A stretch of DNA of 64,000 bases from Campylobacter concisus (GTDB lineage: Bacteria; Campylobacterota; Campylobacteria; Campylobacterales; Campylobacteraceae), in NCBI GenBank assembly GCA_002092835.1, contig LVWL01000020.1:339269-403268 (forward strand), in the 5' to 3' direction. Both the position numbers and the translations under genes were made by a program. The stretch's first letter is position 1. Each line of letters opens with the position of its first letter. Shown piece by piece: positions 1-64,000 of this stretch. The notes under the pieces are model-generated. The model was not told the origin of the DNA and made no database searches. It saw only the letters and a list, made by a program, of their open reading frames with translations.

Positions 1-750
1 GAAATTTTCAGCTTCTTTAGTAAATTTTGCCGTAGTGATAAAGACGCCTTTTTTGGTATTTTTATTTGAGATGGCGCCGATAAACTGCTGAATCTCTGGC
101 CTACGGATATTACTGCCGTCTTTGTATCTTTTTGCTTGGATGTAAATTTTAGAAAGCCCAAGTTCATCTTCGTCTATGATGCCATCTATCCCGCCGTCTG
201 GGCCTTTGTTTGTGAGATTTCCAGCTCCATAATTCATCTTTTCAAGTAGCTTTGTTACAAGGTATTCAAAAAATCTCGGCTCTTTTTCTAAAATGCTAGA
301 TAAAATTTCACTTTTTAGCTCTTCTTTTATCTTGCAAAGCGCTTCATCTATATTATCATCTGGGGTGTTTTCCGTGGCTTCTTTTTTCTCTTGCCTTATC
401 TCTTGTTTGTAAATTTCATCGTACCAAGTGAGAAATTTGCTCTTTTTATCCTTACTACTTACTAACTCTTTGCCAAAATTTGTTATGGCAAATAGGCTTC
501 TACCAACTTTTTGAAGCAGCACTTTTTCTGGCCTTGATTTTACTTGAGCTGTTGTAGCCAGATAGGATAAAGCCCAGTCGGTACGATTTATATAAGTTGG
601 AGTTCCTCTTTTTATTTTTTGCAAAAGATCTTCGTCTTTTAGCTTAAAATGCTCAATTATAAATTTAGAAATTTCAGCTCTATTTGCCTCTTTCTTTTGT
701 GCGACAAATTCTAAAATAGGTAGCATCATATCTTTATAGCTTGGTAACAT
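1..750 (-). CDS. mrr: Mrr-type restriction endonuclease, 3' end outside window
   Basis: The minus strand is open from an ATG at 750 to the window edge (250 codons), so the C-terminus is missing. The N-terminal ~90 residues look like the Mrr N-terminal winged-helix domain (start MLPSYKDMMLPILEFV). From about residue 165 the Mrr catalytic core is visible: FFEYLVTKLLEKMNYG, then GPDGGIDGIIDEDELG, IYIQAKRYK, and RRPEIQQFIGAI. The D-x(n)-QAK pattern is the PD-(D/E)XK-like nuclease signature of Mrr proteins, which in known cases cut modified DNA. It is divergently arranged to the small gene at 820. No methyltransferase partner is visible, as expected for a modification-dependent type IV enzyme. Confidence 0.88.
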   Translation of the reverse strand, partial: MLPSYKDMMLPILEFVAQKKEANRAEISKFIIEHFKLKDEDLLQKIKRGTPTYINRTDWALSYLATTAQVKSRPEKVLLQKVGRSLFAITNFGKELVSSKDKKSKFLTWYDEIYKQEIRQEKKEATENTPDDNIDEALCKIKEELKSEILSSILEKEPRFFEYLVTKLLEKMNYGAGNLTNKGPDGGIDGIIDEDELGLSKIYIQAKRYKDGSNIRRPEIQQFIGAISNKNTKKGVFITTAKFTKEAENF

Positions 751-819
751 TTTATATCCTTAAATGAAGCAAATTTTGAAATTATATAAATTTTTTGGCT
801 TAAAAGCTATAATCAAAAC

Positions 820-1162
820 ATGAGAAGCCTTGGCCTAACAAATTTTCTTTTAAAAAATATTAGCTTATTTGTAAACACCTTTGCTACGATATTTGCGCTA
901 ATTTTTTGTTTCTGGTGTCGGAATCGTATTTATATTTATCGCATTTCCACTTGGTTATATAATGGGCGCACTCTTATCAATCCCATTTTTGATATTTTTA
1001 TTTTTCTTATTTGTATCTATTGATATCTTTTTATGCCTTTTGGCATCTATTTGCAGTCTTTTTAATAAATTTAGAAGTAAATTTGGGGCTTTTACAGCCC
1101 CTTTTCTACTTTATAGCAGCCATTTTTCTACGCATATAAGCTATGCGGCTTTGAAGTGGTAG
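820..1162 (+). pseudogene. Small multi-pass membrane protein broken by a +1 frameshift
   Basis: Two overlapping frames (820-1023 and the frame of 962-1162) join into one hydrophobic protein if the T run at 902-907 is one base shorter: ...FALIF then VSGVGIVFIFIAFPLGYIMGA. The joined product would be about 113 aa and mostly membrane-spanning. A TATAAT lies at 808-813, only six bases before the ATG, so the message would be nearly leaderless. The 3' part overlaps the frdB terminator hairpin and the end of frdB. I do not recognise the family. The gene may be real with a sequencing error, a decayed gene, or chance. Confidence 0.33.
1085..1101. terminator. Bidirectional terminator hairpin after frdB
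   Basis: GGGGCT-TTTAC-AGCCCC, a perfect 6-bp GC-rich stem with a 5-base loop, lies 5 bases past the frdB stop codon. On the plus strand it is followed by TTTTCT. It is well placed to end the leftward frdCAB transcript. Confidence 0.7.
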
Positions 1163-1825
1163 GTGTTTAGGGCAGTTGTCTTCACAGCCTAGCAAAGTCA
1201 TACAGCCAAATACGCCGTCATCGTCGCCGATAAGCTCGTAAAAGTCCTCGTCGGTTCGTTTATCGAGCGCATCGATTTTAAATCTAGCTACGCGGTTAAG
1301 TCCAACCGCACCGATGAAATCAGGCCTCATGATAGCCGTACCGCATGCAGCCACGCAGATACCGCACTCGATGCAGCGATCAAGCTCAAATACCTCTTGA
1401 GCCACTTCAGGCTCAACCTTTTCCTCAAGTTTAGAGATATCTGTCTCGTGGTCTGTATGTATCCAGCTCTCCACACGCCTACTCATCGCATTCATCCAGT
1501 TGCCGGTGTCTACGCTTAAGTCTTTTAGTAACTTAAATACTGGCAAAGGCATAAGATCGATTACTCCGCTTTCAAAATCCTTAGTAAGAGTTCTACAAGC
1601 TAATCTTGGCTTACCATTTACAAGCATGCCACAACTTCCACAAATTCCAGCACGACAAACAAAGTCAAAGCTAAGATCTGGGTCAAATTTCTCGCGAATC
1701 ATATTTAACGCGATAAATAATGTCATACCATCAGTCTCTTCCAACTCGTAGGTCGCGAAATGTGGCTTTGAAATTTTGCTTAACGGATTATATTTAAATG
1801 CTTTTATGGTTATTTTTCTACTCAT
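1106..1825 (-). CDS. frdB: Fumarate reductase iron-sulfur subunit FrdB
   Basis: 239 aa, the usual size. It carries electrons from the FrdC haems to the FrdA flavin in the menaquinol:fumarate reductase complex on the inner face of the cytoplasmic membrane. The [2Fe-2S] ligands are visible as Cys57, Cys62, Cys65 and Cys77. The ferredoxin half has CIECGIC at 151-157, followed by Cys161, Cys208, Cys214 and Cys218 for the [4Fe-4S] and [3Fe-4S] clusters. The start overlaps the frdA stop by 8 bases, consistent with translational coupling in the frdC-frdA-frdB operon. Confidence 0.96.
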
Positions 1826-3835
1826 ATCCTATTCCTGCTCTTTCGTTTGGTGCTTTATATTTTGGTTGAAGATCATAGTGCATTAAAGCCTCTTGAATTT
1901 CTTGTCTGCTCTTACCTTCAGCTTGCATTTTCTCACGAATTTCATCAACCTCTTTTTGGCGGATGGCACTATCTGGATGCTCAATAATATTACCTTTCGC
2001 ACCATAGCCTCTAAATGCTGGTGGCATCTCCATTTTCATAATATCAAGCGGCTCATACACGATAGTCGGTAGCGTATCGCCCTCTTTCCAGCTAGTTAGA
2101 GTTCTGTTTAGCCAGTTTAGGTCGTCGCGTTTCGGATAGTCTTCGCGGCAGTGCGCTCCGCGGCTCTCGGTGCGATCAAGCGCGCCTTTTGCGATACAAA
2201 GGGCTAGTTTTAGCATCTTTGGTACGCGGTAAGCCTCCTCAAGCTCAGGGTTGCCAAATAGCGCCTTATTTGTGACTTTAACGTCCAAAGATTGCTTATA
2301 AAGCTCTTCTAGCTCTTTTACCGCTACGGCTAGACCTTCGCCGGTTCTAAAGATCGCCACGTGCTCCCACATGATATCTTTCATCTTGTTTTTGATCTCA
2401 AATACGTTAAATTTGCCCTCTTTTTCGACAAGGCTCTTTAGATAGTCTTCCTCTTTTTTAACGAATTTTTCGATATCGTTAGTATTTATCTCGATCTCGT
2501 GTTTACCGCAGTAATCGGCAAAATAATCTCCCACGATCATACCAGCTACGACCGTTTCTGAAACGGAGTTGCCTCCCAGACGGTTAAATCCGTGCATATC
2601 CCAGCAAGCAGCCTCGCCGGCGCTAAATAGACCTGCTAACGTCGGGCTCTCGCCTGTAGGCTTAGTTTTTATGCCGCCCATGGAGTAGTGCTGCATAGGT
2701 AGGATCGGCGCCCAGCCTTTACCGCGTTGGCGACCGTTTTCGTCGGTATATACTTCGGTGTCGGCAGGATCGATGCCGTTAAAGATTTCGCAAATTTCTT
2801 GAACGTCGCGTAAGTTTTTCTCGATATGCTCGCGTCCCAGGATAGAGATATCTAGCCAAACGTGATATCCATATGGCTAGGTACGCCCTTGCCTGCGCGG
2901 ATATGCTCCATGATTCGGCGACTTACGACGTCGCGGCTAGCTAGTTCTTTTTTCTCAGGCTCGTAGTCGGGCATAAAGCGATATCCGTCCACGTCGCGTA
3001 AAATTCCACCGTCGCCGCGGCAACCTTCTGTTAAAAGAATGCCTGATGGAACGATCGGAGTTGGGTGAAACTGAACAGCTTCCATGTTGCCAAGCTGAGC
3101 TACGCCAGTCTCAAGTGCGATGGCCGCGCCGATACCCTCGCAAACTACGGCGTTTGTAGTGTGTTTATAAACCCTACCATAGCCACCGGTTGCGATTAGT
3201 GTGCCTTTTGCGACGTATGCCGTGATCTCGCCGTTAACTAGATCGCGAACGATCGCGCCATAACAGCGGTTGTTTGCATGAATGAGCGCGATAGCTTCTT
3301 TTCTATCGTGAATTTCTACGTTATGTTTTAGAGCCTCGTTTGCTACGGCAAAAAGCATAGTGTGTCCGGTAGCGTCGGCCGTAAAGCATGTTCTCCATTT
3401 TTTAGTTCCGCCAAAGTCGCGAGAGTGGATGAGTCCGTGGACTTCTTCTTTTTCTACGATAGTCGTTTTTTGAGCGTTGATGATAGCGCTTCTCTCGCCT
3501 TTTGTTATACGAGTCCAAGGCACGCCCCAAGCCGCTAGTTCGCGGATCGCCTTAGGCGCGGTTTGACAAAACATACGTGCAACTTGCTGATCGCAGCCCC
3601 AGTCGCTACCTTTTACCGTGTCGGCAAAGTGTACGTCCTCGTTGTCGCCTTCGCTCATTTTTGAATTTCCCAAAGAGGCTTGCATGCCGCCTTGCGCAGC
3701 CGCAGAGTGCGAGCGTTTTACAGGTATTAGGCTTAAAACGATGGTGCTTAAGCCCTTTTCTCCAGCAGCCACAGCAGCTCTAAGACCAGCTAGACCACCA
3801 CCAATTACCAATGCATCATAATATTTTACATTCAT
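1818..3835 (-). pseudogene. frdA: Fumarate reductase flavoprotein subunit FrdA, split by a single-base frameshift
   Basis: The N-terminal part (3835-2852) holds the FAD-binding [10 protein letters not shown], the covalent-flavin segment [10 protein letters not shown], and the catalytic stretch to [14 protein letters not shown]. It then runs off frame into SHMDITFG and stops. The sequence continues without loss in the next frame: [21 protein letters not shown], then the PMQHYSMGG segment and the C-terminal half ending at 1818. Adding one base near 2875-2877 restores a continuous ~670-aa FrdA. Nothing else in the protein is damaged and the flanking frdC and frdB are intact. Because this enzyme is central to Campylobacter respiration, I think a sequencing error or very recent mutation is likelier than an old pseudogene. 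Confidence 0.93.
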
Positions 3836-3849
3836 CTTCTAGCTCCTTT

Positions 3850-4548
3850 TTAATGGCTGATCCACACAAAATCGGCGATTAGCGCAATTATAGCAAGTAT
3901 GCCATAAACGGCAAATACAATTGTTTTTGCCTTATTTCTTTTGGCAAACATTTCGTGCTTATTTGCACCATCAATGCTTATCCATTTGACATACAAGCGG
4001 TACATACCGATACTAGCGTGAACGACCATAAAAACAAGTAGTGCGAAGTAGAAAATTTCTAGTTGATGAAATGCAGCCGCTGATTTGTCGGCAGTAATAT
4101 GTCCGCCAAAGACTATATCCACTAAGTGCGCACTGGCTGCGAAAAATAGAGCAAAACCGGTTAAAAACTGAAACCACCAAAGCGTAGTATCAAGGTGCTT
4201 CATACGGTCTTTGTGGCCTCTAAACATTAGATATTGTCTGTAGTTTGCTGGAAATTTTCTCATAGCTAAAAATGCATGAGCGATAAAAATGGCGAATATT
4301 ACCGCGGCAATAACGTTAGTGATCCACCATGTAGCCTCGCCGAATAAAAATTTAGCCTCCGCAAACCCTACGACAGCATTAAATGCGTCTTTGCCAAGTA
4401 GTATAGTAGAAGTAAAAACCATATGGCACAATATAAAACAGGCCAAAATAAACCCTGTAATGCTTTGCCATCTATCCCAAGCGGCTGGAGTGCGACTTTT
4501 TTTGTCATCCGACCGTTTTCCCAAAAAACCTTCTATAAGCCCGGTCAT
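3850..4548 (-). CDS. frdC: Fumarate reductase cytochrome b subunit FrdC
   Basis: 232 aa integral membrane subunit with five hydrophobic spans, first gene of the frdCAB operon. It anchors FrdAB and oxidises menaquinol through two b haems. Candidate haem histidines His42, His91, His141 and His177 lie in separate spans, resembling the di-haem Wolinella-type subunit rather than the haem-free E. coli FrdCD. It is separated from frdA by 14 bases. The stretch upstream carries a long inverted repeat (4586-4613). Confidence 0.93.
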   Translation of the reverse strand: MTGLIEGFLGKRSDDKKSRTPAAWDRWQSITGFILACFILCHMVFTSTILLGKDAFNAVVGFAEAKFLFGEATWWITNVIAAVIFAIFIAHAFLAMRKFPANYRQYLMFRGHKDRMKHLDTTLWWFQFLTGFALFFAASAHLVDIVFGGHITADKSAAAFHQLEIFYFALLVFMVVHASIGMYRLYVKWISIDGANKHEMFAKRNKAKTIVFAVYGILAIIALIADFVWISH

Positions 4549-4585
4549 GAGCCCTCCTAAGAAATTTGAAATAAATTATCATTTC

Positions 4586-4613
4586 TTAATACTAATTTAA
4601 ATATTAGTATTAA
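4586..4613. promoter_or_regulatory. 11-bp inverted repeat upstream of frdC
   Basis: TTAATACTAAT-TTAAAT-ATTAGTATTAA is a perfect 11-bp palindrome with a 6-base centre, 38 bases upstream of the frdC start. TTATCA (4576-4581) and TGATAA (4615-4620) flank it almost symmetrically. Being A/T-dominated it is a poor terminator for lgt. An operator for a dimeric regulator of the fumarate reductase operon is my inference. Confidence 0.4.
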
Positions 4614-4667
4614 TTGATAAAGCTAATGCTAGCAGATTTTTACTTTAATATTTTTTAAACACTTATA

Positions 4668-5483
4668 TTAGAGCTTTGAAAATTTTTTATAAAGCATGGC
4701 ATAAATAAAAATTCCAAAACCACACATAATAAGTGATAAAATTTGCCCCATTGATAGACCAAAAATAATAAATCCAAGTCCAGAATCAGGCTCTCTGTAA
4801 AACTCGCAAACAAATCTTGCAAATGTGTATAAAATGGCGTAAAGTGCTATGAGTTCGCCATTAAATTTATTATATTTTCTATATAAAAATAAAATGGAAA
4901 AAATAACTAAACCTTCTAAGAATGCCTCGTAAAGCTGGCTTGGATGTCTTGGCTGACCAAAGACATTTATCGCCCAAGGCACATCTGTGACCCTGCCAAA
5001 AAGCTCTTGATTTAAGAAATTTCCTATCCTGCCAAAGGTGTAGCCAAAAGGTATGCAGATGGCGCAAAGATCAAGTAGCTGCCAAGCATTTTGCTTATAT
5101 CTTTTGCAAAATAAAATTGTCGCTAGCAAAAAGCCAACTACAGCGCCGTGATAGCTCATGCCGCGAATTCCTATAAATTCGCCGTTGTGAAAAGGGTTGA
5201 AAATTTGCCAAGGCTGCGTTAGATAGTAGCTAGCTTCACCAGAATAGACTAAAACCCAGCCAAGCCTAGCGCCTAAAATAACGCCTATTTCAACCCAGAA
5301 AAAGTAATTATCCAAGAGCTGATTTGAGATTGGGATTTTATCTTTTTTAACGAGATATTTTGCCATGGCAAGCGCCAAAACAAGGGCTAAAATATACATA
5401 AGCCCATACCAGTGCACGCTAAAGTCAAAGATGCTAAATGCTACCGGGTCAAAGTGGTTATAAATGTCGTTCCAAATTTCCAT
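4668..5483 (-). CDS. lgt: Prolipoprotein diacylglyceryl transferase
   Basis: 271 aa, seven membrane spans. It moves the diacylglyceryl group from phosphatidylglycerol to the lipobox cysteine of prelipoproteins, at the inner membrane. Diagnostic pieces are the N-terminal HWYGLMYI, the SYHGAVVG segment around residue 112, and the Lgt signature [14 protein letters not shown] near residue 150. The length is normal. Transcribed leftward toward frdC with a 119-base gap. Confidence 0.95.
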
Positions 5484-5523
5484 TTTTACTTTCTTTTTAA
5501 AATTTTTGCGATTTTACAATGAT

Positions 5524-6165
5524 TTAGCTTTGATGAGCGAATAAACTCTTGCCACTAAGGGCAAGGGCTAAAAATTTAAACTCGCTTGCTTCAAATTCTT
5601 TGCAAAATTTAAATAGCTCGGCAAATTCTGCCTCATTTAAATTTACGCTCCAGATCGCTCCAAGGTCATTAAATTCTTTTTCAAACTCGCTTAAATTTTT
5701 AGTGGCAAAATAGTGCTCAAAGCGGCTCATTAATGAAAATGGCGTAAAAAATTTGATCTCATCTTTTATCTCAAATTTCATCACGCCACCATCTTTTATC
5801 GCTTCATTTATCACCTCATTCACAGCCCCAGAGTAGGCTCTTACAAGCCCTCCAGTGCCAAGCTTTATCCCGCCAAAATACCTGACTATCAAGACGCCAA
5901 CGTTTATAAGCTCCGCCCCTCTTAGCGCGTTTAGGCTTGGCTGTCCGCTAGTGCCCTTTGGCTCACCATCGTCGCTTTGATTTTCAACGATTTGGCCGTA
6001 TTTGTTTAACTCTCTTGTCGCCCAAACTACGTGAACAGCCTTAAAATGCTCTTCTTTTAGGCTCTCATGCAATCTCTTAAACTCACTTATCGGGCATAAA
6101 AATGCTAAAAAATTTGACTTTTTTATATCAAGCTGGGCTTTAAAAATCCTATCAATCGTCTGCAA
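5524..6165 (-). CDS. YigZ/IMPACT-family protein
   Basis: 213 aa. The central segment DDGEPKGTSGQPSLNAL followed by VLIVRYFGGIKLGTGGLVRA is the conserved core of the UPF0029 (IMPACT N-terminal) domain. A C-terminal DUF1949-like half follows. Family members are cytosolic and have been linked to translation-related regulation in eukaryotes; the bacterial role is not settled. It lies 40 bases from lgt and diverges from galU. Confidence 0.85.
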   Translation of the reverse strand: MQTIDRIFKAQLDIKKSNFLAFLCPISEFKRLHESLKEEHFKAVHVVWATRELNKYGQIVENQSDDGEPKGTSGQPSLNALRGAELINVGVLIVRYFGGIKLGTGGLVRAYSGAVNEVINEAIKDGGVMKFEIKDEIKFFTPFSLMSRFEHYFATKNLSEFEKEFNDLGAIWSVNLNEAEFAELFKFCKEFEASEFKFLALALSGKSLFAHQS

Positions 6166-6291
6166 ATTTGCTCTTTTTTAAAAAATTTAAAAATCTTATC
6201 AATTTGCTGATTAAAGCCTTGTAAATTCAGACAAATTTATATTATTAAGGAAAAGATAGTAGAATTTTGCAATTTTTCATGAAGGACTAAA

Positions 6292-7113
6292 ATGATACAA
6301 ACTTGCCTATTTCCAGCGGCTGGATATGGAACGAGGTTTTTGCCAGCTACAAAATCGCTCCCAAAAGAGATGTTGCCAATACTTACAAAACCGCTCATTC
6401 ACTACGGCGTTGATGAGGCACTTGAGGCTGGCATGGATAATATGGCCTTTGTCACAGGACGCGGGAAAAGGGCGCTTGAGGACTATTTTGACATCAGCTA
6501 CGAGCTAGAAAAAGAGATCGCAGGTAGCTCAAAAGAGTCGCTGCTAAGCGAAGTTAGAAATTTAATGAGCTCATGCACATTTTCATTTACTAGGCAAAAT
6601 GCTATGAAAGGCCTTGGACATGCCATTTATACGGGCAAAACGCTAGTTCGAGATGAAGCATTTGGGGTCATTTTGGCAGATGATCTATGCATAAATGAAA
6701 ATGGCGAGGGTGTGCTTTCACAGATGGTTAAAATTTATGAAAAGTATCGCTGCAGCGTAGTTGCAGTGATGGAGGTGCCAAAAGAGCAGACCAAGTCTTA
6801 CGGCGTCGTAAGCGGTAGGTTTATAGAAGATGATCTCATAATGGTCGATGATATGGTTGAAAAGCCTGATCCTGCCGAGGCTCCGACAAATTTAGCGATA
6901 ATCGGGCGCTACATCCTAACGCCAGATATTTTTAATATCTTAGAGCGAACAAAGCCAGGTAAAAACGGCGAAATCCAGATCACAGACGCTCTAAAAACGC
7001 AGGCAAAAGATGGCATGGTGCTAGCTTATAAATTTAAAGGCAAGAGATTTGATTGCGGCAGCATCGATGGCTTTGTCGAGGCTACAAATTTCTTTTACGA
7101 GCGCAGTAAATGA
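6292..7113 (+). CDS. galU: UTP--glucose-1-phosphate uridylyltransferase
   Basis: 273 aa, typical length. Makes UDP-glucose for surface glycans. The nucleotidyltransferase start AAGYGTRFLPATKSLPKEM is textbook GalU, followed by LADDLCI for metal and nucleotide binding and VEKPDPAEAPTNLAIIGRY. The stop overlaps the pgi start by four bases (ATGA), so galU and pgi are translationally coupled in a sugar-phosphate operon. Confidence 0.95.
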   Translation: MIQTCLFPAAGYGTRFLPATKSLPKEMLPILTKPLIHYGVDEALEAGMDNMAFVTGRGKRALEDYFDISYELEKEIAGSSKESLLSEVRNLMSSCTFSFTRQNAMKGLGHAIYTGKTLVRDEAFGVILADDLCINENGEGVLSQMVKIYEKYRCSVVAVMEVPKEQTKSYGVVSGRFIEDDLIMVDDMVEKPDPAEAPTNLAIIGRYILTPDIFNILERTKPGKNGEIQITDALKTQAKDGMVLAYKFKGKRFDCGSIDGFVEATNFFYERSK

Positions 7114-8330
7114 TAGAGACTTCATTTAAATTTAACTTTGCAAGCAGCGAAGTCATCGACTCCTATGCTAAACGCATAAACGACGAGTACGAAAGCGGTG
7201 AGATAGGCTACTATCACCTGCCAGCTCTTGGGCAAAATTTACTTGGCGAGATCGAGGAGTATGAAAAGGGGCTAGCTCATATCAAAAATGTCGTGCTAGT
7301 TGGCATCGGCGGCAGTAGTCTTGGCGTAAAGGCGTTAAAATCGATGCTTGATGGCACAAAGGGGATAAAAAGAGAGCTATTATTTTTAGACAATGTCGAT
7401 CCTTGCAGCTACAAAAGCACTCTTGATGGGGTGAAATTTGACGAGACACTTTTTATAATAAGCTCAAAATCAGGCAATACGATCGAGACGATCACTATTT
7501 TTAAGTGCTTGCTTGATGACTTTAAACCTCAAAATTTAGGCAAAAATTTCCTCATCATCACAGATCCTGGCACAAATTTAGAAAATTTCGCCAAAGAAAA
7601 TGGCATTAAATTTTTCAATATCCCAAAAAACGTTGGCGGGAGATTTAGCGTGCTAAGTGCGATAGGCCTTGTGCCTCTTGGTATCTGTGGATATGATATA
7701 AAGGCACTACTGGAGGGCGCGCTTGCTTGCAAGAAGCAATACATCGAGCAAAAAGATAGCTCCATAGTCGCAAAAGCCTACCACTACGCTACTAGCAGAA
7801 ATGCCAGCATAAATGTCATTTTTAGCTATTGCGATAGATTTTTTGAATTTAACGACTGGTACGTGCAGCTTTGGGCGGAGAGTCTTGGCAAAAAAAGAGG
7901 CTACAAAAGAGTTGGTCTTACGCCAGTTGGACTTGTTGGTAGCCGCGATCAGCACAGCTTTTTGCAGCTTATCATGGATGGCGTAAAAGATAAGAGTGTG
8001 ACGTTTATAAAGATAAAAGATCACTCGAGCGACAAGACTATCCCAAATTTAAGCCTAAAAGGGCTTGAGGAGTGCGATTTTGTAGCAGGACTAAGCCTAA
8101 ATGAGCTTATAAATTTGCAGTGCGACGCGACTGCTATGGCGCTGGTGCAAGAGGGCATAAGTGTCGATACGATCACACTTGAGAGGCTTGATGAGTTTCA
8201 CGCTGGCTGGCTCATTTTTTACTATGAGCTGCTAACCTCGGCAACTGGCATCATGCTAGGCATCAACACCTATGATCAGCCAGGCGTTGAGATAGGAAAA
8301 CGTATCCTAAAAACCATGCTTTTAAAGTAA
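7110..8330 (+). CDS. pgi: Glucose-6-phosphate isomerase
   Basis: 406 aa, the short form seen in epsilonproteobacteria (the E. coli enzyme is about 550). Two SIS domains are visible: VGIGGSSLGVKAL for sugar-phosphate binding, SSKSGNTIET, and NVGGRFSVLSAIGLVPLG. The catalytic region is WAESLGKK with DQHSFLQL. It interconverts glucose-6-P and fructose-6-P. In Campylobacter lacking phosphofructokinase this serves gluconeogenesis and glycan precursor supply, which fits its coupling to galU. Confidence 0.95.
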   Translation: MIETSFKFNFASSEVIDSYAKRINDEYESGEIGYYHLPALGQNLLGEIEEYEKGLAHIKNVVLVGIGGSSLGVKALKSMLDGTKGIKRELLFLDNVDPCSYKSTLDGVKFDETLFIISSKSGNTIETITIFKCLLDDFKPQNLGKNFLIITDPGTNLENFAKENGIKFFNIPKNVGGRFSVLSAIGLVPLGICGYDIKALLEGALACKKQYIEQKDSSIVAKAYHYATSRNASINVIFSYCDRFFEFNDWYVQLWAESLGKKRGYKRVGLTPVGLVGSRDQHSFLQLIMDGVKDKSVTFIKIKDHSSDKTIPNLSLKGLEECDFVAGLSLNELINLQCDATAMALVQEGISVDTITLERLDEFHAGWLIFYYELLTSATGIMLGINTYDQPGVEIGKRILKTMLLK

Positions 8331-8333
8331 GAA

Positions 8334-8879
8334 ATGAAGAAATTTCTGCTTTTGGCTCTTTTTGCCACACAAATTTTTGCCTTTTCGGCGAGCAAATTTG
8401 TAAATGACGCTAGGTCGCAGATCGGCGTGACGCTAAGTTACGATCCAAGCTACGAAAGGCTCGCCTACCCAATGGGTGACGTGGATATCAAAAAGGGCGT
8501 TTGCACGGATGTGGTGGTAAGGGCTTTGAGGCATCAAGATATCGATCTGCAAAGGCTTATCTTTGAGGATATGAGTAAAAATTTTTCAAGCTATCCTAAA
8601 AAATGGGGGCTTAAAAAGGCTGATAAAAACATCGATCACAGGCGTGTTTTAAACATCGCTACCTATCTAAAAAGAAAAGGTTTTGAGGTGAGTGATGATA
8701 AATTTTTGCCGGGCGATATCGTCACTTGGACGCTACCAGGAAATTTACCTCACATCGGTGTGATCTCAGATAAATTTGAAGGCCAAATACCGCTTGTCAT
8801 CCACAATATCGGCTCTGGCGTGCAAGAAGAAAATATACTTTATAACTACAAGATCACGGGGCATTTTAGACTAAAGTAG
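8334..8879 (+). CDS. Periplasmic DUF1287 domain protein
   Basis: 181 aa with an N-terminal signal peptide (MKKFLLLALFATQIFAFS, cleavage after the Ala-Phe-Ser region). The rest matches the DUF1287 pattern: ARSQIGVTLSYDPSY, KGVCTDVVVRAL with a conserved cysteine, FLPGDIVTWTLPGNLPHIGV with a histidine, and VIHNIG. The Cys/His arrangement resembles NlpC/P60-type amidohydrolases, so a cell-wall related activity is plausible but unproven. It starts 4 bases after pgi and probably shares its transcript. Confidence 0.85.
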   Translation: MKKFLLLALFATQIFAFSASKFVNDARSQIGVTLSYDPSYERLAYPMGDVDIKKGVCTDVVVRALRHQDIDLQRLIFEDMSKNFSSYPKKWGLKKADKNIDHRRVLNIATYLKRKGFEVSDDKFLPGDIVTWTLPGNLPHIGVISDKFEGQIPLVIHNIGSGVQEENILYNYKITGHFRLK

Positions 8880-8941
8880 CAAAATGGCTTTTTAATCAAA
8901 TTTTAGGCAAAATCGCAAAAAAATAAATTCAAGGAAAAATA

Positions 8942-10531
8942 ATGTTAGAAGTTAGGGGACTTACTCAAAGATTTGCAAGCAGTTTGCTATTTGAGGATGT
9001 AAATTTAAAGCTAAATCGCCACAACAGATACGGACTAATCGGTGCAAATGGCGCTGGCAAATCGACATTTTTAAAAATTTTAAGCGGAGCCATCGAGCCA
9101 ACTAGCGGCGAGATCATCATAGAAAATGGACTAAAGGTTGGCGTGCTTGGACAAGATCAGTTTGCGTTTGAAAATTTCACTCTAAAAGACGCAGTACTTT
9201 ATGGCAACAAACGCCTATATGACGCTGTAAAAGAGAAAGAAAAGCTCTATATGAGCGAGGAATTTACAGATGAGATAAATGAGCGCTTAAGCGAGCTTGA
9301 GATGATAAGCGCCGAGGAGGATCCAAGCTACGAGTACGAGACTAGGATAGAAAAAATTTTAAGCTCGCTTGGGTTAAATGAATTTGATAAGCTAATGAGC
9401 GAGGTCGAAAACTCAGATAAAGTTAAAGTTTTGCTAGCTCAAGTACTATTTCCAAAGCCAGACATCTTGTTCTTAGACGAGCCAACAAACAACCTTGATA
9501 TAGACTCGATCGCATGGCTAGAAAACGAGCTAAACCGCCACGAGGGCACGCTTGTGGTTATCAGCCACGACAGACACTTTTTAAATAGAGTTTGCACAAA
9601 CATTTTGGATGTGGATTTTAAGAAAATTCGCGAGTTTTCAGGCAACTACGACGACTGGTATATGGCTGCAAATTTGATCGCAAAGCAGCATGAGATGGAA
9701 CGCGATAAGAAACTAAAAGAGAAAGAGGAGCTGGAGAAATTTATCGCGAGATTTTCAGCAAATGCGAGTAAGGCAAAGCAGGCGACCTCTCGTGCAAAAC
9801 AGCTTGAAAAGCTTGATATTGCCGAGATTGCTGTATCAAGTAGGCGCGATCCTAGCATATTATTTCGTGCAAACCGTGAGATAGGAAACGAGCTAATAGA
9901 GCTTAAAAATGTAAGTAAGAAATTTGATGATAAGGTGATATTTGAAAATTTTAACTTTAAGCTTGAAAAGGGCGACAAGCTAGCCATCATCGGCCATAAC
10001 GGTGTTGGTAAAAGTACGCTTTGCAAGATCATAATGGGCGAGCTAAAGCCTGATGCGGGCGAGGTACATATAGGCGCAACCATCGAGCTAGGATATTTTG
10101 CGCAAGATACGGTAAATAAGATAGATGGCGAGCTAAAGCTTTATGAGTACTTGCAAGATGCTAAAAACAAGGACATAGACGAGATCAGAAAGTGCCTCGG
10201 CAGGATGCTCTTTAGTGGTGCCGAGCAAGAAAAGGCAGTGGGCGCGCTAAGCGGTGGCGAAAAACACCGCGTGAGACTAGCTCAGCTCATGCTTCATAGA
10301 CCAAATTTACTTGTCATGGACGAGCCAAACAACCACCTCGATCTTGAAGCTATCATCGCGCTTGGCGAAGCGTTTTATAACTTTAACGGCTCAGTCATCT
10401 GCGTGAGCCACGACAGGGAGCTTATAGACGCCTTTGCAAATAGAATTTTACACCTAAAAGGCAATGGCGAAGTGGTTGATTTTAAAGGCACATACGAAGA
10501 GTATAGAGCAAATTTAGGGCTTGAGAGCTAA
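8942..10531 (+). CDS. ABC-F family ATPase (YbiT/EttA type)
   Basis: 529 aa, two ABC domains with no membrane spans. The first Walker A is GANGAGKST, the second GHNGVGKST. Walker B motifs are ILFLDEPTNNLD and LLVMDEPNNHLD. The second signature LSGGEKHRVRLAQ is canonical; the first is replaced by the degenerate ENSDKVKVLLAQ, a feature also seen in YbiT-like members. The basic, helical interdomain linker (KEELEKFIARF...KQATSRAKQLEK) is the ABC-F linker that reaches into the ribosome. Likely role: translation factor at the ribosomal E site. Resistance function cannot be inferred. Confidence 0.92.
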   Translation: MLEVRGLTQRFASSLLFEDVNLKLNRHNRYGLIGANGAGKSTFLKILSGAIEPTSGEIIIENGLKVGVLGQDQFAFENFTLKDAVLYGNKRLYDAVKEKEKLYMSEEFTDEINERLSELEMISAEEDPSYEYETRIEKILSSLGLNEFDKLMSEVENSDKVKVLLAQVLFPKPDILFLDEPTNNLDIDSIAWLENELNRHEGTLVVISHDRHFLNRVCTNILDVDFKKIREFSGNYDDWYMAANLIAKQHEMERDKKLKEKEELEKFIARFSANASKAKQATSRAKQLEKLDIAEIAVSSRRDPSILFRANREIGNELIELKNVSKKFDDKVIFENFNFKLEKGDKLAIIGHNGVGKSTLCKIIMGELKPDAGEVHIGATIELGYFAQDTVNKIDGELKLYEYLQDAKNKDIDEIRKCLGRMLFSGAEQEKAVGALSGGEKHRVRLAQLMLHRPNLLVMDEPNNHLDLEAIIALGEAFYNFNGSVICVSHDRELIDAFANRILHLKGNGEVVDFKGTYEEYRANLGLES

Positions 10532-10543
10532 AATTTGTTATTT

Positions 10544-10567
10544 CTTGCTCCTGATTGTAGGGGCAAG
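10544..10567 (+). terminator. Hairpin after the ABC-F gene
   Basis: CTTGCTCC-TGATTGTA-GGGGCAAG: 8-bp stem with one G-U pair, 12 bases past the ABC-F stop. No strict T run follows (ATTAAAATTTAT), so it may be a weak or processing hairpin. Confidence 0.5.
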
Positions 10568-11191
10568 ATTAAAATTTATATTTACTACAAATTCTTGCAA
10601 GTATTAATCTAATTATATAAATTAAAAATAGCTTATAAAAATTATCAAAATCCAATAAAAAGACTTTATAAATAAGAAAGAAAATTAATAAGAATTTTCT
10701 AAAGTATTAGTAAGATTTGTAAAATAAAATTTATTAAATAATATTTTTATGATGCTTAGCTTAAGGACTCTATTTAAAAATTTAATAAATTTACTTTGCA
10801 ATATGGTGATATTTACTTAGTTTTTACTTTCTAAAGTAATATTAGAAATAAAATTTAACTTTATTTTTTATATTTTTGGATATAAAAAGTGTGATTTAAT
10901 ATTTATTTTATGTTATTTTTCTATATATTTACCTTTTAAGCTTAAAAATTTAAATAAATTTGAGCTAATTACGAGCTTTTTATATAATAAAAAAGTGATA
11001 TTATTATTTAAATAACAATTTATCTAAGCTATATTATTAAATATAGCTTAAAAGCTACTATAAATTTTTCTTCAAAAGTCGTTTTATCAAGCTAAAAAGT
11101 AAAAACTTAAAAAAAATAAGTAGTAATTAATATTTAAAATATTAAATATCTATATAATTTCATTAATACATTTTTTATAAGGAGAATGGTT
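10568..11191 (+). other. Long AT-rich gene-free stretch upstream of aspA
   Basis: About 620 bases, strongly A/T-rich, with stops in all frames and no credible ORF. It holds a perfect 10-bp hairpin TAAGCTATAT-TATTAA-ATATAGCTTA at 11025-11050 and a likely promoter near the right end. I see no repeat of neighbouring sequence or gene relic. Such long leaders often carry regulator sites for anaerobic C4-dicarboxylate genes; that is inference. Confidence 0.6.
11153..11158 (+). promoter_or_regulatory. -10 box of the aspA promoter
   Basis: TATAAT at 11153-11158, 33 bases before the chosen aspA ATG, preceded by a periodically A/T-rich tract instead of a clear -35, as is usual for Campylobacter sigma-70 promoters. 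The AAGGAG ribosome site is at 11179-11184. Confidence 0.5.
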
Positions 11192-12592
11192 ATGGCAACC
11201 AGAAAAGAACACGATTTTATAGGTGAGTTGGAAATCTCTGACGATTTTTATTATGGTATCCAAACATTTAGAGCTACCGAAAATTTTCACATGAGCGGTA
11301 GAACACTAAAAGAGTATCCATACTTTGTAAAAGCATTTGCACAAATCAAAAAAGCAGCTGCACTTGCAAATAAAGAGGTTGGCGTTTTAGATCCCAAGAT
11401 CGCTGATACGCTAGCAAAAGCCGCTGATAGAGTAATAGCAGGTGAGTTTTTAGATCAATTTGTGGTTGATATGGTTCAAGGCGGTGCTGGAACAAGTACA
11501 AACATGAATGCAAATGAGGTTATTACAAATATCGCGCTTGAGAGCATGGGTCATAAAAAAGGTGAGTATCAATACATCCATCCAAACGATCATACAAACC
11601 TTGGACAAAGCACAAATGACACTTATCCAAGCTCAATAAAAGTAGCAACTTACGCAAAACTTACTGATTTGCTTGCTGCGATGAATCTACTAAAAGATGA
11701 ACTTGATAAAAAAGCAAAAGATTTTAAAGATATCATTAAAATGGGCAGAACTGAGCTTGAGGACGCAGTTCCTACAACACTTGGAAATACATTTAATGCA
11801 TTTGCAAGCTACATTAAAAGCGATATCGAAAAGATCACAGCTGCACGCGAGTCAATGACATATCTAAATATGGGTGCAACTGCGATTGGTACAGGTATTA
11901 ACTGCCACCCTGATTATAAAAATGTAGTTGTTAAAAAGTTAAAAGATATCACTGGTGTTGATTTCAAAAAAGCTGATGATTTCATCGCAGCTACACAAGA
12001 TACAGCAGACTTCGTTCACGTAAGTGGTGCGTTAAAAACTGCAGCTGTTAGACTTTCAAAAATCGCAAATGACCTTCGTTTGATGAATTCAGGTCCAAGA
12101 TGCGGCCTTGGCGAGATAAATTTACCACAAATGCAACCAGGCAGCTCAATCATGCCAGGCAAAGTAAACCCAGTTATCGCTGAGGTTGTAGGCGAAGCGT
12201 GCTATGAAGTGATCGGTAACGACGTAACTATCATGCTTTGCTCAGAAAGAGGCGAATTTGAGCTAAATGCATTTGAGCCAGGCATCGCTTATGCGCTATT
12301 TAACTCTATATTTATCCTTGAAAACGCGATGAAAACACTAGCTGAAAAAGCTGTAAGAAAACTAACAGCAAATCCTGAAGCTTGCTTAAAATCAGTTCTA
12401 GGCTCAGTTGGTATCGTAACTGCGTTTAACCCATACATCGGTTACGAAAAATCTGCAAGTATCGCTAAAGAGGCTTTGCAAACTGGTAAAGCAGTTGGCG
12501 ATATCTGCCTAGAGAGAGGCTATCTAAGCAAAGAAGAGATCGACAAAATTTTAGAGCCAAAAAATATGCTAAATCCAAGCATGGTTAGGTAG
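11192..12592 (+). CDS. aspA: Aspartate ammonia-lyase
   Basis: 466 aa from the ATG at 11192. I prefer this to the ATG at 11186, because AAGGAG (11179-11184) is only one base from the upstream ATG but seven from this one, and family members begin (M)xTRKEHDFIGELE. It cleaves aspartate to fumarate and ammonia, feeding fumarate to FrdCAB. The fumarase/aspartase catalytic loop GSSIMPGKVNP and the GQSTNDTYPSS region are intact. The Dcu transporter follows, giving the known aspartate-fumarate-succinate exchange set. Confidence 0.96.
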   Translation: MATRKEHDFIGELEISDDFYYGIQTFRATENFHMSGRTLKEYPYFVKAFAQIKKAAALANKEVGVLDPKIADTLAKAADRVIAGEFLDQFVVDMVQGGAGTSTNMNANEVITNIALESMGHKKGEYQYIHPNDHTNLGQSTNDTYPSSIKVATYAKLTDLLAAMNLLKDELDKKAKDFKDIIKMGRTELEDAVPTTLGNTFNAFASYIKSDIEKITAARESMTYLNMGATAIGTGINCHPDYKNVVVKKLKDITGVDFKKADDFIAATQDTADFVHVSGALKTAAVRLSKIANDLRLMNSGPRCGLGEINLPQMQPGSSIMPGKVNPVIAEVVGEACYEVIGNDVTIMLCSERGEFELNAFEPGIAYALFNSIFILENAMKTLAEKAVRKLTANPEACLKSVLGSVGIVTAFNPYIGYEKSASIAKEALQTGKAVGDICLERGYLSKEEIDKILEPKNMLNPSMVR

Positions 12593-12615
12593 AAATTTAA
12601 GCAAAGTATTATTAA

Positions 12616-12641
12616 AAGCGTGTCAAAATTCTGACACGCTT
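12616..12641 (+). terminator. Strong hairpin between aspA and dcuA
   Basis: AAGCGTGTCA-AAATTC-TGACACGCTT, a perfect 10-bp stem 23 bases after the aspA stop. No T run follows, so it may be a partial terminator or an mRNA-stabilising stem that sets the aspA:dcuA ratio. Confidence 0.6.
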
Positions 12642-12683
12642 AAGTAAAAATTTTAGTTATAAAATTTAATAGAGGAGTTTTCA

Positions 12684-14171
12684 ATGGATATTTCATTGAT
12701 ATTACAGTTGATCGTGCTTTTTGGTGCGATATTCTTGGGTGTTAGACTAGGCGGTATGGCTATTGGTTATGCTGGTGGCATTGGCGTCGTAGTTTTAACT
12801 TTAGGACTTGGATTAAAAGCAGGTAGTATACCTTGGGATGTTATTTTAATCATTATGTCCGTTATAGCTGCTATTACAGCGATGCAAGTAGCTGGTGGCC
12901 TTGATTATTTGGTGCAAATAGCCGAAGGGATACTAAGAAAACATCCAAAATACATAAATTTCTTAGCTCCAGTTGTCACTTACTTGCTAACTGTATTTGC
13001 TGGTACTGGACACACAGCATTTTCTATGATTCCAGTTATTACTGAAGTTGCAAAGACACAAAACATTAAGCCTAGCGCGCCTCTTAGTATAGCTGTTGTT
13101 GCTAGTCAGATAGCTATTACTGCAAGCCCAGTTTCAGCAGCGGTTGTATTTATGGCTGGTGAACATGCTTTGGGTGGACTTGGCATCAGCTATCCATTAC
13201 TATTAGCTATCTGGATACCTACCACTTTTATTGGTTGTATGCTAACGGCTCTTGTTATAAATATATTTTATAATCTTGATCTAAGTAGTGACAAAGAGTA
13301 TCAAAGAAGACTTAAAGAAGGGCTAATCAAAGATGTTAAAATCGAAGAGAAAAAAGAGCTTCCAAAAGGAGCTAAACTTTCTGTTTTAATATTCTTAGTT
13401 GGCGTTATCTCTGTCGTTTTATATGCTACTGCTATTAGTAAAAACGTAGGCTGGATAAAACCAAGCTATGTAACAGGCTATGAAAAAATTTATGAGACCA
13501 AAAGTCCAGATAAATTTAATGAACTTGTCGCAAAAGATATAAAAGTCAAAACTGACTCAACTACTAATGTAAAATATGTAGAAGATCCAGATAAACCTAC
13601 AAAGGTGTTGGTATTAACTAGAGATAACGCTATTATGAGCTTTATGCTAGTTATCGCTACTTTAATCACACTAACTTGTGGCGTTAAAGTCGATAAGCTA
13701 TTTAATACAGCTACATTTAAAAGCGGTATGACCGCGTGCGTCTGCGTGCTAGGTGTAGCGTGGCTTGGAGATACTTTCGTGGTAAATCACACCGATGCGA
13801 TCAAAAATTTTGCCGGCGATTTTGTTAAAGACTATCCGTTTATGCTAGCTGTTGCGCTATTTTTTGCCAGTATGCTTCTTTACTCTCAAGCCGCTACCGC
13901 AAAGGCACTTATTCCTACTGTTATAACCGCACTTGGTTTAACTGCTGCAAATAACGGTGACGCATATATTTTAGTTGCATCATTTGCTGCAGTTTCAGCA
14001 TTGTTTGTATTGCCAACATATCCGACACTTCTTGGAGCCGTTCAAATGGATGATACTGGAACAACTAGGATAGGTAAATATATATTCAACCACTCATTCT
14101 TTATTCCAGGCGTTTTAGCTATTGCTTTTTCTGTCGCACTTGGATTTTTAGTAGCTCCGATACTTTTATAA
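12684..14171 (+). CDS. dcuA: Anaerobic C4-dicarboxylate transporter, Dcu family
   Basis: 495 aa, about 10-12 membrane spans. It exchanges aspartate or fumarate for succinate across the inner membrane. The start LILQLIVLFGAIFLGVRLGG and the GTGHTAFSMIPVI and ASQIAITASPVSAAVV segments are Dcu hallmarks. It is ~50 residues longer than E. coli DcuA. The extra hydrophilic loop lies around residues 255-310 (YVTGYEKIYETKSPDKF onward), before the C-terminal membrane half. DcuA rather than DcuB is inferred from the aspA neighbour. Confidence 0.88.
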   Translation: MDISLILQLIVLFGAIFLGVRLGGMAIGYAGGIGVVVLTLGLGLKAGSIPWDVILIIMSVIAAITAMQVAGGLDYLVQIAEGILRKHPKYINFLAPVVTYLLTVFAGTGHTAFSMIPVITEVAKTQNIKPSAPLSIAVVASQIAITASPVSAAVVFMAGEHALGGLGISYPLLLAIWIPTTFIGCMLTALVINIFYNLDLSSDKEYQRRLKEGLIKDVKIEEKKELPKGAKLSVLIFLVGVISVVLYATAISKNVGWIKPSYVTGYEKIYETKSPDKFNELVAKDIKVKTDSTTNVKYVEDPDKPTKVLVLTRDNAIMSFMLVIATLITLTCGVKVDKLFNTATFKSGMTACVCVLGVAWLGDTFVVNHTDAIKNFAGDFVKDYPFMLAVALFFASMLLYSQAATAKALIPTVITALGLTAANNGDAYILVASFAAVSALFVLPTYPTLLGAVQMDDTGTTRIGKYIFNHSFFIPGVLAIAFSVALGFLVAPILL

Positions 14172-14189
14172 GTATTTTAAATCAGACTT

Positions 14190-14216
14190 AAGCCGAGATC
14201 TCTCTCGGCTTTTTTA
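14190..14216 (+). terminator. Rho-independent terminator after the dcu gene
   Basis: AAGCCGAGA-TCTC-TCTCGGCTT followed by TTTTT: a 9-bp stem with tetraloop and T run, 19 bases after the stop codon. Confidence 0.88.
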
Positions 14217-14465
14217 AATCCCTTTAAAATTTTTAATTTCTATTCAAAATCCTTAATCAAAATTTTATATCCAAAATTTTTATAAGATTGCGCTAAAAAT
14301 TATATTAATTAAATTTATCATTTTTAGAATTTTACTTATTTTGATATTAGAATATTCATTTTTTAAAACTAAAAATCTAAATATAAATATTAAGTAAAAT
14401 TTAATTTTATTTTCAACTTTAAATACTAGAATAACTAAAGGCAAATATCTTTTAAAGGGAGAAAG

Positions 14466-16739
14466 ATGAGCTTAAATAGACGAGAATTTTTAAAATTCGG
14501 TGCTGGAGTTAGTATGGTTGCATCGTCCTTACCGGGTGGTGCTTTAGAAAATGCTGCAAAGCAAGATGAGAAGTACGTCCGTAGCTTTTGCGAGATGTGC
14601 TCTTCAAGATGACCTATCGAAGCAAAGGTCGTTGATAATAAAATTTGCTTTTTAAGCGGCAATCCAAAAGCTGGCGGTACGGCAACTTCGCTTTGTGCAA
14701 GAGGTGGCTCTGGTTTTAGTCAGCTTTATGACGAAAATAGAGTCAAAAAGCCTTTGATCAGGGTTGGTGAGAGAGGCGAAAATAAGTGGCGCGAGGCCAG
14801 CTGGGACGAGGCACTTGATTTAGTTGCTTCAAAAATGCTTGAGATCAAGCAAAAGTATGGCCCTGAAAGCTTTGTTTTTACCTGTAAAAGCTCGCAAACG
14901 CATAAGCTAATGGTAAATTTTGCCTCAGCTTACGGCTCGCCAAACTGCTTTTCACACTTTTCGTGCTGTCCGATCACCTATCAAATGGTCTGTGAACAGA
15001 TGTATGGCATAGCTAAGCTAAAAAGAGACTTTGCAAATGCAAAATACGTTGTAAATTTTGGCCACAATCTCTTTGAAGGCATAGTTATAGCCGATGCAAA
15101 AAAGCTTGCTAAATTTGCAGCCAAAAAAGATACAAAGCTACTTGTGCTTGAGCCAAGATTTAGCGTGGTGGCTTCAAAGGCTGATGAGTGGCTGCCAGTT
15201 AGACCTGGCACTGATCTAGCTTTTGTGCTAGCTATCATAAATACATGGATACAAAATGGCACTTACGATAAAGAATTTATAGAAAAATTTACAATCGGCT
15301 TTGATGAGATCGTTAAAAGCGTAGAGGGCAAAACGCCTGAATGGCAAGAGGCGATCACTGGCATAAAAGCAAGTGATGTTAGACGCATCGCTGATGAAAT
15401 TTATAAAGCTGCCCCAAGAGTTATTTTTGATTTTGGTCATAAGACAACCACCACAAAAGCTGAATATATGAGGACAAAAGCCATCATGGTGGCAAATGCG
15501 ATGATGGGTAACTGGGAGGTTAAAGGCGGTCTTTTTGGTGGCAAAAACGCAAAAACCTTTAACAAGCTAGTCGGCGAGGATAAATTCCCAGTTCTTAAAA
15601 ATCCAGATGAGAAATTTAAAGTGCCAAAAGTCACTAGACTAGACTTTGCTGGCGAGACTGGTAGGCATAAATTTATAAGTAGAAAACATGGCGTTTTGAT
15701 GGATATAAATGACGCTATCTTAAGCGAGAAACCATACGCCATAAAAGGCTGGTTTAACATCCGCTTTAATCACCTAATAAACGTTGCTGAGACGATGAAG
15801 AGTATAGAGGCGATGAAGAAGCTTGATTTTATCGTGGTAAGTGATGTTTATCTAAACGATATGGCGACATTTGCTGATGTTATCTTGCCTGAGAGTAGCT
15901 ACCTTGAGCGCGACGAGGGCATAGAGGATAAGTCAGGTCTAAAGCCAGCTTATATGATAAGAAATAAAGTTATTGATCCAGTTGGCGACACTAAGGACGG
16001 GGCATTTATCTTTAGAGAGCTAGCACGCCGCATGAAGATAGATGAGCTTTACACTTGGAACGACATACGTGAGTTTAGGATGCAGCAAGCTGGTGGAGAT
16101 GTAAATTTACTTGCTGCGCTGGAAAAAGATGGCTTTATCACGTGGGATGAGCCGGGAATTTTGTTTAGAGAAAAAGGCATGATCGATAAATTTGTCGCTA
16201 AATATCCAGTCGCATCTAAATTTGTAGGCGAAAATGGTCTAATGGACGATATGGCTAAGCTTAAAACAAAAAGCGGCAAGATAGAGCTATTTTTGCCTGA
16301 TGTCGAGGCACAGTTTGCAGGATATGGCGCGCTAAATGACAAAGATATGGACACATTTGACGGACATGATCTTTGCTTAACTTGTGGCAAAACGCCTATT
16401 CATACCAATGGACATACTCAGGCGGTGCCGTCGCTTCATGATCTTATGAGTGATAGCCCTATCTGGATAAATCCAAAAACAGCTAAACGTAAAAATTTAC
16501 GAGATGGCGATATGGTCGTGGTGAAAAATAAATTTGGCGAGCAAAAGGGCAAGCTTATGGTGACTGAGGGCATTAGAGAAGATACACTCTTTATCTATCA
16601 CGGCTTTGGACACATCACTCCAGCTCTTAAGAGTATAGATCACGTGGGGCTAAATACAAGCGTGCTTCTTAATCCAGCCGAAGGGCCAGTGGCCGCGACT
16701 ATGGTTACAAATGTTGGCGTTAGCATAAGTAAAGCGTAA
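14466..16739 (+). CDS. psrA: Polysulfide/thiosulfate reductase catalytic subunit with in-frame TGA (probable selenocysteine)
   Basis: Read through the TGA at 14610-14612, this is a 757-codon molybdopterin oxidoreductase, the normal length for PsrA/PhsA. The ATG at 14466 follows AAGGGAGA and opens a twin-arginine signal (LNRREFLKFGAGVSM), so the protein is exported folded. The cluster motif is Cys42-x2-Cys45-x3-[TGA]49-x27-Cys77, so the TGA replaces the third Fe-S ligand. The reading frame stays open for 708 codons after it. Molybdopterin-binding segments follow (VNFGHNLFEG, PRFSVVASKADEWLPVRPGTD, HTNGHTQ). PsrB and PsrC follow directly. An ORF starting at 14754 alone would lack the signal and cluster. 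A nonsense mutation is the alternative. Confidence 0.85.
14613..14650 (+). promoter_or_regulatory. Candidate bacterial SECIS hairpin after the psrA TGA
   Basis: Immediately downstream of TGA 14610-14612: a 7-bp perfect stem AAGCAAA (14620-14626) / TTTGCTT (14644-14650). Its 17-base loop opens with GGTC, 15 bases after the TGA. A G at the start of the apical loop and this distance are features of bacterial SECIS elements read by SelB. A competing short hairpin GACCT/AGGTC (14611-14630) also exists. Confidence 0.5.
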
Positions 16740-16748
16740 GGATAGAAA

Positions 16749-17312
16749 ATGAAAAAATATATGATGATACATGATGAAAATTTATGCATCGGCTGTCAAG
16801 GCTGCTCGGTAGCTTGCAGAAGTGCAAACAACGTGCCGAGGGGGCTTTACCGCTTGCAGGTGCATGCGAAGATGAGTGGGACATTTCCAAATTTAAAGAC
16901 CGACTTTTTACGTCAAAGCTGTGTTATGTGCGAAGATGCACCTTGTGTTGAGGTTTGCCCAACTGGTGCTAGCTTTAAAACAGCTGATGGCGTTACGCTA
17001 CTTGATCATAGAATTTGTGTTAGTTGCAAATACTGCATCCTAGCCTGTCCATACGACGCTCGTTACGTCTTGCCAAATGGTGAGATAGGCAAATGCACAT
17101 TTTGCTATGAGAGTAGGCTAGAAGAGGGCAAAGAGCCAGCTTGCGTTAGCGTCTGCCCTACAAATGCCCTAACTTTTGGCGATGTAAATGATGAAAACTC
17201 TAAAATTTCAAAGAAATTAAAAGAGAGCAAATACTACTTGCCAAAAGCGGAGCTAAATACAAAACCTTCACTTGCGATGATCGCAAATACAAAAGGAGCA
17301 CACCATGAATAA
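16749..17312 (+). CDS. psrB: Polysulfide/thiosulfate reductase iron-sulfur subunit
   Basis: 187 aa ferredoxin-like electron transfer subunit with four cubane motifs. These are CIGCQGCSVAC near the start, CVMCEDAPCVEVCP, CVSCKYCILACP, and CTFCYE...ACVSVCP. It links the periplasmic PsrA to the membrane quinol oxidase PsrC. No signal peptide is present, as expected for export by hitch-hiking on the Tat signal of PsrA. It lies 9 bases after psrA and overlaps psrC by 8 bases. Confidence 0.93.
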   Translation: MKKYMMIHDENLCIGCQGCSVACRSANNVPRGLYRLQVHAKMSGTFPNLKTDFLRQSCVMCEDAPCVEVCPTGASFKTADGVTLLDHRICVSCKYCILACPYDARYVLPNGEIGKCTFCYESRLEEGKEPACVSVCPTNALTFGDVNDENSKISKKLKESKYYLPKAELNTKPSLAMIANTKGAHHE

Positions 17313-18240
17313 CATGTCAGGAAGCCTAGCTCAATACTCTGAAATTTATTGGGGCTGGCCGATAGCCGTTTATCTATTTTTAGCAGGACTTAGTGCGGGT
17401 GCTAGCATCGTTGCTGTGCTCATTTCAAAAAAATATGGAAAAGAGAATTATTACTTTAAAGCAGCCGCTCTTATCGCTCCATTAGCGATCGTTCTTGGAC
17501 TTGCTCTTTTGGTGCTTGATCTTGGCAAGCCGCTTAGCTTTTACTGGATACTTCTGCTTTACAACTTTGACTCAGTCATGTCAATAGGCGTTGCGCTACT
17601 TCTAGTTTATACGCCTCTTAGCGTTATATACGCAGTTGGCGCATTTAAAAACGAGATCGCAATGCTTAAAATTTCTCTTTTTGACGTGGTTGCAAATTTT
17701 GCTAGCAAGCTTTCAAGCCTACTTGAAATTTTGCTTTTTATCCTAGGCATTGGCGTTGGTGCATATACAGGCTTTTTGCTAAGCGCAGCTCATAAGATCG
17801 CACTTTGGAATACATCAGTCTTGCCAGTATTATTTTTAGTATCAGGCTTGAGCTGTGCTGGTGCATTTACGTTACTTGTTGGCGTGCTAAAAGATAAGGC
17901 AAAAAGGCAAAACGATATTGCACACTATTTATTAAAATTTGATTTTTTTGCGATTATTGCCGAGTTTTTGCTCATAGTCGCTCTATTTATGGTTGTAAAA
18001 GGTGCAAGCACAAGTGGTGCGGAGAGCGTAGCAAACGCACTTAGCGTAAATTCTCTTGGGCTAATGTTTTATATTGGCGTCATTGGTTTTGGTATGGCTT
18101 TGCCTATCATTTTAGACTTAAGCGTTTTAAAGGTGTATGATTTTAAACGCGAATTTGCCGTGATCAACGCATTATTCGTAATATGTGGCGTCTTTTTGCT
18201 AAGGTGTTACATTGTCTATGCGGGGCAAATTTTTATTTAA
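17305..18240 (+). CDS. psrC: NrfD/PsrC-family membrane subunit
   Basis: 311 aa, about eight membrane spans, NrfD superfamily (YWGWPIAVYLFLAGLSAGAS near the N-terminus). It passes electrons from menaquinol to PsrB. Translation is coupled to psrB (8-base overlap). Together psrABC would let the cell respire polysulfide, thiosulfate or a related sulfur compound; the substrate cannot be decided from sequence. Confidence 0.9.
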   Translation: MNNMSGSLAQYSEIYWGWPIAVYLFLAGLSAGASIVAVLISKKYGKENYYFKAAALIAPLAIVLGLALLVLDLGKPLSFYWILLLYNFDSVMSIGVALLLVYTPLSVIYAVGAFKNEIAMLKISLFDVVANFASKLSSLLEILLFILGIGVGAYTGFLLSAAHKIALWNTSVLPVLFLVSGLSCAGAFTLLVGVLKDKAKRQNDIAHYLLKFDFFAIIAEFLLIVALFMVVKGASTSGAESVANALSVNSLGLMFYIGVIGFGMALPIILDLSVLKVYDFKREFAVINALFVICGVFLLRCYIVYAGQIFI

Positions 18241-18330
18241 TACTTAAAAAATAATTTTAATTTTGAATTTACCTATTAAGTATTACAATAGATAAAAATC
18301 TTATTAAAGTTTGTTTTTTAGGAGAGAGAT

Positions 18331-18999
18331 TTGAAAATTTTGCTTTTAGAAGATGATTTAGGGTTTCAAGAGAGCGTCTGTGAGTTTTTACAGACGCTTG
18401 GTTATGAAGTTACAGCGGTGAGCGATGGTCAAGAAGCGTGTGATCTGATAGAGAAAAATTTCTATCATCTTTTTATACTTGATATAAAAGTACCTGGCGT
18501 AAATGGACATGAGGTTATCAAGTACATAAGAAGTCTAAATCCAAACGCTCCTATCATGATAACAACATCTTTGGTTGATATAGGTGATATGGCGATTGGC
18601 TATGAGCTTGGCTGTAACGAATACCTAAAAAAGCCATTTGAGCTTGCTGAACTTAAATTTAGAGTAGCTGAGCTTATGAGAAAATACTATGGAACTGACG
18701 ATAAAAACATAGTAAAGATCAATGACGAGTTTAGCTTTAATCTAAACAAGCGTGCGCTATTTAAAAACGGCAAAATGGTCGATCTTAGCGCAAAAGAAGT
18801 TGCACTTGTTGAGTGTCTAGTTTCGCATCTAAATTCTTACGTCAGCATGGAAGAGCTAAGAGATCTTGTCTGGAATGACAAAGATATAGAAGGCGCTGAT
18901 ATCAGAATGCATGTTTTAAAGATAAGAAACAAAACAACTAGTGACTTTATCACTTCAAAGAGGCGTATAGGCTACAAGATAGATGCACAAGAGCTTTAA
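18331..18999 (+). CDS. OmpR-family response regulator
   Basis: 222 aa starting at TTG 18331 after AGGAGAGAG. The receiver domain has acidic pocket Glu7-Asp8-Asp9, phospho-acceptor Asp51 (FILDIKVPG) and a conserved lysine in YLKKPFE near 101. The C-terminal winged helix ends VLKIRNKTTSDFITSKRRIGY. It overlaps the kinase gene by 17 bases. Position right after psrABC suggests control of that operon, which is inference. A TACAAT -10-like box is at 18284-18289. Confidence 0.9.
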   Translation: MKILLLEDDLGFQESVCEFLQTLGYEVTAVSDGQEACDLIEKNFYHLFILDIKVPGVNGHEVIKYIRSLNPNAPIMITTSLVDIGDMAIGYELGCNEYLKKPFELAELKFRVAELMRKYYGTDDKNIVKINDEFSFNLNKRALFKNGKMVDLSAKEVALVECLVSHLNSYVSMEELRDLVWNDKDIEGADIRMHVLKIRNKTTSDFITSKRRIGYKIDAQEL

Positions 19000-20089
19000 G
19001 ATCCAGATCATAGCGACATTTGTCATAATGTCGCTTTTTTGTTTTCAAAGCTTTGTGATCTTAAATTTAAGTCAAAAAAATAGCACTTCAAAAGCTCTTT
19101 TTGGTGCGATGAAGCATGAAACTATTATCAAAAATTCGTTTTTAAAAAATGAAAATATAACTCCTTCTTTAAAGTATAAATTTGCGATCTATGATGTAAA
19201 TTTTAATCCAATTATTTCAAATCTCTCCAAGCAGCCAAGTAACTTTAAATTTGTAACACTTGAAGAAAATGGCTGCTTGTTTTATAAAAGTTTTTTTATA
19301 AAGGATAAAACGCCTTATTACATTGTCGTTGAAAAAGAGCTTGATAATGAAAAAAGCATATTTCTAGCGGCACTTATGCTCCTTGTCATCCTTGTGGCTG
19401 TGCTTTTTATCGTCTATTTTTTATATCTAAGCAGCGTTAAGCCTTATAAAGAGTTTCAAAAGTATATGAACAACTTCTTTAATGACGCCATGCACGAGCT
19501 AAAGACCCCACTTGGCGTAGCTGGCATGAACCTTGAGATGCTTGGGCTTGAAAACAAGTATATAACTCGCATCAAAAACGCCTTAAAACAGATGCAAATA
19601 ACCTACGAAGATGTCGAGTATTTTATAAAGCGTGGCTACATAAAATTTCCACTTGAGCGGCTAAATTTAGGCGAATACATAATAGAGCGAGTGAAATTTC
19701 TCTCAAGTGTGGCTGAAGTTAAGCACATCGTTGTAAAGACAAATTTAGCAAGCGATGCATTTACTATGCTAAGCAAGGTCGAAGCTCAGCGCATCATCGA
19801 TAACACCATCACAAACGCCATAAAATACAGCCAAAAGGAGAGCGAGATACTAATAAATTTAAGCTTTGAGGATGAGCGCATAAAGCTTAGTGTGCAAGAC
19901 TTTGGCAAGGGGATAAAGGACGTCAAAAAGGTCTGGAAGCGCTACGTTAGAGAGGATGAAATCCAAGGCGGCTTTGGCTTAGGGCTAAATATCGTCAGCG
20001 AAATTTGCCAAAAACATGACATTTTATACGGCGTTGATAGCGTCTACGGCGAGGGCAGCACCTTTTATTATAAATTTAAACGAGCTTAA
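18983..20089 (+). CDS. Membrane sensor histidine kinase
   Basis: 368 aa. Spans at about residues 7-28 and 126-150 flank a periplasmic sensor of ~100 residues. The dimerisation box has His171 in DAMHELKTPLG. The ATPase domain shows NTITNAIKYSQ (N box), DFGKGI and GGFGLGLNIV. Partner of the overlapping response regulator. No HAMP domain is evident. The signal may be a sulfur compound or electron acceptor, judged only from the psr neighbourhood. Confidence 0.9.
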   Translation: MHKSFKIQIIATFVIMSLFCFQSFVILNLSQKNSTSKALFGAMKHETIIKNSFLKNENITPSLKYKFAIYDVNFNPIISNLSKQPSNFKFVTLEENGCLFYKSFFIKDKTPYYIVVEKELDNEKSIFLAALMLLVILVAVLFIVYFLYLSSVKPYKEFQKYMNNFFNDAMHELKTPLGVAGMNLEMLGLENKYITRIKNALKQMQITYEDVEYFIKRGYIKFPLERLNLGEYIIERVKFLSSVAEVKHIVVKTNLASDAFTMLSKVEAQRIIDNTITNAIKYSQKESEILINLSFEDERIKLSVQDFGKGIKDVKKVWKRYVREDEIQGGFGLGLNIVSEICQKHDILYGVDSVYGEGSTFYYKFKRA

Positions 20090-20138
20090 ATTAAGCATAA
20101 AAGCGTAAAATGAAGCCTTAAATTTAGAAGGAAAAACT

Positions 20139-21149
20139 TTGGATAGAATCGTTGAAATCGAAAAAGTAAGCTTTGAAAATGACTTTGAAGTCTCGCTTAG
20201 ACCGACCAAATTTGAAGACTACATCGGACAAGAAAAGATAAAACAAAATTTAGACGTCTTTATAAAAGCAGCCAAAAAGCGAAATGAGTGCCTAGATCAC
20301 GTGCTATTTTACGGCCCTCCAGGACTTGGTAAGACGACCCTCGCTCACATCATCGCAAACGAAATGGGCGTAAGTATCAAAATGACCGCAGCGCCGATGA
20401 TAGAAAAGAGTGGTGATCTAGCGGCGATCCTTACAAATTTACAAGAGGGCGACGTGCTTTTTATCGATGAGATCCACCGCCTAAGCCCAGCTATCGAGGA
20501 GGTGCTTTACCCTGCGATGGAGGACTTTAGACTTGATATTATAATTGGCTCAGGACCAGCTGCTCAGACTATCAAGATAGATCTGCCAAAATTTACGCTT
20601 ATTGGCGCAACGACGCGTGCTGGCATGATCTCAGCGCCACTTAGAGATCGCTTTGGGATGGATTTTAGACTGCAGTTTTACACAAGCAGCGAGCTAAGCC
20701 GTATCGTACAGATCGCCTCAGCCAAGCTTGGCAAAGAGTGCGACAAAAACGCCTCGCTTGAGATCGCCAAACGCTCACGTGCCACGCCTAGGATCGCTCT
20801 TAGATTATTAAAGCGAATTCGCGACTTTGCCGAGGTAAATGACGAGCAAATCATCAGCCACGAGCGCGCAAAAGAGGGACTTAACGCACTTGGTGTAAAT
20901 TCGCTTGGATTTGATGAGATGGATATTAGGTATTTAGAAATTTTGATGCAAGCAAGGCGCCGTCCTATGGGGCTGAGCACGATCGCTGCGGCACTTAGTG
21001 AGGACGAGGGCACGGTTGAGGATGTCATCGAGCCATATCTGCTTGCAAATGGCTTTATCGAGCGCACTGCAAAGGGTAGGATCGCGAGTGCGAAGTGCTT
21101 TGAGACCTTTAATGTCAAGATTGACATCGAAAAAGGGCTTTTTGAGTAG
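20139..21149 (+). CDS. ruvB: Holliday junction branch migration helicase RuvB
   Basis: 336 aa from a TTG start (MDRIVEIEK matches Campylobacter RuvB starts) behind AGAAGG. AAA+ motor that drives branch migration with Ruv[12 protein letters not shown], Walker [10 protein letters not shown], Walker B DEIHRL, sensor GATTRAG, and the C-terminal winged-helix domain ([13 protein letters not shown]). Full length, unbroken. Confidence 0.96.
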
Positions 21150-21172
21150 CAAAATTTAAATTTGGAGCAAAA

Positions 21173-22252
21173 ATGGGCGAGCCACATCTTTGTCCTAGGT
21201 GCAAGCAAAGGACGATTTACTTTGATGGGATCTGCTATGATTGCAGGCAAAAAGAGAAGCTGGAGTTTTATCAAGGTTTAAGCGAGGCTGAGATTAAGCA
21301 AAAGTTAAAAAATGTCCTAGCTCACACAGACGAGATAGGCAAATATGATGAAATTTATAGCGATCTTGTCTATATTTTCTACCTGCACGGCATTTGCGAC
21401 GAGCAGATAATAAGAGAAGTGACCAAAGAGTGTGAATACTACCCATTTGAAATTTACAAAAACGCTCCAAGCGACGTGAGAGACGAGCTCATAAATAGTC
21501 TAAATGGCGCTGAAAATATCGTAAAAATAAATCACATCCTTTGCGCACTTGCATGGCAGGGCGATGAGGTGGTGAGGGAGCTATTTTTTAAGCTCTATAA
21601 TGCGCCAAAGCCTTGGAAAGCAAAGCTTTACGTCGATACTGACGCATACGCTCAGGTTGCTGGCTGGAGCTTTGACGAGAGTGGTAAGAGAAGAAACCTA
21701 GTTTTTGATAGGTGTTTTACATGTGGGCCAAGCCAAAACGTAGATGCAAGCATTAAATTTAAAGCACTGAGTGATGAAAAATGTAAATTTTGTAGCGGCG
21801 AGATGCTGGAATTTATCATCAAAAAAGAGAGTCTAAAACGACTTGGCTTAGAGCTTAAAAACGATGCTGTGCTCAAATTTTGCCCAACATGTGTTGGCCT
21901 TGTGCAGTATTTTTGCCAAAATGACGGCAATAGCGTGCAAACAGAGGTAGTGGGCGAGGGCGAGAGTGATGACTATTTAAGAGACGCTGTGGCAACGCTT
22001 GATGGGCAAAAATTTGAGCTAGCTAGCGAGGTTTGCGCTCACTACTCGTATATGATAGATAGCGAAATTTTGCTTGGTGGATATCCGCAGTGGGAGCAAG
22101 ATGCTGAGTATTTAAAATGTCCAAAATGTAGCAAAAGCATGAAATATCTAGCACAAATTCCTCTTGGAAGTCTAGTAGATGGCGAGGGAACTATATATGT
22201 TCAAATCTGTGATGAGTGTGAGATTATCGGGGCAAATTTTCAGTGCACGTAA
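21173..22252 (+). CDS. Uncharacterised protein with several zinc-ribbon motifs
   Basis: 359 aa, not recognised. It starts with a treble-clef-like CPRCKQRT...CYDCRQ pair, then a mostly helical stretch to ~170. Three further Cys pairs follow: CFTC/CKFC, CPTC, and CPKCSK...CDEC at the C-terminus. The repeated CxxC pairs argue for bound zinc or metal. No signal or membrane segment. It follows ruvB by 23 bases with a GGAGC ribosome site. The wide spread of cysteines makes a metalloenzyme maturation or nucleic-acid role possible, but I see no specific family. Confidence 0.75.
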   Translation: MGEPHLCPRCKQRTIYFDGICYDCRQKEKLEFYQGLSEAEIKQKLKNVLAHTDEIGKYDEIYSDLVYIFYLHGICDEQIIREVTKECEYYPFEIYKNAPSDVRDELINSLNGAENIVKINHILCALAWQGDEVVRELFFKLYNAPKPWKAKLYVDTDAYAQVAGWSFDESGKRRNLVFDRCFTCGPSQNVDASIKFKALSDEKCKFCSGEMLEFIIKKESLKRLGLELKNDAVLKFCPTCVGLVQYFCQNDGNSVQTEVVGEGESDDYLRDAVATLDGQKFELASEVCAHYSYMIDSEILLGGYPQWEQDAEYLKCPKCSKSMKYLAQIPLGSLVDGEGTIYVQICDECEIIGANFQCT

Positions 22253-22440
22253 AAGGCTAAATTTATATGAGCTTTTGAGCTAGAAATTTTACGTAAAACT
22301 ATAAATTTATCTAAATTTACTAAGCGCCAGTAGCATGCTAAAAATGTCAAAAGCCTAGCCACACTTGCTAGCTTTGCAAGCTTGATGGTAAAGAGCTTGA
22401 GCAAATTTGGGAAGCAAATGAGCAGCTCTGATAAATTTGC

Positions 22441-22446
22441 TATAAT
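22441..22446 (+). promoter_or_regulatory. -10 box upstream of the AI-2E family gene
   Basis: TATAAT preceded by TTTGC, 22 bases before the ATG at 22469; it would give a very short leader holding AGGGAGCG as ribosome site. Confidence 0.5.
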
Positions 22447-22468
22447 TACCCCATTTTAAGGGAGCGAG

Positions 22469-23509
22469 ATGAACAATAGACTATTTTTTGGAATTTTTGT
22501 ATTTTGTGCTTTGGCTTTGGTGGTCTATCTTTTTAAACCATATCTACTTGATATTTTTATCGCTGCACTGCTTGCTGTCGCGGTTTCAAATGTCCAAATC
22601 GCATTTTTATCGCTCACTAAAAACCGCAAGACGCTTTCATCGGCTCTTACCACGTCTGTGCTTCTTTGCTTATTTATCGCCCCACTTCTTTATGCGGTAG
22701 TTGAGATCGCAAAATACGCAGCTGGCTTTGATATAAACAATGTCACAAAGACTATCGAATTTATCAAAAATTATGATTTTAGGATGCCTGAGTCGATAAA
22801 TTTTTTAGAGCCAAAGATAAAAGAATTTATCGGCGGACTTGATATTAAAATGCTTTTTTCTCAACTTGCGACAAATCTTGCAAGTCTAGGTAAGTTAAGT
22901 CTTAAATTTGGCGTTGATATGATCATTATTTTGGTCTTTTTCTTCTTTTGTAATCTTTATGGCAATGAACTAATAAGCTATCTAAAATATGCACTTCCGC
23001 TAAAGCAAGATGACACAGAGTCTATTTTAAGCGAAGTTGGTAACGTTATGAGCGTGGTCTTTTATTCAACCATTGCAAATATGATAATCCAAGGCTTTTT
23101 GTTTGCCATAATAACAAGTTTTTACGGCTATGACGGTGTGCTAACTGGCATCTTTTTTAGCTTTGCTTCGCTTATTCCAGTTGTTGGCGGCATTTTGGCA
23201 TGGGGGCCTATTAGTATCTATGAATTTGCAAATGCCAACATAGCAGCAGCGATAACTATCGCAATTTATACGATCGTAGTGATCTCATTTGCAGCTGATA
23301 CGCTTTTAAAACCACTTGTTATTAAATTTATAAACTCAAAGCTGGTTAAAATACCAACAAAAATAAATGAACTTCTTATATTCTTTGCGATGCTCGCCGG
23401 CATCACGACATTTGGGTTTTGGGGTGTGATCCTTGGACCAGCGATCGTGACATTTTTTATCTCGACTATCAAACTTTATACGCTTTTAAGAGAGAGAAAT
23501 TTTGTATAA
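22469..23509 (+). CDS. AI-2E family transporter (PerM-like permease)
   Basis: 346 aa with about seven to eight spans and a soluble helical stretch around residues 90-140, the layout of AI-2E/PerM permeases. The family segments GVLTGIFFSFASLIPVVGG and GFWGVILGPAIVTFF are present. Substrate is unknown in Campylobacter; family members have been tied to autoinducer or ion export. Confidence 0.85.
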   Translation: MNNRLFFGIFVFCALALVVYLFKPYLLDIFIAALLAVAVSNVQIAFLSLTKNRKTLSSALTTSVLLCLFIAPLLYAVVEIAKYAAGFDINNVTKTIEFIKNYDFRMPESINFLEPKIKEFIGGLDIKMLFSQLATNLASLGKLSLKFGVDMIIILVFFFFCNLYGNELISYLKYALPLKQDDTESILSEVGNVMSVVFYSTIANMIIQGFLFAIITSFYGYDGVLTGIFFSFASLIPVVGGILAWGPISIYEFANANIAAAITIAIYTIVVISFAADTLLKPLVIKFINSKLVKIPTKINELLIFFAMLAGITTFGFWGVILGPAIVTFFISTIKLYTLLRERNFV

Positions 23510-23523
23510 AAATAGGAACAAAT

Positions 23524-23895
23524 ATGATCTATGAAGATAAATTTATAAAAATCGAGCGTGAAGACAATGAACTTCCTTGGATAAAAATTTTTACCATTAA
23601 GCCATTTCGTGAGCTAAGCGATTGTGATGAAGCGAGTAGGGCAAGACTATTTGAAGCGATGCTTATAAGTGAAAAGGCGATGCTTGAGTTTTATAAACCA
23701 ACCAAGATAAATATCGCTAGTTTTGGTAACTACGTGCCACATGTGCATATTCATGTTATTGCTAGATTTAGTAATGACGCATTTTTCCCAGATAGCGTTT
23801 GGGCTAATCCAAAAAGAAAAAGCGAGCTTGCGTTGCCAGAATTTGATAAATTTGCAAAATTTTTAGAAGAAAAGTTAAGGGCTAGTTTTGAGTAA
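23524..23895 (+). CDS. HIT-family nucleotide-binding protein
   Basis: 123 aa from the ATG at 23524 (GGAAC upstream); an upstream in-frame start at 23419 would lie inside the permease gene and is rejected. The histidine triad is HVHIHVIAR near residue 74. Histidine triad proteins hydrolyse nucleoside phosphoramidates or dinucleotides. Its stop overlaps the next gene by 8 bases. Confidence 0.9.
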   Translation: MIYEDKFIKIEREDNELPWIKIFTIKPFRELSDCDEASRARLFEAMLISEKAMLEFYKPTKINIASFGNYVPHVHIHVIARFSNDAFFPDSVWANPKRKSELALPEFDKFAKFLEEKLRASFE

Positions 23896-24774
23896 ATACA
23901 AAAAATATTTTAATATTTACATCGTTTTAGTCGTTTTTGCGGTGCTTGGTAGCCTTTTTTATTTTCTTTACAGCTCTTATATGGCTGAAAAGATGCAAAA
24001 TAATATGCGAGTCTTTTTTGATTACCAGGTAAAACAGCTTAATAAAAGTATAGATGATGAGAAATTTTCATCAATGGCGATCTCTATCTTGCTTGCTCAA
24101 AATGAGTCTATACAGATGTGCTTGCTAGGGCAAAGCCGCGATGAATGCATAAAAAATATCGAAAATTTAACCAAAACCCTTGGCGCAGCATCGATGTATA
24201 ATAACATTAAGCTTCACATTTATGATAAAGATCTAAAAAGCTATGTAAGGAGTTGGGATCTAAACAGATATGGCGATATGATCGCTAGTAGTAGGTTTTT
24301 AGTGCAAGAGTCAAGGCATCAAAACAAGCCCATGGTTGGCATCGAGGCGTGGTATGCTGGAACGCATATAAGGCTGTCTCAAACGTAGTACGTGATGGTA
24401 AAATTATTGGCAACATTGAGGTTTTATTAAATTTTGACTCACTTGGAAATTATTTTAAAAAGCAAGGAATTGATCTATTTGTTCTTTTGGCAAAAGACAA
24501 GATGCCATCTCGTAAAAGCATTCCAAGTGATCAAATTTTAAATGATTATTACATCGAAAATTTAAGCAGTGCAAATTTAAACATAGTAGGTTTTTTGCGT
24601 GATATTAATTTTAAAGAATATGAATTTTACATTTATAAAACACACTACTTTTGCGTGGTGCCACTAATAGACGCTAGCAACACACAAATAGGCTATTATG
24701 TGCTTCATGTAAATACCAATGAAAAAGAGCGAAATATTTCACAAAATTATTTCGAGTCAGAAGAGCTTTTTTAA
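23888..24774 (+). pseudogene. Cache-type membrane sensor without output domain, frameshifted
   Basis: A TTG start gives one N-terminal span (YIVLVVFAVLGSLFYFLY) and a periplasmic region resembling the double-Cache ligand-binding domain (LAASMYNNIKLHIYDKD-like, GIEAWYAGTHIR). The frame breaks at about 24372 and resumes one base off: RAVSNVVRDGKIIGNIEVLL, through to ESEELF and a stop at 24774. One extra G in the GG at 24372-24373 would restore ~295 aa. Even when joined, no second span, HAMP or methyl-accepting domain follows, so the protein would be a sensor module only. It ends 40 bases before the prophage. Confidence 0.7.
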
Positions 24775-24814
24775 TTTAAGCTATTTAATAAAATTTTTAT
24801 TTGTATTTTAGATA

Positions 24815-24833
24815 AAAATGGTGGAAGCGAGGG
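24815..24833. repeat. attL core
   Basis: AAAATGGTGGAAGCGAGGG, identical over 19 bases to the 3' end of ssrA at 60965-60983. Bases diverge immediately outside. Marks the left prophage boundary. Confidence 0.93.
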
Positions 24834-24898
24834 CTACCATATTTAAAATAGATATACCTATAATATAGGATGATAACAAGTTTATTTATTTTTTAATA

Positions 24899-24908
24899 TC
24901 CGTAAAAA
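24899..24908 (+). promoter_or_regulatory. Candidate integrase arm-type site, left arm
   Basis: TCCGTAAAAA, followed closely by a partial second copy (ATCCGTTTAT, 24910-24919). The same 10-mer occurs twice in the right arm beside the integrase gene. About 70 bases from the att core. Confidence 0.45.
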
Positions 24909-24936
24909 TATCCGTTTATTTTTTATCATATAAATT

Positions 24937-24950
24937 TATAAAATTTAGGA
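24937..24950 (+). promoter_or_regulatory. Late-gene leader element upstream of terL (divergent copy)
   Basis: TATAAAATTTAGGA ends 40 bases before the terL ATG. It is the most divergent of five copies of the element TACGTTTTTTAGGA, all placed 40-42 bases before a phage start codon. Confidence 0.4.
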
Positions 24951-24989
24951 AAATATTATCTACCCTTTTTAATTAAAAAAGGATAATAA

Positions 24990-26549
24990 ATGAACCTATC
25001 TCCTGAACTATATCTAAAATTTGCCAAAGATGTAGAGCCTGAAATTTTTGAAAACAAGACACCTAAATTTCATTTAGAAATAATCCGTTTTATTGACGGT
25101 GAAGGTCAGTATAAAGCTATAGCAGTATTTCGCGGCGCCGGTAAGACCACCCTGCTAAATAAAATTTATGTCTTAAGTCGCCTTTATTTTGCTGCTGAAC
25201 CTTTTATTATGATAGTCTCGGCCAACGAGGATAAAGCGACAGCATTTTTGGAAGCCATCAAAGGGAGTATCGATAAGGCATCGGCTAAAGGTTATGCCAT
25301 AGCTCGTGGTAAGGCTTGGAATAAAGGATTTATTGAGGTTATTATAAATCAAGGCATGAAAGATGAAGATGGCAAAAGTATAGAGAAAAAATGCTACGTA
25401 GTATCTCTCTCGGCAGGGCAAGATCCTCGTGGTATGAATATCGACAACATGCGCCCAACGTTGCTAATCATCGATGATCTGGAGAGTAAAGTCGGCAGAT
25501 ACCCTATCGACTCAAACGCCAACCGCCAAAAGCTTCGTAGCTGGTTTTATGCCGATTTATTACCTACTTTGCACCCTACACGTGGTAAGGCTGTGATATT
25601 GGGTACTATACTACACGAAGATAGTATCCTAAACAATATCGTAAATAGTACGGAAGAGATGGATGCCAAACAAGAGTGGATATACATAAAAATTCCAATC
25701 ATCAAAAATGGTACAAGTTCATGGCCGTCTCGCTTCCCAATGGATAAAATCAAAAAAATACAAAGCACCCTAGTATCAAAAGGGCTGGCAAATGAATTTT
25801 ATCAAGAGTATATGTGCGCCGCGATAGATCCGCAAAAGGCTATCTTTAAGCGTGAGTATTTTAGATATTTTAAGGGTGTTGAGTATAGGACGGATGAACC
25901 ATTTACGACGATAACGGTAACTGATGGAGTAAACAAGCAAGAGTTAAAAATCAGACGAGCAAATAAAATAGAGCTAGAAAATTGTGAAAAAATTTGGCTA
26001 AAAGAGTGCCAAATTTATACCGTGTCCGATATATCAAGTGGAAAAGGCAGAGATCAGACCGCCTATGTCACCTTTGCAATTGACAGGCAAAATAGACTTT
26101 TTATAATCGACATCACGAGCGGATATTTTACTCCGTTTGAGCGAAGCTTGCGAGTAATCGAAATTTATCTCACATTTTACCCAATGCGTATCGGCATAGA
26201 AAAGGCCGGTATGCAAAATGACTTTTTCTACACGATCGACACTATTCAAAAGCTAACTGGTGTAAATTTACCAATAGATCCGCTTAGCCATGGTGGCAAC
26301 TCTAAGAACAAACGTATCTCAAATTTAGAGCCCTACTATCGCACTAGACAAATTTATCATAATGCAAGTTTAAACGCTACAGATGAGCTTGAGGCACAGC
26401 TGCTAGGGTTTGATCCTGAGACGGAAAGCAAGAGTGATGATATCATGGATGCAGAAGCTTATATTTTACAGTACATTGCAGGGCGATTTTTTGATGAGAG
26501 TTATGATGAAATTTATGATGAATATGCAGAGGAAGAGAGCTGGGTGTGA
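24990..26549 (+). CDS. terL: Phage terminase large subunit
   Basis: 519 aa packaging motor plus nuclease. Walker A VFRGAGKTTL at about 47-56, Walker B TLLIIDDLES near 155, and a coupling motif region GKAVILGTILHEDS. The C-terminal nuclease has an acidic start (SDISSGKGRDQTAYV), EKAG and a terminal SDDIMDAEAY. First gene of the late operon. No small subunit lies beside it; the TerS candidate is far away at 50367-50948 on the other strand. Start ATG follows AAAAAAGGATAATAA. Confidence 0.92.
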   Translation: MNLSPELYLKFAKDVEPEIFENKTPKFHLEIIRFIDGEGQYKAIAVFRGAGKTTLLNKIYVLSRLYFAAEPFIMIVSANEDKATAFLEAIKGSIDKASAKGYAIARGKAWNKGFIEVIINQGMKDEDGKSIEKKCYVVSLSAGQDPRGMNIDNMRPTLLIIDDLESKVGRYPIDSNANRQKLRSWFYADLLPTLHPTRGKAVILGTILHEDSILNNIVNSTEEMDAKQEWIYIKIPIIKNGTSSWPSRFPMDKIKKIQSTLVSKGLANEFYQEYMCAAIDPQKAIFKREYFRYFKGVEYRTDEPFTTITVTDGVNKQELKIRRANKIELENCEKIWLKECQIYTVSDISSGKGRDQTAYVTFAIDRQNRLFIIDITSGYFTPFERSLRVIEIYLTFYPMRIGIEKAGMQNDFFYTIDTIQKLTGVNLPIDPLSHGGNSKNKRISNLEPYYRTRQIYHNASLNATDELEAQLLGFDPETESKSDDIMDAEAYILQYIAGRFFDESYDEIYDEYAEEESWV

Positions 26550-26661
26550 AATTATCAAATATATTTTTAAAACAAAAGATAGTAGATTGTCGTATGTTAT
26601 TGATGCTAAATATATGGCGAGCTAGTCATAACGCAGATAAACTAATCCTTAAATAGTTTTA

Positions 26662-26675
26662 TACGTTTTTTAGGA
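26662..26675 (+). promoter_or_regulatory. Late-gene leader element upstream of portal
   Basis: TACGTTTTTTAGGA, ending 42 bases before the portal ATG. The copy at 59362 shares the context TTTATACxTTTTTTAGGAAACTCATAA closely. Confidence 0.55.
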
Positions 26676-26686
26676 AACTCATAAAT

Positions 26687-26717
26687 TAGACTACACGTAA
26701 AAAAACGGAGTAGTCTA
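26687..26717 (+). promoter_or_regulatory. Hairpin enclosing the portal ribosome-binding site
   Basis: TAGACTAC (26687-26694) pairs perfectly with GTAGTCTA (26710-26717), the last base being the A of the start codon. The GGAG ribosome site (26707-26710) lies in the loop and closing pair. A second copy at 59385-59417 keeps the 8-bp stem with changed bases (AAACT/AGTTT in place of AGACT/AGTCT), i.e. a compensatory change. This supports a translation-controlling RNA hairpin. Confidence 0.55.
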
Positions 26718-28378
26718 TGAATGAGGATTTAAATTTAATCGAGCGAGCATTTCGTGATCTTGAGCAACATAAAAAAAGATTCCTAGAATGTGAGCGAGCA
26801 TTTCGTGCCGAGTATGAGGGCGAAGATAACCGTACTACAAAACGCAAAAACTCTGAGAGAAGCCGCTCAAAACTATACATTCCCCTAATAAAAACTACCA
26901 TCTTTATCATTCATGCGATTTTTAAAACAAGCTTCATGAGCGATCGTTGTCCAATAGAGATCACACGTATTGGGCGTAGAAGCGATAATGATCTAATCTT
27001 ACAAAATGCACTTACTGCTGTATTGAAAAACAGATGGAAGAAAAAAGAGCATCGTGTTGGCCTAAGCAAAGCTGTCATGAGCGCACTATATCTACCTCTT
27101 GGCATAGTAAATTTATTTTATGACAAAGAGCAAGGCGATATCGCTACACGTTTTATATCAATTACTGATCTAGCGTTCGACAAGCATGCAAGTGATATCA
27201 ACGACATAGAATACGTCTGCTACAAATGGCGTCAATCCGTGCGCCAGGTCGAAGAAAAAATCAAAACGAAATTTTACAAAGGTAAAGACAAAGATCTCAT
27301 TTTGGGCTCAAAGGTAGAGTGGAGCCAGAGGGTGCAGATGAAAGATATCTACAAAAAGGTCTATGTAAACGGCCGCCAGATGTGGGAGCTAAAGAGCTTC
27401 GCTAATGATTTTTTGGTAAGAGAAACCAAATTTTCGACTCTGCCGTTTCACTTCGGCTACTGTATAGACTCGATGCCTAGCGTCGAGGAGAGCATGCGCG
27501 AAAAGGAAAACGCCGTATACGGCTCGTGCGTGCCGGAAATCGTCAAAGAAATCCAAGAAGAATACAACATCAAGCGCAATCAAAAAATCGACATCACCGA
27601 AAACCAAATAGATCCATCGTTCGTAGTGGATAAAACCAGGGGTGCGGTGGCGGTAAGCGACGTGATGGCGAGGAAAAAGGTCATCAGGGTGGAAACGGAC
27701 ATGGGCGCTAGAGTGAGCGACGTGATAATGCCGTTTCCCGTGCCGCCTACGTATCAGCTAAGCGAAGAGATAAATATGCTCGGCAAAGAGTACGAGATAG
27801 CTACGGGCGTAAATAGCGTAATGACCGGTCAAACCAGCCCGAGCGATCGCCGCGCTATGGGCGCGCTACAAACGGTGAACGCCGCAAGCTCGATGAGAAT
27901 AGAGAGCATGATGCAGACTCTGCTAGAAACTATGCTTTCAAGCTATGCGCAGCACTTCGTAGAGCTGCTTTATCGCTTCGTAAGCGACGATGAATTCGTA
28001 AAAATCACCGAAGACGAGAGCGTGATAGACGCGATCGGTACGCTTGCGCAAAGAAAGGCGAACCGCTTGGACTTTGACATCTCCGTAAATTTCGGCACGA
28101 CAATAGCAAATGAAGTAAAAATCAATCAACTAAACGGGCTACTGGGCGTGCTAGCCCAAAATCAAATAAGCTCACCGCAAATAACGGGCGAAATCGTAAA
28201 AGAAGTACTAACTTTAATTCTTGGTGAAAATGCGCCAATAGAACAAGTTGATCAGGCTATGGCACAGATGATGGCGGCACAAGCAGAGGCTGTGACTCAA
28301 GATGAAGAAGCACAAATAAAAAATGAACCTAGTGAAGAAGATATGGAGATGACAGCTTTAGTAAACGGCGGAATTTGA
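26717..28378 (+). CDS. Phage portal protein
   Basis: 553 aa, the dodecameric DNA gate of the capsid by position (after terL, before scaffold and capsid) and by sequence (central LSEEINMLGKEYEIATGVNS, then MTGQTSPSDRRAMGALQTVN, as in short-tailed phage portals). The C-terminal 40 residues are acidic and Gln/Ala-rich. Base composition changes abruptly inside the gene: sampled lines near 26900 are ~32% GC, near 27700 ~57%, and after 28200 ~35%, suggesting that ~27300-28190 was exchanged with a relative. The first ~90 bases and the leader are duplicated in decayed form at 59417. Confidence 0.85.
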   Translation: MNEDLNLIERAFRDLEQHKKRFLECERAFRAEYEGEDNRTTKRKNSERSRSKLYIPLIKTTIFIIHAIFKTSFMSDRCPIEITRIGRRSDNDLILQNALTAVLKNRWKKKEHRVGLSKAVMSALYLPLGIVNLFYDKEQGDIATRFISITDLAFDKHASDINDIEYVCYKWRQSVRQVEEKIKTKFYKGKDKDLILGSKVEWSQRVQMKDIYKKVYVNGRQMWELKSFANDFLVRETKFSTLPFHFGYCIDSMPSVEESMREKENAVYGSCVPEIVKEIQEEYNIKRNQKIDITENQIDPSFVVDKTRGAVAVSDVMARKKVIRVETDMGARVSDVIMPFPVPPTYQLSEEINMLGKEYEIATGVNSVMTGQTSPSDRRAMGALQTVNAASSMRIESMMQTLLETMLSSYAQHFVELLYRFVSDDEFVKITEDESVIDAIGTLAQRKANRLDFDISVNFGTTIANEVKINQLNGLLGVLAQNQISSPQITGEIVKEVLTLILGENAPIEQVDQAMAQMMAAQAEAVTQDEEAQIKNEPSEEDMEMTALVNGGI

Positions 28379-28400
28379 AAGGATATGACTTAAAAATTTT

Positions 28401-28414
28401 TACGTTTTTTAGGA
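28401..28414 (+). promoter_or_regulatory. Late-gene leader element upstream of the 28455 gene
   Basis: TACGTTTTTTAGGA, identical to the portal copy, ending 41 bases before the ATG at 28455 and 22 bases after the portal stop. The following leader differs from that of portal and has AAAGGAG as ribosome site. Confidence 0.55.
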
Positions 28415-28454
28415 TGCAGACAAATAAAATAATAAAAATTTTAAAGGAGAAGAA

Positions 28455-28994
28455 ATGGCATATAAGGACAAATACGAGGTTCTTGGTGTTATCGTCGCTT
28501 TGGCTACAAACGGACTTAGTGTCTATAAAAAAGGCGAAGAAGAGGGGCAGATTAGCGGCGGAAACATCGGCGATTTTGTGGTTAGGGCTAAGGGCGAGGA
28601 TGGCTTTGCCGCCGTGAGCATTATAGGTGAGCAAGAGTGGGAAGAGATGCCACAAAACGAGGCGGCCGAGATCGAGCTGAAAGAGATCGCATCTAGCGCA
28701 AAAGATCTCGCACCAGAGCTAGCTAAGGCTAAAAACGAAATTGAACGCTTGAAGGCTGAAATTTTAGAGGCAAAAGGTGAGGCAGAGCGTTTTAAAGAAG
28801 AGTGTACAAACTTACAAGATCATGTAAGTGCTTCAGCTGGCGAAAATCTAGCTTTATCACAAAAAATTCAAAAACTTGAAGCTGAGAATAAAAAGCTAAA
28901 AGAAGCGACCAAAAAGGAGGACAAAAATAAGGCCGATAGCGCTCCTAAGACAAATGAGTCGCAGAAAGGTTTAAATTTAGGAGGTAATGAATAA
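28455..28994 (+). CDS. Hypothetical phage protein with C-terminal coiled coil
   Basis: 179 aa. The first ~70 residues look like a small compact domain (YKDKYEVLGVIVALATNGLSVY, GNIGDFVVRAKGEDG). From ~75 on the sequence is a long charged helix (AKNEIERLKAEILEAKGEAE) ending in a Lys/Asn-rich tail. Sits between portal and the scaffold-like gene and overlaps the latter by one base. Possibly a head-assembly or decoration factor; no family recognised. Confidence 0.7.
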   Translation: MAYKDKYEVLGVIVALATNGLSVYKKGEEEGQISGGNIGDFVVRAKGEDGFAAVSIIGEQEWEEMPQNEAAEIELKEIASSAKDLAPELAKAKNEIERLKAEILEAKGEAERFKEECTNLQDHVSASAGENLALSQKIQKLEAENKKLKEATKKEDKNKADSAPKTNESQKGLNLGGNE

Positions 28995-29506
28995 TGCCAG
29001 ATATCTATGACCAGGATTTGGAGGGACTAGCGGCTGCAGAGGAAACACAGACGCAAGAAGCCCAAATTGCTTTAAAAAACGCAGATAAACCACAGGTGCA
29101 GGCAGAAACTAAAGCACCAGCTGTTCCGCAGCCTGATGACTCAGTAAAACTCAACAAAGAAGAGTATGCGGATTTTCAAAGAATGCGTCAAGCCGCGCAA
29201 CTTTCGCAGATGGAGACGGACTTTAGGAAGAGTTATCCGGATTTTGATATGCAAAAAATCACGGACAAAATTTTAGAGATGGATGAGAAAAACCCTGGTA
29301 CTGGCGATGCACTGCTGACTCCAGTAGGGATTGAGAATGTCTATCTAAAATTTTTTCATGGCAAGGCACAAACACAAGTTGATGATGAATTTGACATAGC
29401 AAGAGGGACTGGTGGTGGTGTGAGCGTAAAAGAGCTCATCGGTAAGATCAACAAAGGTGAGGCAAACGATAGCGAGAAGCAGGCCTTATATGCAAGATTA
29501 TTTTAA
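28994..29506 (+). CDS. Probable capsid scaffolding protein
   Basis: 170 aa, acidic, Gln/Ala-rich N-terminus, helical middle (KLNKEEYADFQRMRQAAQLS) and a short C-terminal segment typical of scaffolds (SVKELIGKINKGEANDSEK). Placement directly before the major capsid gene, plus composition, are the only grounds. No protease signature seen. Confidence 0.55.
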   Translation: MPDIYDQDLEGLAAAEETQTQEAQIALKNADKPQVQAETKAPAVPQPDDSVKLNKEEYADFQRMRQAAQLSQMETDFRKSYPDFDMQKITDKILEMDEKNPGTGDALLTPVGIENVYLKFFHGKAQTQVDDEFDIARGTGGGVSVKELIGKINKGEANDSEKQALYARLF

Positions 29507-29518
29507 GGAGTAAGGAAA

Positions 29519-30442
29519 ATGGCTATAAAAACTGGATTAGTAACTGCCGAAGAGGCTTTTGGCAGTAAGGGTGTAGTGCTTGAAAACACTATAAAGCAAA
29601 TAGGGTGGCAATCTACGCCTTTTTATAGTGCAATAAGCACAGCAGCACCCGCAGATAGAAGTACGAGCGTGGCGGTAGGACATAAATGGTTTTATGATGA
29701 GTTGCCTGATGGTGACGCGGCTAATGCACACGCAGAAGGTGGAGCTAAAGCAACAGCCAAGTATTTTGTTGGTAGTGCGCTAAGCAATCATTTTCAAATA
29801 GTGAAAAATACTTATGGCGTTTCCGGATCACAAGAGCCGGCCAAAGATGTAGCTGGTAGGGGAATACTTGCAAATCAAGGCGAGATGGCTTCTGTAGAGC
29901 ACAAAAAATCTATAGAGAAAATTTTACTATCAAGTCAAGCAGCTGTACAAAGAGTAAATAGCGGCGGTTCTCCAGTAGTCGGAAAATGTGGTGGTTTAAA
30001 GAGCTTTTCTACTGCAAACAATACGATTGATGCAAATAATACTGACTTAACTATGCAGATGATTCGGGATCTGCTAAAAATCGGCTGGAGCAAAGGTAGA
30101 CCTTATCAATTCTTAATGGTAAATGATAAGCAGAATGATAGGCTGCTAGATATTCTCGACAAGATAAAGCAAGCCAATATCACACAAAAATACCTTGAAG
30201 AGGATCTGCTTGCCATTAGAACAAGCTATGGCGATGTAAAGGTTATGTTGAACCCATTCTTAGATCAAAATGAGATCATTGCCTTTAGAGCTGATGACAT
30301 CTTTAAAGTAAACTGGCGTCCAATGATGACTAGAGAGCTTCCGACTAGCAACGATGCTGTAGAAAAAGAGATTGTTAGCGAATTTACACTTCGTGTATGT
30401 ACTCCTGTAGCATTTGGATGGCTTAAAAAGTTAAAGGTGTGA
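29519..30442 (+). CDS. Major capsid protein, SU10-like
   Basis: 307 aa with the features of the SU10 major-capsid/DUF5309 family: GLVTAEEAFGSKGVVLENTIKQ-like N-terminal region, TPFYSAI, a central VEHKKSIEKILLSSQAA helix and a C-terminal FRADDIFKVNWRPM...RELPTSNDA stretch. Expected to form an HK97-fold shell. Start is preceded by AAGGAGTAAGGAAA. In the T=7 short-tailed phage context it is the most abundant late product. Confidence 0.82.
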   Translation: MAIKTGLVTAEEAFGSKGVVLENTIKQIGWQSTPFYSAISTAAPADRSTSVAVGHKWFYDELPDGDAANAHAEGGAKATAKYFVGSALSNHFQIVKNTYGVSGSQEPAKDVAGRGILANQGEMASVEHKKSIEKILLSSQAAVQRVNSGGSPVVGKCGGLKSFSTANNTIDANNTDLTMQMIRDLLKIGWSKGRPYQFLMVNDKQNDRLLDILDKIKQANITQKYLEEDLLAIRTSYGDVKVMLNPFLDQNEIIAFRADDIFKVNWRPMMTRELPTSNDAVEKEIVSEFTLRVCTPVAFGWLKKLKV

Positions 30443-30445
30443 AAA

Positions 30446-31129
30446 ATGAACTATGAGGCGTTTTTGCAACGTTTAAAGGTATCTGTTAGGGGAGATATAA
30501 AGCTCCCTGATTTTGAAGAATTAAAATCATTAGTGGAAGAGACGGCAGCAGATATATCGCGTGCGGTAACGCCTCTTGAAATGATCGAGATAGATCATAG
30601 AAATTTTGGTATCGAATACCATATAGACAAAAGACGTTTTGTGAGGAAATTTAACACACCAAAAAATGAAAATGATAGGGTTGATTTTCTTGACGAATCG
30701 CTTTTAAAAGCACTTATTTATGGAGTGGCCAAAAAAAGAGCACATGCTGAGTTTTATGCAAAATATCATAAATTTTATCTACAAAATTTATGTGAATATG
30801 AGCTAAATAATTTTGATGAAAATTCATATAACTTAACAGAAGCACTTAGAATAAAGGGCTGGCTAAAGCCTTATAAAATAGATTATGCTTTAGATCCTTA
30901 CTATTCATGGGATGAAAATTTCATAAAAAGACTTGATTACTACATGGCCAATATCGTTTATGGCCAAATCGATAACTACGAGCATCCAGAAAAATTTTTA
31001 AATAGCAATGAGCTTGGATATAGAAATTTTATATATCAATTTATTGCTTATCAAAATGGTGAGCATGCCGGTAGAGAGGATTTAAGAGCGCTTGATAGGC
31101 TAATGAGCAAGAAAATTTTAGGGGAGTGA
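30446..31129 (+). CDS. Hypothetical structural protein (head-tail position)
   Basis: 227 aa, soluble, rich in Tyr, Asn and Phe in its second half. It begins 4 bases after the capsid gene and precedes the tail fibre. The spot is where head-tail adaptor proteins usually lie, but nothing in the sequence is diagnostic. Segments such as FLDESLLKALIYGVAKKRAHAEF suggest helices. Confidence 0.6.
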   Translation: MNYEAFLQRLKVSVRGDIKLPDFEELKSLVEETAADISRAVTPLEMIEIDHRNFGIEYHIDKRRFVRKFNTPKNENDRVDFLDESLLKALIYGVAKKRAHAEFYAKYHKFYLQNLCEYELNNFDENSYNLTEALRIKGWLKPYKIDYALDPYYSWDENFIKRLDYYMANIVYGQIDNYEHPEKFLNSNELGYRNFIYQFIAYQNGEHAGREDLRALDRLMSKKILGE

Positions 31130-31133
31130 AAAA

Positions 31134-32201
31134 ATGGTGGATAAAGAATTTACGCAAATTTGTAAGGAAATTTTAGGGTTAAGCAAAAGATTAGAGGGAA
31201 TCGAGCCTGCGGAGCTTAGAAAAATAAAATCGGATATAGAAAAAATAAACGAGGCGATAGCTACAGATAAAGCAATATTTGATACAAATAAAAAAGATTT
31301 TGATGGTAAGTATAATAAAATCGCCGAGATAATAAAAACATTCGATACTTTAAAAGCCCAAATAGAAGAGGTTCTAAAAAGCGGAACAATAAACGATAGT
31401 GCAGAGGCCTTAATTTCTACATTCTCATCAAAAAAAATTATGGATCTTTTAAATGAAGCAAAAAGAGTAGTAGATGAAAAATTTAGCACTATACATAAAA
31501 ATGGCATAACTCCTTGGATCTCTACATTAGAGTATCCTGCTGGTGCCATTAGTGTTTTAAATGGTAAGCTCTATCAGGCAAAAACACAAAATACAAATAA
31601 GAAACCTAGTGAAAATAAAGAAATATGGCATGTTATAGCTAGCGAAGAGTGGTGCGAGCAGACTTTTTTAAATAAAAATGAAAAAGTAGATAGCTATTCT
31701 AAGACCGAAAGTGATGAAAAATTTGTAAAAAAATTAGAATTAAAGGATGGCTTACCAACTGGTGCCTATCTTTTATATAGCTCAAACTCAAATACACCAG
31801 AGGGCTTTCTCCGTTGTGACGGATCAGCGCTTGATAAAAATACATACTCCGCGCTTTTCGCGGAGATTGGCTATACGTATGGTAAAAGTGGCGATAAATT
31901 CTTATTGCCAAACTTCGCGGACGGAAAATTCATGCGTGGCACTGGTGGCAATGCAGCCACTCTGGGTATAGCTCAAGGGGATGCAATAAGAAATATCACT
32001 GGTAGCATAATCACTAGAATTAATACCGATGGTGTCATACAAGCTCAAGGGGCTTTTGGGGGTGAAATCAATGGTAATTGGAGGTCACAAATGGTAGGAG
32101 GCTCAGGAACTAATATTAACTTTGATGCTAGCCGAATAGTGCCAACAGCTAACGAAAACCGCCCATATAACACGGCGGTAGTCGTGTTAATAAAATACTA
32201 G
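31134..32201 (+). CDS. Tail fibre/collar protein
   Basis: 355 aa. The N-terminal ~140 residues are helical, probably a trimeric stalk. A chitin-binding-like linker follows (NGKLYQAKTQNTNKKPSE). From ~205 is a phage tail collar domain: TPEGFLRCDGSALDKNTYSALF and PNFADGKFMRG, and it ends with NRPYNTAVVVLIKY, the standard collar-fibre terminus. Host-recognition role at the virion tip; the next gene is a probable fibre chaperone. Confidence 0.88.
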   Translation: MVDKEFTQICKEILGLSKRLEGIEPAELRKIKSDIEKINEAIATDKAIFDTNKKDFDGKYNKIAEIIKTFDTLKAQIEEVLKSGTINDSAEALISTFSSKKIMDLLNEAKRVVDEKFSTIHKNGITPWISTLEYPAGAISVLNGKLYQAKTQNTNKKPSENKEIWHVIASEEWCEQTFLNKNEKVDSYSKTESDEKFVKKLELKDGLPTGAYLLYSSNSNTPEGFLRCDGSALDKNTYSALFAEIGYTYGKSGDKFLLPNFADGKFMRGTGGNAATLGIAQGDAIRNITGSIITRINTDGVIQAQGAFGGEINGNWRSQMVGGSGTNINFDASRIVPTANENRPYNTAVVVLIKY

Positions 32202-32210
32202 GAGCAACTT

Positions 32211-32654
32211 ATGAAAATTTATATTTTTGACACAAAAAATGGTGAGTTTTTATACAAGTCAGAAGCTCAAATCGACCCACTAGCAAGTAGCAAGGGCGAA
32301 ACAATCTATCTAATGCCTCCAAACGCAACACAGATCGCACCAACTGAGCCAAAAGCTGGTTACGCAAATGTTTTTATTAATGGAAAGTGGGAGCAAATCA
32401 AAGACGAGCGAGGCGAAACCTACTATGACAATGACAACAATGCCCTAACAATAACCGAATTAGGACAAGAAAAGGGGCTAAGTAAAGAGCCAAAGATAGA
32501 TGAAAAAGCCAAACAGCTAGCAGAAATTGAAGCTGATATAAGTGAGTGCGAGAATCATATTAAGCACGCTTTGATTATTGGAAATAGCGCCGTACTTGAA
32601 AATCTAAGGGCTGAATATAAAGAGCTAATCGCTCAAAGAGAGGAATTAAAATGA
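32211..32654 (+). CDS. Tail fibre assembly-like protein
   Basis: 147 aa. Starts KIYIFDTKNGEFLYKSEAQ with DPLASSKGETIYLMPPNATQ and a GYANVFINGKWEQIKDERG motif, the pattern of tail-fibre assembly chaperones or their epsilonproteobacterial relatives. The C-terminal third is an alpha-helical hairpin (AKQLAEIEADISECENHIKH). Follows the collar gene as such genes usually do. Confidence 0.7.
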   Translation: MKIYIFDTKNGEFLYKSEAQIDPLASSKGETIYLMPPNATQIAPTEPKAGYANVFINGKWEQIKDERGETYYDNDNNALTITELGQEKGLSKEPKIDEKAKQLAEIEADISECENHIKHALIIGNSAVLENLRAEYKELIAQREELK

Positions 32655-32800
32655 GAGTAAGAATAAAAAGGTGCGAAATTTGCGCATCAAAGCTGGATAA
32701 AGACGGTGCTTGCACTTGGAGCGAGTGCCCTAAATACCCTAACTATAAAGCAAAGGTAAAAGATGAAGCTAAACCAAAAGCAAAAACTACAAATTCTTAA
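32651..32800 (+). CDS. Small Cys-pair protein
   Basis: 49 aa, ATG at 32651 overlapping the previous stop (ATGA), ending at 32800 inside the next gene. RVRIKRCEICASKLDKDGAC then SECPKYPN gives a four-cysteine CxxC/CxxxxxC pattern that could bind zinc. The tail is Lys-rich. Function unknown. Confidence 0.55.
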   Translation: MRVRIKRCEICASKLDKDGACTWSECPKYPNYKAKVKDEAKPKAKTTNS

Positions 32801-33362
32801 AAATGTAGCTATTGAGTTACCTATCGAAATACTGCATTTTATCGTAGTGCCTATCGCTCTGCTAGTCTGCGACGAAAAAAGCGAGAATTTACCTAAATGG
32901 GCAGCGTGGTTCGATGAGAACGACTACGGTATAAACGGAGACGACGGCTGGAAAAACGAGCATTTCTCAAACGGCAAAAATAAAACTTATTGGGCTAGGC
33001 TTTGTTGGTTATATCGTAATAGGATAGGAAACTTTAGCGCGAAGTATCTAGGCGTAAAGGTTGAAGATATAGATGCAAGCAGTGTTAAAAGCGTAGGTGA
33101 TACTCTAGCTACAGAAAACAAAGGAGCAAAAAGCACTCAGTGCCTAGTGACTTGCAGGCTTAAAGATGGACGTGAGCGATTTGGTTATTACAAAGAAATA
33201 AGATATGGCAAATCTAAGTTTTATTGCAGGATATATCTCGGGTGGAAGCTTCAAGATATATGTGGGATGAATGAAGAGAACAAAAACACATATCTTGAAG
33301 CAGATGATAAGAAGGTGCTTAAAAGTGTTTGGTGTGTAAATCCGTTTAAAATGGTTAAATAG
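32763..33362 (+). CDS. Hypothetical phage protein
   Basis: 199 aa. N-terminal hydrophobic helix (LPIEILHFIVVPIALLVC) followed by a soluble region rich in aromatic residues (KTYWARLCWLYRNRIGNFS, GRERFGYYKEIRYGKSKFYCRIYLGWKLQDI). Similar hypothetical proteins occur among phage tail-end and lysis genes; no function known to me. Overlaps the small cysteine gene by 38 bases. Confidence 0.65.
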   Translation: MKLNQKQKLQILKNVAIELPIEILHFIVVPIALLVCDEKSENLPKWAAWFDENDYGINGDDGWKNEHFSNGKNKTYWARLCWLYRNRIGNFSAKYLGVKVEDIDASSVKSVGDTLATENKGAKSTQCLVTCRLKDGRERFGYYKEIRYGKSKFYCRIYLGWKLQDICGMNEENKNTYLEADDKKVLKSVWCVNPFKMVK

Positions 33363-33451
33363 CGAAGCCATCCATAAAGAATTTGGTGGCCATAGTTACC
33401 GTCTATTGACGACTGTATTTTTTATAAATTTTATCAAACAAAGGAGACACA

Positions 33452-33940
33452 ATGCAAAAGTACATAGGAATGAAAGAGATCAAATCGATGCCAATGAGCC
33501 GTGGAGAATACAACAAACTACGTGGCTGGGAAGTACCTACGGATGAAAATCCAAATGATGATGGCTATCTCATAGAGTATGCTGATGGCAAGAAAAATCA
33601 TCCAAATTTTGACGGATACATCTCGTGGTCGCCTAAAAATGTATTTGAAGCCACTTATCAAAACATCTCCGAAGGTTTTGATTTTGGCTCTGCAATACGT
33701 TTTTTAAAACAAGGTAAAAAGGTAGCTCGCAAAGGCTGGAATGGCAAAGGGATGTTTTTATTTTTAGTCAAAGGATCTAAATTTATCGCAAATCGCGAAC
33801 CACTTTTATCTATCTTTGGTGAGGGGGAGGAGATTGATTATTGTTCTCACATCGATATGAAGACGGCTGACGATAAGGTTGTGCCGTGGCTTGCTAGCCA
33901 AACAGACGTTCTTACTACTGACTGGGTGCTAGTAGAATGA
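33452..33940 (+). CDS. Tad2-like (DUF2829) anti-Thoeris protein with N-terminal extension
   Basis: 162 aa. From ~residue 72 it matches DUF2829: FGSAIRFLKQGKKVARKGWN, GKGMFLFLV, and the C-terminal PWLASQTDVLTTDWVLVE. DUF2829 proteins are the Tad2 family, which in tested phages bind the cyclic-ADP-ribose-type signal of Thoeris and block it. The first ~70 residues (YIGMKEIKSMPMSRGEYNKL, then GYISWSPKNVFEATY) are a separate small module found in other phage proteins. AAGGAG ribosome site. Four-base overlap with the spanin gene. Confidence 0.85.
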   Translation: MQKYIGMKEIKSMPMSRGEYNKLRGWEVPTDENPNDDGYLIEYADGKKNHPNFDGYISWSPKNVFEATYQNISEGFDFGSAIRFLKQGKKVARKGWNGKGMFLFLVKGSKFIANREPLLSIFGEGEEIDYCSHIDMKTADDKVVPWLASQTDVLTTDWVLVE

Positions 33941-34314
33941 ATTTCTTAATTGCAAATAAGCTTTGGTTGATCGTAATTGGTGGGTTAATGGGTGTAATGC
34001 TAGGACTTGGAGCTGAAATTTACAGTCTAAAAAATGGTATTAAAGACGCTAAGACTGAACTAAAGGAAGCACAAAACGAACTGGCGATAAAAGAGGCAAT
34101 TAGTGCAGTTGTTAAAGCAAATCTCGAGGCGTGTAGCGCAAAAATCGAGTTGCAGAACGCTAAATTTAAAGAGCTTGAAATAAAAAAACCTGATGTAAAA
34201 AAGGCACAAGAAAAAGCTAGGAGCAAATTTGATGGTATCAAGCCACTGGTTACGCAAAGCTGCGAAGAGAAGCTGGAGCGTTGCGAAAGGATTTTTGATG
34301 AGCTGGCACGTTAA
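33937..34314 (+). CDS. Probable inner-membrane spanin (Rz-like)
   Basis: 125 aa. A single N-terminal membrane anchor (LWLIVIGGLMGVMLGLGAEIY) followed by a long periplasmic coiled coil (KDAKTELKEAQNELAIKEA). The o-spanin lipoprotein start lies inside its 3' end in another frame, the classic Rz/Rz1 layout. Would fuse inner and outer membranes in the last step of lysis. Confidence 0.75.
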   Translation: MNFLIANKLWLIVIGGLMGVMLGLGAEIYSLKNGIKDAKTELKEAQNELAIKEAISAVVKANLEACSAKIELQNAKFKELEIKKPDVKKAQEKARSKFDGIKPLVTQSCEEKLERCERIFDELAR

Positions 34315-34591
34315 GATCACGCTTTTTCTTGTCGCTATATTTTCAGGCTGTGCAAGTAAAGAGCCACAAATCATTAAGCAAACAGAATATCAAGATGTAT
34401 ATATCACAGTATCTTGCATCGATAAAATGCCACAAAAACCAGAGCGAGACAGAAACGATCCAGATAATCAAAAAAAGATAGCAGAGTATTTTAAAGCCTG
34501 CGAAGATCTTCTAAAGCAATGTGTGCATGCAAATGTACCGCAATCTAGTGCATCGGTAGCAAAATGGGGAGAAAAAAATGAGCGAGATTAA
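34298..34591 (+). CDS. Probable outer-membrane spanin lipoprotein (Rz1-like)
   Basis: 97 aa from the ATG at 34298 (upstream starts would bury the signal). Signal VKITLFLVAIFSGC is a lipobox, so mature protein begins at a lipidated Cys. The remainder is a short hydrophilic tail with Pro and Cys residues. It overlaps the i-spanin by 17 bases and the next gene by 14. Confidence 0.75.
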   Translation: MSWHVKITLFLVAIFSGCASKEPQIIKQTEYQDVYITVSCIDKMPQKPERDRNDPDNQKKIAEYFKACEDLLKQCVHANVPQSSASVAKWGEKNERD

Positions 34592-34802
34592 GCTACTACC
34601 AAAAGCAAAAAGCAAAATTAGGCGCTGTTTGGTGCTGTTACTTGGTGGTTTATTTATGGTTGTGTTTAGTGTCGCCCTGTACCGCCTTTATAGCAATATT
34701 TTTTACAATAAAGAGATGAAGCTCACAGCTTTGGCCATCACTCAGGGTGTAGTAAATGTTCTATTGAGCCCGGCAAAGATAATTAGTATCTTTAGAGCAT
34801 AG
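34578..34802 (+). CDS. Small membrane protein of the lysis region
   Basis: 74 aa with one clear span (CLVLLLGGLFMVVFSVALY) and a second weaker hydrophobic segment (ALAITQGVVNVLLSPAKIIS) after a basic N-terminus. Could be a second holin or antiholin. Start overlaps the o-spanin, stop is 2 bases before the next gene. Confidence 0.6.
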   Translation: MSEIKLLPKAKSKIRRCLVLLLGGLFMVVFSVALYRLYSNIFYNKEMKLTALAITQGVVNVLLSPAKIISIFRA

Positions 34803-34804
34803 CC

Positions 34805-35134
34805 GTGGAATTACACTATTTGTTTTATGTATTAATCATAGGTTGCGCAGGCTCTATCACCGCTTTTATAAAAAATGGTGGTGGAGGCATAAAAATTTTA
34901 CTCAAACGAACGTGGGATGGCTGTTTTAGTGCATATGTAGTTTATGAGATAGCTTACTTTTTTGCCAAGGATGAACACGTGAGTTTTGCAATTTGTGGTG
35001 TGGGTGCTTGGATGGGAAGTGAGGCGCTGATCTTTGTTAGAGACTTTGTATCAAGTAAGGCTGGAAGGAGATACGATGGCTATGACGACTACGGCGGAAA
35101 TTTTAAACACGAGGAGTTTGGCGATGATAAGTAG
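34805..35134 (+). CDS. Probable holin
   Basis: 109 aa, GTG start at 34805. Three hydrophobic stretches (YLFYVLIIGCAGSITAFI; SAYVVYEIAYFFA; VSFAICGVGAWMGSEALIFV) and a charged tail (Asp/Tyr/Gly-rich). The layout resembles phage holins of the LydA type. Location between spanins and endolysin supports it. Functional proof is lacking. Confidence 0.65.
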   Translation: MELHYLFYVLIIGCAGSITAFIKNGGGGIKILLKRTWDGCFSAYVVYEIAYFFAKDEHVSFAICGVGAWMGSEALIFVRDFVSSKAGRRYDGYDDYGGNFKHEEFGDDK

Positions 35135-35309
35135 TGAGATATTGCAAGGCATACAAGCACAGCGTACCAGATGCACCGTATGGAGTAGAGTTATGGGTTA
35201 TCACCGTCCAGTAGAGGGCTTTAATATCAGTAAAAAAGGCGAGCATAAAGAGCGAGTATTTTTTGATGAAAATTTTAACACGTCAAAGCAATGTGTTAAA
35301 AAATCTTAA
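35124..35309 (+). CDS. Small protein resembling the C-terminal tail of anaerobic ribonucleotide reductase (NrdD)
   Basis: 61 aa from the ATG at 35124 behind GAGGAG; an alternative ATG at 35076 behind AAGGAG would add 16 residues. The core RTRCTVWSRVMGYHRPVEGF followed by NISKKGEHKERVFF resembles NrdD C-terminal regions (RV-x-GY-x-PV-x-x-N-x-GK), but there is no catalytic domain, no glycyl-radical RxxGY-with-zinc cage, and no NrdG nearby. It starts inside the holin stop. It may be a stand-alone modulator or a capture of the host segment. Confidence 0.6.
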   Translation: MISSEILQGIQAQRTRCTVWSRVMGYHRPVEGFNISKKGEHKERVFFDENFNTSKQCVKKS

Positions 35310-35335
35310 AAAAAAGATTAATACAAGGAGTGAAT

Positions 35336-35890
35336 ATGGCAGATTTTAACAACGCTTTTCAAATTTTAATGAGTTTAGAGTTTAGTCGCCCCGAAAAAGC
35401 TTTACACAAAAATCCTACCGAGCGTGAGTGGACATTTATGGGGATATATCAAAAGTATCATTCAGCCTGGAAAGGTTGGAATGAGATACTTGCTGCGTTA
35501 GCTTATGGTGGTGATATCGAAAAAATATCAAGGGTACTGTTTGATAACAAGGATCTTCGTGATGAAGTTTGGAAATTTTACAAGCAAATGTATTGGGATA
35601 GGATGAGACTAGGTGAAATTAATAGTCAGTTAAAGGCCAATGAAATGTTTATATTTGGCGTAAATGCCGACACAAAACCTGCCATAAGAGCTGCACAACG
35701 AATAGCTGGTGTAGTAGATGATGGCATAATGGGTGAGATAAGCTTGGCTGCTATAAATAAAGTAGATGAAGAGAAATTTGACAAAGAGTTTGATAGAGCG
35801 GAGCTTGAACACTATAACATGCTAATTAAACAAAATCCAAATTTAAGAGTCTATGCCAATGGCTGGAGAAGAAGGGCGGAGGCAGTATGA
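35336..35890 (+). CDS. Endolysin, glycoside hydrolase family 108-like
   Basis: 184 aa from ATG 35336 (AAGGAG five bases upstream; GTG 35330 also possible). The N-terminal segment MSLEFSRPEKALHKNPTERE then WTFMGIYQKY occupies the GH108 catalytic Glu region. The C-terminal part (IRAAQRIAGVVDDGIMGEIS) is a peptidoglycan-binding-type fold as in other GH108 lysins. Hydrolyses cell-wall glycan strands. No signal peptide, so it depends on the holin. Confidence 0.82.
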   Translation: MADFNNAFQILMSLEFSRPEKALHKNPTEREWTFMGIYQKYHSAWKGWNEILAALAYGGDIEKISRVLFDNKDLRDEVWKFYKQMYWDRMRLGEINSQLKANEMFIFGVNADTKPAIRAAQRIAGVVDDGIMGEISLAAINKVDEEKFDKEFDRAELEHYNMLIKQNPNLRVYANGWRRRAEAV

Positions 35891-36135
35891 CTATTGAAGA
35901 ATTAGATGAAAAAATAAAAAAACAACAGACACAAATAGATGATCTAAAAAGTAAGGTTTTATCTTACGAGAGCTCATTTGGTGATATAAATAATGCCATA
36001 AATGCGCTATCTGGCAGGATAAGTGATATAGAAAATAACGGTATTAAGACGGCTGTTGGTGGTTTACAAGAAGAGGTTAATGTACAGAAGTTAAAAATAA
36101 ACAAATTAGACAGAATAAGAAAGGGATTAGCATGA
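35887..36135 (+). CDS. Small coiled-coil protein
   Basis: 82 aa, almost entirely heptad-patterned (LDEKIKKQQTQIDDLKSKVL, then VNVQKLKINKLDRIRKGL). Overlaps both neighbours by 4 bases, so it is part of a tightly coupled cluster. Possibly a virion assembly factor. Confidence 0.6.
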   Translation: MTIEELDEKIKKQQTQIDDLKSKVLSYESSFGDINNAINALSGRISDIENNGIKTAVGGLQEEVNVQKLKINKLDRIRKGLA

Positions 36136-36734
36136 GCGCGATCAATTATAAAGATAATTTTGTAGAAAATTTTGAAGCAATTTTGGCAAGTAGTACTGGC
36201 GAGCGCTCGATATATCAAAAGGCTTTAGCTCATATAAAAAGCGAGTTTGATAACTTTCAGATAACAGATGATGCTAGGGCTAAATTTATAACCTCGCTTA
36301 TGGCTGAGATGACGATCGCCTTTACAACAAAAGCAATGGATGCAGCCGGTGATGTTGCAACCAAGGCTTTAACGTTAGAAAAAGAGCTTGAAGCTTTGGA
36401 GCTCAAAAACCAAGGACTTAGAGATAGACTAGAGCTTGATAAACAAAATTTACAGATGCAAATAGAGCTTACAAAGGCTCAAACCGAAAAGACAAAGGCT
36501 GAAACTAAACTGGCCGAGGAGCAACAAGTAGCCATAAAAGAGCAGATAAATGACAATAGAATAATAAAAGCTGGCATGATGACTGGCGATTTTATGCAAA
36601 ATGTTTCTAATGGAAATCTTAGTGTGCCTTCGGATATGTTTGAATATCTCTTTAATATAATCGATGAGATTATCAAAAGAGCTGGTATAAATATTAAAAA
36701 GGTAAAAAATTTTAATTTACCTAAAATAAAATGA
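36132..36734 (+). CDS. Hypothetical phage protein, central coiled coil
   Basis: 200 aa. An N-terminal helical part (AINYKDNFVENFEAILASST), then a long Glu/Lys/Gln-rich coiled coil between ~80 and 150 (LTKAQTEKTKAETKLAEEQQ). Similar proteins in other short-tailed phages lie among tail-tube-like genes with repeated TKAQTEKTKAET patterns; precise role unknown. Confidence 0.65.
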   Translation: MSAINYKDNFVENFEAILASSTGERSIYQKALAHIKSEFDNFQITDDARAKFITSLMAEMTIAFTTKAMDAAGDVATKALTLEKELEALELKNQGLRDRLELDKQNLQMQIELTKAQTEKTKAETKLAEEQQVAIKEQINDNRIIKAGMMTGDFMQNVSNGNLSVPSDMFEYLFNIIDEIIKRAGINIKKVKNFNLPKIK

Positions 36735-36742
36735 GCAAAATG

Positions 36743-36756
36743 GCCCCAAAGGGGGC
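36743..36756 (+). terminator. GC-rich hairpin between 36734 and 36774
   Basis: GCCCC-AAAG-GGGGC, followed by ATTTCTG without a T run. Lies within a 13-codon mini-ORF (36731-36772). Weak terminator or attenuator candidate. Confidence 0.35.
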
Positions 36757-36773
36757 ATTTCTGAGCGAGTAAA

Positions 36774-38012
36774 ATGAGCCAGTTTATAGCCTTTGATGAC
36801 GAACTAAACATAACAAACAAAGAGCCAGATGATCTCTTTAGCTATCTAGCTGGCGGAGAACTTTATGCTAATACCTTTGCTGCCGGTGCTGCTTATGCAA
36901 TCGGCAGGACTTCTAATATAAATTACACTTCTATCTTTTTACCTTTTTTTGTAGATAAGATCTCGTCTATGATGGAGCTTAATGAGGATTTTGTTGAGTT
37001 TGCTCTGATGCCTATGCAAATAATCTTTTATAAAACAGCCGATGAAAAGAGGCGAGAGAAAGAGATATATGATGAGATAAGCGAAGATACTGAAAAGATA
37101 ATAAAGCTGGCCAATAGGCTACACGAAAAAAGCGGTGGTAAGATGGGTTTTTCTATGGATGGTGGATCTATTAGTCAAAGAACTACCACTGATGGAAATT
37201 TCCTTAGAGGGTTGGTAGAACAAAGGCAAAAGGGCTTTTTTAAACAGACTTTGCAAAACATAGCATATGCTAAATTTGGAGTTGTTGGTGCGATAGTTGC
37301 CGGATGGGCTTATGATGGCAAAGTAAGTGGTGCTGTTGTAGCAGATGTCGTAAGCCAAGTCTCAACTGCAAAAATTGCAGATGTAGCTGCAGGACTTTTA
37401 GGTAAAGCTCTAGGACTGCAAGCCGGATTTGCTACGCTAGGGCTTAGCATGGTGTTGGGGTCTATTTTAAATGAAGCCTTTGAAGTAGCTAGTGGACTTG
37501 ATATAAGCTATGGTTTTGGTGGTGATATAGCAGGATTTAATGAGATAGGTCATGGGATATATGAAGCACCTTTATCTTTTTTGGATGGAGTAAAATCTAT
37601 GTTTGGTGGTGTACCAACAAAAGATTTGGCATATGATAAAGAGAGCTATCAAAGAACTGGGCAGATAGCTGGCATAAAAACTAAATTTGGAATGTATATA
37701 GGTCAGGTTGGCGACAATCTAGTAAGCGGTAAAGAAAAGGGACTAAACAAGAAAGAAAGAGATAGTGCTTTGGGTATGGCTAGGAGTATGGCCAGGGATC
37801 TTGATAAAGCTTCAAAGATGAGTCGTAGCGACAAGAGTAGACAAAGGCAAGCTGAGAAACATGGTAGTTCTAGTGGTAGCTCTTCAGGTATGAGTCGTAG
37901 TGAAAAAAGTAGACAAAGACAGGCAGAAAAACATGGCAATGCTGGTAGAAATAGCTCGCATGATAGAAACGGCGCTGGTAGAAATAGTGCTAGTGGTGGA
38001 GCTATGGCATAG
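36774..38012 (+). CDS. Hypothetical virion protein with basic repeat tail
   Basis: 412 aa. The middle has amphipathic and hydrophobic helices (FGVVGAIVAGWAYDGKVSGA, GFATLGLSMVLGSILNEAF), as in proteins that insert into membranes during DNA ejection. The last ~75 residues are Ser/Arg/Gly/Gln-rich and contain two copies of MSRSxKSRQRQAEKHG, 24 residues (72 bases) apart at 37818 and 37890. Likely a DNA- or RNA-contacting tail. Structural role inferred from context only. Confidence 0.65.
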   Translation: MSQFIAFDDELNITNKEPDDLFSYLAGGELYANTFAAGAAYAIGRTSNINYTSIFLPFFVDKISSMMELNEDFVEFALMPMQIIFYKTADEKRREKEIYDEISEDTEKIIKLANRLHEKSGGKMGFSMDGGSISQRTTTDGNFLRGLVEQRQKGFFKQTLQNIAYAKFGVVGAIVAGWAYDGKVSGAVVADVVSQVSTAKIADVAAGLLGKALGLQAGFATLGLSMVLGSILNEAFEVASGLDISYGFGGDIAGFNEIGHGIYEAPLSFLDGVKSMFGGVPTKDLAYDKESYQRTGQIAGIKTKFGMYIGQVGDNLVSGKEKGLNKKERDSALGMARSMARDLDKASKMSRSDKSRQRQAEKHGSSSGSSSGMSRSEKSRQRQAEKHGNAGRNSSHDRNGAGRNSASGGAMA

Positions 38013-38020
38013 TAAAAATA

Positions 38021-38034
38021 TATGTTTTTTAGGA
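38021..38034 (+). promoter_or_regulatory. Late-gene leader element upstream of the 38076 gene
   Basis: TATGTTTTTTAGGA ends 42 bases before the ATG at 38076, nine bases after the previous stop. One base differs from the portal copy. Confidence 0.5.
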
Positions 38035-38075
38035 AATGTCCTAGTAATAATATCATTAAAAAAAGGAGCTAAGAA

Positions 38076-38375
38076 ATGTGGGATTTTTTAAAAAATTTAG
38101 GATCTAAGGCTAGCGAAAATGCTGATGGGTTAAAGGCCTTTGGATCGCTTCTTGGTGCTGGTGCTGGGATATGGAGTGCAGTAGAGCAAGGCAGGCAGGC
38201 TAAAAAGCAAAATGATCTAGCTATGAAAAACTACAATCTAAATTTGCAAATTTTAAAAGATGAGAAAGCACGCCAAAAGCAGATGCAGCAAAATTTAGAG
38301 CAAGGTTGGGCTAGATCAGCAGCTAGCATGAGTGATAAGGAAGAAGAGGAGAAAAAGAAGAATGGGCTACTTTAA
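38076..38375 (+). CDS. Hypothetical virion protein
   Basis: 99 aa: WDFLKNLGSKASENADGLKA, a Gly/Ala-rich hydrophobic segment (LLGAGAGIWSAVEQG), then a charged Gln/Lys-rich helix. The layout resembles small ejection proteins of short-tailed phages that precede larger internal proteins. Overlaps the next gene by 14 bases. Confidence 0.6.
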   Translation: MWDFLKNLGSKASENADGLKAFGSLLGAGAGIWSAVEQGRQAKKQNDLAMKNYNLNLQILKDEKARQKQMQQNLEQGWARSAASMSDKEEEEKKKNGLL

Positions 38376-39147
38376 TATAGAGTTTTTAAGACGTCCAGAA
38401 TTAAGTCCGCTAAGTCCTAAGGCTGGGTATGCTGCAGCTCTTGGTGCTGTTGCAAATGGTATAAAAGATGTGGGAGATATAGGGCTAAATCGCCAAAAGA
38501 TAGATGATGAAAATAAGAGATATCAAGAGGAAAAGCTCTTTAGAAACGATGAGCTAAATTTTAGAAAAAACTCACATGCGGATACAATGAAAGCTAGAGG
38601 TGATGAGCTAGCGTATCAAAAAGACAAAGACGAAAAAGACCGTATCTTTAATGAGAAAAAGCTAAGTATAGATGAGCTAAGAGCAAATAGAGATAGGGCT
38701 GTAGACTGGGCTAGGGCTAATACTCAAGCTAACTATTACAATACGCTTGCTATGGAGCGTGCCGATAGAATAGAACAGCAAAAACAAGAAGATGCTGCTA
38801 ATGTAGCGGCTTTTAGACAATTTTTCCCAAATGAGACAAAGGGTAAGAGCGATGCAGAGGTTTTGGCCATAGGAAATATAATGCAGCGTTTTAGTAAAAA
38901 TAAGACCGCCACAAGCGATGATGACTGGGTGAAAGTAAACGCGGCTACATATAACGAATATGCGCACCTTGGCGTGGCAAGAAATACTAAAGATGGATAT
39001 TATCTTAATAAAAATTTTGTAGATGAACTAACAAGAGAATCGTCTGCTAGAAGTGAGGCAAAAGGCAACCAAGCCGAATATAAAGATAGACAAAAAGACT
39101 TATCAAAGAAAAAGCCATTTATTTTTGGTGATGATGGAGAGATGTAA
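38362..39147 (+). CDS. Hypothetical virion protein
   Basis: 261 aa from the ATG at 38362 (GAGGAGAAAAAG upstream), preferred over 38332, which would add an improbable basic run. Ala/Gly-rich start (AGYAAALGAVANGIKDVGDI) then long charged helices (DENKRYQEEKLFRNDELNF). Resembles T7-type internal core proteins by layout, not by recognisable motif. Directly abuts the polyvalent gene. Confidence 0.6.
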   Translation: MGYFNIEFLRRPELSPLSPKAGYAAALGAVANGIKDVGDIGLNRQKIDDENKRYQEEKLFRNDELNFRKNSHADTMKARGDELAYQKDKDEKDRIFNEKKLSIDELRANRDRAVDWARANTQANYYNTLAMERADRIEQQKQEDAANVAAFRQFFPNETKGKSDAEVLAIGNIMQRFSKNKTATSDDDWVKVNAATYNEYAHLGVARNTKDGYYLNKNFVDELTRESSARSEAKGNQAEYKDRQKDLSKKKPFIFGDDGEM

Positions 39148-42100
39148 ATGGCTATTGCCATACGTGAATATTTGGGCGATGAAAAGATAGCACAATTAGA
39201 AAGCATGGGCTTTTTGCCAAGCTTGATCACAGATATGGCTAAACGTCAGTATGCTGCTGATAAGCAAGCCAAAAGAAAGGAACTTTCAGATGTTGGCTTG
39301 GATGGAAAACTAGTTCAAAGTGTAATGCGTGGAGATATCAATGAGGAAGAGGCTAGAAATGCACAAAAATTTGAAGATTTTGGCTCAAAAAGACATGGCT
39401 GGGGTCTAGGTGCTGCTAAGACACTCACAGGTATTGCCAATACTGTTGAGCGTGTAGGTGATTTTGTAAATCCATTTTATGAAGGTAAACATGACGAAAA
39501 TGGAAATTATACCTATCAAAATAGCATAGAACAAGCTCTGCGCCCTAAGATACAAAATGCCCAAAAGTTGCGAGATGATTATGAAAAGGCAACTGGCGAG
39601 ACGTCATGGGGTAGCCGTTTAGCCGAAATAGGCACGGAGATGGTTGGCGATCCTGTAAATTTTATAGGTGGAGCTGGACTACTTAGCAAAGGCAGCAAGC
39701 TAGCTCAGTTTGGCAAAAAGACCTTATTTTTCGCAGGTACTGGTGCAGCAAGCGGTGGTGTAATGGCTCTTGGTGAAGGTAAAAACGATGAAGAGACATT
39801 GAAAAATATAGGCTACGGTGTAGCCGGTGGTTTTGTTTTAGGACACGCGATAGATCAAGGCATCCAAGGTATAAGTAAGCTCATAACAAAGCGTCAAGCA
39901 AGTAGGGCGGCAAATGAAGCTGATGCAATAGACAATGCTCAAAATAGCGAGTTTTTAGATGGCGTAAATAGTGCCAGTGGAGATAGTGTGGGCGCTGAGT
40001 TAAAAGAGGCTCAGACAATGACTGCTAGGGATTTTGCCACAAAAGAGGCTGGGCTTGATGAAGTTACAGCTAAAAAAGTAGTAAAAGAAGCTATGCAAGG
40101 CAAAGAAAAAAGCGATTGGACGGACGCAGACACTTATGCAGATATAGCTAAATTTAAAAACTTTGAGATCCAAAGAGACTATGCTAAAGCTTATAGTGAA
40201 AGGATACAAACCGCACAAGCTAGTATAAACAACGCCAGGGAGCAATCGGCCATAAGATATGCAGATACGCAAAAAGCTATTAATGAATATCAAAAACAAG
40301 GTATGTCACCAAGTGCTGCACGAGAGCTAATCAATGCTAAATTTAAGCCAAGTGCAGATGAAATAAACTACACTAGGGCATATAATGACGGAGTTGATGT
40401 TGATGCTAGACTTGCAGGACAGGGGATATTTTATGCACTTGAAAAAGATATTGCAACACAGACCTATACTCCGGAAATTTACGCTGTAAGATTAAAACAA
40501 AGAGGATTTAGTGATGAGAGTGTGCAGGCTTTTACGCAGGCATACGTAAGCAAGGATATAAATATCGCTAAAGACTATGCAAATTCAAAAGTAGCTGATG
40601 CGTATGAGAATAAAATTCAAAGAGAAGTAGCTAACGAGATCAGAGATAGAGATGAAGTAGGGGGCGGTTTTGTCAATGAAGAAGCAAAAAATAACGGATT
40701 ATCAGATAGCGTTTCTGATATCGGCGATAATGCAAGCCGAACAGGAGAACGACAAGCAAGCGATGAGCAAATACTACGCCAAGGCGGACGCAATACTTCA
40801 AGCGCTAGCCAGACAAAGCGGACAGCCCAGAGCGATGAGCAAATGGAGCAGCGACCAGCCTTTAAAACAGATGGCGATACTGATGCCACAGCTGCAAGCA
40901 AGCAAATGGTGGAAGAACAAGGAAGCGGCGATAATGAGATAAGAGGGTATGTAGGGCAAACGCAAGAAGAGTATAAAAAGCTTGCAAATGAATATGATAT
41001 TGATAAATTCTTAAGCGACAGAGAAAATGTATTATCTAAAGATGCAAGGCATGGAAAAAGCAGGATAACTGACAGAACCATTGAAAGCAACGACGGAGTT
41101 GGCGGCTGGGAGTATAAGCTAACTCCAGCAGGTTATGAAAAAAATTATAAGGCTGATTTTTTAACTACAAAAGCTGACGTCGCAAAGATAAGAGCTGGCA
41201 AGATGGATGAGGCTACTTTTAATAAACTAAAATCTGATCTTGAAAGCAGTGATGCACTAGGCTATGAGTATAAAAAAAGGAGTGAATATGCTGATATGGA
41301 AGACTTTGAGCGAGAATTTGGAAGCTTATATAATCCAAAAGGTGGCAAAAATATCAATGCTAACTCTCATATAGCAAGTGGTTTGGTTGCCGGCACGCTA
41401 AATTCTATCGATGAAGATGGAAATTTTAATCCAAATAGATTTGCAGCTGGATTTTTAGCAGGGTTAGCCAGTAGTAAAGCAGTTGCAATAACTACAAGAA
41501 AAATGACACCACAGCTTTATAATAAGATATTAGGCGTAGCTAAAAAGATGCCACAAATGGCAAAAGGTAATCCTAAACTTCTAGGCAAGCTTTATGCAAA
41601 CGGCAAGGACGTAAGCTTAAATTCTTTTGCTGGAGAAAAGGCGATCACGGCAAACGTCGGCAAACTAGATCAAGCTAAAGCAATGCTAGAAAAGGGCGCG
41701 GACGAGGTAGAAACTTGGCAAAAGACGGGGTGGTTTAAGGATAAAGACGGTGCTTGGAAATTTGAGATAGGAGACAGCAAGGCAAGGCTAAATCCAAATT
41801 TTAAAAGTGGCGGAAAGCTAGGTGAGCTACTAGAGCATGAAGAGCTATTTAAAGCATATCCGGAGCTAGAGGATATTAGCGTTAAAAAGATAAGCAATGA
41901 TATACCAAAAGAGGCTTCTTTAAGCACAAAAGACGTGGCACAAAGAGAGAAGCGGGGGATATATAATGTAGCTTATAATGATAAGAGTGCTACTTTGGTA
42001 AGGCGTGATCTAGAAAAGATAGATGATGCTTTGATGTTTGAAAAGGGTTCTAGCAAAAAAGGCGGAGCGATACATATAAAAAAACATTTAGAACCAGAGG

Positions 42101-42369
42101 CACAAGGTGCAATAACACAAAGTGAGCTTTTAAATATCGGTAAAAATATAAGAGAGTATCTGCAAAAATATAAGGAGCCTTTTATAGACGAACATGGCGG
42201 TAGAATCTATGAATGGGCTAATAAAGGAGGTGTGAAATTTAGAGTTGTGGTATATGAAAAACAGATGGGATCTCCGCATCCCATCCAGAGACGATTATAT
42301 CCTTCTACTCTAATAGAAATCTTAAAAAACCTATGGAGTTTCGCAATCCAGAGGTTAAATATGACGTAA
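39148..42369 (+). CDS. Polyvalent/internal virion protein, N-terminal part (frameshifted gene)
   Basis: 1073 aa before an early stop. Early region has glycine-rich hydrophobic helices (GGAGLLSKG, GTGAASGGVMALGEG) suited to membrane insertion; a long Gln/Ala/Asp-rich helical middle follows; around 910 is LLEHEELFKAYPELEDISVK, a polyvalent-protein-associated domain; the last ~80 residues (GGAIHIKKHLEPEAQG, RVVVYEK) resemble the barnase/EndoU/ColicinE5-type nuclease family found in phage polyvalent proteins. The frame fails at about 42264, and the next frame continues DGISASHPETIISFYSNRNL into the second part. One extra A in the A-run at 42257-42261 would restore one protein of ~1,725 aa. Confidence 0.75.
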   Translation: MAIAIREYLGDEKIAQLESMGFLPSLITDMAKRQYAADKQAKRKELSDVGLDGKLVQSVMRGDINEEEARNAQKFEDFGSKRHGWGLGAAKTLTGIANTVERVGDFVNPFYEGKHDENGNYTYQNSIEQALRPKIQNAQKLRDDYEKATGETSWGSRLAEIGTEMVGDPVNFIGGAGLLSKGSKLAQFGKKTLFFAGTGAASGGVMALGEGKNDEETLKNIGYGVAGGFVLGHAIDQGIQGISKLITKRQASRAANEADAIDNAQNSEFLDGVNSASGDSVGAELKEAQTMTARDFATKEAGLDEVTAKKVVKEAMQGKEKSDWTDADTYADIAKFKNFEIQRDYAKAYSERIQTAQASINNAREQSAIRYADTQKAINEYQKQGMSPSAARELINAKFKPSADEINYTRAYNDGVDVDARLAGQGIFYALEKDIATQTYTPEIYAVRLKQRGFSDESVQAFTQAYVSKDINIAKDYANSKVADAYENKIQREVANEIRDRDEVGGGFVNEEAKNNGLSDSVSDIGDNASRTGERQASDEQILRQGGRNTSSASQTKRTAQSDEQMEQRPAFKTDGDTDATAASKQMVEEQGSGDNEIRGYVGQTQEEYKKLANEYDIDKFLSDRENVLSKDARHGKSRITDRTIESNDGVGGWEYKLTPAGYEKNYKADFLTTKADVAKIRAGKMDEATFNKLKSDLESSDALGYEYKKRSEYADMEDFEREFGSLYNPKGGKNINANSHIASGLVAGTLNSIDEDGNFNPNRFAAGFLAGLASSKAVAITTRKMTPQLYNKILGVAKKMPQMAKGNPKLLGKLYANGKDVSLNSFAGEKAITANVGKLDQAKAMLEKGADEVETWQKTGWFKDKDGAWKFEIGDSKARLNPNFKSGGKLGELLEHEELFKAYPELEDISVKKISNDIPKEASLSTKDVAQREKRGIYNVAYNDKSATLVRRDLEKIDDALMFEKGSSKKGGAIHIKKHLEPEAQGAITQSELLNIGKNIREYLQKYKEPFIDEHGGRIYEWANKGGVKFRVVVYEKQMGSPHPIQRRLYPSTLIEILKNLWSFAIQRLNMT

Positions 42370-44327
42370 ATTTGAGGCAGTGGCACAAGGATAGCGCGCC
42401 GATTACCAAAAACGCTGACGGAAGTCCGAAGACGTTTTATCACGGAAGCAAAGCTAAAGATATAACGGAGTTTAAAGACGAGTTTGATAAAAGCGGCTAC
42501 GGGTTTTGGTTCAATCAAAGCAAAAGCGCGGCGGTCGAATTTAAACAAGACGGTAAAATTTATCAAGTTTATCTCAACGTCAAAAACCCTATCGATCTAT
42601 CTTTCCCATATAGCCGAAAAGCTAAAAATTTGCTAGACGAAGCCGAGAAGCTCGGGATAGATACCGAACTTTATCCCGAAAGTCAAAGCAGAGCTTTTAA
42701 AAAGTTTTTAGAGCAAAAAGGATATGACGGGATAGTAATGGACGATTTGGATGGAGCGGCTAAGTATCCGCACGTTATAGTTTTTCATAGTAATCAAATC
42801 AAGCACGTAAAAAACGACGGAAACTTTAGCGATAGCCCGAATATTTACAAATCGGGAGCGGAAGGATATTATGATCCGGCGCGTAACGAAATAGGGCTAA
42901 GCGATCTCGGCGACAAATCGACGCTCATGCACGAAGTGCAGCATGCTATCCAGGAGGTAGAGGATTTTGCTAGGGGGTCTAGCGCAAAAAACGAGAGCTA
43001 CCGTCTAAGCCACGGAGAAGCAGAAGCTAGAAACGTGCAAAATAGGTTAAATTTAGACGGTAAGGCGCACCCGCACGAAACCTTTGACGTAAATCCAAAT
43101 GAGACGATCGTAAGCAAAGAGGGCATGATAAATTTAAGCAAAGAGCTTGAGAAAAAGTATATTTTAAAGGACGGAAGTATCAATGAAGCTGCCGTAAGAA
43201 AAGAGGCAGAGCCATTTATAGAAAAAGAGTACAGCCTAGAAAATTTCAAAGCTGAGTTTCCAAATGGCAAGGTAGATACGCCGATAGGGGAAGTTAATAT
43301 AAGTTCTTTTCAGCTTAAAAAACTTGAATTAAAAGGTCGTGAAAAATACCTGGGGCTAATAAAACCAACTCTTGAAAGACCCGCATTTGTAGTGGACTTT
43401 GAAGATACTACGTTTTTCTTTAAACCTTTTAGGGATAAAGACGGCGTCGTTAAATTCGCTTCGGTTATCAAAGAAAGAGACGGCGGGCTAGACGTAACTT
43501 CTAATTATCCTATGGCGAATAGAAAATTTGAGCTAATAACAAGAGAGGGTAAAATAAGATATGTCCAAGGCTCTGCGGCTAAAAGCCCAATAGAACACTC
43601 CTTGGACAATAACGTCCGAAGCTCTGGTGATATAAAATCCTTAGAACACTCTTCAGACGGTAAGGACATTATACAGCAAAACGAGGAAAAAGTCTATTAC
43701 AGCCGTAAGATAGAAGAGATAAAGCGAGAGCATCCAAACGTTGAAAAAGAGCTAGACGAGAGTATAGTGGCGATGAAAAAAGAGAGCTTTAACGACTCAA
43801 ATTTTAAAGATGATCTGATAAGTAAATTTGATAAAAAAGAGATAGCTACTAGAGAGCTTGGTAAAAGCGTAAATTTAAACAATAAACAGCTAACCATCCT
43901 AAGAAATGATATAAAAAACGCAGACTTTAAAGTAATTAGCGATAGTAAAATTTACTTTGACAAGATAGGTAAAGATGGAGATAAAAAGAGATTTTTTATA
44001 GATATAGCAGAAGATGGAAAGATAAGAATAGATGCATACGCAAAGTCTCAAATAGATAGTATACCTATAAAAGAGAATGCACTTCAGGAGTTAGCTGGCG
44101 TAGGAGATAGAGTAAGGCTAAAAAATATGAGCTTTGAAGTAAAGGCAGCATACTTTAACGAGCTAGATCCTATCAAAAAAGAGGCGATACTAAAGACTGC
44201 CGAGCTAAACAAGCTAAAAAAAGCAGCTCAGAGTGGAGACAAGGTGGCTGTAGCTAAATTTGAAGAGTTTAAAGCTAAAAACCTAGACAAAGATGGAAAT
44301 ATAAAAGACGGATTGAGGTTGTGCTAA
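42333..44327 (+). CDS. Polyvalent protein, C-terminal part: ART-like, metallopeptidase and nuclease-like domains
   Basis: The ORF's first ATG (42333) is internal to the restored protein. Domain order: ADP-ribosyltransferase-like (KTFYHGSKAKDITEF, GYGFWFNQSKSAAVEF, YLNVKNPIDL, KGYDGIVMDD); zincin metallopeptidase (STLMHEVQHAIQEVEDFARG, HExxH); a second nuclease-like domain (VVDFEDTTFFFKPFRDKDG, YPMANRKFELITREGK); a helical C-terminus. Such proteins are injected with phage DNA and act against host functions. GC rises to ~57% over ~42380-43110, so the ART/peptidase block looks imported. The stop TAATG overlaps the next start. Confidence 0.75.
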   Translation: MEFRNPEVKYDVNLRQWHKDSAPITKNADGSPKTFYHGSKAKDITEFKDEFDKSGYGFWFNQSKSAAVEFKQDGKIYQVYLNVKNPIDLSFPYSRKAKNLLDEAEKLGIDTELYPESQSRAFKKFLEQKGYDGIVMDDLDGAAKYPHVIVFHSNQIKHVKNDGNFSDSPNIYKSGAEGYYDPARNEIGLSDLGDKSTLMHEVQHAIQEVEDFARGSSAKNESYRLSHGEAEARNVQNRLNLDGKAHPHETFDVNPNETIVSKEGMINLSKELEKKYILKDGSINEAAVRKEAEPFIEKEYSLENFKAEFPNGKVDTPIGEVNISSFQLKKLELKGREKYLGLIKPTLERPAFVVDFEDTTFFFKPFRDKDGVVKFASVIKERDGGLDVTSNYPMANRKFELITREGKIRYVQGSAAKSPIEHSLDNNVRSSGDIKSLEHSSDGKDIIQQNEEKVYYSRKIEEIKREHPNVEKELDESIVAMKKESFNDSNFKDDLISKFDKKEIATRELGKSVNLNNKQLTILRNDIKNADFKVISDSKIYFDKIGKDGDKKRFFIDIAEDGKIRIDAYAKSQIDSIPIKENALQELAGVGDRVRLKNMSFEVKAAYFNELDPIKKEAILKTAELNKLKKAAQSGDKVAVAKFEEFKAKNLDKDGNIKDGLRLC

Positions 44328-46612
44328 TGAGTGAAAAATGTCCATTAAAAGAGATCCAAGAAAGATCAAGTAAGCTGCTAGACCGTTGGGCGCTAAAGGT
44401 TGATGATGTCTTTGATAAGGCAAGCCTTGGGCTTGATAAGGCTGCAAAGTGGACTGATGAAAACATACCATTTGCTGGCAAGTTATTGGATATTAGAGAG
44501 CATGCTAAAGATATAGACGATCTGCTAGGAGAATATCATAGAACAACAGCTGCCATATATACACAAGCTGGCCAGTTTAAAGAGTATCTTGGCAAACTAA
44601 GTTTTGGCAATAGAAAGGCGATGTTTAAGGCACTTGATGGCGAGATGGATCCAGGAGAGCTGCCGGAATATGTAAGGCCACTGTATGAAAAGGTGCGTAA
44701 GACTATCGATGACGGCGCGCAGGCTCTAGTGGATGCTGGAGCACTAGAGTCAAAAAACGTCATCAAAGACTACGTAAAACACTACTATAAAAAGCACATG
44801 GATGAAGCAAAGGAAAATAGCCGTATCGCAAAGGCGCTAAGGCAAAGCAAATTTTTTGCTAGAAAACAGATGAGCTGGGAGCAAAAGCAACTGCGCGAGA
44901 TAGAGGACGATGCAGCCTTTGCTGTCACAAACACTATTTTAGAGCAAAAAAAGCAGCTCCTTAAGGCTCAGACGTTAAAGCTTTTTGCAGATAAATTTGC
45001 TAAAGACGCGCCGCCTGAAGGTGTTGATGGGCTAAAATGGGTAAAGATGAGCGATGAAAGTGCAGGCGGAGGTATAAAGAAGTATGGAGCGCTAGCTGGC
45101 AAATATGTTCCAGAAGATGTCGCCAATGCTCTAGCAGAGGCTGAAATGTTAGGTCGAGAGATGGCGAAATTTAACGGCTCATACTTTAAACTAATCGACC
45201 ATATCAAGGTAAACGTAACGGTAAAAAATCCTTTTACACATCTTTACAACTTTGGCTCGAATATGGCGCTGGCGTTTTTGCATGGAGATTTTAATGAAGC
45301 AATTAAAACTACGGCCGCATGGATGAGAAGGGATAAACAGTTTAAAAAGTGGGAGAATCTCGCTAACTCGCTAGGGCTTGATAGTCATCTAAACGATCTC
45401 GAAGGTCTGGTAAAGCCTTTGCAAAGCGAATCAAAAGGCAATATCTTAACCAAGGCGTTAAAAGAAGCGTATATGGCCGAGGGTAGCTGGAGTGGCGAGA
45501 AAGCTAGATATCTATACTCGATGGAGGATAAGGTATTTAAAATAGCTAGGTTTAAGAAAAATCTTGAGATGATCGCCAAAGATAGAGGCTTTAACGTAAA
45601 TGACTTTAGCAAATTTAGTGCAGATGAGCTAAAGGCTGCGATGAAAGATGCGCAGTATTCATATGTTGATTATTCTACTCACTTCAATGGCACTCTAAAA
45701 ATGCTTGATAAAACGGGGGTTCAGCCATTTTTACACTATGCTGTAAAATCAACTCCGATGGTGGTAAAGGCTGCATTAAAGCGTCCGGATAGATTTTTGA
45801 TGATGCAAGCCGTGCTGGCTTATGGTGGTGGCAGTGCATGGCTGGGTGCTGATAATGAGCGAGATAACCTAGCAAAGCCGGAGTGGGCCGAAAGTGGCGT
45901 GTTGCCAAACTTGGTAGGTGTAAAAAGCTGGATGAGAGTTGGTAATACAAACTGGTATTTTAACTCTGGGCGTTTGGTGCCTGGCTTTAGATTTGATGGA
46001 TTTGACAAACTAGAGTTTAATGGAGGCTTTGTTGGAGGAGCTATAAATATAGCAAGTGGTAAAAGTACGCTAGGCTATAAGATAGAAAGTGATGATGATC
46101 CTAATGCTGTAAAGATGACAAAAAGGTTGCTAGAGCTAACAAAAAGCTACTTCCCGCCAATCTCTCCTCTTGGCCGCTATGGACAGCAGCTAGGAGCGCA
46201 GGGGGTAGCCAATATCACTGGAGCAGATATCGCACCAAAAGACTATAACAAAGATGAGCTAGGGTTTGGTGGGATAATGGCAAGGGGCGTTGGTGTAAGA
46301 AGGTTTAATAAAGAAAAAGAGTACGGCAAGGAGCTAAAAAAGGCTCTCAAGGAGTACGAGCAGTTCGTGCCAATTAGAGTGCCCAACTCTAAAGACACCG
46401 AAAAGGTAGAAAAAGCCAAAGTTCATAACGAAAAGATCGCAAAACTAAGCGTAGCGGAACTGCGCGAGGCTAAGGCGAGGGCGGAGGCTAAATTTAAGCG
46501 TATAAAAGAGGCTGCAAGTGCTGATGGTGTGAAGCTGAACATCGAGCTACTAAAACAAAGCAAACAGGGCGGAGGAGCTTTTGGAATTTCTAAAATCAAA
46601 TTTCCAGATTAA
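44327..46612 (+). CDS. Large internal virion/ejection protein
   Basis: 761 aa from ATG 44327 overlapping the previous stop (TAATG). Mainly helical, with an amphipathic central region (FTHLYNFGSNMALAFLHGDF, VDYSTHFNGTLKMLDKTG) and a Lys/Ala-rich C-terminal coiled coil. The pattern (large protein, position at the end of the late operon) matches ejection proteins of short-tailed phages. No lytic transglycosylase or peptidase motif seen. Confidence 0.65.
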   Translation: MSEKCPLKEIQERSSKLLDRWALKVDDVFDKASLGLDKAAKWTDENIPFAGKLLDIREHAKDIDDLLGEYHRTTAAIYTQAGQFKEYLGKLSFGNRKAMFKALDGEMDPGELPEYVRPLYEKVRKTIDDGAQALVDAGALESKNVIKDYVKHYYKKHMDEAKENSRIAKALRQSKFFARKQMSWEQKQLREIEDDAAFAVTNTILEQKKQLLKAQTLKLFADKFAKDAPPEGVDGLKWVKMSDESAGGGIKKYGALAGKYVPEDVANALAEAEMLGREMAKFNGSYFKLIDHIKVNVTVKNPFTHLYNFGSNMALAFLHGDFNEAIKTTAAWMRRDKQFKKWENLANSLGLDSHLNDLEGLVKPLQSESKGNILTKALKEAYMAEGSWSGEKARYLYSMEDKVFKIARFKKNLEMIAKDRGFNVNDFSKFSADELKAAMKDAQYSYVDYSTHFNGTLKMLDKTGVQPFLHYAVKSTPMVVKAALKRPDRFLMMQAVLAYGGGSAWLGADNERDNLAKPEWAESGVLPNLVGVKSWMRVGNTNWYFNSGRLVPGFRFDGFDKLEFNGGFVGGAINIASGKSTLGYKIESDDDPNAVKMTKRLLELTKSYFPPISPLGRYGQQLGAQGVANITGADIAPKDYNKDELGFGGIMARGVGVRRFNKEKEYGKELKKALKEYEQFVPIRVPNSKDTEKVEKAKVHNEKIAKLSVAELREAKARAEAKFKRIKEAASADGVKLNIELLKQSKQGGGAFGISKIKFPD

Positions 46613-46685
46613 AGGGTGCTCCTTTACTTTTAATAAGATTTCGGTTATAATTAACCTACAATTCACCGGGGGCGCTTTAAAGCCC

Positions 46686-47219
46686 TCACTCAAGATATCC
46701 CTTTAAATCTTCATTAAAACAGCATAAAATATCATCTATAAAAAGCTTTAAATTTTCAGGGTCTATACCTACTACTATGCCATCTAAGTTGGTCGATATA
46801 CGCGGTGTGCCATCGGTATTTAGCTTATATAGATTTTCCCAATGTAAAGCCCTATTCCTAATGGTCAGAAGTAGCGAATAACATATCTTTACTTTTTTAT
46901 AATTTAGCATAGTGCTTTTGCTTTGTCGATTAAATTTAGAGTATTTTGATAAATTTAATCCACGTAGATCGAGTAGATCGTTGTGTATTTTGTTTTGGTC
47001 TATCACTCTACACCAATAACCAAATGTTTGGCGTGATATGAAAACGCTATCCATGTTTCCTAAAATTTGTGCTGTTTTATTTCTAGTAATGATTTCGATG
47101 ATGCCAAGTTTTGGTGCTAGCTGGCCAATAAGCAGTAGATTTGCTCTATGCTCATCATCACTAGTGTATGCTTTTAGTCTATCTTCTGAAAAAAGCTCAT
47201 TAAGCTCTTTGGACTGCAT
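46686..47219 (-). CDS. HEPN/Abi-like protein, candidate superinfection-exclusion moron
   Basis: 177 aa from the ATG at 47219 (AAAGG upstream; the ORF is open further to 47312). Towards the middle is VKICYSLLLTIRNRALHWEN, where RNRALH fits the HEPN ribonuclease motif R-x4-6-H and the Abi_2/AbiD-type ending (RN-x-x-x-H-x-x-x-L). Downstream half ends with FIDDILCCFNEDLKGYL. It lies alone, convergent to the late operon and separated from the early operon by 1.5 kb, typical of a lysogenic-conversion gene. Function is inference; no antitoxin partner is visible. Confidence 0.6.
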   Translation of the reverse strand: MQSKELNELFSEDRLKAYTSDDEHRANLLLIGQLAPKLGIIEIITRNKTAQILGNMDSVFISRQTFGYWCRVIDQNKIHNDLLDLRGLNLSKYSKFNRQSKSTMLNYKKVKICYSLLLTIRNRALHWENLYKLNTDGTPRISTNLDGIVVGIDPENLKLFIDDILCCFNEDLKGYLE

Positions 47220-47513
47220 GTTTAACCTTTGTCTTTTATTATTCTGCAATTTTATCAATTTTTTATTCAAACTGATTCGACCTGTGTTTAGGCTAAGGTT
47301 TGTCTGTCTCAATTACCAGGATGTTGGCAAAGATTATCATAGTGGTGATTGCAAGCAAGTGGCGGTGCGGGGCCGGTTTTTCACTTAGGAGCGGTGGCGT
47401 AAGTTCGAACACCAATAACGTCCAAAGCAAGTAATGAGATGGCTTGTCGGGGTGGGGTGAGTGTGTGAGTTTTTGAGAGTAATCCCAGCCCATTTTTGCA
47501 TATTTGGTGGTTT

Positions 47514-47597
47514 TTGGTGTGGATTTGACCTGCTTTGTGGTTTTTTGATGTGTGGTTGGCGTGGATTTGGCTTGTTTTGCAGTTTTTTGGTGCACAA
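47514..47597. repeat. 42-bp tandem repeat, two units
   Basis: Units at 47514-47555 and 47556-47597 match at roughly three quarters of positions (both begin TTGGyGTGGATTTG). The period is a multiple of three; on the minus strand the unit translates as HQKTxKQxKSTPxT twice. Confidence 0.6.
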
Positions 47598-48457
47598 GCC
47601 GCCGCTGTTTTTGATGTATGGCGTCTATTTTGGCCGGATATTTACTGAGTAAAAAAATAAAATTTGCACGCTGGCCGTTGTCTATTTTTTTATTTTTTTT
47701 GACAAAAACGGCTTAAGGTTAGTTTGGCAAAAATGGTCAAAAAATGGTATGAAAATTTATTCATGAAAATTATACTTTTCAATACTAAAAATAAAAGAGT
47801 GCCTAAAATACGGCTTTTACGTGTAGTAAAGAAAAGTGCTTTAAGGTTAGAGCGAGCAAATTTGGCTAATTTTTAATAAAAAATGGCGATTTTGTTTAAG
47901 GTTAGAGTAGCTTTTTGAAAGATAGATTAGTTGTATTTTTTAAGCTTTGTGGTTATTTGTAGTGCGATTTTATAGCGTGAGCGAGCAAAAACTCAACTGT
48001 CAAAATTTCTTTTACAGTTCCGGTTGTATGGTTTGATAGCGTGATGATGCGGAATGCTTGGGCATGTGAGCTTTGGACGAAATGTGTGGGAATTTGTGGA
48101 TTGTTTTTCGCTTGTGGTTAGGACATTACGAAAAATTACGAGACAATTAATGTGCCTAGTGGTCTTTGTGTGGCGTGCTAGCTATGTTGGCTTGGCTGGC
48201 GTGTGTGCATTGGTTGGTTTTGTGTGTGAGCTGCTTACTAGATCAAAGCTGGTCATAAAATCTTTGATAGGGGGGCTATGAACCCACTTGGCCTGCGCCA
48301 TACAATACTACAGCCACACTAAAAATTTTAAAATTTTCAAACTTTTTTCATATTGTGAGCGGTTAAAATGGCGACAATATCCAAAAACGCACTTTAATCT
48401 AATCTGCTTATAAAAAAATAAGTAAAAATTTCTTTGGTAAGCCAGCCGCTTTGCCGC

Positions 48458-48649
48458 GCTAGCGTTGGAGCTTGCGAGTAAGGCGGTTGCGCTAAATTTT
48501 TAGCGATCGTAACTAAACGCTCTTGTAGGCGTTTTAGTAGCATCAAAAAAAGATATTTTTGATAAAATTTATAGGGTGCGGCGAGTTCGCCGCTTAGTTT
48601 TATGATGTTTTATTTGGATTATAGGCTTGTACCCTGCGCAACCGCTAGC
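48458..48649. ncRNA. Candidate structured RNA or DNA element with nested hairpins
   Basis: A perfect 10-bp closing stem GCGGTTGCGC (48483-48492) / GCGCAACCGC (48636-48645), continued by AGGGT (48573-48577) / ACCCT (48631-48635). Inside it: CGCTAAA/TTTAGCG (48490-48505), CTAAACGC/GCGTTTTAG (~48512-48537), ATCAAAAA/TTTTTGAT (48542-48563) and GCGGCG-AGTT-CGCCGC (48578-48593). GCTAGCG at 48458 can also pair with CGCTAGC at 48643. Orientation and function unknown. Confidence 0.35.
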
Positions 48650-48790
48650 AAAAGAGTATTTGGATAGCTAGCCTTGGGTCTTGGACTTTTTAGCATAATC
48701 ATAGGCTATCATCACAAACTATAGTAACTGCACCTATGGTTAAAATCGCATTCATGCTTGTCCTTTTCTTATTATTTTAGCCAAAGTCCT

Positions 48791-48994
48791 TTAAACCCTA
48801 GGTGATGAGACTGCTGACGCCTCAAGAAAAGCCATGATCTCACTTGTAGAATAAAGTACATTCTTACGAGTAACTGCGTATTTTCTAAATTTACCATCTC
48901 TGACGTAGCGCCACAAGGTTACGGCATTGCACTTTAAAAGCTCGCAAGCTTGTTTAGTTGTGATAGGATCTGTTATAGGTAAAAGTGGTGTCAT
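48791..48994 (-). CDS. AlpA/excisionase-type helix-turn-helix protein
   Basis: 67 aa. ITTKQACELLKCNAVTLWRY followed by VRDGKF is a MerR/excisionase helix-turn-helix with wing residues (KYAVTRKNVLYSTSEIMAFLE). Such proteins act as excisionases or operon activators (AlpA of P4-type elements). It is the last leftward gene of the early operon; the integrase lies at the far end. Confidence 0.75.
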   Translation of the reverse strand: MTPLLPITDPITTKQACELLKCNAVTLWRYVRDGKFRKYAVTRKNVLYSTSEIMAFLEASAVSSPRV

Positions 48995-49006
48995 TTTTTA
49001 TCCTTT

Positions 49007-49456
49007 TTAAATATTTTCAATGTAAAAATACGCTAGGTTTTGGCTGTCCTCGGCTTCCTTGCTGTATTTTGTGTCGTAACTTTTATTTAGAATATACGCT
49101 ATCTTATCTTTATTGCAAGCGTAAAATTCTGCTAGGATGGGTGCTAGTCTCTGCCCTTTACGGTTGTTTGGTGCAAATTTTAGATAGAGCAAATCACAAG
49201 CAAGTTGCGGTGCTGTCGTGCTAAAATCATTTTTGCAAACCCTAGCCTTGTTATCGAGTGCTGCTATTTGCAGGTCTATGCGTTTTTGAAATTCATAATA
49301 ATGCTTAACAATGGGCGTCATTACATCGAGCAAATCTGTTATAAATTTGCTCGCCTTTTTATTGATGAAAAGCCCAAGATCTTCTGAGCTGTCCATCTTT
49401 AAAAATGAGTAAGCCATCACAAAGATGGCTGCGTCTTTTAACTCGTTTGTAGTCAT
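49007..49456 (-). CDS. Hypothetical early phage protein
   Basis: 149 aa, soluble and helical (MTTNELKDAAIFVMAYSFLK, VMTPIVKHYYEFQKRIDLQI). No motif recognised. Lies 12 bases upstream of the HTH gene and 8 bases downstream of the next; probably the same transcript. Confidence 0.6.
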   Translation of the reverse strand: MTTNELKDAAIFVMAYSFLKMDSSEDLGLFINKKASKFITDLLDVMTPIVKHYYEFQKRIDLQIAALDNKARVCKNDFSTTAPQLACDLLYLKFAPNNRKGQRLAPILAEFYACNKDKIAYILNKSYDTKYSKEAEDSQNLAYFYIENI

Positions 49457-49464
49457 TTATTATC

Positions 49465-49833
49465 CTATATCTCGATCGCCCCAAACAGCGCGCCCGGGTC
49501 GAAAACCCTATAGCCGTTTAGCAAAGCGTGATTCATCTCCATCAAAATGCCTTTTGAGCTTTGAATGATGTCTGGATCACAAGTTTTTTCACTAGGCACA
49601 AATATCGCTCCACAACTATCAAGCTGTTTTAGGCAAATTTTCATGACTTCGTTATAGCTTAAATTTCTATAGGCTGAGTTGTTTAGCACTGGACTAAATA
49701 ATTCATATCGCTCATCGCCGTTAAAATACTCGTTGGCTTCTGCTAGTGCCTTGATTGCCACCTCTCTTGCCTTTTTCTTATCGTCCCCAAATACCGAGTA
49801 AGGACTACAAACGTAAATTTTAATTATTTCCAT
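49465..49833 (-). CDS. Nucleoside 2-deoxyribosyltransferase-like (DUF4406) protein
   Basis: 122 aa. Begins IKIYVCSPYSVFGDDKKKAR, the DUF4406/nucleoside deoxyribosyltransferase opening, with FSPVLNNSAYRNLSYNEVMK and ILMEMNHALLNGYRVFDPGA. Phage copies may salvage or alter nucleotides; substrate not known. Confidence 0.7.
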   Translation of the reverse strand: MEIIKIYVCSPYSVFGDDKKKAREVAIKALAEANEYFNGDERYELFSPVLNNSAYRNLSYNEVMKICLKQLDSCGAIFVPSEKTCDPDIIQSSKGILMEMNHALLNGYRVFDPGALFGAIEI

Positions 49834-49842
49834 ATTGTTTCC

Positions 49843-50292
49843 TTAAAATGGTATCTCTTGATCATCTGCACAAAAACCGGTGTTTGTTTCTTCGCTAAGC
49901 GGTATATATTGTTGCACGCTGCGTCTAGGTGCGTTCCAAACGACATCATATAGCACACCATCTTTAGCATTCTCGCCAGCGTTAAAAAGAGCTATATATA
50001 CTTTATAGCCTGGCACTGCCGGTGTTTCTATGAAACCGCTTAAATAGCTTTTTGTACCATCTTTGCTCTGCCTATTCCATAGTGCGCCTATTATCTGTCT
50101 GCCACCTTCATAGCCTTTGGTCTTTTGAAGCGCAAGGTGAAAGCCTAAAAAGTCTTGATTTTCAGTACTCGTGTTTAGCATCACAACCTCTATGGGTCTT
50201 AAAAATGGGATTACTATAACCCCGCCAATATATCCGATATCTACGCCATCAGCATTTTTATAGCTCTTGCGTTTAAAATATCCTACATTCAT
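49843..50292 (-). CDS. Probable single-stranded DNA-binding protein (SSB-like tail)
   Basis: 149 aa, mostly beta by pattern (YIGGVIVIPFLRPIEVVML, KVYIALFNAGENA). The C-terminus ends GFCADDQEIPF, resembling the acidic DDDIPF tail that recruits replication proteins to SSB. It is in the replication operon with the primase. The body is not a clear OB fold by eye, hence moderate confidence. Confidence 0.5.
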   Translation of the reverse strand: MNVGYFKRKSYKNADGVDIGYIGGVIVIPFLRPIEVVMLNTSTENQDFLGFHLALQKTKGYEGGRQIIGALWNRQSKDGTKSYLSGFIETPAVPGYKVYIALFNAGENAKDGVLYDVVWNAPRRSVQQYIPLSEETNTGFCADDQEIPF

Positions 50293-50302
50293 CTTTTTTC
50301 CT

Positions 50303-50386
50303 TTATAAATTTGCTAAATTTTGAAATACTGCTAAAACAAAAACCAAGATAAAAGCTAGTATAAGTCTAAGAGCTAGCTTTTTCAT
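50303..50386 (-). CDS. Very small membrane peptide
   Basis: 27 aa (MKKLALRLILAFILVFVLAV then FQNLANL), one span, start inside the 3' end of the TerS-like gene with AGAGGTG upstream. Possibly a real micro-protein of the early operon; chance ORF cannot be excluded. Confidence 0.35.
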   Translation of the reverse strand: MKKLALRLILAFILVFVLAVFQNLANL

Positions 50387-50948
50387 CTTGCACCTCTGCG
50401 TCAATGACATCATCCTCGAACTCAACCTTAATTCCATTTAAACGAGATAAAATTTGCTGAGCTGATACGGCCTCTGGCGGCATGATAGCTAGACGGTCTA
50501 GCATCTTGTCACTTCTGCCAGCCGATAGCGTAGAGATAAATTTTGCTCTCTCAAAGTCCTCTGCGCTAACTGCACCAGTTTCTCTTTGTCTAGCTACGAT
50601 ACGTTTTGCCTCACCCTCCATGATCTCATAGCTAGCAGCTAGCAAAACATTGTTTCGCTCGATATCAACCTTGGTGTTTTTAACTACAGTTTCCAAGCTT
50701 GATCTTTGAAGCAAATTTCTAGTTTGCTTATCCTCGCTCATGGCTAGAGTTACTTTGTTTTGTAGGGCTTGTATCCAGTTAAAATCCTTTTTCCAGCGAT
50801 TTATTGAGCTGCTTGATCCTTTTAGCCCTAGAGCTTCAAGCTTTGAAGCTAGCTGCTCCTCGCTAATAGGCTTATAATCGCTCTCAAACGTCGCACTTTC
50901 GAGATATATCTCAAAAGCCTTTTGCTGCGTTTCGTTCATCTGCTTCAT
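50367..50948 (-). CDS. Probable terminase small subunit-like HTH protein
   Basis: 193 aa. N-terminal segment SEEQLASKLEALGLKGSSSS followed by INRWKKDFNWIQALQNKVTL has the helix-turn-helix plus W(K/R)KK-x-x-W seen in phage small terminases. The middle is a long helical region and the tail is acidic (FEDDVIDAEVQDEK). If correct, TerS is encoded in the early leftward operon 24 kb from terL. It lies next to the iteron cluster, where a recognition protein could also act. Confidence 0.5.
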   Translation of the reverse strand: MKQMNETQQKAFEIYLESATFESDYKPISEEQLASKLEALGLKGSSSSINRWKKDFNWIQALQNKVTLAMSEDKQTRNLLQRSSLETVVKNTKVDIERNNVLLAASYEIMEGEAKRIVARQRETGAVSAEDFERAKFISTLSAGRSDKMLDRLAIMPPEAVSAQQILSRLNGIKVEFEDDVIDAEVQDEKASS

Positions 50949-50962
50949 CTATTTTCCTTTTT

Positions 50963-51381
50963 TGGCTCGCTTGGCTCATGTGGCTCATAATCACTAAAAA
51001 ATAGTGAGCCACCCCAAACCCCTAAAATACGTAATTTTATAATTTCTTTGGCTCATAAGTTTAAACTTCTTGAGCCAACAGTTAAATACGATTTTATCGG
51101 TATTTAATAGCTTAAGATTTCTCTTTGGCTCATCATTTTTTATATATATAGCTATGAAAAAAATTTTTAAAAATAAAAAAATAATTTCAAACCAATATAG
51201 GGGCAAAAATGGCGAGATTGTGAGCCAACAGCACGCCAAGCCCCATAAAAACGGCTTTTTGCTGGCTCAAGAAAAATAAAAATCGTGAGCCAGAAGCGAG
51301 CCACCCAGATGTAAAACATCTATCAAACGCCCTAAAATAGGACGCTTTGTAGATATTTTTAGTTAAAATCATCGTGAGCCA
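50963..51381. repeat. Iteron cluster, probable prophage replication origin
   Basis: Twelve copies of TGAGCCA or its complement in 420 bases with no gene. Forward at 51005, 51071, 51221, 51286, 51297 (first base C) and 51375; reverse (TGGCTCA) at 50963 (last base G), 50972, 50981, 51049, 51126 and 51263. A repeated CCCTAAAATA (51020, 51330), a short GATG-TAAAA-CATC hairpin (51308-51320) and an A/T-rich stretch (51133-51190) are also present. Direct neighbour of the primase/helicase gene. Confidence 0.75.
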
Positions 51382-51391
51382 CAAGAAAAGA

Positions 51392-51667
51392 TTAGTTTTC
51401 ATCGGCTTTTGCTCCATTGGCTTGATAGTGGTTTATCTGGTTTATGATAAGTTCGCCACCGTTTTCTATCCTTACACTATCAAAGTCGAGATTGTCGCTG
51501 CTTACCTTAAAACCAAAGAAACACCTTGGTCTATCGCCTACTCCAATATAGTTTGCTGATATACGTTTTTGGCCATAAGAGCAGCTTATACCAGCAAGGG
51601 TTAGTTCATCACGTAGGGCTTGAACAAAGTTCTTTTGTGCGATAGGCTTACCGCCTTTGTCGTTCAT
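51392..51667 (-). CDS. C-terminal piece of the primase/helicase (out of frame)
   Basis: 91 codons: MNDKGGKPIAQKNFVQALRD through KVSSDNLDFDSVRIENG. This is the winged-helix region normally following the D5/P4 helicase domain (KNFVQALRDEL...GISCSYGQKRISANYIGV). The joined reading passes through ALYKVYLAYMNDKGG when one base is added near 51694. Probably not an independent gene. Confidence 0.7.
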   Translation of the reverse strand: MNDKGGKPIAQKNFVQALRDELTLAGISCSYGQKRISANYIGVGDRPRCFFGFKVSSDNLDFDSVRIENGGELIINQINHYQANGAKADEN

Positions 51668-51672
51668 GTATG

Positions 51673-54306
51673 CTAGATAAACCTTATAAAGTGCACTGAC
51701 GGCACAAAATAGTCGGCATCTGCAATAATCGCATCTTTAACAAAGGTACGAAGCGGATTTACGCTATCTTTATACTCTTCAAGCTCAGTTTGCATGCGTT
51801 TAGAGCGAGTAAATTTATTCTGAACAATAAGGCGTTTTAGTCCTTCAAGAGCTAGATTAAATATACCTCCTAGCTCATCATTAAAGCGATCACTAAGGCC
51901 TCTTATTTTCTGATTATCTTTTACTTCTTTATCAAACACAATAAGCAACATTCGTCTAAAAACGCCATTATCTATGCCACTTTTTGGCTTTTCATTGCCA
52001 GCAAATGCTAGCTTTGGCTTCTCATTTGGAAGCAGAGAGTAGGGCTCTTCGTTTTTTGGGTTTATAGTTATCGCATCTTTTGTGCTGACGATAGCTTTTA
52101 GATTGGCTAGTTGCCCTTTGTCGGTGCCGTTTTTGTCGATCTCAGAACCAATGTTTAAGAGCTTGTTTGTAAGTGCGCAAAGCTGATGCCCTTCAAATTG
52201 TTGAAGCTGAAGTGATGAGACGTTGTCTTCGCCAAAAAAGTTTCTGATGGTGTCTAATATAACGCTCTTGCCGTTTGCGCCACTTTTACCGTATAAAAAC
52301 AAAAAGCTTTCAAACTCATGGCTAGGAATAAAGCAATAGCCAATAAACTCCATAAGTGTTTTTATGTCGTCTTCATCACTCATAATATCGCGTAAGAATT
52401 TGTTCCACTTTGGACACTTGGCCGAAGGATCGTAGTTAAATTTTAAAATATTTGTAGCAGCATCTTTATAGTCGTGCTTTTTCTTAAATGTAATAATGCC
52501 ATTTTTACTAATAAAAATCGTACCATTTAATAAATTTATGACACGGCGAGATTCGTGAGATTTTATCTCGTCTAGATCTAATGATAAGCTGGTTAGATCC
52601 TCGACTATCTTATTGACGTTTTCGCGGCTTTGTTTTTTCTTGTCCACATATGCAGCAGCCATCCAATGAGAGTGAATAAATTTGGCCAATGCATTTGTAT
52701 CTATCTGCATGAAATGATTACTTGCCCAAACGTGCAAATTCTTTTTATACTCACCCAGGCGGTAGCCTAGTTTTAAAAAAGTCTGATTTAGACTTGATAC
52801 CATATCTGTAATATGCGTTTGATGATAGTTTGTACGCATGGTTTTATTTATGCGGAAAGCATCGCTAAAAGCTTTTGAAAAACGTTCGAAATTTTGCTCC
52901 TCTTGTTCGGTTAAAAGGAAACTTTGGATATAAGCTTTCTTAAATTCCTCATATCTCTCGCCCATTTTTCTTTCTAGCTCTTTTGCATAATTTAGCACTT
53001 CATCGACATACTTATCGTCAAGTTCGCCTTTTACTGGAAAGATATTTATAAAATTACCTTCTTCATCTCTTGCCAGTATCTCGGCCTTGATTTGGCGAAA
53101 TTCTTTTATAGGCAGGTTTTGTTTAAATTTATCTAGCTTTGCCGAAAGATTTGGGAAGTATTCGCAAATCTCGTCAATAACGACGTTTGTTGGTTCAAAG
53201 CAGCTAAAAGCTACTACTTCAAGTGGGCTAGCATTTTGAAATTTAAAGGCGTGATCATAGAGATAATCGCTAATATCATAGCCTTTTGAAAAGTTTTTGC
53301 CGATCATATAAAATAGCACTATTCGTACGCTTCTAGCTACATCTTTGATCTCGTAAAATTTCTTTATTGCATTTTCATATCCGGCTTCATCATGATCAAA
53401 CCAGATAAATACATGCTTGTCTCTTAGAAGTTCTTTGTATTCTTCCCAGCTAGCAGTTACGCCACCAAGCGTCAAGGCACAAACATTAAAACATATCAAA
53501 TTTAATGCGTCTTTCTCGCCTTCACAAATGACTACACTACTACCTTTATAATCATTGTAAAAATTTAGAGGGAAAGGACTAGCGTGTGCACCACTTTCTC
53601 CTATCCACTTTCCAGGCATTCTCTCGCTTGTTAGCTCGCCCTTATGTGTGTCATAGGCAAATTTCTCTCTATATTTGATATTTATAGGTGCGCCGTTAGC
53701 GTCTCTTATGATGATCGCTAGGCTTTTATGCTCGAAGCTATAACCGATAAGTTCGCGGCTATATGAATCAAAGTTATTGATTTGTATTGGGAATAGTGCT
53801 GAAATTTGATCTTTGATAAGATCGTAATTTTTAAGCTTATTTTCCACAAGTTGCGGAGCTATCTTGGCCAAACGAGCTTTAAGTGCGACTTCTTTTTTTG
53901 CTCTTTGCTCAGCTTCTTTTTTTATGCGTGCTTCGTTTTCAGCTTTTATCAGTGCTTGATGTTCTTCATAGGCCTTTTTCTCTTCCTCGCTCATCTCTTT
54001 TGCATTGATCGTATTTGGTATACCAAAATGATCGCAAACTTTTTTAGCAGCTTGAAGTGGAGAGATATGCTCTTTAAGCTCAACAAATTTTGTTATGTCC
54101 CCACTGGCATTGCACGCAAAGCATTTGAAAAATGCACCATTAGAATCAGAATTGATGCCAAGACTAGGTGTATTATGACCATGATCATGAAACGGACAAA
54201 AAGCATTTCCGCTTTTAAACTCTATGCCATAAACACTTTGCACAAAATCTTTAAAATCGTGCTTAGATATTGTTTGTTTTATAGTTTGAAAAATGTTATC
54301 ACTCAT
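51673..54306 (-). CDS. Phage primase/helicase (CHC2-TOPRIM-D5), 3' frameshifted
   Basis: 877 aa from ATG 54306. CHC2 zinc finger: FCPFHDHGHNTPSLGI and FKCFACNASGDITKFVE. TOPRIM at about 265-340 (VVICEGEKDALNLI, FIWFDHDEAGYENA). SF3/D5 helicase: FLFLYGKSGANGKS (Walker A), LLNIGSEIDKN, and FAGNEKPKSG. It primes and unwinds DNA at the phage origin. It ends prematurely in SVHFIRFI, because a base is missing at about 51694; the C-terminal 90 residues are the next feature. The iteron cluster starts just beyond. Confidence 0.88.
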   Translation of the reverse strand: MSDNIFQTIKQTISKHDFKDFVQSVYGIEFKSGNAFCPFHDHGHNTPSLGINSDSNGAFFKCFACNASGDITKFVELKEHISPLQAAKKVCDHFGIPNTINAKEMSEEEKKAYEEHQALIKAENEARIKKEAEQRAKKEVALKARLAKIAPQLVENKLKNYDLIKDQISALFPIQINNFDSYSRELIGYSFEHKSLAIIIRDANGAPINIKYREKFAYDTHKGELTSERMPGKWIGESGAHASPFPLNFYNDYKGSSVVICEGEKDALNLICFNVCALTLGGVTASWEEYKELLRDKHVFIWFDHDEAGYENAIKKFYEIKDVARSVRIVLFYMIGKNFSKGYDISDYLYDHAFKFQNASPLEVVAFSCFEPTNVVIDEICEYFPNLSAKLDKFKQNLPIKEFRQIKAEILARDEEGNFINIFPVKGELDDKYVDEVLNYAKELERKMGERYEEFKKAYIQSFLLTEQEEQNFERFSKAFSDAFRINKTMRTNYHQTHITDMVSSLNQTFLKLGYRLGEYKKNLHVWASNHFMQIDTNALAKFIHSHWMAAAYVDKKKQSRENVNKIVEDLTSLSLDLDEIKSHESRRVINLLNGTIFISKNGIITFKKKHDYKDAATNILKFNYDPSAKCPKWNKFLRDIMSDEDDIKTLMEFIGYCFIPSHEFESFLFLYGKSGANGKSVILDTIRNFFGEDNVSSLQLQQFEGHQLCALTNKLLNIGSEIDKNGTDKGQLANLKAIVSTKDAITINPKNEEPYSLLPNEKPKLAFAGNEKPKSGIDNGVFRRMLLIVFDKEVKDNQKIRGLSDRFNDELGGIFNLALEGLKRLIVQNKFTRSKRMQTELEEYKDSVNPLRTFVKDAIIADADYFVPSVHFIRFI

Positions 54307-54314
54307 CACTTTGC

Positions 54315-55456
54315 CTATCTAGCCAGTTTAAATTGTTTGATGCTAGCTTTTTGAATTTGCTTAAATATCATCTTTATAATGTTGACACTCATCGCATTTC
54401 CTGCTTGCTTGTAGGTTTGCGTATCGCTCACTACGATTTTGAAGCTCTCAGGAAATCCTTGCAAACGTAGACACTCTCTAGGGGTTAGCTTGCGTATGCG
54501 CGCGCTTTTTAGCAGATTGTTTTGCTCAAAGCTGCTAGAGCTTATCGTAGGGCAAACTGCAAACTCGCCACCCTTATTAAAGCCTCGTGCGCGTTGTAAA
54601 ATTTTCGGCTCTTGATTGCCACCTTGTGCCGTATATATAGTAGGAGCTACCCCGTCGACATCATAAACTCGTTTTAGTATGTCGTTGCCTTTTATGTCGA
54701 GCTTGCCAACTACTTTTATGAAGTTATCCGTGCGACGACTTCCTGCGGTAGTCATTATGCAATTCCCTACATCGCTTAAAGACATTGGGGCAAAGCTGCC
54801 CTGAAAGTTGTTTTCTTTTTTCTTAAGGCATGCGATCATCTTATCGCCCAAAAAGTATTTTTCATCTACTTCGCAATCTAGCATATCGCCCAAATTTAGC
54901 TCTAGTGCCTGCTTTGGTGCGTTAAAAAAGGCGTGATATTCGTCTACGTTCAAAAACCCCACGATATACAATCGCTCTCTATTTTGCGGGATGCCGTAGT
55001 CTTTTGTGTTTAAAACTTCGGCGTGGCAGTGATAACCCAGCCTCGCAAGGTGTCCATAAATCTTTGATAGCTTTTGCCGCCGTTGATAGACAAAAAGCCT
55101 TTGACGTTTTCATAGATGAATACGCTAGGGCAAGCCTCGCTAACGACGCGGTAAAATTGCCATATCAGATTGCCTCTCTCGCCGTCCTCGCCCGCGCGAT
55201 GCCCTGCGATTGAGAAGTCTTGGCAAGGGCTACCGCCGATCAAAATATCTATTTGCCCGGCGTAAGCTTTGGCGTCAAGATCGCAAACATCCTCATAAAA
55301 AGCTAGCGGGGCTTCGTGATTGGCTAGATAGCTTTGACGAGCGAATTTGTTTATCTCGCAGGCAAGTATCGTTTTAGCCTCGCCGAATACTTCGCGAGCT
55401 GCAAACTCGGGCGCGCCGATGCCTGAAAAAAGAGTAGCAAGTGATATTTTATGCAT
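54315..55456 (-). pseudogene. C5 cytosine DNA methyltransferase, split by frameshift
   Basis: The N-terminal part (to about 55040) has SLATLFSGIGAPEFAAREVF, the catalytic PC motif GGSPCQDFSIAGHRAG and VFIYENVKGFL. It breaks in GWVITATPKF, while the next frame continues GLGYHCHAEVLNTKDYGIP and MYIVGFLNVDEYHAFF. The C-terminal part holds KLTPRECLRLQGFPESF and AGNAMSVNIIK. One missing base near 55039-55042 explains both. Start ATG at 55456 overlaps the upstream stop. A solitary phage methyltransferase like this would mask sites from host restriction. Confidence 0.85.
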
Positions 55457-55841
55457 TATGCACATCCGAAAAGAGACTATTTTCTTTTATAAATTTCTTT
55501 AAAATTTCTACGACTTCATGTGCAAAATCAGGGTTTTTAAAACGAAAACGTCTAAAATAAAAATAAATTGCAGCTTTGTTTTTACCAGTATGCTTTGAAA
55601 CGTAGTCTGCGATCTCGCTTTCACTTGATGCACATTCAAGTGCTTTATAATACATATCTGCCACTTCATCAAAATGTGGACAGAGGTAGTTTTGCTTAAC
55701 GAAAAGGGCGTGCTCATATATCTTAAAACGATCATGCCTGTCATGCTTGCGGTCAAGATAGCTTAAATTTTGTAAATTTTTCTTGCACGTTTCAAGTATG
55801 CTAGCGTGATCTACGCGTATATACTCCCTCATCGTTGTCAT
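55449..55841 (-). CDS. Hypothetical early phage protein
   Basis: 130 aa, helical and charged (IYEHALFVKQNYLCPHFDEV; GKNKAAIYFYFRRFRFKNPD). No domain recognised. Its start lies four bases from the stop of the small membrane gene, and its end overlaps the methyltransferase start, so it is in the leftward operon. Confidence 0.6.
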   Translation of the reverse strand: MTTMREYIRVDHASILETCKKNLQNLSYLDRKHDRHDRFKIYEHALFVKQNYLCPHFDEVADMYYKALECASSESEIADYVSKHTGKNKAAIYFYFRRFRFKNPDFAHEVVEILKKFIKENSLFSDVHNA

Positions 55842-55844
55842 AAG

Positions 55845-55955
55845 CTAGCTCCTTTTTTTAAAAAACAAAGCCAACATGCCAAGCGTTAACATGGCACCTC
55901 CGACAAAAGCACAAACAACTACTGCAATAACGCTTAAGGCAAATTGCTCAGTCAT
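55845..55955 (-). CDS. Small membrane protein
   Basis: 36 aa: MTEQFALSVIAVVVCAFVGG then AMLTLGMLALFFKKRS. Almost all hydrophobic with basic end, one or two spans. AAGGATAG upstream. Overlaps the HTH gene by 4 bases (ATGA), consistent with coupling. Confidence 0.5.
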   Translation of the reverse strand: MTEQFALSVIAVVVCAFVGGAMLTLGMLALFFKKRS

Positions 55956-56212
55956 GATCTATCCTTTTTGGTAAAAATTTCGCCTTCGCCAAAAAATAGC
56001 CACTGGATCGAAAAGTCATACTTGTCAGCAAGTAGGATGATCCATGATAGTGGCGGTCTGTTCTCTTTTATGACATTCCAGTAAGCGACTCTAGTGACGT
56101 TAAGCACTTGTTTGGCAAAGTCATTTTTGCCGTAGTCAAGCAGTCTTCTAGCCGCATCTATACGCTGCGTAATGGCTACAATATCAAGCGTTTGGTGCTG
56201 CTTTTTATCCAT
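55952..56212 (-). CDS. CI/Cro-type helix-turn-helix regulator
   Basis: 86 aa. FAKQVLNVTRVAYWNVIKEN is a helix-turn-helix and SIQWLFFGEGEIF is the tail found in phage CI-type repressors (usually SxDWLLxGEGE). First leftward gene opposite the 56344 regulator, so a Cro-like role is likely. GATTTTCGATGG gives the start. Confidence 0.78.
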   Translation of the reverse strand: MDKKQHQTLDIVAITQRIDAARRLLDYGKNDFAKQVLNVTRVAYWNVIKENRPPLSWIILLADKYDFSIQWLFFGEGEIFTKKDRS

Positions 56213-56343
56213 CGAAAATCCCTTTTTACGCTATAATGTAAATACATTTTAACGCTTTGGTTAAATATTTGAGTTAATTATATACTCAATTGAAATAAAA
56301 GTCAATAGCATATTACTCAAAAATTTCTAAAAGGAGTATAAAT
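56213..56343. promoter_or_regulatory. Divergent operator/promoter region between the two regulators
   Basis: 131 bases between oppositely oriented regulators. TTGAGT (56269-56274) and ACTCAA (56284-56289) form an inverted pair with a 9-base spacer; a third ACTCAA is at 56315-56320. An imperfect palindrome AATGTAAATACATT spans 56236-56249, next to TATAAT (56232-56237). Good candidate for the lysis/lysogeny switch. Confidence 0.6.
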
Positions 56344-56730
56344 ATGGAAAATTTAGAAGCTATTTTGGCGAGAATGCGCGCTGTGCTCGGAGTAAAAACA
56401 GATAAGCAGATGTGTGAAATTTTAGAAATTCCATACAATACTATTACGACTTGGAAAGATAGGGACAAAATTCCAAAAGGAAGATTTTTGGAAATTGCCG
56501 CAAAGCTAAATGTAACGCCCGAATATCTAGAGAGTGGAATAAATATATCAGGTGGCAACAATCAAATCGGCAATTTAAATACACAAAACAATGGTTCAAA
56601 TGAAAAGGATAGAGGCGAGATATGGAGCGAGTTTGTAAAGCTCTTTGATGAATACGGCAGCAATGCAATGCTTAAAAAATTTATCGAGCGTCTAGAGGAA
56701 GAAAAAGAGAAATTTACTAAAGGAGAGTAA
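56344..56730 (+). CDS. Phage repressor with HTH and RHIM/BASS-like motif
   Basis: 128 aa. HTH of the CI-repressor type at about 18-58 (TDKQMCEILEIPYNTITTWK; PKGRFLEIAAKLNVTPEYLE). Residues 70-83 are GGNNQIGNLNTQNN, followed by a helical tail (EIWSEFVKLFDEYG). The same motif ends the next two proteins. Divergent from the leftward early operon across the operator region; likely the prophage repressor. Confidence 0.75.
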   Translation: MENLEAILARMRAVLGVKTDKQMCEILEIPYNTITTWKDRDKIPKGRFLEIAAKLNVTPEYLESGINISGGNNQIGNLNTQNNGSNEKDRGEIWSEFVKLFDEYGSNAMLKKFIERLEEEKEKFTKGE

Positions 56731-56732
56731 AA

Positions 56733-57110
56733 ATGCTTGAGCAGGATAAATACTGGACTAAAAATATCGGTCTTAGTGTAAATGATAACGAAAATGAAAT
56801 AAGTGTCTTTGAGGTAAAGGAGCTGATGCTTTTTAGAGAAGATGCTAAGAGTAACGCAGGGTATGGAGATGACAAAATGTTGGCTGCTCAAGAATTTCTA
56901 GAATTTTTGGATATAGAATATCATAAAATTTTAGATGCTGATTTTGTTTTTAAAGATAAAGATGATCCTGTATGGCTATGGGTAAAATTTTCTCAAGAAG
57001 TTGGAAGAAAAAAGAGAGGCGATACAAAAATATATAACATACAAATCCACGGTGGAAACAATCAAATAGGCGACGGAAATACTCAACATAATAATGGAAA
57101 TAAAGCGTGA
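56733..57110 (+). CDS. Unknown protein with C-terminal GGNNQIG motif
   Basis: 125 aa. The first ~95 residues are an unknown acidic/helical region (ISVFEVKELMLFREDAKSNA; KDDPVWLWVKFSQEVGRKKR). Residues 107-120, GGNNQIGDGNTQHN, repeat the motif of the preceding repressor, preceded by TKIYNIQIH. Ends within four bases of the next gene. Function unknown; the shared motif suggests a partner of its neighbours. Confidence 0.7.
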   Translation: MLEQDKYWTKNIGLSVNDNENEISVFEVKELMLFREDAKSNAGYGDDKMLAAQEFLEFLDIEYHKILDADFVFKDKDDPVWLWVKFSQEVGRKKRGDTKIYNIQIHGGNNQIGDGNTQHNNGNKA

Positions 57111-57436
57111 TAGATGAATTTTTAAAGGCATTTTTTGATGCGATAGGTGGCTTTGTAAGTTATTGTCTCGCTTTTATTTTTAGTGGCATAGAAAAATTTA
57201 TCATGTATATATTGTATTATCCAGATCCGCAAATCTTGTATTATAGATTAGCCGGATTTATGATGCTTTTTATGATAACAATTTCTTTGTTTTCATTTTA
57301 TATGAACAAAAGAAGGCGTCGATTAAAAAAGGATAAGCCACTTAAATTTTATAATAATAAAAGACACACTATTATAATCAATGGTGGAAATAATCAAATC
57401 GGCAACGATAATACGCAGAATAATTACAAGAGATAG
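57107..57436 (+). CDS. Membrane protein with C-terminal GGNNQIG motif
   Basis: 109 aa, GTG start at 57107 overlapping the previous stop. Two hydrophobic regions (AIGGFVSYCLAFIFSGIEKF; LAGFMMLFMITISLFSFYM), a basic stretch (NKRRRRLKKDKP) and residues 93-106 GGNNQIGNDNTQNN at the C-terminus, after HTIIIN. A membrane protein with a terminal amyloid-like motif is the organisation of pore-forming effectors in amyloid-signalling pairs; inference. Confidence 0.7.
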   Translation: MIDEFLKAFFDAIGGFVSYCLAFIFSGIEKFIMYILYYPDPQILYYRLAGFMMLFMITISLFSFYMNKRRRRLKKDKPLKFYNNKRHTIIINGGNNQIGNDNTQNNYKR

Positions 57437-57441
57437 AGATA

Positions 57442-58080
57442 ATGAAAGAAGTGGTTTTACAAAATTTCGGTTTTATTTTACTTGCTTTTTCTGTGTTGCT
57501 ATTTATTTTAATATATCTAGTTTTAATTTTTATTGGTTATAAACCAAGAGAGACAATAAAAACAATATTATCCGCCATATCCTATATTATACTTTATTTG
57601 CTAATTGAAGCCATTCTTTGCCGTATTATTTTTGGCAAAGAATATGAGTATTATGTGGGATATTATTTATTTTATTTATTTGCAGCATATATAGACTATA
57701 GACCTCGTGACTTAATACGAAGTAGCTGCATAACTATCATTTTATCTATTATACTAGCTATTGGTGGCGACGGGAAAGAATCTTTTTATGAGTTTTTGAT
57801 GAATTTTACAGTAGGTTTTATATCAATAAATTTTACCTCTATAGTTTTTCTATCATTGCAAAAATTGATAAATCTTACTAAAGAACAATGGATGCAACAT
57901 AAAATTACAAATAACATAAATGCAAAAACTATATCTATTGACAATGAAAATGATGTTGCAATAGATAACTCTCGTGTTCTTAATGCAGAAATCAATACTT
58001 TAGTAGATATTGGGAATATAATAGAAAGCGGCATTCAAAATAAAATTCCTGATGATTTTACAAAAAATGAAAAAATATAA
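57442..58080 (+). CDS. Multi-span membrane protein
   Basis: 212 aa with four to five spans (NFGFILLAFSVLLFILIYLV; AISYIILYLLIEAILCRIIF; SCITIILSIILAIGG; GFISINFTSIVFLS). The soluble C-terminus is Asn/Asp/Ile-rich (NNINAKTISIDNENDVAIDN), somewhat like the polar repeats before the motif in the previous proteins but without QIG. Six bases after the preceding gene, so same transcript. Confidence 0.65.
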   Translation: MKEVVLQNFGFILLAFSVLLFILIYLVLIFIGYKPRETIKTILSAISYIILYLLIEAILCRIIFGKEYEYYVGYYLFYLFAAYIDYRPRDLIRSSCITIILSIILAIGGDGKESFYEFLMNFTVGFISINFTSIVFLSLQKLINLTKEQWMQHKITNNINAKTISIDNENDVAIDNSRVLNAEINTLVDIGNIIESGIQNKIPDDFTKNEKI

Positions 58081-58180
58081 ATTTCAAATTTTAATTAGAA
58101 TATATATTGGAACTAGGCAAGCAAGTTTAGAGAATAGAAATAAATTATGGCGAATTACAAACATATAAAAAGGAGAGGAT

Positions 58181-59353
58181 ATGGGCAATGAAAAACAATC
58201 TAATATAGATGTTATTCAAAAAAGACTTATTTCTGTTTTTAAAGATGAAACAAAAATATCCGCACTGTCTGGATTATTGGATATGATAGAAAACAACTCT
58301 TTTGCTACAGCAGTCTCTAATATTGAGAATTTTTATACTAACTATGGTGATTTTGCTACAAAAAAAGAAGAAATAGACGAAATTTTGGATGACGTAAAAG
58401 ACTCCCAAGAAAAAATAAATAATGCTTATAGCGAAATTTACGATATAGACGATAGGAGCATAGCACTAAAAGACTCGAGTAGTATTTTAAATAATTTAAG
58501 GCAAGCCAATAATGATGCTGTAAAAATAAGAAAAACATATATAAATTTTTATGGACAAAAAGACAGCGAAGGCAACCAGACACAAGGTATTGTTTCTAAA
58601 CTCGAGTCTGCTTGTAGCGAAATAGAAGAATCGGAAGATAAAATAAATGAGCTAAAAGATTTTTATGACGAGGTATTTAATGGGATTACGGATGATAATG
58701 ATCCAAAAAACAATAAAAAGTCATGGGTAGACTTTTTGGATGAAAAAAAAGAATATGTAAATAATATGATTGAACAGGGGGAAAATGACTTTAAAAATTT
58801 AAAGAATAAGATAAATTCATTGCTTCCTGGCGCAACTTCCGCTGGGTTAGCTAGGGCATATATGAGACAAAGAAGAATAACGGAAAAGAAAGTAGAAAAG
58901 TGGAATCGTATTTTTAATTGGGCTATAGTAACATTTGCTGTTGCTTTCTTGTTTTATTTTATTTTAGCTATATATTTAAACACTTTTGGTTTTGTTGATT
59001 TTTTTAAAAGTTTACCATTGTGGGTATTTAGTGGATTTTTTATTTATTACTCAACACAACAGATTTCTGAGTACAAGAAAACAGCCGATGAATATAGGCA
59101 CAAAGAAGCCTTAGCGTCATCTTATATTGGCTTTGAGCGTCTTATATTGGAATCTGGAAATATAGAATTGAGAGATAAGCTTTTAGAAATAGCTACTGAT
59201 GCTATCGGTGTTAATCCCAGTGATAGAATAAATTCTAGCGGGCAAATTCCAAGTTTAACATTTTTAGAAAAAATTATAGATTTACTTCCATCTGAAAGTC
59301 TGAGGAAACTTTATGACAAAATAGGTAATTCTCTAAATATCGCAAAAAAATAA
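58181..59353 (+). CDS. Coiled-coil membrane protein of the lysogeny module
   Basis: 390 aa. N-terminal ~220 residues are helical coiled coil (FATKKEEIDEILDDVKDSQE; SACSEIEESEDKINELKDFY), then LLPGATSAGLARAYMRQR, two closely spaced membrane spans at about 245-300 (AIVTFAVAFLFYFILAIYLN; LPLWVFSGFFIYYST), and a helical C-terminus. Similar coiled-coil/LLPGATSAGLA proteins are found near defence and mobile genes; I do not know the function. AAAAGGAGAG ribosome site. Confidence 0.7.
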   Translation: MGNEKQSNIDVIQKRLISVFKDETKISALSGLLDMIENNSFATAVSNIENFYTNYGDFATKKEEIDEILDDVKDSQEKINNAYSEIYDIDDRSIALKDSSSILNNLRQANNDAVKIRKTYINFYGQKDSEGNQTQGIVSKLESACSEIEESEDKINELKDFYDEVFNGITDDNDPKNNKKSWVDFLDEKKEYVNNMIEQGENDFKNLKNKINSLLPGATSAGLARAYMRQRRITEKKVEKWNRIFNWAIVTFAVAFLFYFILAIYLNTFGFVDFFKSLPLWVFSGFFIYYSTQQISEYKKTADEYRHKEALASSYIGFERLILESGNIELRDKLLEIATDAIGVNPSDRINSSGQIPSLTFLEKIIDLLPSESLRKLYDKIGNSLNIAKK

Positions 59354-59361
59354 TAACTTTA

Positions 59362-59375
59362 TACATTTTTTAGGA
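59362..59375 (+). promoter_or_regulatory. Late-gene leader element upstream of the portal relic
   Basis: TACATTTTTTAGGA, ending 42 bases before the relic ATG at 59417. Surroundings TTTATACxTTTTTTAGGAAACTCATAA match the portal leader almost base for base. Confidence 0.5.
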
Positions 59376-59384
59376 AACTCATAA

Positions 59385-59510
59385 TCTAAACTATCCGTAA
59401 AAAGCGGAGAGTTTAGATGAATAACGATTTAGATTTGATCAAAAAAGCTTTAGCGATCTTGAAAATCACAAGGTTTATAAAAAAAGTTTTTTAAATTTAC
59501 ACTCTATGCA
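59385..59510 (+). pseudogene. Relic copy of the portal leader and first codons
   Basis: The hairpin TCTAAACT/AGTTTAGA (59385-59417) with GGAG in the loop mirrors the portal leader. The ATG at 59417 begins MNNDLDLIKKA, like portal MNEDLNLIERA. A missing base after AAAGCTTT then puts the frame off; in the corrected frame DLENHKVYKKSFLNL follows (portal DLEQHKKRFLE). After ~90 bases similarity ends. Looks like a fragment of a related phage's portal gene left at the prophage end. Confidence 0.6.
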
Positions 59511-59534
59511 AAATAATACACAATATTTTATACG

Positions 59535-60734
59535 TTATTTTACCAACACATCCAAATAATCCGCCCACCATTGCATTAACATCTTCATATCTGCTAAATT
59601 TTGAGCTCTATTGTAAGCTTCTCTTACTTTATCCTTGTCCTTGTGTGCAAGGCATCGTTCGATGATGTCAGCATGACAACCATGTTCATTTCTTTTTTCG
59701 TTGGCCATAGTTGAAAACATCGCACGAAAGCCATGAGAAACGATCTCGTCTTTGCTATATCCCATGCGTCTTAGTGCTGTATTTAATGTATTTTCACTCA
59801 TTGGGCGGCTTTTGGATAGTGTGCTGGGAAAAAGATACCCTTCGGTATTTCTACAAATTTTTGCATAGTCTTTTAATAAATTTACGACTTGATCAGCTAG
59901 CGGTAGTCTAAAAGCCTCTTTCATTTTCATTTTATCTGCTTTAATCGTCCAAATTTTTGTGGACAGATCAAACTCATCCCACTGGGCAGCCCTAACATTA
60001 AATGGACGCATAGCGGTGTAGATCGCAAGCTTTAGTGCAACTTTTGTTTTTATGTCACCATTATATCCGTCTACTGACACAAGTAGCGTACGTATCTCAT
60101 TTTCATCTGTGATAGTAGGGAAATTTTTAGGCTTTGCGATTTTAAAGGCGTATTTGAAATTTATATCGGCCACGACGTTGTGAGCAACTATCTCATAGGT
60201 GACAGCGTATCTAAAAATTTGATTTAGCAAGATAAATACACGCTTGATGGTTTCTAAATTCCCAGCTTTTTCTATGGTCTTTAATACATCTATTATTTCT
60301 ACTGCTTTTATATTGTCCAATGGTCGATCGCCTAAATAAGGTGCAACGTGCTTGTTAAAAATCAAATTTTGTTTTTTTAAGTAGTTTGGAGTTATGTTTT
60401 CGGATTTTATATCTAGCCATTTTGTAGCGATATCGTTTAGTGTTGTTTTGCTACTCTTTTTACTTATTAGCGGATCAATACCGTCTAATATTTGAGCGGC
60501 CAGCTCCCTGCGTTTTTCTCTGGCGGCTGAGAGGCTAAGATCAGGATAATTACCCAGGGCCATTCGGCGTGTTTTTAATGTAAGAGGACTTTTATATTCA
60601 AGTGCAAAAAATTTACGACCGCCTGGCTCGATGAAAATAAATAAATTTTGTCCGTCAGATTTTTTATAAACCTTATCTTTGGGTTTTAAAGCCCTTATGG
60701 CTGTGTCCGTCAAAGGAGGGTTAATTTTTGGCAT
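59535..60734 (-). CDS. int: Tyrosine-recombinase integrase
   Basis: 399 aa. N-terminal DUF4102-type domain (LTDTAIRALKPKDKVYKKSD; FALEYKSPLTLKTRRMALGN). SAM-like core-binding region about 90-190. Catalytic residues: Arg in AIYTAMRPFNVRA, HGFRAMFSTMANE (H-x-x-R), LAHKDKDKVREAYNRA with the terminal tyrosine nucleophile. P4-type integrases favour tRNA or tmRNA 3' ends, consistent with insertion at ssrA. It is 231 bases from the right att core. Confidence 0.95.
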   Translation of the reverse strand: MPKINPPLTDTAIRALKPKDKVYKKSDGQNLFIFIEPGGRKFFALEYKSPLTLKTRRMALGNYPDLSLSAAREKRRELAAQILDGIDPLISKKSSKTTLNDIATKWLDIKSENITPNYLKKQNLIFNKHVAPYLGDRPLDNIKAVEIIDVLKTIEKAGNLETIKRVFILLNQIFRYAVTYEIVAHNVVADINFKYAFKIAKPKNFPTITDENEIRTLLVSVDGYNGDIKTKVALKLAIYTAMRPFNVRAAQWDEFDLSTKIWTIKADKMKMKEAFRLPLADQVVNLLKDYAKICRNTEGYLFPSTLSKSRPMSENTLNTALRRMGYSKDEIVSHGFRAMFSTMANEKRNEHGCHADIIERCLAHKDKDKVREAYNRAQNLADMKMLMQWWADYLDVLVK

Positions 60735-60780
60735 TTTTGTCCTTTTGGTGCCCGCAAGCCCCTAAAAATCAAGCAACGAT

Positions 60781-60836
60781 TTTTTACGGACATTTTTTGG
60801 CGGACAATATTTTATCCTTTAAATTATCCGTAAAAA
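60781..60836. promoter_or_regulatory. Candidate integrase arm-type sites, right arm
   Basis: TTTTTACGGA (60781-60790, minus orientation of TCCGTAAAAA) and TCCGTAAAAA (60827-60836). With the left site at 24899 they would flank the core in the excised circle at ~70, 130 and 175 bases. TCCGTAAAAA also occurs at 59394, within the portal relic leader. Confidence 0.5.
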
Positions 60837-60964
60837 GTCCTTAAAGGCAATTAAAAGGGCTTAAAAATATTGAAAACAATTTAAAATAATAAGATATAAT
60901 AAAAGTCGTTTTTGTCGCGCTTTGGGAAAGGTTTTTAAAAAGATTGAAAGGGATTAAAAAATAT

Positions 60965-60983
60965 AAAATGGTGGAAGCGAGGG
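60965..60983. repeat. attR core
   Basis: AAAATGGTGGAAGCGAGGG, the 3' end of ssrA (acceptor CCA complement) plus four bases. Identical to attL at 24815-24833. Confidence 0.93.
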
Positions 60984-61327
60984 GGATCGAACCCCTGTCC
61001 AAAAACAAAATACATACAGCCTCTACACGCTTAGCAAAAGTGAAAATTTCATCTAAAAAGGCTCACTTTCCAAAACCAAAATTTAGACTAAGACCAAAAT
61101 TTCAGCTCGCACTCAGTCATATTACGAGCCTACTCTAGCTAAATTACTTGCTTTTGTCCTAGCTAGAATTAGACTAAGCAAGGCTCAACTGAACTTACGC
61201 AGCTTTAGCGTAAGCAGGAGCGAAATTAACGTTGTTTGCGTTTAAATTTAATTTGAGCTTTTTACGCTTTGCTCAAAGCGACGTGCCACCGTACACACTC
61301 TGCTCCTGTCGAAGCCAAGTCGCTCCC
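60969..61327 (-). ncRNA. ssrA: Transfer-messenger RNA
   Basis: 359 nt. The 5' end GGGAGCG pairs with CGCTTCC before A-CCA at the 3' end. The T-arm GTTCGATCCCCCTCG is present. The tag reads from the GCA at 61239 to the TAA at 61195: ANNVNFAPAYAKAA. It rescues stalled ribosomes and tags their products for proteolysis. Integration leaves a full-length gene, since the prophage att core restores the 3' end. Confidence 0.96.
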
Positions 61328-61353
61328 AAAAAATAAAATGGTTAGTGAATTAT

Positions 61354-61758
61354 TTAGTTAAGTTTTGCAGGCACATCAATGATTTTTGGTTCAAGAACAC
61401 TAAAATATTCAAAATCGTTCTCGACGTCATCTTTATATTTATTAAACTGATCGCTAATAAGTAGCAACCAATCTATAAATTTATCATTTGCTGGCCCTTT
61501 TAGACTTCTTGCCTCTTGAGTTATCTCTTCAGCTAAAGTTGTAAGCTTTAATATCGGATCAAGATGCATAAATCCTGCTGCTGATTTAATATTATGAAAA
61601 ATCCTAGTAAGCTCTAAGATGCTGTCTTTATATTTATCAGCTCTTCCTAAATTTATTATCAAAGGCTCAAGTAAATCGCACATTAAAGCATAGTGAGATA
61701 AAAATTCTTCAACTATGTCATAAGAGTAATCTATTTCAAGCCTTTTTAATATACCCAT
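61354..61758 (-). CDS. Hpt-domain phosphotransfer protein
   Basis: 134 aa from the ATG at 61758 (AAGGAC upstream, eight bases). The Hpt motif is RIFHNIKSAAGFMHLDP: a phosphate-accepting His followed by KSAAGF. A four-helix-bundle pattern is visible (EEFLSHYALMCDLLEPLIIN). No kinase domain, so it is a free phosphorelay partner. The ssrA gene follows downstream. Confidence 0.8.
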   Translation of the reverse strand: MGILKRLEIDYSYDIVEEFLSHYALMCDLLEPLIINLGRADKYKDSILELTRIFHNIKSAAGFMHLDPILKLTTLAEEITQEARSLKGPANDKFIDWLLLISDQFNKYKDDVENDFEYFSVLEPKIIDVPAKLN

Positions 61759-61843
61759 TTTTATGTCCTTAAGAAATTGGCGTAATTGTAGCAAAAATTT
61801 GATAAAATTGTTAGCCTTTTAGCTAAAATCCTTGGAGCTTGCA

Positions 61844-62653
61844 ATGAAAAATGAAAAAACTCAGAAGAAAAAACTAAGCATAAATGATATAAAAAATAAA
61901 AAAGGCATTGAGCCTATTGTAATGATAACAGCCTATGATGCGTTATTTGCCAAGCTTTTTGATGATTATGCTGATATTATTTTGGTTGGTGATAGCTTAA
62001 ATATGAGTTTTAATATGCAAGAAAACACGATAAGTGCGGACATGAATACCATGCTTTATCATACAAAGGCCGTTTGTAATGGAGCTAAAAATACTTTTAT
62101 CATGGCTGATATGCCATTTGGCAGCTACACAAATGAAAAGCAAGCTATAAAAAATGCGATGAAATTTTTCAAACAAACAAATGCCGATGCGGTAAAGCTC
62201 GAAGTTGGCATGCACCAAGTAAATTTAGTGAAGCGCCTTTGTGAAGAGGGCATAAACGTTATGGCTCACATTGGCTTAAAGCCTCAGTTTTATAAATTTG
62301 AAGGTGGCTATAAGATAAAAGGCAGAAGCGAGATCGAGGCAAAAAAACTAATTGAAGAGGCTTTGGCGTTTGAGCAAGCTGGAGCATTTGGTATCTTACT
62401 TGAGGGCACGATGAGTGGCGTGGCCAGTGAGATAACAAAGCAAGTTCATGTACCAGTTATTGGTATCGGATCTGGAGTAAACGTCGATGGACAGGTGCTT
62501 GTATGGTCTGACATGCTTGGGTTTTTCGAAGACTTTAAACCAAAATTTGTAAAACGCTATCTTGATGGAGCGGATATTGTAAGAAAGAGTGTGCAATCCT
62601 ACGCAAATGATGTAAAGAGCAAAATTTTTCCAAGTGAAGAATTTTGCTATTAG
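61844..62653 (+). CDS. panB: 3-methyl-2-oxobutanoate hydroxymethyltransferase
   Basis: 269 aa from the ATG at 61844 (GGAG six bases upstream); the TTG at 61832 is rejected. Makes ketopantoate, first step to pantothenate and CoA. Family segments MITAYDALFAKLFDDYADII, GDSLNMSF (Mg-binding Asp), MADMPFGSY, GFGILLEGTMS-like and PVIGIGSG are present. It is divergent from Hpt. Confidence 0.94.
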   Translation: MKNEKTQKKKLSINDIKNKKGIEPIVMITAYDALFAKLFDDYADIILVGDSLNMSFNMQENTISADMNTMLYHTKAVCNGAKNTFIMADMPFGSYTNEKQAIKNAMKFFKQTNADAVKLEVGMHQVNLVKRLCEEGINVMAHIGLKPQFYKFEGGYKIKGRSEIEAKKLIEEALAFEQAGAFGILLEGTMSGVASEITKQVHVPVIGIGSGVNVDGQVLVWSDMLGFFEDFKPKFVKRYLDGADIVRKSVQSYANDVKSKIFPSEEFCY

Positions 62654-62690
62654 GACGATTAATATCCGCATTAAATAGAACATGGCAAAA

Positions 62691-63710
62691 TTAAATTTCT
62701 TTATAGCCCTCTATATCAAGACCAAAGCCTGCAAGGCTTACAAATTCTTTATTTTTATTTGAGCTTAAAAGCTCAATCTCGCTTATACCAAAATACTTTA
62801 AAATTTGTGCCCCAATGCCATAATCTTTTTGTGAGCTTGCATCGCTTTTATTACTGTCTAAAAATAGTAACACTCCACCATTTTTACTTAAAAAATCCAA
62901 CGACTTTAATAAATTATCAAATTTATCTCCGCTTAAAAGCTCATGATCTTTACTTATTTTTTGAAATTTTACATTAGTTTGCGCTTTTATCTCTCCGAAA
63001 ATATAGGCAGCGTGATTTTTATTTTCGTGATCTTTTATGTCATATCTTTTTGCTTCAAAACCACAGATTTTTACACTCTTTGTGGGCGAAACTTCTATTA
63101 GGCTTTCGTGGCTAAGTCTGTATTCTACTAATTCAGAAACGCTTATCATATTTAGGTTAAATTTTTTACAGAATTCCTCCAGATAATCACGTCTTGCCAT
63201 TGTGCCATCTTCTTTTACAATCTCGCAAATCGCTGCCATTGGACTAACGCCAGCAAGTTTGCAAAGATCAACTGATCCTTCAGTGTGACCTGTTCGAACG
63301 AGTACGCCGCCTTTTTTTGCAATAAGCGGAAATATATGCCCAGGCCTTACAAAATTTTCAGGCACTGAATCAGTATTAGCAGCAAGTCTAATCGTCATAT
63401 CACGCTCATAAGCACTTACGCCTGTCGTTGCTTCCTTTGCATCAATCGTGACAGTAAATGCGGTTTCGTGACTAGATGTATTTTTAGAAACCATTAGTGG
63501 CAAATCAAGTCTTTTTGCGTTTGCTTCATCCATCGCAAGGCAAAGCACGCCTTTTGCATGAGTGATTGCAAAATTTACCTTTTGCATATCGCTGCTTGTC
63601 GCCGAAAAGACCAAGTCTCCTTCATTCTCACGGTCCTCATCATCGACCATAATTACCATTTTGCCATTTTTTATATCTTCGATCGCTTTTAATACATTTT
63701 CAAATGCCAT
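62691..63710 (-). CDS. ribB: 3,4-dihydroxy-2-butanone 4-phosphate synthase with degenerate GTP cyclohydrolase II domain
   Basis: 339 aa. The RibB part (1-200) is intact: MVDDEDRENEGDLVFSA, GHIFPLIAKKGG, RTGHTEGSVDLCKLAG. The C-terminal half keeps the GCHII tail (KDYGIGAQILKYFGISEIEL; LAGFGLDIEGY), but the zinc-cysteine stretch (C-x-x-x-D-x-F...CDC) is replaced by ISKDHELLSGDKFDNLLKSL. So GTP cyclohydrolase activity is unlikely here. Riboflavin synthesis pathway. Confidence 0.9.
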   Translation of the reverse strand: MAFENVLKAIEDIKNGKMVIMVDDEDRENEGDLVFSATSSDMQKVNFAITHAKGVLCLAMDEANAKRLDLPLMVSKNTSSHETAFTVTIDAKEATTGVSAYERDMTIRLAANTDSVPENFVRPGHIFPLIAKKGGVLVRTGHTEGSVDLCKLAGVSPMAAICEIVKEDGTMARRDYLEEFCKKFNLNMISVSELVEYRLSHESLIEVSPTKSVKICGFEAKRYDIKDHENKNHAAYIFGEIKAQTNVKFQKISKDHELLSGDKFDNLLKSLDFLSKNGGVLLFLDSNKSDASSQKDYGIGAQILKYFGISEIELLSSNKNKEFVSLAGFGLDIEGYKEI

Positions 63711-63976
63711 AAATTTCCCTTATTAAATTTTTACGATTATATTGATTTTTTGATAACTTAGAGATAAAAATATTAATTTTGATTTGTCTTGTATCAATTA
63801 TTTAGAAATTTTAGTAAAAGATTTATTTTTAAATATATGCGATTTAGTAGCGATAAATTAGATTTTATTTTTCAATTTATTTTATATGTAAAATTTTAAA
63901 ACATAAATTTTTAATAAAATGCACTATTTTTAAGAATGACAATAACTGGGAAAAATGGAAGTTAAAGAATAAAAGA

Positions 63977-64000
63977 TGGCGCAGCGGACGGGGCTCGAAC
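63977..64000 (-). tRNA. 3' end of a tRNA gene (partial)
   Basis: On the minus strand, ...GTTCGAGCCCCGTCCGCTGC then GCCA: a T-arm GTTCGAGC and CCA end (TGG at 63977-63979 on plus). Only the last 24 bases are in the window, so the amino acid cannot be assigned. Confidence 0.7.

Follow-up and report, generated by a model that had tools for sequence, protein, structure and literature searches.

Three consecutive genes of a Campylobacter concisus prophage encode a predicted CI-type repressor, a small protein and a small predicted membrane protein, and these products have the block GGNNQIGxxNTQ in common. Among related repressors of the Campylobacterota, blocks of other sequence are in many cases matched in the product of the next gene. 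On balance, these sequence comparisons favour a role of the block as a recognition tag, probably amyloid-like, that would join the predicted repressor to the partners encoded next to it and set prophage silence. The tag most likely belongs to a lysogeny switch and not to a death effector. The window, by which we mean the whole stretch of 64,000 nucleotides analysed, comes from a host genome of 1.9 Mb in 23 contigs, and its relevant features are listed in Table 1.

Table 1. Features of the prophage region, numbered from the first letter of the window
Feature	Position	Strand	Basis or remark
Small HTH protein, Cro-like position, divergent	55952..56212	-	First gene of the opposite, early-type operon
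Palindrome TTGAGT-N9-ACTCAA (56269-56289)	56266..56305	.	Overlaps the minus-strand sigma70-like promoter
Sigma70-like promoter	56305-56277	-	TTGACT-17-TATAAT
CI-type repressor	56344..56730	+	PF07022, E 5e-9, 36.7 bits against a cut-off of 22
Block copy 1, GGNNQIGNLNTQ	56551..56586	+	Residues 70-81 of the 56344-56730 product
Small protein without hydrophobic segment, block in C-terminal tail	56733..57110	+	AlphaFold2
Block copy 2, GGNNQIGDGNTQ	57051..57086	+	Residues 107-118 of the 56733-57110 product
Small predicted membrane protein, block at C-terminus	57107..57436	+	Hydrophobic peaks
Block copy 3, GGNNQIGNDNTQ	57383..57418	+	Residues 93-104 of the 57107-57436 product
Predicted membrane protein, four hydrophobic peaks, no block	57442..58080	+	
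Operon neighbour, weak coiled-coil matches, one hydrophobic segment, no block	58181..59353	+	
Tyrosine integrase of the element	59535..60734	-	PF00589 E 2e-22, phrog_1 E 4e-67

The divergent pair of HTH genes, together with the integrase gene and a primase gene that lies farther out on the minus side of the pair, is the layout of an immunity region. The minus-strand HTH protein matched a transcriptional repressor family of PHROGs (phrog_4, E 6e-8) and fell marginally below the PF07022 cut-off (21.9 bits against 22). The 56733 gene starts two bases after the repressor gene, and the start of the 57107 gene overlaps the 56733 gene end by 4 bases. The 57442 gene is not part of the core, because the genomes G029 and G057 have other genes there. 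Evidence for the sigma70-like promoter is weak, since 17 promoter-like sites were found in the region against 19.8 expected. The overlapping palindrome is a possible operator; as a conserved operator it was rejected, its exact form being absent from relatives and present solely in loci of the window's genome.

The first-pass annotation had described one block in three consecutive prophage proteins, repeated in the DNA, with the remainder of each protein different. Coordinates and sequence confirmed the blocks, starting at residues 70, 107 and 93, and the DNA copies at 56551, 57051 and 57383. A 20-base pattern with up to three mismatches matched the window exactly three times against 0.59 expected, and three matches were reached in 0 of 100 shuffles. 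The whole genome contained no other mismatch-free match and one extra match with two mismatches. A chance origin of the repeat was ruled out by these counts together with the partner shuffles described below. In BLASTP, similarity between the 56733 and 57107 products was limited to 27 residues around the block; between the repressor and the 56733 product the block carried the match, with a weak gapped extension upstream. The description of otherwise different proteins therefore holds, that weak extension included. Above the Pfam cut-offs only the repressor was matched among the three proteins (Phage_CI_repr), and NCBIfam gave nothing informative.

AlphaFold2 models place the block in disordered parts of both modelled proteins. 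The repressor has HTH helices within residues 4-64, a disordered linker that holds the block (pLDDT below 50 for residues 68-88) and two C-terminal helices at 90-126. The 56733 product has a strand-helix-strand-strand core (residues 21-90, mean pLDDT 82-96 per ten-residue block) and carries the block in a disordered C-terminal tail (residues 97-125, pLDDT below 50). A PDB fold search with this core returned no significant match (best E 0.085). The 57107 product has hydrophobic peaks at residues 8-26 and 43-61 followed by a basic stretch. No S24 peptidase domain was matched in the 128-residue repressor of the window (Pfam, E up to 1), and no ORF6C domain in the 56733 or 57107 product (Pfam, PHROGs).

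The annotation had proposed a survey of related prophages, and the motif was found in relatives of each protein. All 12 database relatives of the membrane protein, the window's own included, kept GGNNQIG unchanged, and the core was present in 51 of 59 relatives of the 56733 product. The other eight comprised one with a changed core, one ending within the block, one 49-residue fragment, four without the block and one with another block. The block was absent from the 56733 homologues P0187-P0189 and from that of G057. Among the best 120 of 126 repressor relatives, 74 had the core and, of the other 46, two had a point change in it; most of the remaining core-less relatives had a different block, of the type ISNNTNSVVVNGSNNGSIVNG, in the same place.

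To survey repressors of this kind more widely, 40 distinct candidates were read from 144 stretches, many of them overlapping. Six candidates were dropped where the pattern had missed the C-terminal region, and two of these were restored by hand. A length filter of 100-160 residues left 31 repressors; 29 had a non-paralogous downstream gene and formed 23 clusters at 70% identity. In 19 aligned repressors the HTH and the block were variable and the C-terminal region was conserved. Across the family, 99 of 153 genomes gave matches to the repressor profile, and many of these matches covered the HTH part only. A match was scored between the repressor linker and the first non-paralogous downstream gene, at z of at least 3; a related HTH protein of 207 residues in L069 was excluded as partner by hand. 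Thirteen of the 23 clusters had such a match, so the pattern of matched neighbours recurs with other block types. In 12 of the 13, no more than 9 of 1,000 shuffles of the linker matched equally well (20 of 1,000 in L082). Among second downstream genes, z 3 was reached by the window's own only and by none of the 13 others.

When partners were shuffled among loci, 0 of 100,000 pairings were as good as the real one, and 1 of 100,000 was when the window's cluster was left out. Shuffling within the NIxIxG block class gave 1,969 of 100,000 pairings as good, and shuffling with the block-bearing ends removed gave 12,530. The own partner ranked first in just 3 of the 23 clusters, because one block class is common. 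In ten clusters, including those of the L059 repressor and both L060 repressors, no gene reached z 3; L080 and L136 looked alike by eye though below this threshold, and the other eight showed no match. The block may act alone in some clusters.

Several loci held additional genes. In L069 (4772-5395), L077 (4712-5305) and L072 (4214-4744), all on the minus strand, the first repressor is followed by another HTH protein. Its block is almost that of the first in L069 and L077, and in L072 none is seen. A minus-strand 81-residue frame in L141 and the proteins P0094 and P0131 are repressor-like and lack an HTH, but each retains the C-terminal region and either a block or a stretch resembling one; these could be truncations or modulators. 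Behind the pair in L081, a further gene (6967-7521) begins with another Asn-rich stretch (NITANNNSNAAGRDINHINIF).

The matched partners were of five kinds. The first is the 57107 family. The second kind, phrog_22297 for the two tested, has about 100 residues, with a hydrophobic segment at its N-terminus and a C-terminal sequence of the INVDGSQNIVIAGxxNxI type. It was found in 7 of 153 genomes, in six of them behind such a repressor (in L069 after the second HTH gene); the seventh match was weak and lay inside another frame. This kind was also found in 10 IMG/VR loci and in the phages CJIE4-1, CJIE4-2 and PC10, which were the only 3 of 50,697 annotated phage records with a phrog_22297-type partner. 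Gene order was read in CJIE4-1 and PC10. The cargo behind the repressor-partner pair varies between elements; in CJIE4-1 (L144, 5245-8698) the operon behind the repressor and membrane partner has an exonuclease-like gene and a KAP P-loop NTPase.

The third kind has about 200 residues, no hydrophobic segment and an N-terminal block. Its family was found in 5 of 153 genomes, always adjoining a repressor of this small-repressor family, with the frame in G144 interrupted by stops. The L074 partner matched ORF6C (E 6e-7, 29.9 bits against 22) and the anti-repressor family phrog_2127 (E 4.5e-10). The ORF6C score was just under the cut-off of 22 bits for the L076 partner (20.8) and well under it for the L084 partner (14.7), and ORF6C was not matched in the L080 and L066 partners. 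The fourth kind is the 56733 domain, which also occurs in C. pinnipediorum (L065, genome G018; 39% identity over 75 residues, E 9e-17). The L065 protein has NSVIVNGNNSGNITN at its N-terminus and the neighbouring repressor has NSVIVNGSNSGNIVN. We take L065 to be a natural tag swap, with the same domain bearing another block at the other end, where it matches its own repressor. The fifth kind is a 210-residue protein in G036 (L066), which was found in that genome only, besides one weak match with stops in G090, and not in phages.

In the 50,697 annotated phage records, tblastn matched neither the 56733 product (E up to 1) nor the window's repressor (E up to 1e-3), and the three-gene stretch had no blastn match. 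A block-code scan of IMG/VR matched 16 stretches, with more than one copy only in L020, a C. concisus-type prophage. The other 15 were rejected as single copies whose frames were by eye unlike any of these proteins. One locus came from scanning genome_contigs with the profile of the membrane partner, and a sample of 298 genomes of the order contributed one weak hit beyond the family.

Running the repressor profile on 397 genomes of the class, among them those of the family, yielded further repressors. Of 16 loci fetched from other families, L162, L168 and L169 had clear matches, with new blocks and with partners that have hydrophobic segments. In L168, QNGANSTQIKTQNN is paired with QNGPNSTQIRTQNN at z 9.6; the values for L162 and L169 were 8.7 and 5.0. 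The pairs in L162 (2884-4020) and L168 (3822-4783) adjoin genes labelled by eye as ParA- or Rep-like, not clear phage genes, so the pattern may reach integrated plasmid-like elements. The L168 partner had no match in plasmids. The L169 repressor has an S24 domain (E 3e-14), and matched blocks are thus not confined to repressors that lack one.

As a mechanism, we propose that the blocks of partner and repressor would bind like-with-like by cross-beta stacking. Repression would be relieved once the repressor is captured, either at the membrane or by an anti-repressor. A membrane partner could hold or drain repressor at the membrane, and elements sharing a cell would be insulated from one another by their distinct block sequences. 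Since the window's repressor has no S24 domain, the usual RecA-triggered self-cleavage is not expected of it, and capture by a partner would be an alternative. That the joining of partner and repressor sets activity is suggested by this lack of S24, by the anti-repressor-like partners and by a CJIE4 module that replaces an S24-type repressor. In C. jejuni 00-0949 and 00-1597, CJIE4 ORF6 to ORF10 were all detected by iTRAQ in plate growth, ORF6 being a CI-type repressor of 127 residues (PMC3995785). The ORF6-10 cassette occupies the position that a CJE1439-1442 cassette, with an S24-type repressor, has in other CJIE4 prophages (PMC3995785). The CJIE4 gene order is the same as in the repressor-partner loci, and from the order in KF751793 we identify ORF6 and ORF7 as the block-bearing genes.

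A more specific form of this proposal is a prion-like switch, in which an amyloid tag would let the repressor co-polymerise with the product of an adjacent gene, a membrane protein or an anti-repressor, allowing RecA-free induction with element-specific tags. We regard this form as tentative and rather doubtful. The S24 domain of the L169 repressor argues against a strict tie of matched blocks to non-cleavable repressors and weakens the RecA-independent part. Two further points count against capture: a co-transcribed anti-repressor and repressor would need a further trigger, and a separate Roi antirepressor is encoded in all five CJIE4 prophages (PMC3995785).

The induction route of prophages with non-cleavable repressors is unsettled in many phages, and tag pairing would be an unrecognised phage means of keeping or ending dormancy. 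The matched blocks would provide a testable, sequence-readable code for the pairing of partner and repressor. Should they be amyloid-like, templated assembly as a mode of signalling would no longer be confined to immune receptors but would also operate in a phage decision circuit, and perhaps in plasmid-like elements too. A literature search by title and abstract start, in which subscription journals were sparsely covered, found no description of a motif shared by a phage repressor and its neighbour.

Parts of the proposed switch resemble known regulators. Like the ORF6C/KilAC anti-repressors, the soluble L074 partner, and weakly those of L076 and L084, match ORF6C or anti-repressor profiles; unlike them, the partners here have an N-terminal block and directly follow the repressor gene, overlapping its end. 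The operon position beside the repressor is that of lambda rexA-rexB and 434 hex. To our knowledge, no block is shared by either of these and its repressor. In phage 434, Hex guards the repressor from RecA-stimulated cleavage (PMC3564112). SOS-independent TF-smORF modules likewise use small phage proteins that inactivate cI without RecA-driven cleavage (Silpe et al. 2023, PMC10432266). There, however, a transcription factor encoded nearby switches on the small gene separately, and the part of that account consulted describes no tag common to both proteins, whereas here the partner gene follows the repressor and the block is common to both.

An unlikely alternative, closest to the first-pass annotation, is abortive infection or superinfection exclusion, with a lethal or depolarising membrane protein that the repressor or the 56733 product would seed through the block. 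A repressor-operon location recalls lambda rexA-rexB. The block is C-terminal on the 57107 protein, as on the effectors of NLR-Bell pairs (PMC8086366), and the KAP P-loop NTPase encoded in the same CJIE4 operon belongs to a class linked by its authors to phage immunity (PMC3995785). The annotated lethality found no backing, however: the 57107 product matched no toxin, pore or defence family, its sole match, at E 0.32, being to a holin PHROG. Growing lysogens make the corresponding CJIE4 protein (PMC3995785), and some matched partners are soluble and anti-repressor-like. Of the annotated reading, the sharing of the block by neighbouring proteins is supported, but the relatives point to control of the repressor rather than to death.

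The annotation had also likened the Q-(I/V)-G-x-x-N core to RHIM, fungal PP and BASS3 amyloid motifs. Against the Frankia BASS3 peptide of PMC8086366, the 56733 product scored 40, with 0 of 500 shuffled peptides as good, and the repressor and 57107 product had 12 and 14 of 500; the counts for proteins from the other block classes ranged from 31 to 478 of 500. The three block proteins did not resemble the BASS3-like archaeal peptide of that paper (173 to 291 of 500), and the BASS3 likeness thus holds for one peptide and fails for the other. The BASS3 peptide of PMC8086366 bound Congo red and has the same Q-(I/V)-G-x-x-N core, with a hydrophobic residue where Asn precedes Q in the window's block class. 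Blocks of the other classes are Asn/Gly-rich with alternating hydrophobics and are only loosely BASS3-like. Pfam RHIM was not listed at E up to 1 and was found nowhere in the genome, with a positive control that matched in 0 of 14 genomes.

As in BASS, NLR-Bell, RHIM and fungal PP systems, a short block visible by local alignment is common to the products of adjacent genes, and as in BASS there are several block families that match within loci. The partners differ from NLR-Bell pairs in being a prophage repressor and a small membrane, anti-repressor-like or small soluble protein. No NLR domain (NACHT/NB-ARC) was found by Pfam in the five window operon proteins and ten scanned proteins of relatives. 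Neither the 57107 nor the 56733 product had a Bell match above the Pfam cut-off, in a library that may lack a Bell profile. The system is therefore not NLR-Bell amyloid signalling by definition, though it would work alike.

Less probable again is that the block is a self-association element only, for example in repressor oligomerisation, and that the likeness of neighbours stems from recombination or shared ancestry. This would account for the 10 of 23 clusters whose repressors lack a matched partner and for the second HTH proteins of L069 and L077, whose block is almost that of the first repressor, to which they are partly related. It does not sit well with shuffled pairings being worse than real ones, or with a tag that switches ends on the 56733 domain yet matches its own repressor. 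Codons were compared in the window, G022, G029 and G057. In the first three, all 9 of 9 gene pairs differed only synonymously in the seven-codon core, so the likeness does not stem from very recent copying of DNA; the single G057 pair had three synonymous differences and one non-synonymous. Over 12 codons, gene pairs showed 2 to 6 non-synonymous changes, outside the core except in the G057 pair. These substitutions indicate that the block core is kept as protein. Between the window and G057, the membrane protein was identical at 14 of 16 block positions and at 22 of 89 elsewhere. No such contrast was seen for the repressor and 56733 product, whose 17-residue block and remaining residues were conserved about equally (13/17 against 77/110 in one comparison, 15/17 against 103/108 in another). 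Three similar DNA copies, 500 and 332 bases apart, speak for a repeat that acts as DNA, as operator or recombination sites inside genes. Such a role is very improbable and largely refuted, since the copies are in frame with synonymous core differences in the three closest genomes and other loci have matching peptides of very different sequence.

Two further genes of the window were noted. A DNA methyltransferase-like gene, so labelled by eye (54315-55465, minus strand), is split into two frames of 218 and 151 aa, and its counterpart in the related prophage L005 is one open frame of 385 aa. A 1,073-residue frame at 39148-42369 has four stretches that match phrog_13543, a family of unknown function.
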